24,608 nucleotides of DNA from positions 1 through 24,608 of IMG/VR virus record IMGVR_UViG_3300046524_000341; one strand, given 5' to 3'. A program made the position numbers and the translations under genes. The notes under the pieces are model-generated. The model ran no database searches, was not told the DNA's origin, and saw only the letters and a program-made list of their open reading frames with translations. Position 1 is the stretch's first letter. Each line of letters begins with the position of its first letter. The DNA is from a virus. This document shows positions 1-24,608 of the stretch, piece by piece.

Positions 1-80
1 GCGGTGACTCTGATTATGGTGATAATTCGGAAGCTGTTCTGATCCGCAAGGATTGCGAAGAAAAATCGGAGAGCAGGTGA
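1..80 (+). CDS. 3' end of an unidentified upstream gene
   Basis: The frame that starts at base 3 is open from the window edge to a TGA at 78-80. It would encode the last 25 residues of a polar, acidic protein ending in EEKSESR. The stop lies 24 bases before the next gene, whose ribosome binding site AAAGGA follows directly, which fits a short operon gap. A second frame is open to a TGA near 40-42, so the choice of frame is uncertain. No function can be read from this tail. Confidence 0.4.
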   Translation, partial: GDSDYGDNSEAVLIRKDCEEKSESR

Positions 81-104
81 TCTGGCTCTCGAAAGGAATT
101 TGAA

Positions 105-395
105 ATGAAGAAACTTCTGCTGATCGTTCTCGCCGTTGGCCTCAACCAGGCCCAGGCTTCTACCTTCAATTACGTCTGCAAGGATCACGGGAAGACCCAC
201 CCGCTGAAGGTTGATGACACCCAGAATACCCTGACTTGGAAGGGCGCCGTCTACAAGATTACAGAAACGGATTGTGCCAAGGCCGGATGGCGCGCCGAGA
301 AGGACGGGGTCGGCTTCGACTTCTGCACCGCAACCAAAGGCTATGCCGACTTCCAACTGAACGGCACCTCGATAACCTGCGACATGAAGCGTTGA
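105..395 (+). CDS. small exported four-cysteine protein
   Basis: This 96-aa protein has a clear Sec signal peptide: two lysines, a hydrophobic stretch at residues 4-13 and a likely cut after AQA at about residue 18. The mature part of about 78 residues has four cysteines (25, 57, 74, 92), which suggests two disulfides in the periplasm. The pattern of an early YxC, a WKGxxY turn, a GW pair and a late C resembles MliC-type lysozyme-inhibitor folds, but I cannot confirm that and treat it as a guess. The start is supported by AAAGGA eight bases upstream. The stop overlaps the next ATG by one base (TGATG), so the two genes are translationally coupled. A phage periplasmic protein made from the accessory region could act in superinfection exclusion or envelope protection; that is inference. 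Confidence 0.8.
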   Translation: MKKLLLIVLAVGLNQAQASTFNYVCKDHGKTHPLKVDDTQNTLTWKGAVYKITETDCAKAGWRAEKDGVGFDFCTATKGYADFQLNGTSITCDMKR

Positions 396-577
396 TGGAC
401 AAGATGTTGACGATCGAAGACCTGGTTGAGCGTCTATCAACGATCCGAGCTAAAAAACTGGCGGAGCAACGCCAGCTTGATGGCGCCTCGGCCGCGGGCA
501 ACGTAGATCCAAACACATTCCACGCCGGCTACATCGAAGCGATTGATGACGTGCTGGAGATGATCGAGAGTAAATGA
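395..577 (+). CDS. 60-aa hypothetical helical protein
   Basis: This short gene begins at the ATG that overlaps the stop of the exported protein gene (TGATG at 393-397) and ends in an ATGA overlap with the DUF4326-SLOG gene. A longer frame opens further upstream, but that part lies inside the previous gene in another frame, so the coupled ATG is the better start. The product is charged and predicted mostly helical, with a 'DVLEMIESK' end and a central 'NTFHAGYIEAIDDV' segment of the kind common in small phage proteins. It has no signal peptide, membrane segment or cysteine. I do not recognise a family; only its place in the operon can be stated. Confidence 0.7.
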   Translation: MDKMLTIEDLVERLSTIRAKKLAEQRQLDGASAAGNVDPNTFHAGYIEAIDDVLEMIESK

Positions 578-1215
578 GCGATCCTCGCCTTTACAACAAA
601 CACCACGGCGACGCGCCGGCCGACGCCGTATACATCGGCCGCGGATCGCCCTACGGCAATCGCTTCGTCATCGGCAAGGACGGCGACAGAGCGGAGGTGA
701 TCCGGCGGTTCGTCTGCGAGCAGTTGCCGGACATGGACGTGAGTGAGTTACGCGGCAAATCGGTGATCTGCTTCTGCGCCCCGGCGCCGTGTCATGGCAC
801 AGCAATCATCACCAAGGCGAACCAGAACCGCGTGCTGGTGTTCGGAGGCCGAAACTACGGTGACCGCCGATACCTGTTCGCCACGCTCGATGCGATGCAT
901 CGTGAGCGGCCGATCACGGCCATCATTGAGGGAGAGGCATCCGGCGCTGACAGGCTCGCCCGAGCATGGGCGGAGAGCCGCGGCGTGGCCGTGCTCCCCT
1001 ACCCTGCCGAGTGGGACGATTTAGAATGTGATGCAGCGGTGGTGAAGCGGTCGAGGACCGGCAAGCTCTATAATGCTGCCGCTGGTCCGATACGAAATAC
1101 GAAGATGCTGAGAGAAGGTCGGCCGGACCGTGCTATCGGCTTCCCTGGAGGCGATGGAACTAAAGATATGGAACGTCAGTGCTGGGAGTACGGCCTTAGG
1201 CCAATCCGAGCTTAG
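574..1215 (+). CDS. DUF4326-like / YspA-type SLOG fusion protein
   Basis: This 213-aa protein joins two small domains. Residues 15-80 carry the DUF4326 signature: IGRGSPYGNRF, then a CFCAP-APCHG motif near residues 67-75. Residues 86-195 match the YspA branch of the SLOG (DUF2493) Rossmann-like family: a VLVFGGRNYGD nucleotide-binding loop at 87-97, GEASGADR at 120-127, and AAGPIRNTKML near 168-179. SLOG proteins bind nucleotides or nucleotide-derived ligands, and DUF4326 is often found with them in phages. A role in handling an ADP-ribose- or NAD-like signal during host defence is inference. The start is coupled to the previous gene by ATGA. Its last 20 bases overlap the end of the convergent membrane protein gene on the other strand. 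Confidence 0.85.
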   Translation: MSDPRLYNKHHGDAPADAVYIGRGSPYGNRFVIGKDGDRAEVIRRFVCEQLPDMDVSELRGKSVICFCAPAPCHGTAIITKANQNRVLVFGGRNYGDRRYLFATLDAMHRERPITAIIEGEASGADRLARAWAESRGVAVLPYPAEWDDLECDAAVVKRSRTGKLYNAAAGPIRNTKMLREGRPDRAIGFPGGDGTKDMERQCWEYGLRPIRA

Positions 1216-1954
1216 GAAGTAGCGAAGTCTTCTTCTTGTCCTCGCCGACGAGCAAAGGGACCATCAGTGACACCGCAACATTGATCAGTCCATAAATGAT
1301 CTCGGATGTGGATGGGATTGAGAACTCCAGCACCGGCGGGATCGCCACCAGATTATAGATTGCCATCGACGCGATAGCCGTCGAGATAGCGGGCCGCCAG
1401 CCGTAGAGCATGGCGATCAGGCCCACGCAGAGCGTGAATACGATCTCCGGTTCCACATGGGCCATTGCCAGCTGCATCCCCGATGCCATCAGCGAGGAGA
1501 CTAGGATCGCGCTGATTGTAAAGAGCAGAGCCTTACGAGTCATCGGAGGATCGGTCTCGGACGGGACGCTTTCGACGTCAGGCTCCGTCGCAAACACTTT
1601 ACCCGACATAGCCACAGCGAAATCGCTAGCCTTGGCGGTAAAGCGCGAGTCGAGATCGACAGACCGCTTCGGGTTGTCTTCCCAGGCTTTGTACCAAGCA
1701 GGTTTTGTGCCGGATTCCAGAGCGTCCCACAGCTCGTCGATCGAGCGGGTCAGCCGGTTCATGTCTTTGGATCTGATTACGAGAGGAATTTCCTCGTCTT
1801 GCCCGGCCTCGCGAGCGACAAAATCATCGCCCTCGGTGGCGATAGCGTAGGAGCGATAAGACAACCCGGCAGTGAGCATTTCCTGAACTTTCGATTGGGC
1901 ATTCGATGACGGCCACGTCGGCCTCTCTCCAATTAGCACTAATGCAGGATGCAA
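1196..1954 (-). CDS. membrane protein with KdpD/DUF4118-like four-helix domain
   Basis: This is the only leftward gene in the left 9.9 kb. The frame encodes up to 252 aa. About 140 residues form a soluble, charged N-terminal part, followed by four hydrophobic segments at roughly residues 141-165, 168-188, 190-210 and 218-240. The segment YGWRPAISTAIASMAIYN followed by AIPP resembles the 'FGRxPallaallsvlxxNFFFxPP' signature of the KdpD/DUF4118 transmembrane sensor domain. No kinase domain follows, so signalling would need a partner, or the protein acts in the membrane by itself. The start is doubtful: the longest frame begins with a TTG at 1954, a GTG follows four codons later, and the first ATG is at codon 27. 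It may be a host-derived fragment or a membrane-exclusion protein; both are inference. Confidence 0.65.
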   Translation of the reverse strand: MHPALVLIGERPTWPSSNAQSKVQEMLTAGLSYRSYAIATEGDDFVAREAGQDEEIPLVIRSKDMNRLTRSIDELWDALESGTKPAWYKAWEDNPKRSVDLDSRFTAKASDFAVAMSGKVFATEPDVESVPSETDPPMTRKALLFTISAILVSSLMASGMQLAMAHVEPEIVFTLCVGLIAMLYGWRPAISTAIASMAIYNLVAIPPVLEFSIPSTSEIIYGLINVAVSLMVPLLVGEDKKKTSLLPKLGLA

Positions 1955-2013
1955 AGACCCGTCAAGATGCGAACCTTCGGGTCACCCAGATATCATTCCT
2001 ATAAAAGCGACAT

Positions 2014-2043
2014 TTTGTACCGCTAAAGCAGTCATATTGTCAG
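2014..2043 (-). promoter_or_regulatory. candidate leftward promoter for the membrane protein gene
   Basis: On the minus strand CTGACA (2043-2038) is followed after 18 bases by TACAAA (2019-2014). This fits sigma-70-type boxes moderately and would start transcription near 2007, about 50 bases before the membrane protein gene. The match is weak in the -10 box and other arrangements are possible. Confidence 0.3.
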
Positions 2044-2056
2044 CTTTTCCCTAAAC

Positions 2057-2070
2057 GTTTGTTCACAAAC
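2057..2070. promoter_or_regulatory. 14-bp palindrome in the divergent control region
   Basis: GTTTGT and ACAAAC form perfect 6-bp arms around TC. The site lies between the leftward and rightward promoter candidates in a divergent intergenic region. That is the expected place for a dimeric regulator binding site serving both directions. No U-tract follows on either strand, so it is not a terminator. Confidence 0.45.
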
Positions 2071-2098
2071 AACGCGCGGTCCCGGACGCGCTCGACTC

Positions 2099-2127
2099 TT
2101 GACCGACGACTCGAATTCCGGTAAATG
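2099..2127 (+). promoter_or_regulatory. sigma-70-like promoter of the rightward operon
   Basis: TTGACC (2099-2104) and TAAATG (2122-2127) are separated by exactly 17 bases. The -35 box matches the consensus at five of six positions and the -10 box at four of six. The predicted transcript would start near 2134. This is downstream of the first ATG of the following frame (2125), so that ATG would lie inside the -10 box and cannot be the start if this promoter is used. Confidence 0.5.
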
Positions 2128-2145
2128 CAAATTCGAATGCAAATG
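2126..2145. promoter_or_regulatory. operator-like repeat over the -10 box and transcript start
   Basis: Two copies of AATGCAAA (2124-2131 and 2136-2143) flank the self-complementary word ATTCGAAT (2131-2138). The 12-base word TGCAAATTCGAA (2126-2137) occurs exactly again at 12941-12952, inside the structured region upstream of the A1-like gene. The position over the -10 box and start point suits a repressor site. Confidence 0.45.
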
Positions 2146-2154
2146 GAGGCGGTA

Positions 2155-3039
2155 TTGTTCAGCAGAGCATTGAGCGCGGTTCGATCTATTTTTCAAGGAA
2201 AAGCCAGCAACATTCTGACACAGAATGTTCACGTTCCCGTCTCGGAAAAATCAACCACGGTATATGAGACGATGCTGGAGCCGCTTGTTTCGTCAACCAG
2301 CGCAGTTGAAGTTCCGATCGCGACCGTGCGGCAATCGAGCAAGGCGGAAAAAGTTAATGACGTAAGGATGCGGCAATTCGTCGCAGATGTCGCGATGCAT
2401 GTCGCAACCCTTAAGGCTGATGGCGTTCACACCTTCAACAGCCTCGCCAAGCGTCTGAATGCTGCTGGCGTGACGACGAAGAATGGCAACGCCTGGTCCA
2501 ACTCCTCGATCAAGACATTCGTCGAAAAGCACGGCATCGACTTCAACACGACGTATGGCCTCGGTCAGTCCGTCCCCGCGAAGGAGATCACGAAGCCTGT
2601 TAGGCAGGTCGCTTCGGTTGGAGAGCGCGTTCGCCGCACCAAGGCGGAGATCGCCTCGGGTATCACGCTGCATGATGCTCGCGTCTCTCGTGGCGTCGTC
2701 GTCCAAGGTAGCGTGACCTCGCGTCCCATCGACTATGCAGGCGCCGGCAAGACCAAGATGGGCAGCTGGCCTAAGTCGCACGCTGTGGTCCTTTCGTCCG
2801 GTCAGAAGCCGCAAGTCGTAGACCTGATCAATACCCTCCCAGAGAAGATTCAGGTCCGCGCCGCCGCTGTCAGCCGCTTCCGCCGCGCCGGTGGCAAGAC
2901 GATCCTGTCGCAGGAAACGCTGGCCGAGATCGAGCGCCGCGTGGCCGCAGGTCAAATGACGGTGTGTCCGCCCTACACCGACAGCGACGGCTTCAACCAC
3001 CTGACTGGCATCGCCAGCGAAGCAGAAAAGGCTGCCTGA
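2155..3039 (+). CDS. HTH-like protein with recombinase-type helical motif
   Basis: From the TTG at 2155 this gene encodes 294 aa. I prefer this start because a perfect GGAGG (2145-2149) lies five bases upstream and the promoter boxes overlap the earlier ATGs at 2125, 2137 and 2143; starting at 2125 would give 304 aa. Residues about 75-130 hold a helical segment, TFNSLAKRLNAAGVTTKNG followed by W-SNSSIK. It closely follows the pattern of the DNA-binding helices in the 'recombinase' domain of large serine recombinases and of many phage regulators. There is no catalytic resolvase domain. The C-terminal half is basic and of unknown fold. As the first gene of the operon, next to palindromic sites, it is a good candidate for a regulator that controls its own promoter; this is inference. 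Its stop overlaps the next ATG (TGATG). Confidence 0.7.
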   Translation: MFSRALSAVRSIFQGKASNILTQNVHVPVSEKSTTVYETMLEPLVSSTSAVEVPIATVRQSSKAEKVNDVRMRQFVADVAMHVATLKADGVHTFNSLAKRLNAAGVTTKNGNAWSNSSIKTFVEKHGIDFNTTYGLGQSVPAKEITKPVRQVASVGERVRRTKAEIASGITLHDARVSRGVVVQGSVTSRPIDYAGAGKTKMGSWPKSHAVVLSSGQKPQVVDLINTLPEKIQVRAAAVSRFRRAGGKTILSQETLAEIERRVAAGQMTVCPPYTDSDGFNHLTGIASEAEKAA

Positions 3040-3500
3040 TGCCCCGTTCGCAATATTGGTGGGACAACCTGTTCCTCACGCTTGCCTCGCACATCGCGCC
3101 GGCATCGAAAGACCCGAGCACCAAGGTTGGTGCGCTGATCGTGCGCCCGGACCGCACCGTGGCCGCGATGGGATACAACGGCTTCCCTCGCATGATCGAG
3201 GACACAGCAGAGCGTCTGAACGACCGAGAGCTGAAGTATGCGCTGGTCGTGCATGCCGAGATGAACGCGATCCTGACGGCCCGTGAGCCTCTCCATGGCT
3301 ACACGCTTTACACCTGGCCGTTCCTGACGTGCGCCAGCTGCGCCAAGCATGTGATCCAGGCAGGCATCAAGCGCGTCGTCGCCCCCTACGTCGAGAACGA
3401 GCGCTGGGCCGCTTCCTTCAAGGCGTCGCAGGATCTCTACGACGAGGCCGGTGTGCAGTGGGCGCTTCTCGAACACGTCCCGGTGGCCGATGCGGCTTGA
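3039..3500 (+). CDS. deoxycytidylate (dCMP) deaminase
   Basis: This 153-aa cytosolic enzyme should convert dCMP to dUMP, feeding thymidylate synthesis for phage DNA. The zinc and catalytic residues of the cytidine deaminase fold are present: HAEMNAI at residues 72-78 (His72 ligand, Glu74 proton shuttle) and C98-A-S-C101 in the second motif. The usual proline before the first of these cysteines is shifted (PFLTC). The segment DPSTKVGALIVRPD at 25-38 is typical of dCMP deaminases. The start is the ATG overlapping the previous stop; a longer upstream extension in frame lies inside the HTH gene and is rejected. With the dNMP kinase at 10201-10872 it forms the nucleotide-supply part of the genome. 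Confidence 0.92.
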   Translation: MPRSQYWWDNLFLTLASHIAPASKDPSTKVGALIVRPDRTVAAMGYNGFPRMIEDTAERLNDRELKYALVVHAEMNAILTAREPLHGYTLYTWPFLTCASCAKHVIQAGIKRVVAPYVENERWAASFKASQDLYDEAGVQWALLEHVPVADAA

Positions 3501-3792
3501 GGACTGGCCGCTCCCGTATCTGCGGGTCAAGTGCGGCAAGTGCCAGCGAGAGGGCCGTCTGAATATGGATGGCCTGCTCGTCCGCTTCGGACCGGATCGT
3601 GACCTATTCGTCGTCCGGGAGAAGCTGACGCAGGAGAATTGCCAGCGTCTCGACAAGAAGCTGCCCTGTCTCTCGATGCTGCCGGATGCCCTGCTGGTGC
3701 AGGCGATCCTGGAGCCCGACGAGACCAAGGTTCTGAAGCCGGAGCTGCTCCCGGAGGCCCGGGAATGGCGAGAGAAGCTCAATCGGGACTGA
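3490..3792 (+). CDS. small zinc-ribbon-like hypothetical protein
   Basis: This 100-aa protein overlaps the end of the deaminase gene by 11 bases. It has a CGKC knuckle at residues 15-18 and further cysteines at 51 and 60, which could complete one zinc site. The intervening segment alternates hydrophobic and charged residues (LLVRFG, RDLFVVREKL). The overlap with the deaminase gene suggests coupled translation, but nothing shows a joint function. No enzyme motif is visible. A role in binding nucleic acid or a host protein would be a guess. Confidence 0.75.
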   Translation: MRLEDWPLPYLRVKCGKCQREGRLNMDGLLVRFGPDRDLFVVREKLTQENCQRLDKKLPCLSMLPDALLVQAILEPDETKVLKPELLPEAREWREKLNRD

Positions 3793-3845
3793 CGACGCCA
3801 AAGTCATGTCCTGCCGTTTGCTCGAATTGGAATGAGAAATAGATC

Positions 3846-4460
3846 GTGCAATTGATCGAAAGACCCGATCCCGCCTTCAAGCTCTTCCCGCTTCACCGCG
3901 GCATGTATCGCCTCGCGATGATCGACCCGCCGTGGTCGTTCAAGACCTACTCCGACAAGGGCAAGGGCAAGTCGGCCGAGCAGCACTACCCGTGCATGCC
4001 GATCGAGGAAATCTTGAAGCTCCCGATCGCTGAACTCGCACATCCAGATGGGATGTGGGTTTGGCTGTGGGCGACCGCGCCGATGTATGACCAGGCGCGC
4101 ATGTGCTTCGACTTCTGGAAGGTCAAGCCCGTCACGCAAGGCGCATGGGTGAAGACGACGAAGGCCGGTGGCCCCGCGTTCGGCACCGGCTACGTGCTTC
4201 GCAATTCCCATGAGCCATTCCTGATCGGCAAGGTCGGCAAGCCTGCCATCCAGTCCCGATCCATCCGCTCCGTGATCATGGCCAAGCGCCGCGAGCATTC
4301 ACGGAAGCCGGAGGAAGCCTACGCCGCAGCCAACCTCATGGCCGGGCCTGGGCTGAAGGCTGACGTGTTCAGCCGCGAGCAGCGCGAAGGCTGGCACGCC
4401 TTCGGAAACGAAACCTCAAAGTTCAACCAGCAGCAACCGTCGCTCGAAGAAGCGGCATAA
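3846..4460 (+). CDS. MT-A70 family N6-adenine methyltransferase
   Basis: The 204-aa product has the catalytic DPPW motif of the MT-A70 family at residues 27-30 (AMIDPPWSFKTYS). Later segments WVWLWATAP and HEPFLIGKVG match the strand order of this class of S-adenosylmethionine-dependent methyltransferases. A closing RKPEEAYAAANLM corresponds to the 'S.KP...' segment of the family. It should methylate adenine N6 in DNA, which for a phage usually protects against host restriction or marks its own DNA. The frame opens with GTG at 3846; the first ATG comes 20 codons later, just before DPPW, so the GTG start is favoured for domain completeness although the binding site is weak. A 53-base gap separates it from the zinc-ribbon gene; no terminator is seen there. 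Confidence 0.88.
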   Translation: MQLIERPDPAFKLFPLHRGMYRLAMIDPPWSFKTYSDKGKGKSAEQHYPCMPIEEILKLPIAELAHPDGMWVWLWATAPMYDQARMCFDFWKVKPVTQGAWVKTTKAGGPAFGTGYVLRNSHEPFLIGKVGKPAIQSRSIRSVIMAKRREHSRKPEEAYAAANLMAGPGLKADVFSREQREGWHAFGNETSKFNQQQPSLEEAA

Positions 4461-4470
4461 AGGAGAGTCC

Positions 4471-4689
4471 ATGTTCTTAGTCGTGAGCGAAAGCTACCAC
4501 ACGTCGATCCCCGATGATGGTGACGGCGATGTGGGTGAAGCATTCATCCTGAGAGGCGCAGCTGAAGACCGCGCTCGGGATCTGGCTGACGGAAATCCCG
4601 GCGAACGCTTCTTCGTCGTTGAGACGGTCAACTGTTTCGTCGCCGTCGTCCTCCCCGCCAAGTCAGTCGATTACTCCGCGAAGGGCTGA
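4471..4689 (+). CDS. 72-aa acidic hypothetical protein
   Basis: The start is well defined by AAAGGAG seven bases upstream of the ATG. The product is acidic in its first half (DDGDGDVGE) with a hydrophobic strand near residues 47-62 (FFVVETVNCFVAVVL) that is too polar and short for a membrane segment. It has one cysteine and no signal peptide. Small acidic phage proteins in accessory operons are often inhibitors of host proteins, but nothing here identifies a target. The gene sits ten bases after the methyltransferase gene and is followed by a strong hairpin. Confidence 0.7.
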   Translation: MFLVVSESYHTSIPDDGDGDVGEAFILRGAAEDRARDLADGNPGERFFVVETVNCFVAVVLPAKSVDYSAKG

Positions 4690-4697
4690 CCCACATC

Positions 4698-4726
4698 GCC
4701 CCGCTGCCTGATTTGCGCGGCGGGGC
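4698..4726 (+). terminator. GC-rich hairpin, possible attenuator
   Basis: GCCCCGCTGC (4698-4707) pairs with GCGGCGGGGC (4717-4726) through ten pairs including one wobble, around a nine-base loop. No T-run follows on the plus strand. It may therefore be a factor-dependent terminator, a transcript processing site, or simply a stable spacer before the next gene. Confidence 0.4.
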
Positions 4727-4759
4727 CGTCGCCCTCCCTACCAAGACAAGGATTCCAAA

Positions 4760-5269
4760 ATGAAACGCTCCCTCCTGGCGCTCGTTTGCGCCCTCACCGT
4801 GACGTTCTCGATCGCTGATGCGAATGCCCGGCCGCGCCATCACCGCGCCCATCATCACCACGCTAGCCATCATCAGGTCGTCAAGGTTCAGCAGCCATTC
4901 TCGGAAGGATTTCAGTTCGGCTTCTCGGCGGGCAACGGCGTCGTCTCACGCGCCCGCGAATACATCGGCGCATCGGCGCGTCAGGTCGGCGTCCGCTCGA
5001 CGCTCTGGTGCTCGGCATTCCTGCGCAAAATCACCGGCGCGTCTGGAGTGGATGACAACGCTCTGTCCTGGGAGCGCAAGCAGCACATCGCTCCGCAGGT
5101 GGGCGCCATCGTCACCATGGGGCGCGGCCGGCGCGGCGGGCACGTCGGCGTCGTCTCAGGCTTCACTGCCAGCGGCGATCCGATCGTGATCAGCGGTAAC
5201 CACAGCGGTCGCGTCGCCGAGAGCGTCTATTCCAGATCCCGCATCCGCGCATGGGTGTCGGCATCATGA
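4760..5269 (+). CDS. exported CHAP/TIGR02594-like cysteine amidohydrolase
   Basis: This 169-aa protein begins with a signal peptide (hydrophobic residues 5-18, likely cut near ANA at 21-23). A histidine-rich patch HHRAHHHHASHH follows at 27-38. The rest looks like a small CHAP or TIGR02594-type papain-like amidohydrolase: SRAREYIG at 63-70, the putative catalytic Cys84 in TLWCSAFL, His128 in GGHVGVVSG, and Asn147-His148 in ISGNHSG. Such enzymes cut peptide bonds in peptidoglycan. The gene lies far from the lysis cassette, on the opposite strand, so a role in cell-wall change early in infection or in superinfection exclusion is possible; this is inference. The histidine patch may bind metal. 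The start has AAGGA upstream, and the stop is ATGA-coupled to the Nudix gene. Confidence 0.8.
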   Translation: MKRSLLALVCALTVTFSIADANARPRHHRAHHHHASHHQVVKVQQPFSEGFQFGFSAGNGVVSRAREYIGASARQVGVRSTLWCSAFLRKITGASGVDDNALSWERKQHIAPQVGAIVTMGRGRRGGHVGVVSGFTASGDPIVISGNHSGRVAESVYSRSRIRAWVSAS

Positions 5270-5679
5270 GATACGTCGCAGGGTTTATGATCGGGGACGA
5301 CAAGGTCGCCCTCGTCCGCAAGACTAAGCCTGCGTGGCAGGCCGGTCGCCTCAACGGCATCGGCGGCAAGATGGAGGGCGGCGAGACGCCCCTCGAATGC
5401 ATGTGCCGCGAATGGAAGGAAGAGACTGGTCACACCTACGACCACTGGGAGCAGTTCGCCGAGATCGTGCTGCCCGGCGCGACGGTCTTCTTTTTCAAGG
5501 CGATCGTCCAGCAGCTGCCAGCCTTCCCGGCAGTGAATGATTCCGGCGAGCCCATCGAGGTCCATCCCTTCGAGGATGTCGTGCGGCGCACGGACATGAT
5601 CCAGAACCTGAAGTGGTTGCTGCCGCTCGCGTTCGAAGATCCCGATGGCTTCAAGATCAAGGCGAGGCTTGTCGCATGA
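5266..5679 (+). CDS. Nudix hydrolase (first copy)
   Basis: This 137-aa protein has a complete Nudix box: Gly34, Glu40, then R48-E-x-x-EE-x-G55, in the pattern G-x5-E-x7-REUxEExGU. Nudix enzymes hydrolyse nucleoside diphosphates linked to another group, such as ADP-ribose, NADH, diadenosine polyphosphates or oxidised dNTPs; the substrate cannot be told from sequence. The N-terminal RYVAGFMIGDDKVALVRK strand is standard for the fold. The start at 5266 overlaps the preceding stop (ATGA); an ATG five codons earlier is less likely. A second, different Nudix gene lies at 8298, so the operon carries two, which suggests different substrates. Confidence 0.93.
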   Translation: MRYVAGFMIGDDKVALVRKTKPAWQAGRLNGIGGKMEGGETPLECMCREWKEETGHTYDHWEQFAEIVLPGATVFFFKAIVQQLPAFPAVNDSGEPIEVHPFEDVVRRTDMIQNLKWLLPLAFEDPDGFKIKARLVA

Positions 5680-6122
5680 AGTTCAACAAGCAGCTGTTCC
5701 GGCACAAGCCCGAAGAGGGAATCTTCGGGGACTGCCATCGCACGGCTCTCGCATGCGTACTCGACCTGGAGCCTCACGAGGTTCCCCACTTCTATGGGGA
5801 CATAGATCTGACGCCTGAGCAGCAGACCGACGCTTTCGAGGCGTGGCTCAATGAGCGAGGCCTCTACTCGATCTACACGCTGTTCAACGGCGGACGCCTT
5901 GAAGACGTCCTCTACACAATCGGCGCGGCGAACTACCGGACTCCTGGCCTGCTCTATCTGCTCGGCGGCAAGAGCCGGCTCGGCACAGGCCATACCGTGG
6001 TCTGCCAAGGCGGCGCGATCATCCACGATCCGTCGCTCGATGACACTGGAATCATCGGTCCGATGGACGACGGTTTCTTCTGGATCACCTTCTTCGGATC
6101 AGCACAGGCAGTAGCAGCATGA
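5676..6122 (+). CDS. papain-like cysteine peptidase-like phage protein
   Basis: This 148-aa protein has the order expected for a papain-like fold: Cys20 in GDCHRTALACVLDL at the start of a helix, His106 in GTGHTVVCQGG starting a strand, and Asp118 in IIHDPSLDD. The segment LEPHEVPHF after the first helix is a recurrent feature of small uncharacterised phage proteins of this type. It may be a peptidase, transglutaminase-like enzyme or amidohydrolase; sequence alone cannot choose. There is no signal peptide, so it acts in the cytosol. Start and stop are both ATGA-coupled, to the Nudix and phosphatase genes, so the three are made together. Confidence 0.75.
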   Translation: MKFNKQLFRHKPEEGIFGDCHRTALACVLDLEPHEVPHFYGDIDLTPEQQTDAFEAWLNERGLYSIYTLFNGGRLEDVLYTIGAANYRTPGLLYLLGGKSRLGTGHTVVCQGGAIIHDPSLDDTGIIGPMDDGFFWITFFGSAQAVAA

Positions 6123-6811
6123 AGACTTACGCAATCGGCGATCTGCATGGTCGCCTCGATCTGCTGGAGCGAGCGCTCCTCACGATCCACGACCGCGAAC
6201 CCGGTCACGTTGTCACGCTCGGCGACTACATCGACCGCGGCCCCGACAGCAAGGGCGTGATCGAGCTTGTGATGCACTGCCACAAGTCGCCTGCTTGGAC
6301 GACGAATGGCTGGAGCATCACCAGCATCAAGGGAAACCACGAGGAAATGCTCACGGCGACGGTGGACAACCGACTCGATCCGTCGTGGTGGATCGGTAAC
6401 GGCGGCGACGCCACGCTGCGCTCCTACGGCCTCAAGGTTGAGAAGCGACAGCACATCGATCACGATGATCTGGACGTCATCCCGAAGGCTCATGTCCAGT
6501 GGATGCGCGAGCTGCCGAAGATGCGGATCGATGCCAGGCGCATCTACGTGCATGCCGGCGTCAATTTCGGCACGCCGATCCACCAGCAGAACGACGACGT
6601 GATCATGTGGATGCGCTATGCCGCGGACTTTGAGGGTTTCGGCGGAAATTCGCACGTCGTCCACGGTCACACGCCGCATCTTGAGCCCCAGCTGCATTCC
6701 GGCCGGACGAACCTAGACACCAAGGCCTTCGCGACCGGACGCCTCGCCATCGGCGTCTTCGACGACGCTGTGATGGGCGGCCCGATCGAAATCATCGACA
6801 TCAGGGCATGA
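6119..6811 (+). CDS. PPP-family metallophosphatase (lambda PP / PrpA-like)
   Basis: All metal-binding motifs of the calcineurin-like serine/threonine phosphatase family are present in this 230-aa protein: GDLHG at 7-11, GDYIDRG at 35-41, GNHE at 72-75, HAGV at 145-148 and HGHTP at 182-186. The length matches phage lambda phosphatase and bacterial PrpA/PrpB (about 220 residues). It could remove phosphate from host proteins, or from nucleotides such as Ap4A or cyclic phosphates. Being between two Nudix genes and next to other nucleotide-related genes makes a small-molecule substrate plausible, but that is inference. It is coupled to its neighbours by four-base overlaps on both sides. Confidence 0.93.
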   Translation: MKTYAIGDLHGRLDLLERALLTIHDREPGHVVTLGDYIDRGPDSKGVIELVMHCHKSPAWTTNGWSITSIKGNHEEMLTATVDNRLDPSWWIGNGGDATLRSYGLKVEKRQHIDHDDLDVIPKAHVQWMRELPKMRIDARRIYVHAGVNFGTPIHQQNDDVIMWMRYAADFEGFGGNSHVVHGHTPHLEPQLHSGRTNLDTKAFATGRLAIGVFDDAVMGGPIEIIDIRA

Positions 6812-7257
6812 TCATGACCGAAGCAATGTGCAAAGGCAGCATGAAGCTCGGCACTGGATGCAGAAATTGCAGCCGCTGCGCCGAAGAGATCGCCGCGATG
6901 CCGGCCCAACCGGTGCAGGCTGACCAGTGGGACGAGAGCGTGCGTGGCCAGAAGATGTCCGCCGCCGCCGGCCGCGTGATCTTCAAATACCAGATGCCGG
7001 TGCTCGAAAGCTTCACGATGAAGTTGCCGATGGGAGCCGAGATCCTGCGCGTCGAGGATCAGGGCGGCATGTTCTGGATGTGGGCGCTGGTGCGCACCGA
7101 CGTTCCGGACGAAGAGCGCAAATTCCACTCCTTCAAGTGCGGCGGCAAAATCCCCGATGGGCTGAGCCTCAACTACGTCGGGTTCTGCGCCGTGTTCGTC
7201 CAAATGGAGCTTGGGCTCTACATCTTCGAGGAGGTTTCCTATGGGAAAAGGTCTTAA
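6808..7257 (+). CDS. DUF7352-like protein with N-terminal cysteine motif
   Basis: This 149-aa protein has two parts. Residues 1-30 contain CKGS, then C-x2-C-x2-C (GCRNCSRC), a possible small metal site. Residues 57-140 follow the DUF7352 pattern found in phages and bacteria: KYQMPVLESFTMKLPMGAEIL, then GGMFWMWALV and a late KCGG-KIPDG segment. The function of DUF7352 is unknown. ATGATCATG gives two possible starts (6808 or 6814); the first overlaps the phosphatase stop. Its 3' end overlaps the start of the next gene by 17 bases and contains that gene's GAGGAGG ribosome binding site. Confidence 0.75.
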   Translation: MIMTEAMCKGSMKLGTGCRNCSRCAEEIAAMPAQPVQADQWDESVRGQKMSAAAGRVIFKYQMPVLESFTMKLPMGAEILRVEDQGGMFWMWALVRTDVPDEERKFHSFKCGGKIPDGLSLNYVGFCAVFVQMELGLYIFEEVSYGKRS

Positions 7258-7897
7258 TCTTTACGGTATGTCGCCTCTCGACCTCGGTCTCGTCGATCTT
7301 TCGCCGGCCGAGATGATGTGCTGGCTCTATTGCCCGATCAAGCTTCCGGGGATGCAGGGCTTCGTGTTCCCGGACAACTTGTGGCAGTTCGTCGATATCC
7401 CACGGGCCGCGCAAGCCGACTTCATATCGATCGAGGGTCGCCCCCGGTGGCGGGACAGCTACGTCTACCTCACCGCGAAGACGCTCTACGTCTCCCCCGA
7501 GAGCCCAGGCAATCGTCCTGGTTGGCACTCGGACGGCTTCATGACCGACGACCTGAATTACATCTGGTCGGATCGCAGCGGCACTGAGTTCTGGAAGCCA
7601 AATTACGCGAGGTCTTTCACACTGGACCATCAGCTGTCGTTGTCGGAAATGGAGCAGGCCGTCGCGAACGAGCCGATGATCGTGACCTATCCGGATAAGC
7701 ATCTGCTGCGCCTGGATGAGTTCGTAATCCATCGCGTCGCGCGGCAGTCGCCGGGCATGCGGACCTTCGTGAAGGTCTCGGTGTCGACAAACCCGTACAA
7801 CCTGATCGGCAACTCGATCAACCACGGCATGCCAACTGGCTGGACCTACTCACCCCGCGCCTCAGAGCGCAACCACACCTCAGCGGAGAAGCACTGA
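7241..7897 (+). CDS. conserved phage protein, possible 2OG-Fe(II) oxygenase fold
   Basis: This gene starts at the ATG at 7241, six bases after GAGGAGG, and encodes 218 aa. I do not recognise a named family by overall sequence. The spacing of key residues fits the iron-binding facial triad of 2-oxoglutarate/Fe(II) dioxygenases: H96-S-D98 in GWHSDGF, His164 in FVIHRVARQ, and Arg174 in MRTFVKVSVS ten residues later, where the family binds 2-oxoglutarate. If correct it would oxidise a base, nucleotide, peptide or small molecule. The stop overlaps the next ATG (TGATG). There is no signal peptide or membrane segment. Confidence 0.7.
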   Translation: MGKGLNLYGMSPLDLGLVDLSPAEMMCWLYCPIKLPGMQGFVFPDNLWQFVDIPRAAQADFISIEGRPRWRDSYVYLTAKTLYVSPESPGNRPGWHSDGFMTDDLNYIWSDRSGTEFWKPNYARSFTLDHQLSLSEMEQAVANEPMIVTYPDKHLLRLDEFVIHRVARQSPGMRTFVKVSVSTNPYNLIGNSINHGMPTGWTYSPRASERNHTSAEKH

Positions 7898-8298
7898 TGT
7901 CTGTCGAAAAGCTGAGGGAGGAACTGAAGGATGCGATCGAAAATCGCGGACTCAAAAGCATGGGGTTTTCTTGGGCCGATGGAGCCGAAAAGCTGACCCC
8001 AGACGAACGCGCCGCCGCCGTACTTGAATGGATGGCGGAGGCTAAGCGATGGGATGCATTGCCTGTTGAGGCGAAGATGCGGGAACAGATCAAGCAGTCA
8101 TATGAGCACCTGAGCAAGGTGATCGACTTCTGCAAGACCGACCTTCGCGCCATCACCGACGAGAATATGAAGGAAGCCATCAACCGTTCAAAAGTGTTCG
8201 GTGGCATCGAGCAGGCGATGCTCCTTCTGGGCAACTGGATCGATAACGATACGAAGAATGCCATACGCAATACGCGGCCGAAGAAAGAGGAAGTCTGA
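7897..8298 (+). CDS. 133-aa helical hypothetical protein
   Basis: The product is charged and mostly helical, without cysteine clusters, membrane segments or a signal peptide. Two amphipathic stretches, around residues 1-16 (SVEKLREELKDAIENR) and 60-95 (EAKMREQIKQSYEHLSKVI), could form coiled-coil contacts. It is joined to the genes on both sides by TGATG overlaps, so it is made in fixed proportion to the oxygenase-like protein and the second Nudix protein. No family is recognised and no function is proposed. Confidence 0.75.
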   Translation: MSVEKLREELKDAIENRGLKSMGFSWADGAEKLTPDERAAAVLEWMAEAKRWDALPVEAKMREQIKQSYEHLSKVIDFCKTDLRAITDENMKEAINRSKVFGGIEQAMLLLGNWIDNDTKNAIRNTRPKKEEV

Positions 8299-8708
8299 TG
8301 TACCAGGTTGAATATCGCAACAATCCAACCGTCTGCTGCGTGCTGCAGCCATATGACGGCAACGGACTCGTGCTGATCCGGCGCGGACTCGAAGACGGCT
8401 ACGGCAAGCTGGCACTGCCCGGCGGCTTCCAGAACTTCGGCGAGAGCATGTACACGGCGGCGGCGCGTGAGCTGAAGGAAGAGACCGGCCTCATCATCAC
8501 GGAGCGCGATCTATTCCTAGCCTATGGCGCGACCGACGAGTTTTGCCACAACGTCCTGTTCTTCCAGAATCTGGATACGGTCGGGCCAACTGGCTTCATC
8601 CATGACGAAGAAATCCTCGAAGTCCTGGTGGTGAAGGAGACGCCGCCGATCGACGAGATCGCCTACCCGATGCATGCGGTGGCAATCGCCCGTTTCCTAG
8701 GGAGGTGA
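8298..8708 (+). CDS. Nudix hydrolase (second copy)
   Basis: This 136-aa protein has a complete Nudix box from Gly43 (GGFQNFGE, Glu49) through R57-E-L-K-EE-T-G64-L. The preceding GKLALPGGF is the common lead-in of bacterial ADP-ribose or NMN-type Nudix enzymes, in contrast to the GRLNGIGGKM lead-in of the first copy. The two copies are clearly different branches and not a recent duplication. Substrate remains unknown; ADP-ribose, NAD-derived or modified dNTP substrates are all possible. It is placed directly before the DUF7831-like gene, which may handle a related ligand. Confidence 0.93.
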   Translation: MYQVEYRNNPTVCCVLQPYDGNGLVLIRRGLEDGYGKLALPGGFQNFGESMYTAAARELKEETGLIITERDLFLAYGATDEFCHNVLFFQNLDTVGPTGFIHDEEILEVLVVKETPPIDEIAYPMHAVAIARFLGR

Positions 8709-8710
8709 CC

Positions 8711-9121
8711 ATGAGACAGATCATATATCAGGACTGGATCGTGCGAAGCGATCTGCGAAGCAATCCCGATCGGATCTACGTCTTCGGCGACAACGTCGAG
8801 CGAGCGGGCTTCGGGGGACAGGCGAAGGAGATGCGCGGCGAGCCGAACGCGATCGGCGTAGCCACCAAATGGTCGCCCAGCATGCAGCCTCGCGCGTTCT
8901 TCGACGACACGGCGGAGTGCCGGCGGATCGTCGAGCAGGATTTGGCTCTGGTGAGGGCTGCGCTGGATCTCGGTCGCACCGTGGTGGTGCCTCGGGATGG
9001 TATCGGGTCCGGCTTGTCTCAGCTCGACCGCCGCGCGCCGCATCTGCTGCGATTCATGAACGACTGGTTCAGCCGCCAACAGCGGATGGCCGACTTGAAC
9101 GACTCTGAGGGGGTATGCTAG
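8711..9121 (+). CDS. DUF7831-like phage protein (FGDN family)
   Basis: This 136-aa protein shows the conserved pattern of a widespread phage family: IYVFGDNVERAGFGGQA at residues 22-38, MRGEPNAIGVATKW at 41-54, a D-x-A-E-C turn, and VVVPRDGIGSGLSQL near 91-105. The glycine-rich loops and the final 'DGIGSGL' loop are reminiscent of macro-domain and SLOG-type ligand pockets, so binding of ADP-ribose or another nucleotide is possible but not proven. The ATG at 8711 is chosen because GGAGG lies five bases upstream; a GTG two codons earlier is in frame. It follows the second Nudix gene by two bases. Confidence 0.75.
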   Translation: MRQIIYQDWIVRSDLRSNPDRIYVFGDNVERAGFGGQAKEMRGEPNAIGVATKWSPSMQPRAFFDDTAECRRIVEQDLALVRAALDLGRTVVVPRDGIGSGLSQLDRRAPHLLRFMNDWFSRQQRMADLNDSEGVC

Positions 9122-9130
9122 TCGGTCAGA

Positions 9131-9514
9131 ATGAAATTGTGCGTCCACTGCAATTTGCACCCAGTGCAACATAGAAACCAGCGCTTCTGCTCGCAGGAGT
9201 GCCGTATCGCTGCGCTACCGCACCGACCTTGCGAGCAGTGTGGAACGCCATTCCCTTTGAAAAACACCAAGACCCAAAGGTTCTGCTCGGTCCAATGCGC
9301 TGGTCTCAGCGTGAGCAGCGACCTTCCGACCCTGACCTGTGGTCATTGCTTGAAAAGCTTTCAAGGTGCTGCCGGCCGAAAGTTTTGCTCGACCAAATGC
9401 CAGGGTCTCGGATACGCGAAATCGCACGAGCGATCGAGGGCGACCTTGAATAAAGACACCCCGTTAAAACCGTCCAGGTTGACTTGGATGCTGGACGGAT
9501 CGGGAAATCGCTAA
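9131..9514 (+). CDS. triple zinc-finger (FCS-type) protein
   Basis: Three tandem zinc modules fill this 127-aa protein, each with a CxxC knuckle and a later (R/K)FCSxxC: cysteines 4/7/20/24, 34/37/52/56 and 70/73/86/90. All twelve cysteines are in place, so three zinc ions should bind. The repeated FCSxxC element is typical of treble-clef FCS/MYM-like fingers that touch nucleic acids or proteins. The C-terminal 35 residues are basic and probably unstructured. It may be a small DNA- or RNA-binding regulator; this is inference from the fold. It is separated by nine bases from the previous gene and has only a weak ribosome binding site. Confidence 0.8.
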   Translation: MKLCVHCNLHPVQHRNQRFCSQECRIAALPHRPCEQCGTPFPLKNTKTQRFCSVQCAGLSVSSDLPTLTCGHCLKSFQGAAGRKFCSTKCQGLGYAKSHERSRATLNKDTPLKPSRLTWMLDGSGNR

Positions 9515-9535
9515 AGGCCCCAGACGAGGAAATTC

Positions 9536-9952
9536 ATGATCAAGTCGATACTGTCCGCCGCCCTACTTCTGACATTCTGCCTGTCTGCCCAGGCAGAGCC
9601 AGCGAAGACCGTGCAGCCTGTGACCTGCGAGGGTCAGGCCGGAGCAGCGCACACGCTGATAGTTGGGAATTGCAGCTTCACTGGCGAACAGGCTGCAAAG
9701 GTCGATTCCGAATGTAAGGAAGACCAGCTATGCCGCGTTCGGGCAGCCGGATGGAATAACGGGCGCGGAATGTTCATCGTGACCAGTGTCTCTTCGGTGG
9801 AGAAAATTGACCGTCTAACGCCGCCACTTTCGACCCAGGAATTGTCCATGGCTCGCGCCTGCAAGGCTGGGAAACCATGCTCCCTCACATGCAACAGGGC
9901 ACATGACGCAGGCAGGGACGATCTGATCCGTGCCGGCGCATGTGCGGAATGA
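9536..9952 (+). CDS. exported eight-cysteine protein
   Basis: This 138-aa protein starts with a signal peptide (hydrophobic residues 4-16, likely cut after AQA at residue 20). The mature part has eight cysteines (31, 46, 60, 66, 109, 115, 119, 136), an even number that fits disulfides formed in the periplasm. It has no lipobox. A GAGGAAA ribosome binding site precedes the ATG. I do not recognise a family. It is the last gene of the rightward operon. Its stop TGA (9950-9952) directly abuts the stop of the convergent gene, the two making the palindrome TGATCA, so no terminator lies between the converging operons. An inhibitor of periplasmic host enzymes or of a second phage is a plausible role. 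Confidence 0.8.
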   Translation: MIKSILSAALLLTFCLSAQAEPAKTVQPVTCEGQAGAAHTLIVGNCSFTGEQAAKVDSECKEDQLCRVRAAGWNNGRGMFIVTSVSSVEKIDRLTPPLSTQELSMARACKAGKPCSLTCNRAHDAGRDDLIRAGACAE

Positions 9953-10201
9953 TCATGTCAGCTCGCGCAACGTCCCTAGTTCTACGCTGAGCGCCGCCCA
10001 CCATTCAAAGAGTCGGCGGACGTAATAGCCCCGCACGATCGAGATCATCGTGAACACCGCCACCATCCCAATGCTCTGCCACATATTCGGGTGCATCCCG
10101 AACAGCGGCAAGATCAGGAAGTTGGTGAAGATCGAGATGATGAAAGCAATCGCATTGCTTGCGAGCGCCTCCACCAGCGACATCTTGCGGGTCTGAGCCA
10201 T
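9953..10201 (-). CDS. DUF7220-like two-helix membrane protein
   Basis: This 82-aa protein opens with MAQTRKMSLVEALASNAIAF. That, together with a second-half TMISIVRGYYVRRLFEWW, is the signature of DUF7220, a small membrane protein family common in phages of proteobacteria. Two hydrophobic segments span about residues 16-36 and 42-60. The function of the family is unknown. The start codon shares one base with the stop of the dNMP kinase gene, so both come from one leftward message. It is the last gene of that message. Confidence 0.8.
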   Translation of the reverse strand: MAQTRKMSLVEALASNAIAFIISIFTNFLILPLFGMHPNMWQSIGMVAVFTMISIVRGYYVRRLFEWWAALSVELGTLRELT

Positions 10202-10872
10202 CAGAGGCGAGCCAGGGCACGGCCGAACGCCACGTCGGCGTCATACACCCGCTTGGAACGGACGGGCGTCTGACGGTCTCCCCAGGCCGCTACAGCCTCA
10301 TCGAGATCGTCGTACATTGCCTGCACGTCGCCATCGTTGTGGATGATGAAGTCCGGATTGAGCCGATCGGTGCGCTCGGAGTCGTGGACGCCCCAGTAGA
10401 GCCCCAGCTTATCGAACAGGAACTCGCCGAACTTGCCCCACTTGAACTTCGCCGGCCGTGTACCCGGGCGCTTGATCAGGATGGTGAAGCCCTTGAGCGA
10501 CCGGATCGCAGCTTCCTCGTTCGGGAATCGCACGCTGTCGTTCATGACGTTGTCGTTCGGGCCGACGCCGCGCGCCCAGGTGTTCGCCCACAGGTCCGGG
10601 TTGATTAGCTCGCGGCCCCACTCGGTGCCGATCGTGATCTGGGCATAGCGGGACGTGACCCCGAGTTCGGGGATCAGGCTCTCCTTCAGATCGCCGGTCA
10701 GATACCGGGTGATCATGTCGGACGACATGCCGTTGGCCTGCAGCAGCGCCGCGAGCATGGCACGCAGCGGCTCGGCGATGTGCTTGCGCTCGAAGCTGTA
10801 CTTTTTTTCGAGGTAAAGGGCGGCGGTAGTCTTGCCGGCCTGGGCGAACCCAGACAATCCGATGGCGCTCAT
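10201..10872 (-). CDS. deoxynucleoside monophosphate kinase
   Basis: The 223-aa product has a Walker A loop GFAQAGKTT at residues 8-16 and a phage dNMP-kinase layout: a HIAEPLRAMLAALL helix, TEWGRELINPDLWANTW around residue 90-105, a VNDVR-like 'MNDSVRFPNE' segment near 110-120, and IIHNDGD near 178-184. These enzymes phosphorylate dNMPs to dNDPs for DNA synthesis, as T4 gp1 and related kinases do. I start it at the second ATG (10872), because GGAG lies nine bases before it and only three before the first ATG (10878). It complements the dCMP deaminase of the other operon but is transcribed in the leftward direction after the A1-like gene. Confidence 0.88.
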   Translation of the reverse strand: MSAIGLSGFAQAGKTTAALYLEKKYSFERKHIAEPLRAMLAALLQANGMSSDMITRYLTGDLKESLIPELGVTSRYAQITIGTEWGRELINPDLWANTWARGVGPNDNVMNDSVRFPNEEAAIRSLKGFTILIKRPGTRPAKFKWGKFGEFLFDKLGLYWGVHDSERTDRLNPDFIIHNDGDVQAMYDDLDEAVAAWGDRQTPVRSKRVYDADVAFGRALARL

Positions 10873-10915
10873 TTGCATTCTCTCCTTTTTTATTCCAATT
10901 CGATCAAGCGTTAGG

Positions 10916-12871
10916 TCACGCCGCGACCAGCTCGGGGGCTGCGAGAGCCTCCTGCGGGCACCACTTGCCGTTCTGCAGGGTGATGAGGGTCCGTTTGCCG
11001 TCTGCGTATTGCAGGATATGCGTCACGGCCCAGCCGGACGCGCCCTTGTTGTAGCCGTGGCGCAGGTTCATCGCGCCGGCCACGTACACGCCGTCGAGGA
11101 TCTCGGGGCTGTGCTTGTCGCCGATCGACATCTTGCGGCCGACTCGTGCGAAGCCGGTCACAGTCCCCTTGGCGCCGTTCGCGCCGCGGAAGCCGTGGTT
11201 GCCGACCTCGATGCCGTCGATGGTGTGGCTGTAGCCGTCCACGCACCATTCGACCCTGGTGCCCAGATCGATCTTCTTGCGGACGACATTCTCCAGCAGC
11301 GAGAAGCGCGGCACCGGCAGACCGTTGTCGAGCGCGTAGGATCGCTTTTCGACGTTCTCCAGATAGGCGTCTTCCAGCTGCAGGCCGAAGCGCACGTTGC
11401 CGCCGTCGTTGCGGTACCGGCCCTCGCGGGCGTACTTCTCCAGTGCAATGTCGTGGTTGCCCTCGGCGACGATCACCTTGCGGTCTTCGCTCGACAGCAT
11501 CGACAGGATGTGGCCGCACTGGTCGACTTCATCCTCGACGCTATCGCGACCGCGGATGGCCATCTCGTAGCTGTAGGCATTGTCGTTGACGTGGTGGTGG
11601 TTCCGCGCCTCGTTGTCGAAGATGTCGTGGACCACAACGTTCTCCGGCTTAAGCTTGTAGAACATGCTGTTCTTCTCGGTCGAGACGGCCTCCAGGTTCC
11701 ACCCGAAGGTGGCCATGGCGTTGGCAGGATCGAGCTTTCGAACGTGCAGGTCAGCAATCGTCATCGCCCGGACGCGGTGGCCGGTCGTGACTTCGCCATT
11801 GGCGACGTGGCGATCGAGGTCGTAGAAAGCGCCGTCGTCACCAGCTGTGATCTGTCGGCAGAAGACATCGCCTTCGCTGTCGAACTGGACGACGACCGCA
11901 CCGATGATCTGGTGGAAGATCGATTTCACACCTGCCTTGCGCGGGATCACCTTGGGTCTCGTGACGCAGCCCGACGTCATCACCTGATGTGCCTGTACGG
12001 CGGGATCGGTGGACGGTACGCTCTTCAGCTGGCGCTTGGCATGCGGAAACACGGCCCAGCGGCCACGCGAATACGTCACCAGATCCGAAATCGGCGCCGA
12101 CGCGGTGGGCAGGGTGTTCATCTCGCCGGCGAACATGAAGTTGTTGCCGATCTTCAGCTGGCCGAAGCACAGATGCGGGATCAGCTCCTCGGCATAGGTG
12201 CGCGCCTGCGGGTCGTTCTCAGCCCACCATTGCGTCTCATAGGTGAACGGTCCTACGATGATCTCGGCCTTGATCCAGTCGGCATAGGCCTGGAGGTTTG
12301 CCCAGAACTCCTCGTGGAGCATGGTGTCGTTCTGAGCCGACGTGAAGATGAAGTTCTTGCCGCGAGCGTCGGCGATCGGCGCGACGCGCAGCGTGTCTTT
12401 CATCCAGGTGCGGGGCTTGCCTTCCTTCTCGACGTAGCGACCGGTCTTGCTGTTCCAGGCCTGGATCGTGGGGGAGTCGATGATGACGGCTTCCGGATTG
12501 ATGACCGGGTATTTCGATTTGGTGATGAGGGTGGTCACGTCGGCCGACAGGAGTTCAGCACGCTTGAGCGTGTTGCCTTCGGTGGACATAGCTTCACCTG
12601 CCTCGACGGACCCGAGGGTCACGGTGGCGGTGGCAGCTGGCGGCACGTAGAGGGACCAGTCTACGGCGTAGTTTTCGCGACGGAGCTGCTTGAGCGCTTC
12701 CTCGTTGCGGACCCAATTGGGATAGTTGATGCCTTCGCGGCGCTCGGCCGTCTTGGTGGCGGAGGCAAGCCCGCCGGTTTCACCCTGAGGGTGGTAGCCC
12801 ATCTTCAGCAGGTCTTCGATGACTTGCTTTCTTCGGATGCGCTCTTCGGTGGGAACAGGCGGCTTGGCCAT
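10916..12871 (-). CDS. T5 A1-like protein with metallophosphoesterase-type domain
   Basis: This 651-aa protein has an N-terminal helical region (about 1-60, with KQVIEDLLKMGYHPQ and INYPNWVRN) resembling an HTH found at the start of many phage 'A1-like' or 'DNA transfer' proteins. Residues about 370-640 carry spaced metal motifs of the calcineurin-like phosphoesterase fold: DLH near 375, HDIFDN near 415, GNHD near 472, GNHG near 558 and GDKH near 584. T5 A1 is a pre-early protein needed for host DNA breakdown and second-step DNA transfer. The resemblance is at the level of layout and motifs, so a nuclease role is inference. The gene has an unusual structured leader that includes its AAGAGG binding site. 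Its order after the lysis genes is surprising for an early function. Confidence 0.7.
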   Translation of the reverse strand: MAKPPVPTEERIRRKQVIEDLLKMGYHPQGETGGLASATKTAERREGINYPNWVRNEEALKQLRRENYAVDWSLYVPPAATATVTLGSVEAGEAMSTEGNTLKRAELLSADVTTLITKSKYPVINPEAVIIDSPTIQAWNSKTGRYVEKEGKPRTWMKDTLRVAPIADARGKNFIFTSAQNDTMLHEEFWANLQAYADWIKAEIIVGPFTYETQWWAENDPQARTYAEELIPHLCFGQLKIGNNFMFAGEMNTLPTASAPISDLVTYSRGRWAVFPHAKRQLKSVPSTDPAVQAHQVMTSGCVTRPKVIPRKAGVKSIFHQIIGAVVVQFDSEGDVFCRQITAGDDGAFYDLDRHVANGEVTTGHRVRAMTIADLHVRKLDPANAMATFGWNLEAVSTEKNSMFYKLKPENVVVHDIFDNEARNHHHVNDNAYSYEMAIRGRDSVEDEVDQCGHILSMLSSEDRKVIVAEGNHDIALEKYAREGRYRNDGGNVRFGLQLEDAYLENVEKRSYALDNGLPVPRFSLLENVVRKKIDLGTRVEWCVDGYSHTIDGIEVGNHGFRGANGAKGTVTGFARVGRKMSIGDKHSPEILDGVYVAGAMNLRHGYNKGASGWAVTHILQYADGKRTLITLQNGKWCPQEALAAPELVAA

Positions 12872-12982
12872 GGAACCTCTTGATGGCGGGGCTTTTGAGC
12901 CCGGGATACTGCCCCTCGACTACCACAGAATTTGCATTAGTGCAAATTCGAACGGCAAAACGAGGGGCAGAATCAAGAGGTT
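12872..12982 (-). promoter_or_regulatory. structured mRNA leader with nested inverted repeats
   Basis: This is the only non-coding gap longer than 100 bases in the leftward half. Read along the leftward message it holds four pairings. Helix a joins 12982-12972 with 12884-12874 (11 perfect pairs). Helix b joins 12970-12961 with 12918-12909 (10 perfect pairs). Helix c joins 12949-12941 with 12936-12928 (9 perfect pairs, loop of four). Helix d joins 12902-12898 with 12893-12889 (5 pairs, loop of four). Helices b and d would sit inside helix a, giving a multi-branched fold. The 3' strand of helix a contains AAGAGG, the likely ribosome binding site four bases before the ATG of the A1-like gene. 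The 5' strand begins inside the stop codon of the 56-aa gene, so ribosomes ending there would open helix a. The pairings are seen; the regulatory role is inferred. Confidence 0.65.
12928..12949. repeat. 22-bp palindrome, possible operator
   Basis: Arms GAATTTGCA and TGCAAATTC are perfectly complementary around TTAG. As DNA it looks like a dimeric regulator site in AT-rich sequence that stands out from the GC-rich surroundings. The 12-base word TGCAAATTCGAA at 12941-12952 is repeated at 2126-2137, and TGCATTAGTGC (12933-12943) recurs on the minus strand at 1936-1946 near the start of the membrane protein gene. It also forms the central helix of the RNA leader. Confidence 0.6.
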
Positions 12983-13151
12983 ACGGCTTTCGGACGGGCG
13001 TGATGGCGTGCAGGAACTCAGTCTGGTTCTGCTCGATGCGACCAAGCCGTTCGATGACGTTGAGGCCCCGATCTCGGACACCCAAGGTGAGGAAAATATC
13101 GATCAACACCAAAAAAGTGAGCACAATGAATGAGGCTGTTGCGTTCTTCAT
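12981..13151 (-). CDS. 56-aa single-pass membrane protein of the lysis cassette
   Basis: This short frame reads from an ATG at 13151, six bases after the stop of the preceding leftward gene, to a TAA at 12983-12981. The product starts MKNATASFIVL and has one hydrophobic segment at residues 7-24, then a charged, probably helical tail with ERLGRIEQNQTEF. That layout fits small holin-like or antiholin-like proteins and other single-pass phage membrane proteins. Tight spacing to the lysis genes supports a real gene. There is no strong ribosome binding site, so it probably depends on coupling to the upstream gene. Its stop codon lies at the 5' edge of the structured leader of the A1-like gene, which may tie the two together. 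Confidence 0.65.
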   Translation of the reverse strand: MKNATASFIVLTFLVLIDIFLTLGVRDRGLNVIERLGRIEQNQTEFLHAITPVRKP

Positions 13152-13157
13152 GAGGGG

Positions 13158-13487
13158 TTACCCGGTGATATGCTTCAGCCACCAGTCCTTGGTCCCCAGA
13201 AGAAGGAGTCCGAGGAACGCGGTGACAAGCACGTTGACGATGGTGGAGATCGATGCCGATTTCGCTTTGTCCGTCGTCAGTCGCAGGCGCCGGATGAACG
13301 CCAGGTCTTCAACGAAATCCTCGTCATCCAGCTTTTTCGCTAGAGTCCGAAGAGCTGCGAGTTCCTGCTGAACCTTGATCGGGTTTTGAACATCGAAGCC
13401 AAAGTGTACCAGCATGCCCTCCACGGCACGTTGTGCGGCACGATCGGCGATATTCTGCTGATCGTGGCCAGTTCCCTCAGCGAGCAT
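13158..13487 (-). CDS. tail-anchored membrane protein, holin candidate
   Basis: The 109-aa product has a soluble helical N-terminal part: residues 15-60 with RAAQRAVEGMLVHFGFDVQNPIKVQQELAAL split over two helices. A single C-terminal hydrophobic segment at about 81-99 is followed by KDWWLKHITG. The pattern 'RAAxxAVxxxLxxxGxDxxNPxxxQxDxxxLR' plus a C-terminal helix is common next to phage endolysin and spanin genes (DUF6127-like), where it is often proposed as a lysis protein. The start has a good GGAGG five bases upstream and overlaps the o-spanin gene by 11 bases. No other gene in the cassette looks like a classical multi-pass holin, so this or the next 56-aa protein is the best candidate. 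Confidence 0.75.
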   Translation of the reverse strand: MLAEGTGHDQQNIADRAAQRAVEGMLVHFGFDVQNPIKVQQELAALRTLAKKLDDEDFVEDLAFIRRLRLTTDKAKSASISTIVNVLVTAFLGLLLLGTKDWWLKHITG

Positions 13488-13752
13488 CTTGCCCTCCCAG
13501 ATCCGCCATACAGGCAGAGGTGTCTTTCAGGTTCTTGTTCGCCTGAACGACCGCTGCCCGGTAGCGGGCCAAAACGACAAGCGCGTCCATACCGGCACCG
13601 ATGGGCGGCATGCCCACCTCTTGTGCCAGCCGTTCGCACTCGATGAGAGTTCGAGGGGGCGGAGTCCGATCAGCGGATCGAAAGCAGCCCGCGAGTGTCA
13701 GCGTCAGTGAGAGGACAAGCGCCACCCTTCCGCTTCGCCAAGCTCGAAACAT
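13477..13752 (-). CDS. o-spanin-like outer membrane lipoprotein (Rz1-like)
   Basis: This 91-aa protein has a lipoprotein signal: basic start, hydrophobic residues 10-20 and the lipobox L-A-G-C with Cys23 as the lipid-bearing residue. The mature part of about 69 residues starts with a proline-rich PPPR segment, typical of o-spanins. Two further cysteines (39 and 83) could form disulfides. The gene's first 83 bases overlap the end of the i-spanin gene in another frame, the usual arrangement for Rz/Rz1 pairs. The spanin pair links inner and outer membranes and fuses them at the end of lysis. No strong ribosome binding site is seen, as expected for an overlapping start. Confidence 0.85.
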   Translation of the reverse strand: MFRAWRSGRVALVLSLTLTLAGCFRSADRTPPPRTLIECERLAQEVGMPPIGAGMDALVVLARYRAAVVQANKNLKDTSACMADLGGQDAR

Positions 13753-14071
13753 ATTTGTCGACTTTCAGTTTGAGGTCGGCATTGATTGCGCCCGCAGCCT
13801 TCAGCTGCTTGCCGGCGTCTTCTGCCTTGAGGTGCTCGGTGTCGGCGGCCAGCTTGTTGGTCGCGGCCTCTTCCTTGGCGTCCCGCAGCTGCTGCTTCAG
13901 GGACGCGACCTCAGTCGCGGTGTGAACATTGCCCTTGTGGTACGACCAACCGGCCACAAGGAATGTGAAAGCCACGAAGAGCACGGCCTTGCCGGTCTTC
14001 GATGTCACGAAATCGACGGCTCGTTTCCAAGCCGCCTTTACGTTTTCGATGTAGCTCTGGATCTTTTCCAT
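13670..14071 (-). CDS. i-spanin-like protein (Rz-like)
   Basis: This 133-aa protein has a transmembrane segment at residues 28-44 (AVLFVAFTFLVAGW) and a long periplasmic coiled coil at about 52-110 (ATEVASLKQQLRDAKEEAA and following). It has a cysteine at 119 near the C-terminus. That is the layout of an i-spanin, whose periplasmic end binds the o-spanin. I start it at the ATG at 14071, two bases after the endolysin stop; the longer frame upstream lies within the endolysin gene. A basic, amphipathic N-terminal helix of 27 residues precedes the membrane segment, which is longer than in lambda Rz. Confidence 0.85.
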   Translation of the reverse strand: MEKIQSYIENVKAAWKRAVDFVTSKTGKAVLFVAFTFLVAGWSYHKGNVHTATEVASLKQQLRDAKEEAATNKLAADTEHLKAEDAGKQLKAAGAINADLKLKVDKYVSSLAKRKGGACPLTDADTRGLLSIR

Positions 14072-14073
14072 GA

Positions 14074-15249
14074 TCAGAGCCCCAGGTCTTCGCCGAGCTG
14101 ATGGCTCTTGAGCCGGCTCTTGATGACGTCTCGGTAGGCGTAAATGCCGTAGATGCCGACGCCGATGGCGGCGATCCACCAAAATGGCGCGATGCTGGAA
14201 ACCAGATCGTGGATGCTATCCATGATGCCCTTGGCCGACTGCGCCTTGTCGACGTATTCCTGAGCGGTATCGAGCAGGCCGACCTTCTGGGCGCCTCCGG
14301 CAGCACCAGCTCCGACCAGGAGCTTGTTGACCAGCGATCCCTTGTCGGCCGCGGCGATCGTCGTCGAGCCCGCCTCACGTAGGTCGTCAGCCGTTGCTTC
14401 AGCGCGAGCCGGATCGATCTGACGGCTCTCCGTGTGCGGATCTTCGAGGACCGCTCGGGTCTCGTCATTGATCATGCCTGTGACCTTCAGGCCTTCGCGC
14501 CGCTGGAATGCCGACAGCGCGCCGGTCGTCAGGTCGCCCCACTTGCCGTCGACCTTGCCGACCGCGTATCCCTTCTCTTTCAGAGAGGACTGGATGAGGA
14601 TCGTTTCTGTCTTACTCGGCAGCGGCAGCATGGCATCCTCGTTTTCGAGTTTGCGTGCCCAGCGCTTCTCCGCCGCGAGCATGCGGGTGTCGTACTGGTT
14701 CTGCTTGTAACCGGCGCCGTTGTAGCCGCGGGCGAAGCTGGCGAAGTCCTTCTTGCGAAGGAAGCCGTCGAGCTTGCTCTTCTTGATCTCGCGGATCATG
14801 GCTTCGATCTGCGCCGGGACGCGGCCCTCGACCATCCAGTCCACCATCTCGTTGGCGTTGTGGAATCCGAGGCGCTCGGCGTTGAATCCCATGGTCTGGC
14901 CGAGACCCCAGGACGCCGCACGGTTGGCGACCTCCTCGTCGATTGCGCGAGCCTTGGCGATCACCGCGAGCCGACCGGCAGACTTGCCCTGATCCTTGTA
15001 TTGCGTGGCCTTGTTCCACTTCGGGATAGCCAGGCCGGCTTTGATCGCCGCGGCGAGCTTCTGCGGCTCGTGCAGCCTCATCTCCGAATAGAACTTGTGC
15101 CGCTCAAAGAGCAGCGTGGGCGTCACGCCGTCCTGCTCGAAGGGAGAGCCGGACGTTTCGCACTCGACAACCGCGAGCAGTGCGGACGGCGGGATGTCGT
15201 TCTTCTTCGCCGCCGCCACGATGGCGTCGATGATTTCCTTGCTGAACAT
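14074..15249 (-). CDS. endolysin: muramidase plus peptidoglycan-binding domain plus C-terminal membrane helix
   Basis: This 391-aa protein has three parts. Residues 1-195 match the N-acetylmuramidase (DUF3380) family, with AVVECETSG holding the likely catalytic Glu31 and the family's LLFERHKFY at 46-54. Residues about 212-275 form a PG_binding_1 domain (QSSLKEKGYAVGKVDGKWG, TTGALSAFQRREG). Residues 354-372 (PFWWIAAIGVGIYGIYAY) are a strong transmembrane helix followed by a basic tail RDVIKSRLKSH. The first two parts are a known phage endolysin combination. The C-terminal helix is unusual: it could tether the enzyme to the inner membrane until lysis. There is no N-terminal signal or SAR anchor. 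The following gene, the i-spanin, starts two bases after the stop. Confidence 0.9.
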   Translation of the reverse strand: MFSKEIIDAIVAAAKKNDIPPSALLAVVECETSGSPFEQDGVTPTLLFERHKFYSEMRLHEPQKLAAAIKAGLAIPKWNKATQYKDQGKSAGRLAVIAKARAIDEEVANRAASWGLGQTMGFNAERLGFHNANEMVDWMVEGRVPAQIEAMIREIKKSKLDGFLRKKDFASFARGYNGAGYKQNQYDTRMLAAEKRWARKLENEDAMLPLPSKTETILIQSSLKEKGYAVGKVDGKWGDLTTGALSAFQRREGLKVTGMINDETRAVLEDPHTESRQIDPARAEATADDLREAGSTTIAAADKGSLVNKLLVGAGAAGGAQKVGLLDTAQEYVDKAQSAKGIMDSIHDLVSSIAPFWWIAAIGVGIYGIYAYRDVIKSRLKSHQLGEDLGL

Positions 15250-15262
15250 TGGGTTTCCGTTC

Positions 15263-16390
15263 TTAGAAGAATTGGTCCCAGGTCGGCATGCCTTGAAAGG
15301 TGCCGTTCTTGAGGACTTCGCCCAGCAGTTCGCCGGGCTCTGGCTTCAGGAAGTTTTCGTCAGCGCGATCGGAGAAGTCCGCGCCAGTTCCTGGTGACTT
15401 GCATTCAAGCGTCGTCCGGATGCCGGTGCGCTTGACGTAGGTGTGGGTGGCTTTGTCGATCGTGTAAGACCCGTTGATGCCTTCGCGCATCCCGCTGACC
15501 ACAAGTGTCTGAGCGTCTTTCACCCAGGGATCACCCTTCGCGAGATCGAAGTTCGCCTGACATTCGAAGCGTTTGAGCGCTTTCGATTTAGCCTGCGCGG
15601 CGGCCTGCGCCTCCCCCATTGAGTTAAACAGCTGGCCGAGCGGGAAGGTCTCACCGCCATCAGATCCCGCTGACGTGCCGACGCCCGTCTCCACCCAACG
15701 GCGGATTCCGTCTGCCTTGTCGCGCCAAGCCGCCTTGACCTTGGCGTAATCGGTTCTGCTGTTATATTTGACTGACCATGTGCCGAAGTGCTCTGGCAAC
15801 AGCACGAGCGTGGGCATCGAGATGCCACTCGCAGAGGTCGTGCCGTCCCGCGGGGTGAAGATGATCTTTCCGTTGGAGATCTTCGCCACGGCGCCGAACT
15901 GACGCTCCAGCTCGTGCAGCAAATGCATGTTGCTGACGCTCTGGTTCTTGAAGGGGATCATGTTGGCGGCCAGACCGGAGTCAATCGCGACGCCGAGTCC
16001 GGACTGCGCTGCCATGCTGCCGATGATGTCGCCGACGCTCTTATTGTCGAAGTTGGCGATTGCCGGCGCCTTCTGGACGCTGCGCATTCCGCTCGCCAGA
16101 CCGGTCATCATGATGCTGCGCGGCGGGCCTTGGAACGTGATGTCGTCGATCTCGAACGAACCCATGTAGGACATGCCGACTTCTTGGTATCCGAGCCATA
16201 TGTCGAGGGACTCGTTCACCGGCCGGGCGATCAGCCAGTCGCGGTCGTCGATCGTGATCTGGCACTTGTCCTGCTCACCGTTTCCGGCGGACAGTTCTAC
16301 CTTGATTTCGGTGGTGCGATCATTGAAGCGATCGGTGACGTCAACGCCAGCCCGCATGATCTTGTAGATCGGGGTATATCCGGTAGGCAC
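15263..16390 (-). CDS. D: tail hub protein, P2 gpD-like
   Basis: The 375-aa product matches the late control D/baseplate hub family: an N-terminal barrel starting TPIYKIMRAGVDVTDRF, the segment NESLDIWLGYQEVGMSYMGSFEIDD, then FDNKSVGDIIGSMAAQSGL and HLLHELERQFGAVA. P2 gpD has 387 residues. In P2-like tails gpD sits between tube and spike and belongs to the gp27-like hub family. I start it at the GTG at 16390, because GGAGG is six bases upstream; the longer frame runs back into the terminator hairpin. It is the last tail gene before the endolysin, separated by 13 bases. Confidence 0.9.
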   Translation of the reverse strand: MPTGYTPIYKIMRAGVDVTDRFNDRTTEIKVELSAGNGEQDKCQITIDDRDWLIARPVNESLDIWLGYQEVGMSYMGSFEIDDITFQGPPRSIMMTGLASGMRSVQKAPAIANFDNKSVGDIIGSMAAQSGLGVAIDSGLAANMIPFKNQSVSNMHLLHELERQFGAVAKISNGKIIFTPRDGTTSASGISMPTLVLLPEHFGTWSVKYNSRTDYAKVKAAWRDKADGIRRWVETGVGTSAGSDGGETFPLGQLFNSMGEAQAAAQAKSKALKRFECQANFDLAKGDPWVKDAQTLVVSGMREGINGSYTIDKATHTYVKRTGIRTTLECKSPGTGADFSDRADENFLKPEPGELLGEVLKNGTFQGMPTWDQFF

Positions 16391-16404
16391 GCACGCCCTC
16401 CTGC

Positions 16405-16433
16405 AAAAAGAAAAGCCGCCCACGAGGGGCGGC
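16405..16433 (-). terminator. intrinsic terminator between X and D genes
   Basis: On the minus strand GCCGCCC (16433-16427) pairs with GGGCGGC (16421-16415), seven perfect pairs with a five-base loop. A T-rich run TTTTCTTTTT follows down to 16405. It lies just before the ribosome binding site of the D gene, so some transcripts must read through. Confidence 0.75.
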
Positions 16434-16459
16434 CCGATACGCGATGCACTCGCGATTGA

Positions 16460-16687
16460 TTAATCCCAGAGGAAGATCTGCTTGATGACCGGCGGCGCGG
16501 TGACCGCTTTCGGTGCTTCCGGCAGGTTGATCGAAATGCCAAGCGGCAAGACGATGCCGTACAGTTCAAGCCCGGGGTTATGGGAGAAGACCCACTCGAC
16601 GATCTGATCGGACGTTGCACCGTAGCGCGCGTAACAGATGCGATCGACGCGATCGAACATCTTGGTGATGTAGGTCGTGGTTGCCAT
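16460..16687 (-). CDS. X: tail protein X (LysM-like)
   Basis: This 75-aa protein fits the phage tail protein X family: a LysM-like segment FDRVDRICYARYGATSD at residues 11-27, followed by VEWVFSHNPGL and GIVLPLGISINLPE. P2 gpX has 67 residues. The family is a small baseplate or tail-tip component. It starts at an ATG that shares one base with the stop of gpU (TGATG) and is followed by an intrinsic terminator. Confidence 0.92.
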   Translation of the reverse strand: MATTTYITKMFDRVDRICYARYGATSDQIVEWVFSHNPGLELYGIVLPLGISINLPEAPKAVTAPPVIKQIFLWD

Positions 16688-17208
16688 CAGACTGAGAACT
16701 CCTCGGTGCCGGGGACCGCCGTGATCGGGCCTTCAGGCACCTGGTTGCCGATGTCGTCGCCGTAGCGCTGCATCTCCAGGGTAAAATCAATCTTATGCGC
16801 GAGGCCGATTGCGCCGATTTTCGTCTCGGCGGTGCGAACACGCTTGATCACGTAGTTGCCGATCACCTCGCTGCCGTAGCCGGCCGGGTCTTGCAGCGGA
16901 TAGAACCGCGCGAGTATGAGCGGCTTTCCAGCTCTGCCGGCCTCACGCAACCTGACCAGCGTGGACAGGCCGCCGAAGTGATAGGGGTACATCCTGCCTT
17001 CGACGACGAAGCTCTCGTCGCCGACGCCGGTGAATTGCATGGCCGGATCGCGAGACAGTCGCTCCTGCGAGGTCCAGGTGTACTGGGAGTCTCGCTGGAT
17101 GCTTTCGAAACCCGGCGTGTCGTTCTCGGGGAGAGGAACATAGAAAAGGATCACGCCGGTTCCGGCGTTTGGCGTCGTGGCGCCGAGGCCCATCAGAACT
17201 GAAGCCAT
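16687..17208 (-). CDS. U: tail protein U (P2 gpU-like)
   Basis: The 173-aa product shows the gpU pattern: an early FYVPLP, QRDSQYTWTSQERLSR and FVVEGRMYPYHFGGLSTLVRLRE segments, and a closing KIDFTLEMQRYGDD. P2 gpU has 159 residues. It caps or completes the tail at one end. The gene starts at an ATG six bases after GAGG. It follows the tape measure gene after a hairpin and is coupled to gene X by a one-base overlap. Confidence 0.92.
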   Translation of the reverse strand: MASVLMGLGATTPNAGTGVILFYVPLPENDTPGFESIQRDSQYTWTSQERLSRDPAMQFTGVGDESFVVEGRMYPYHFGGLSTLVRLREAGRAGKPLILARFYPLQDPAGYGSEVIGNYVIKRVRTAETKIGAIGLAHKIDFTLEMQRYGDDIGNQVPEGPITAVPGTEEFSV

Positions 17209-17229
17209 GCGGTCCTCTCGATTTAATGG

Positions 17230-17259
17230 AAAAGGAGTCCCGGCCCCGTAGGGCCGGGA
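17230..17259 (-). terminator. hairpin between tape measure and U genes
   Basis: TCCCGGCCC and GGGCCGGGA (17259-17251 and 17246-17238) form nine perfect pairs around a four-base loop. The following tract on the minus strand is only CTCCTTTT, so it is a weak intrinsic terminator or an RNA-protecting hairpin. Confidence 0.5.
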
Positions 17260-17265
17260 TTATGG

Positions 17266-20200
17266 TCAAACCATCTCGTGTTCGACGTCGTGGGTGCGCC
17301 AGTTCATCGATTCCGAAACACGGCGCTGGACCAGCGTCGCGAGAGACTCGGGATCGTGGTTGCTGCCGTTGATGTGGATCGCCACCTGGCCGGAGTTACC
17401 TCCGCCCAAATCAGCGCGCGTCTGTTCCGGTCCCCGATCGGGGACGCTCTTGATGGCTTCCTTGCCGGATGGCGGAACGCCGCCGATCATGTTCGGATTG
17501 TCCTTCCAAGGCTTCTTGCCCATCCACTCGAAGTGCATAGCGTCCTTGGTCGACTTCCAATCACCACCCCAGGACAAACCGTATTTCGCCGCCATGTCCC
17601 GCACGTTGGGAGGCATGTCGGTGATGAGCTTTCCAGTCATCGGGTTTTTGTCGGGGTTGATGTCAATCGCGTTGCCGTAGGCATGCTGCGACCAGCCACC
17701 CCCGCCGCGCTTGCCTCTCATACTGAAGCCGCCGAGCGAGTTGATTTTGTATCCGGAGCCCTCCAGCTCATCCACGAAGCCCTTGAAGGACTCCGCAGCG
17801 GCCGAGTTCACAGTCATCTTCTTTCCGGAGGCAGTCGTGATAGTCGTCTGGTTTTCACCAGGCGCCCCATACTGCCCCTTCATGAAGTTTGCACCGCCAC
17901 GAACGCCAAGCTGGTCAGCGAGACCGTTCGGTGCAGATCCACCAACGGCGGAGCTTCCTCCACCTAGTTGACCCATGAAGCCCTGAACACCACCAAGCCA
18001 GTTCTTGTTCAAGCCGCGGGGATCGTTGGCCGCTCCCTGCGGAGCGTAGATCCCTGCCATCGAACTCAGGTTACCGCCTGCGCGGTTCCAGTTCTTTGCG
18101 ACGGTGCTTGCGGTCGAGTTGATGCCTTCAGCGAGGCTGCCGAACTGCTTTTTCTTGGACCAGTTCGTGGCAGGATCCATGATCCCGCCGGGGTTGTTGC
18201 CGCTAAGTGCCGACCCCTTGCCGCTCTCGTGGGCCATGATGCCGGCCAGGAGCGCCGGGTCGATGTTGTTCGTCTTCGCAGCATCGACGACCTGGTCGTA
18301 CATGCCAGCCATCGGCGTTCCGGCGAAGATCTTCTCGTAGGCCCCCTTATTCATGGAGCCAGAGAGAGCCGTGCCGACATCGTTGCCGCCTCCGATGATG
18401 CCGCGCGAACCCATGCCGAAGTTCGGCAGCTTGCCTCCTGGCGTGCTGGTGAACAGGTCGGTCGGGCTCGGGCTTCCGCTGGACGCGACGGTAGTGTCTC
18501 CACCTCCGCCTCCACCACCTCCTCCGCCGCGCCGAGACGCGGAGAAGTCCGTGATGCCGCCCTTGGACGACGTGAGCGATGCAAGCATCACCTGGCCGCC
18601 GTATTTCTTGAAAGATCCGTTCAGATCTTCCAGCTCCTGCCGGAGACCGGCGGTTTGCAGGAGATCCTTGTTGTTGCCCTCGAAGGCGACCTTCTTGAAG
18701 GCCTTGCCGGCTTCAGTGCCGTTTTCGATGAAGCTCTGCTTCTGCGCCTTGGGCTGCTCGTCCACACCGTAGCGCTTCTTCAGCTCGTCAGACGACGTGA
18801 AGAGATCCTTCATCTTCTGCCAGGTGCTGCGATCCTGCAGCTTCTTGCCCATCTCAGGGTTCGATCCCGGCAGCCAAGAGAACAAAACGTCCATCAGCTT
18901 TTCGCCGAAGAGCGTTGCGATCCCGATGATCACGCCGCGGCCGAGGGCACGCGACAGGTTCTTCGCCATCGACGTAGTGACCTCAGCCATCGCGTCTTTA
19001 GACGCCCAGCTGAAGAGGCCCTTGATCCCTGCGAAGATCAGGCCCATGCCGACGAACAGCTCTTTCAGGACGATAAAGATGCCGATGACCGGCCGCAACA
19101 TCATCAGAGCGATGGAGAAGCCGATCAGCTCCGCCGTAAATTTACCCAGGCCTTCGAGGCCGGGGCCGAAACCAAACAGGCTCGCAGCCGTGGATAGGAC
19201 TCCGCCGACCGTGTTAGCAACGACCTTGATGCCTTCAGCAAAGCCCTTTGCAAACGCAAAGAACTTGTCCGGATTAAGCTTGGACTCGCCAGGATTTCCG
19301 AACACCGATGCGAACATCTCGCGCCAGCTGGAAAAGCCCAGACCTTCGCGGACGCCATCCAGCGCTCGCTTGATTGCAGACTTCAGATTTTCCTTGTCGA
19401 ATTGAGCAAAGAAGTCCTTGAAGAAGTCGGTAAAGTCGATGAACAGCTCATCGAAGCCCTCGCCGATCGAGGACCAGAACAGCGACAGCGCAGACTTGAA
19501 CGACTTCCACTTGCCGTTGAGGCTCGTGAGCCGCTTGACCGAAGCCTCGTCGAGGAAGTTTGCGTTCTTCGGATCATTGATCGCTTCGAGGATCTGCTTG
19601 AGCTTGCCGCGTTCCTGAACCAGGATGGCCAGCTCGTCGCGCCATTCCCGCATGCCCAGGAGGTTCATCGCCTCAGCACGCTTGCCCTCCGGCATCTTTG
19701 CGAGCCGTTCGAGGATGGTCTGGATGGTCTTGGTCGGGTCAGCAGTGGCCTGTGCCGCGAGGCTGGCCTTGCCGCCGAAACCGAGCATGGAAGAGAACTT
19801 GCCCAGGTCTTTTCCGCGCTGGCCGCGGGTCTTGCCCGCGTTCACCAGGTCGTTGACCAGGAAGCCCATGAAGGTGCCGGATTTGCCGGACTGCATACCG
19901 CCGGAGATGTTGGCCGCGTTGAACGCGCTCAGCTGCTCCATGGTCATCTTGGACGTCGCGAGGACGCCCGTGCCGCGGCGGTTGGCCGCGACGATTTCGT
20001 TGCCGTCTGCCGCCGAGTCGCGGTTGGCGACGCCGATGGCGTTCAGCATCGACTTGATGCGCTTCGGATCGACTTCTTTGATGTCGTTGAACAGCGACGC
20101 TGCGCGGCCGACCAGCTTCGTGGTCTCTTCCGGACTGATGTCCAGACCGGTTGCGGACTTCAGGATCTGATCCGTGATTTCCTTGGTGTTGGTGGTGATG

Positions 20201-21057
20201 CCGGCCTTGAGGGACTCGGTGTAGGCGTCCAGTGCCTGGCTAGGCGAGATGCCGTATTTCACAGCAGCGTTGTCGCCGAATTCGCCGCGCACCTTGCGAG
20301 CGTCTTCCTTGCTCAGACCGCCGAACATCTGCAGGTTTGTCTCTGCGGTGTCGATCTGCATGCGCTGGCTGATGGCAGACTGCGCCGCCCGGCCGCCGGC
20401 TGCGGCAGCTCCGAGGCCTGTATAGGCGATCGAGCTGGACCCAGCGATGCCGTTCATCATCCGGCCAGGGATCTGAGAGGCTCGGCGCCAGGCGCCACGA
20501 ACACTCCGATGATGGGCGGCGAGGTTTCGTTCGCTCTCCCGGTGTGTCCGCTTCTCCTCGTTTATGCGGTCCGTGTCGGCCGCGTAGATGATCCGGCTCC
20601 AGAGATCCTGATGCTTGCGCTCGCCCTTTCGGACGTCTTCGTGCATCTGGTTGTGGATCGAGGCGTAGCCCTGAGCGTATCGGTACGTCTCAGCCAGCTG
20701 CGCGGAGAGAGCGGCCTTCTGGGTCTTGTTGCCCTTCTTGTAGGCCTTCTCCATCTTCTGGATGTCGTCTACGAGGTTCTCGTAGTAGGCCATGGACATC
20801 GTCCCGGCCGCACGCATCGCCTTGGCGTCGCGCGTGTATTTGTCGGTCAGACCATCCAGAGAATGGCCGTGCGCCTTGAGGGCGGCTGCAGTCTTCGGGT
20901 CGAGGAGGCCACCCTTGAGCGGCTGAGAAGCGACATCCGTCAGCTTCTTCATCTCGGCTTCGAGCTGCTTCACCTGCGCGAGGAGGCGCTTGATAACGGG
21001 AGACGCACTGTCCGCGTCCGCGGTTATCCTAATCCTTTGTTCTAGCTCGTCACTCAC
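17266..21057 (-). CDS. T: tape measure protein with two cell-wall hydrolase domains
   Basis: At 1263 aa this is the largest gene and the tail length ruler. Its order after E/E' matches P2 gpT (815 aa). Residues 1-600 are mostly helical with coiled coils (SPVIKRLLAQVKQLEAEMKK near 18-37). Hydrophobic stretches at about 640-680 and 705-725 could enter the host membrane at DNA injection. A run of ten glycines near 846 forms a linker. Residues about 910-1030 look lysozyme-like (DPALLAGIMAHESGKGS, with a Glu after H, and NPGGIMDP). Residues about 1070-1185 look like an M15 D,D-carboxypeptidase-type peptidase: SQHAYGNAIDIN gives the first His and the Asp, HFEW the later His. The two domains would open the host wall during entry. 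The start lies 18 bases after a strong terminator. Confidence 0.9.
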   Translation of the reverse strand: MSDELEQRIRITADADSASPVIKRLLAQVKQLEAEMKKLTDVASQPLKGGLLDPKTAAALKAHGHSLDGLTDKYTRDAKAMRAAGTMSMAYYENLVDDIQKMEKAYKKGNKTQKAALSAQLAETYRYAQGYASIHNQMHEDVRKGERKHQDLWSRIIYAADTDRINEEKRTHRESERNLAAHHRSVRGAWRRASQIPGRMMNGIAGSSSIAYTGLGAAAAGGRAAQSAISQRMQIDTAETNLQMFGGLSKEDARKVRGEFGDNAAVKYGISPSQALDAYTESLKAGITTNTKEITDQILKSATGLDISPEETTKLVGRAASLFNDIKEVDPKRIKSMLNAIGVANRDSAADGNEIVAANRRGTGVLATSKMTMEQLSAFNAANISGGMQSGKSGTFMGFLVNDLVNAGKTRGQRGKDLGKFSSMLGFGGKASLAAQATADPTKTIQTILERLAKMPEGKRAEAMNLLGMREWRDELAILVQERGKLKQILEAINDPKNANFLDEASVKRLTSLNGKWKSFKSALSLFWSSIGEGFDELFIDFTDFFKDFFAQFDKENLKSAIKRALDGVREGLGFSSWREMFASVFGNPGESKLNPDKFFAFAKGFAEGIKVVANTVGGVLSTAASLFGFGPGLEGLGKFTAELIGFSIALMMLRPVIGIFIVLKELFVGMGLIFAGIKGLFSWASKDAMAEVTTSMAKNLSRALGRGVIIGIATLFGEKLMDVLFSWLPGSNPEMGKKLQDRSTWQKMKDLFTSSDELKKRYGVDEQPKAQKQSFIENGTEAGKAFKKVAFEGNNKDLLQTAGLRQELEDLNGSFKKYGGQVMLASLTSSKGGITDFSASRRGGGGGGGGGGDTTVASSGSPSPTDLFTSTPGGKLPNFGMGSRGIIGGGNDVGTALSGSMNKGAYEKIFAGTPMAGMYDQVVDAAKTNNIDPALLAGIMAHESGKGSALSGNNPGGIMDPATNWSKKKQFGSLAEGINSTASTVAKNWNRAGGNLSSMAGIYAPQGAANDPRGLNKNWLGGVQGFMGQLGGGSSAVGGSAPNGLADQLGVRGGANFMKGQYGAPGENQTTITTASGKKMTVNSAAAESFKGFVDELEGSGYKINSLGGFSMRGKRGGGGWSQHAYGNAIDINPDKNPMTGKLITDMPPNVRDMAAKYGLSWGGDWKSTKDAMHFEWMGKKPWKDNPNMIGGVPPSGKEAIKSVPDRGPEQTRADLGGGNSGQVAIHINGSNHDPESLATLVQRRVSESMNWRTHDVEHEMV

Positions 21058-21074
21058 GCCGCGCTCCTGAGGTC

Positions 21075-21109
21075 AAAAAAAATGGACCCAGGGCGTCAGC
21101 CCTGAGTCC
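21075..21109 (-). terminator. strong intrinsic terminator overlapping the end of the E' frame
   Basis: On the minus strand GGACTCAGGGC (21109-21099) pairs with GCCCTGGGTCC (21094-21084): eleven pairs including one wobble, and a four-base loop. A run of eight T follows at 21082-21075. The TGA stop of the E' frame (21098-21096) lies in the loop, so a ribosome finishing E' would cover the hairpin. Confidence 0.85.
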
Positions 21110-21520
21110 TTGTTTTGGCATTCTCCATGTCCCGCTCGTACAGCGCCTGGCAGGCGTCAGCGAACAGAACGAAGTCTTCGAAGTCCAGGCACTCGACGTC
21201 TTCGAGGTTCCAGTGCCATCGCTCGAACATTGGAACGGCGTCGTAGATTAGTCGTCCGACCCGTTCAGCATGGGTTTCAAAAAATCCTCGAACCACTTCT
21301 TCATCGGTCCGAAGTCTTCGATATCGATCTCGGCGACGATCTTGTCGTCGATCTCACACAGGTTCGCGAGAGCCTTCTCCATCGCGGCGACGCTGTCCTT
21401 TTCCACGTTCTTGATGAACTCGCGGAGGTCGCGCACCTTGGGGCGGCGAGCCGAGAACTGAGCGTAGTTGGCGCCGCGGAACTCGAACGGGAACTTGAGG
21501 TCGAAAGTCTTGGCAGTCAT
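21096..21520 (-). CDS. frameshifted tail assembly chaperone gpE+E'
   Basis: This is the long product of the E region, made by a -1 frameshift at 21284-21278. Ribosomes read gpE up to the slippery heptamer, slip back by one base and continue in the frame that reads FFETHAERVGRLIYDAV to the stop at 21098-21096. The joined protein has about 141 aa, almost exactly the 142 aa of P2 gpE+E'. In P2-like and lambda-like phages the short and long chaperones coat the tape measure and recruit tube subunits. The E' part has a WHWN and LFADACQALYERD segment and is helical. The E' frame has no credible start of its own, which supports the frameshift. Confidence 0.85.
21248..21520 (-). CDS. E: tail assembly chaperone gpE (short form)
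   Basis: The 90-aa product starts at the ATG at 21520 with AGGTG upstream; a GTG three codons earlier (21529) is in the same frame. P2 gpE has 91 aa. The sequence MTAKTFDLKFPFEFRGANYAQF with KVRDLREFI is typical of the family. It is cytosolic and not part of the finished tail. It follows a strong terminator after the tube gene and is followed by the tape measure gene, as in P2. Confidence 0.9.
   Translation of the reverse strand: MTAKTFDLKFPFEFRGANYAQFSARRPKVRDLREFIKNVEKDSVAAMEKALANLCEIDDKIVAEIDIEDFGPMKKWFEDFLKPMLNGSDD
21278..21284 (-). other. -1 frameshift slippery site
   Basis: On the minus strand T-TTT-TTG is in the gpE frame as Phe-Leu at codons 80-81 of the 90-aa form. This is the same heptamer as in P2 gene E. 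Slipping gives GFFETHA, the start of the E' reading. A short ACCC/GGGT stem (21275-21259) just downstream could act as a stimulator, but it is weak. Confidence 0.85.
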
Positions 21521-21542
21521 TTTGCACACCTATTTGGTATTG

Positions 21543-21578
21543 GAAAAAGAAAAGGCCCCGCCGGAATGGCGAGGCCTT
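21543..21578 (-). terminator. strong intrinsic terminator between tube and E genes
   Basis: On the minus strand AAGGCCTCGCC (21578-21568) pairs with GGCGGGGCCTT (21562-21552), eleven pairs with one wobble and a five-base loop. The run TTTTCTTTTT follows (to 21543 with flanking bases). It should end most transcripts that come through the sheath and tube genes. Confidence 0.85.
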
Positions 21579-21601
21579 GCAGTTTGGGAAGTTGCCCGGA
21601 C

Positions 21602-22126
21602 TTAGTAGCTGAAGCCCAGGATGCGGCGAGCGTTGCTGCTCTTGTCCGTGCCGCCGATGATCGTGATCTTGTTGAACACGTCGATCGAAGCGACGATTTG
21701 GTTGTCGATCTTGTGCGTAAGCACATTGGCGACGAGATTGACGGTCATGTCAGCCTTCTTGCCGGCCGAGATCTTGCCGGGCTTCACCGACTTGATCAGG
21801 CTGCGGGTCGAGATGACCACGCCCTTCTCAGCGCCGCCGGGCGTGAGCAGATAGCCACGGAAGGTCACCGGCACGTCGAGCGAGCCAGGGCCGTATCCGA
21901 TCTTGGTCCAGATCTGTGCGTCCCAGGTGTGAAGCTGGAAGTCGAACTCGATCTTTTCGATGCCCATCGGGATTTCGACGGTGCCGTCCATGCCGCCACC
22001 ACGGAACTCTTCAACAGCGATGTTGATTTCCGGGGGCTGAAATTCCGGGGCTTCACCGATCTTGCCGACGCCGTCGACCCAGACAGTGAAGTCCTGGAAA
22101 ATGTTAGAGTCGCGAAGATTGCTCAT
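21602..22126 (-). CDS. FII: major tail tube protein (FII)
   Basis: The 174-aa product matches the P2 FII tube family (172 aa in P2): SNIFQDFTVWVDGVGKIG at the start, EFQPPEINIAVEEFRGGGMDG at about residues 28-48, and PMGIEKIEFDFQLHTWDAQIW. Tube subunits stack in rings inside the sheath around the tape measure. The start is the ATG at 22126, five bases after GGAG; an ATG five codons earlier is in frame but has no ribosome site. It contains no cysteine. It is one of the two most abundant tail proteins and has terminator-like hairpins on both sides. Confidence 0.95.
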   Translation of the reverse strand: MSNLRDSNIFQDFTVWVDGVGKIGEAPEFQPPEINIAVEEFRGGGMDGTVEIPMGIEKIEFDFQLHTWDAQIWTKIGYGPGSLDVPVTFRGYLLTPGGAEKGVVISTRSLIKSVKPGKISAGKKADMTVNLVANVLTHKIDNQIVASIDVFNKITIIGGTDKSSNARRILGFSY

Positions 22127-22149
22127 TTGGTCTCCAGACAAGCCAAAGA

Positions 22150-22175
22150 CCGACCCGGATCATTGTCCGGGCCGG
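22150..22175 (-). terminator. hairpin between sheath and tube genes
   Basis: On the minus strand CCGGCCCGGA (22175-22166) pairs with TCCGGGTCGG (22159-22150), ten pairs with one wobble and a six-base loop. The T-tract after it is poor (TCTTTGG), so it may stabilise the upstream sheath transcript rather than end it. Confidence 0.5.
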
Positions 22176-22215
22176 CTTTAGGCTTAGGTTGTTGGGATTG
22201 GCGACGTGCCGCTGA

Positions 22216-23673
22216 TTAGGCGGTCGAAGTGCCAGTGATGGTGCGAGCGAACGTCTCGATGAAGTCCGTGTAGTATTGCGGGTTGCGCGTTGCACGGAAC
22301 TGCAGGTGCTCAAGGCACGCCGGGGGTTCGAGATCGAAGTCGACCGTCAGCTCACCCGCGGAGAAGGTCGCCGGGGTGTTGATGTTCGGGTCGATCCAGC
22401 ACGAACCGCCGATCAGCGCGCCGCGGGCGCGGAGCAGTCGCAGGTAAGCAGAGACGTCGCCCTCGATGTCTTCGAGCAGCTGGTAGCTGAACGGCTTGTC
22501 GAGGCGGGTGCGCTCGGCACGCTCCAGGCTCTCGTAGATCATGTCCGCGGTGCGGCGCACCGACATCTGAGCCCAGAGAGGCTCGTCGCCAGTGCCGCGC
22601 AGACCCCAGAAGCGGAAACCGTCATCGTGGATGATGGTCGTGATCTGGGCTGCGTTCAGCATGTTCGCTTCGCAGTCGCGATCGTTCGGCATGAAGTCGA
22701 CCGGACGACCGGGGCCGCCGATGTTCTGGATGACCTCGTTCGAGAACGAGTACCAGAAGCCCTTCTCCTCATCGATCCGCGCCTGGATGCCCGCCGCGTA
22801 GGCCGATGCCGGCTTGTTGACGTAGACCGAGTTCTCGGTATCCCACTTGAGGACGCCCGGATCTATCACGCCGACGCGCTGCGATCCGAAGTCGTTTCGG
22901 TAGGACACGGCGTCCGCGTAGTTGGTGCCGGGACCGTCCACGAAAGCAACAGCGCGGAGGCGGTCGACGATCGAGCCCATGGCCATGCCGACCGGGTTGG
23001 CGACATTGCCGAGGGTCGCGGATGCGGCAGCGTTGGAGCCGGCGCCGGTGATGGTTACGGTCGGAGTGCCGCTCGTGTAGCCATAACCCGGGTCGGTGAT
23101 GCTGATGCCGGTGAGCGCACCGCCGACCACCTGAGGGACAGCAGTCGCCTGCCGTCCGCCGGCCGCCGGGGCGTCGATGGTGACGCTGGTGGTGTTGGCC
23201 ACGTAGCCGTTGCCACCTGCAGTCACGTTGATGTTGGCGACGCCGTTGGTCGGGCGACCGCTGGTCAGGCCCGGAGCGATGATCAGCTTCGGGATCACCT
23301 TCAGCATCGGGCGGGCCTTCAGCAGAGCCCAGACACCGGTCTTGGCGGTGGGTGAGCCCACGGCGTTTGACCAGGTCTGTGCCAACTGATTGGCGCCAGC
23401 CGTGCCTTCGGCGACGCGAACCACCACGACCACAGCCGACTTCTGGCTATAGATGGCGTCGATGCTGTCGAGCAGCGTTCCGTTGGTCTTCAGCTGACCT
23501 GCCTTCAGCGCGTCAGCGAAGACGGCGACAGGCGTGTTCAGAGGGAAGAGAGCCGGATCGGCGTCGGGCGCGGTGCCGACCAGGCCGATCACGTTCGACT
23601 TAACGGTCTCAACGGGTCCGGCCGGGCTGTCGAGTTCGATGGTCTCGACGCCGTGGAGATATTGAATGGTCAC
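22216..23673 (-). CDS. FI: tail sheath protein (FI) with inserted glycine-rich domain
   Basis: This 485-aa protein is the contractile sheath. Diagnostic parts are the N-terminal GVETIELDSPAGPVETVKSN, SNVIGLVGTAPDAD, the ADRLRA-type helix VDRLRAVAFVDGPGT near 237-250, and the C-terminal ARGALIGGSCW and LEHLQFRATRNPQYYTDF. P2 FI has 396 aa. The extra length lies at about residues 141-225, between the IIAPG strand and the VDRLRA helix: a Gly/Thr/Val-rich insert with two loosely similar units (GGNGY...VTI and PGYGYTSGTPTVTITG). It probably forms a beta-rich domain on the outside of the sheath. Three cysteines are present. It starts at a GTG at 23673 with GGGAG upstream and follows an intrinsic terminator. 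Confidence 0.95.
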   Translation of the reverse strand: MTIQYLHGVETIELDSPAGPVETVKSNVIGLVGTAPDADPALFPLNTPVAVFADALKAGQLKTNGTLLDSIDAIYSQKSAVVVVVRVAEGTAGANQLAQTWSNAVGSPTAKTGVWALLKARPMLKVIPKLIIAPGLTSGRPTNGVANINVTAGGNGYVANTTSVTIDAPAAGGRQATAVPQVVGGALTGISITDPGYGYTSGTPTVTITGAGSNAAASATLGNVANPVGMAMGSIVDRLRAVAFVDGPGTNYADAVSYRNDFGSQRVGVIDPGVLKWDTENSVYVNKPASAYAAGIQARIDEEKGFWYSFSNEVIQNIGGPGRPVDFMPNDRDCEANMLNAAQITTIIHDDGFRFWGLRGTGDEPLWAQMSVRRTADMIYESLERAERTRLDKPFSYQLLEDIEGDVSAYLRLLRARGALIGGSCWIDPNINTPATFSAGELTVDFDLEPPACLEHLQFRATRNPQYYTDFIETFARTITGTSTA

Positions 23674-23692
23674 TTATTGGTTCTCCCAAACG

Positions 23693-23716
23693 AAAAAAGC
23701 CACCCGTTGGGGTGGC
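23693..23716 (-). terminator. intrinsic terminator upstream of the sheath gene
   Basis: On the minus strand GCCACCC (23716-23710) pairs with GGGTGGC (23705-23699), seven perfect pairs and a four-base loop, followed by six T (23698-23693). It separates the small tail-associated genes from the sheath gene. I see no clear promoter in the 20 bases between it and the sheath start, so read-through is needed or the promoter is atypical. Confidence 0.85.
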
Positions 23717-23740
23717 TGCGGATGGCTTGTGGTGATGGGG

Positions 23741-24169
23741 TTACGGTCTGGAGATCAGCGGAACGTGGGTCCACATCTCCTGGCCGGGGACGATGGTGAT
23801 GCCCTGCTCGACCGTGATCGATCCTTTCGCAAGGCGGTAGATGCCATCGCCTGCGACGAGAACGATGTCATAGGTATAGGTGTCGGGTAGCACCTGAGTG
23901 CTGTCCGACGCCCGAACGTGAAGCGAGAATTTGCCGCTCGCTGCGTCGCTCAAGAGGATCTGCTGGTTGTCCAACGATGCATTGAGTGCAACGGTCTTCG
24001 ACGACCCTTGCATCTGCATGTAGATCTTCCAGCCACTCTCGATCGCGACCGGGGCACCGTTCACGGTGACCTGATAATTCCTGACCCAGTCCTCGTTGTT
24101 CGCCACAGTGAACGTGTCAACGATGACATCAGGAGGCACGTCAATGACGGCGACAGCGATGACGTTCAT
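23741..24169 (-). CDS. small beta-rich tail-associated protein
   Basis: This 142-aa protein starts MNVIAVAVIDVPPDVIVDTFTVANNEDWV and contains SGWKIYMQMQG, SLDNQQILLSDAASGKFSL and DTYTYDIVLVAGDG...RLAKGSITVEQG. The pattern of an early 'DTF-F-V' strand, 'W-I-MQ' and 'Y-YDI---DG---RL--G-I-V' is that of small baseplate- or fibre-associated beta-sandwich proteins found beside phage tail fibre genes (BppU N-terminal-like). It probably attaches to, or decorates, the baseplate or fibre. The start codon shares one base with the stop of the preceding gene (TAATG). Confidence 0.7.
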   Translation of the reverse strand: MNVIAVAVIDVPPDVIVDTFTVANNEDWVRNYQVTVNGAPVAIESGWKIYMQMQGSSKTVALNASLDNQQILLSDAASGKFSLHVRASDSTQVLPDTYTYDIVLVAGDGIYRLAKGSITVEQGITIVPGQEMWTHVPLISRP

Positions 24170-24552
24170 TAGGCGACCAGCGCTGCGGACCGGATCAGAA
24201 GATTGTCAACCTGGGTCGGACCGAAGTTCAGCGCCGCGATCATTATCTGCACCAGAGGATCGGTGCGCTTGACCTCGATGGCCAACTCCCACTCTTCCTG
24301 AGCATCGGGGTTGGAGGCGATGGCCGATCGGACCGTCTCCCAGATACCCAGCTCACCGAAGGCGCGCTTGAGACCGAGCTTAGAGGCTGAGACCGGGACC
24401 AGGCTTGGATCTGGATCTGCGGCGTCGGGGATATTGAACTTCTTCCATTCCTGATAGTAGATCCAATCGACGTTGAGAGGATCGTTCGGGATGAATGCGC
24501 CATCATTCTTCCGGATGACCCCCTCAGATCGGCCGAGTTTGTAGTCAGACAT
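24169..24552 (-). CDS. small tail fibre region protein
   Basis: The product from the ATG at 24552 has 127 aa; AGGAA lies ten bases upstream. It begins MSDYKLGRSEGVIRKNDGAFIPNDPLN-DW and YYQEWKKFNIPD, an N-terminal pattern shared by short proteins coded after phage tail fibres ('VIR.DG..IP.DP.N.D...Y..W'). The rest is helical. A role in fibre assembly or attachment is likely from position but unproven. The same frame stays open to the window edge (a start at 24597 would add 15 residues), so a longer form cannot be excluded. The 56 bases upstream may also hold the end of a fibre gene, but three frames compete and I make no call. Confidence 0.7.
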   Translation of the reverse strand: MSDYKLGRSEGVIRKNDGAFIPNDPLNVDWIYYQEWKKFNIPDAADPDPSLVPVSASKLGLKRAFGELGIWETVRSAIASNPDAQEEWELAIEVKRTDPLVQIMIAALNFGPTQVDNLLIRSAALVA

Positions 24553-24608
24553 TGTGAGTAATTCCTGTTGAATGGCGCTGTCGCACTTTTGGATCACATC
24601 CTCGCGTT

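Follow-up and report, generated by a model that had tools for sequence, protein, structure and literature searches.

The leader of an A1-like gene in the window, by which we mean the whole stretch of DNA analyzed, a 24.6-kb IMG/VR record of a virus of bacteria, folds into a stable branched structure that masks the ribosome site of this gene, and a promoter-like array conserved among A1 leaders lies inside the same structure. When the RNA was truncated to the form expected from this array, the computed mask was relieved. The best account of these results, and one that we regard as fairly probable, is that the origin of the transcript selects the messages from which the A1-like protein is translated.

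Genes Around the Leader

The A1-like gene and the last open reading frame (ORF) before it are located as follows:

10916–12871, minus strand: A1-like gene, 651 aa, matching PHROG 1745 'DNA transfer protein' (E 2.5e-162)
12981–13151, minus strand: 56-aa ORF with a hydrophobic N-terminus, stop codon TAA at 12983–12981

Relatives are annotated as 'A1 protein' or as T5 A1-like. Upstream on the same strand, the gene is preceded by a muramidase-type endolysin, a match to an Rz-like spanin, a 109-aa ORF and the 56-aa ORF, for which no match was found in PHROG or Pfam. Also encoded on the minus strand is a 1263-aa tail protein (17266–21057), which is tape-measure-like in part and carries a Peptidase_M15_4 domain at its C-terminus. 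An open frame of 683 aa on the plus strand (10832–12883) is antisense to nearly all of the A1 gene and is probably a shadow frame of the high-GC coding sequence. A search for tRNA-like elements found none.

Fold of the A1 Leader and Masking of the Ribosome Site

Folded at equilibrium, with neither ribosomes nor co-transcriptional effects taken into account, as in all calculations reported here, minus-strand RNA 13000–12860 (141 nt) had a minimum free energy (MFE) of −64.2 kcal/mol. Dinucleotide shuffles of the same stretch yielded −36.5 ± 3.3 kcal/mol (z = −8.3), and none of the 200 was as stable. The MFE and centroid structures agreed with each other, and both contained all four pairings that an initial annotation of this DNA had described. 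The helices were recovered by an inverted-repeat search as well, the 5′ arm of the outer helix being repeat I3. The elements of the fold are the following:

12972–12987, minus strand: 5′ arm of the outer helix, 11 bp (12982–12972) plus five pairs of 12987–12983 with the start-codon region; fold and inverted repeat
12909–12970, minus strand: second arm, with 10 bp (12970–12961/12918–12909), 6 bp (12958–12953/12925–12920) and 9 bp (12949–12941/12936–12928); fold
12889–12902, minus strand: small 5-bp hairpin (12902–12898/12893–12889), retained in promoter-initiated RNA; fold
12867–12884, minus strand: 3′ arm of the outer helix, covering AAGAGG (12881–12876) and pairing the ATG (12871–12869) of the A1-like gene

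Two helices had been missed by the initial annotation, together with the promoter inside the structure (12945–12917) that is described below. One is the 6-bp helix, which continues the second arm, and the other is the pairing of 12987–12983 with 12871–12867, by which the A1 start codon is also paired. The sequence AAGAGG (SD), four bases 5′ of the start codon, is held in the outer helix, as had been claimed. The mask in the window is a branched structure of 100 nt in which SD and AUG are surrounded by 16 pairs.

The cost of opening SD in read-through RNA was 11.5 kcal/mol when the RNA was folded from 13000, ranging from 10.9 to 12.2 kcal/mol across folded lengths, and the cost of opening SD plus AUG was 16.3 kcal/mol. 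After shuffling of the upstream sequence, SD opening required 2.5 ± 1.7 or 1.9 ± 1.0 kcal/mol in two shuffle sets; when the 80 nt before the start were shuffled and the rest was kept, the mean was 1.9 kcal/mol and none of 100 shuffles equaled the observed cost. For comparison, the median opening cost at other gene starts was 2.6 kcal/mol in the window and 4.0 kcal/mol in two relatives. The leader helices are firmly established as real, and the mask they form is strong.

A Promoter-like Array Inside the Fold

A predicted promoter is enclosed by the second arm. The array TTTGCW-N12-TRTGNTA was present with identical spacing in 22 of 22 A1 leaders matched, comprising the window and homologues approximately 70–85% identical in A1, and additionally in L151; since TRTGNTA was demanded by the search script, the unforced part of this result is the invariant TTTGC and the spacing. 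One more leader, L016, matches the array but for one base. From its sequence, the array looks like a promoter with a −35 element TTGCW, a 17-bp spacer and an extended −10 element TRTGN-TA. In the window, the following elements were assigned:

12955–12962, minus strand: CGTTTTGC, resembling the CGTTTGC half-site that precedes the dyad in most of the homologous leaders
12931–12946, minus strand: dyad TTTGCACTAATGCAAA, a copy of a motif recurring across related phage genomes, the first half of which is the −35 element TTGCAC (12945–12940)
12945–12917, minus strand: predicted promoter, with −35 TTGCAC at 12945–12940 and a 17-bp spacer; comparative
12917–12927, minus strand: predicted extended −10 element, TGTGG (12927–12923) plus TAGTCG (12922–12917), at a fixed distance of 12 nt from TTTGCW
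12910–12915, minus strand: predicted transcription start, from the promoter geometry

The half-site upstream of the dyad is set off by about 10 bp of extra spacing in L098, L104 and L108. An earlier placement of the −10 element, with TRTGST as the hexamer and a start at 12915, was rejected in favor of the extended −10 plus TAnnnn, with 17-bp spacing and a start near 12910; both placements led to the same result for the window. A plain sigma-70 promoter scan of the window leader found no promoter, and the predicted −10 hexamer TAGTCG agrees with TATAAT only in its first two bases. On comparison of the leaders, the embedded promoter is a comparatively well supported candidate with a poor −10 hexamer.

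The exact pattern TTTGCANGAATGCAAANNNTGTGCTA was found in only 14 stretches among 2.9 million viral contigs, all of them upstream of A1 genes. Thirteen of these are A1 leaders of the set, and the fourteenth is L151, where the array lies approximately 30 nt before a small operon consisting of a BTLCP-type peptidase gene and then an A1 gene. Because the A1 gene directly follows the BTLCP gene, this array is not independent evidence from another gene. The promoter in L151 is separated from A1 by one gene, and the leader after it is ordinary (about 25 nt with SD), from which it follows that the conserved element is a promoter-like DNA array and not an RNA structure. The array is likewise common to A1 leaders whose helices differ greatly. 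The intervening BTLCP (Peptidase_C93) gene (L151:73–660) has a signal-peptide-like start.

In promoter RNA of the window, with any start from 12919 to 12907, the SD opening cost was 0.6–0.9 kcal/mol (0.7 typical). Weak pairing of the AUG persisted in this RNA, the opening of SD and AUG together costing 5 kcal/mol. In the initial annotation, a start of transcription downstream of 12972 had been named as an observation against its reading. Judging from the promoter-like sequence, one class of transcripts probably does start there, while the read-through class would still be masked; with the start predicted at 12915–12910, the consequence is a changed mechanism.

Proposed Mechanism

We propose that the promoter is flanked by the two arms of the RNA helix that masks both the ribosome site and the start codon of A1. 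Messages reading through from the upstream tail and lysis genes would hold both arms, and A1 would be translated poorly from them. Messages from the embedded promoter would start near 12915–12910 and would be devoid of the 5′ arms, leaving SD open. Synthesis of the A1-like protein would then be confined to periods when this promoter is active, which a dyad-binding protein may control, and A1 would thereby be insulated from lysis-operon read-through. If A1 is early as in T5, the masked transcripts would be the late ones. For this scheme, we infer that the promoter is active and suitably timed, that transcription reads through into the leader, and that the dyad is the binding site of a regulator.

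Masks and Terminators in Related Leaders

Among the 22 A1 leaders, the outer helix was common only to the window and L014, and it was not found in the leaders whose A1 proteins are most similar to that of the window, L015 (85%) and L009 (79%). The arms of L014 (ACCTCTGAGT/ACTCAGAGGT) and those of the window (ACCTCTTGAT/ATCAAGAGGT) differ at three positions that are changed on both sides, with pairing kept. Covariation in homologues, which the initial annotation had expected of its helices, thus extends to three compensatory pairs in one leader, and the outer helix as a conserved RNA family was rejected. L014 is also the second strongest case of relief, with an SD opening cost of 12.6 kcal/mol in read-through RNA (reached in 0 of 100 shuffles) versus about 4 kcal/mol in promoter RNA.

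A different fold was observed in L011, L001, L013, L019, L018 and L097, in which SD is masked in read-through RNA by the combination of pairings 1:2 and 3:4. Pairing 1:2 is a strong hairpin starting at the −10 element, and 3:4 holds SD. In the predicted promoter RNA of this type, part of segment 1 is gone, 2:3 can form and SD is partly freed, the opening cost being 2–5 kcal/mol compared with 6–10 kcal/mol in read-through RNA. Transcription of L011/L001-type leaders would start inside segment 1 of a four-segment leader, and the promoter RNA would form an anti-mask hairpin. Doubly changed pairs were present in the alignment for both forms, 1:2 plus 3:4 and 2:3, although their counts are not independent because segments 2 and 3 serve both forms.

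Relief was also computed for L098, from 9.5 kcal/mol in read-through RNA to 2.5 kcal/mol in promoter RNA, and for L010 it depends on the assumed start. Among the relatives, the outer helix itself recurred only in L014, with analogous relief in L098, L001, L011, L013, L018, L019 and L097 and no such arrangement in others, some of which have terminator-like hairpins in its place. In 5 of the 22 leaders (L100, L106, L012, L017 and L096), promoter RNA also has a masked SD, and one uniform rule for all A1 leaders is not supported. In L104, L105, L107, L108 and L127, SD is weakly masked in both RNA classes.

The read-through cost varied with the gap after the upstream gene. The 13 leaders with a short gap showed high costs (5.8–12.9 kcal/mol), and the nine with a long gap mostly low ones (2.3–5.8 kcal/mol, with one of 9.5). 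The Mann–Whitney test gave p = 0.0006 for all leaders and p = 0.006 for 13 clade representatives, values which overstate independence since the leaders are related. Several long-gap leaders have terminator-like hairpins, for which the short gaps are too short. A textbook terminator, with a GC stem and a T-run (GCCCCTAGACTGC...GCAGTCTAGGGGC TCTTTTTTT), separates the lysis genes from the A1 promoter in L105 and L127, lying approximately 120–160 nt before the A1 ATG in L105 and likewise in L127. Judging from the modeled folds, insulation of A1 in other homologues seems to come either from another type of refolding leader or from terminator-like hairpins further upstream.

In more distant or sister-clade A1 leaders, no convincing long-range mask was found (L147 was borderline, 1 of 40 shuffles). 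The sole sister-clade A1 leader with a clear sigma-70 promoter was L126, which carries a sigma-70-like TTGACT-N19-TATAAT about 63 nt before the A1 ATG (0 of 60 shuffles) and, after it, another dyad, AAGTCAGAACTGACTT.

A wider and more tentative proposal, which we rate as possible but still doubtful, is that the A1 genes of this phage group share one conserved promoter around which a family of RNA switches has been built, each programmed by the transcription start. The switch would operate by arm loss in the window, L014 and L098 and by anti-mask refolding in L011, L001 and their relatives, with terminators replacing it in others. If such a family exists, the insulation of A1 from lysis read-through would be a selected function that has been reached repeatedly by different structures.

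Alternative Explanations

The initial annotation had predicted a translation-coupled or a ligand- or temperature-sensitive switch, a reading that our results bear out only in part. Under translational coupling, ribosomes ending the 56-aa ORF would open the outer helix, and A1 would be translated in step with the lysis cassette. The geometry on which this relied was borne out, as the 5′ arm overlaps the stop codon of the ORF (TAA, 12983–12981) and its 11-bp strand begins inside it at 12982. Opening by a terminating ribosome is also physically possible: with the RNA covered to 12975, 12970 or 12967, the SD opening cost dropped from 11.5 to 0.7 kcal/mol, and in L014 just 6 nt separate the upstream stop from the arm. 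Nevertheless, we consider coupling unlikely. The A1 start lies approximately 110 nt downstream of the stop, so constant ribosome traffic would be needed, and the 56-aa ORF is without a family match. In L011-type leaders, the upstream stop is about 35–40 nt before the masking hairpins, past the reach of a terminating ribosome, and yet SD is masked. Coupling also leaves unexplained the conserved promoter array inside the structure.

Less probable again is that the inverted repeats act mainly on DNA, as an operator, a site of regulator binding or a mobile-element scar, and that the RNA mask is incidental. Part of the structure does have a DNA character. The palindrome TTTGCACTAATGCAAA belongs to the 16-bp motif YTTGCWYGAATGCAAA, for which 36–46 loose matches were counted in each of four relatives of 100–127 kb and 14 in a fifth, compared with 0–2 for the reversed control. 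Allowing at most one mismatch, there were 96 sites in the five genomes, many of them directly before a ribosome site and start codon, and the upstream half-site recurs as well. Repeated across these genomes in this way, the motif is probably a regulatory DNA site. Since the dyad reads in this way, helix 12949–12941/12936–12928 is no evidence for a purpose-built RNA; the inner 9-bp pairing that the initial annotation had counted among the leader elements is present, but it is a copy of the recurrent dyad and not RNA-specific. The outer arms, in contrast, are outside the repeated motif and include SD, and L014 has compensated arms in their place. A mobile-element scar was rejected, as no target duplication flanks the arms and the region has one copy in the contig.

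Copies of YTTGCWYGAATGCAAA in related phage genomes (L071–L095, e.g., W01:27087 and G002:11962) number dozens per genome and have TG at −10/−9 and C at −7 of the motif. The spacing of TGYC-N7-TTGCW equals that of the sigma-54 −24/−12 elements, but GG is absent. At 3817 on the plus strand of the window, there is a degenerate motif copy with TGTC at −10 (ATGTCCTGCCG TTTGCTCGAATTGGAA).

It is very unlikely that the hairpins form an intrinsic terminator ending the lysis operon. Their location between the lysis genes and A1 would suit this function, and several homologues carry terminator-like hairpins in the same gap; in the window, however, no T-run follows any stem, and the terminator scan was negative.

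The least probable reading is a ligand-sensing riboswitch or RNA thermometer governing A1 translation, both of which the initial annotation had allowed for and to which the multi-branched leader with its masked ribosome site would be suited: no Rfam family matched at the gathering score (the best was a chance miRNA match with 20.6 bits against a cut-off of 90), no aptamer-like core is conserved, the conserved part being a DNA-like dyad and −10 array while the multi-branched shape and helices vary between phages, and the opening cost is nearly flat with temperature (12.1, 11.5, 11.1 and 10.7 kcal/mol at 30, 37, 42 and 45 °C, respectively).

Comparison with Known Systems

For T4 genes e, soc, 49, I-TevI and segB and for mobE of Aeh1, upstream-initiated RNA masks SD/AUG, and an embedded late promoter yields RNA without the 5′ strand of the mask, in which SD is unmasked (PMC3014915, PMC2988022). 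The geometry predicted in the window is the same. As computed, SD and AUG are sequestered in the longer transcript of the window, and SD is free in the promoter transcript with predicted starts at 12919–12907, as in the T4 gene e type. The window differs from T4 in its gene, which is A1-like and concerned with DNA transfer, in its promoter, which would consist of the dyad and an extended −10 element and not of TATAAATA, and in its mask, which is branched. Because read-through in the window would come from lysis and tail genes, the presumed temporal order is reversed relative to T4. By this analogy, the masking logic is one known from T4, while the A1 gene, the promoter type and the branched mask would be new. 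If the proposal is true, a trick of the T4 lysozyme type arose in an unrelated phage group and is interchangeable with terminators, and the promoter and dyad motif could be used for annotating regulation in these phages.

A likeness to attenuators was found in the L011-type homologues, which, like attenuator-type four-segment leaders, form either 1:2 plus 3:4, with SD masked, or 2:3, with SD freer. Their choice would be set by the transcription start and not by a stalled ribosome or a ligand, and the output would be translation and not termination. The window itself is without such a four-segment form.

The A1 protein of phage T5 belongs by name to the same protein family (PHROG 1745 DNA transfer protein), and a deoxynucleotide monophosphate kinase-like gene near A1 in L001 is a further point of likeness to T5. 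T5 A1 is a pre-early gene, and T5-like A1 proteins are early, host-attacking DNA-transfer factors, whereas A1 in the window stands directly after the lysis genes. We know of no mask over the ribosome binding site of T5 A1, and start-selected masking of this kind is, to our knowledge, undescribed for A1 genes. Likewise, we know of no account of how large alphaproteobacterial phages keep A1 expression separate from their late programme. In G001, a contig of 127,632 bases, copies of the dyad motif occur in pairs 117,311 bases apart (4400/121711 and 5871/123182), which suggests a terminal repeat of approximately 10.3 kb like that of T5-like phages; A1 would lie just within this repeat.
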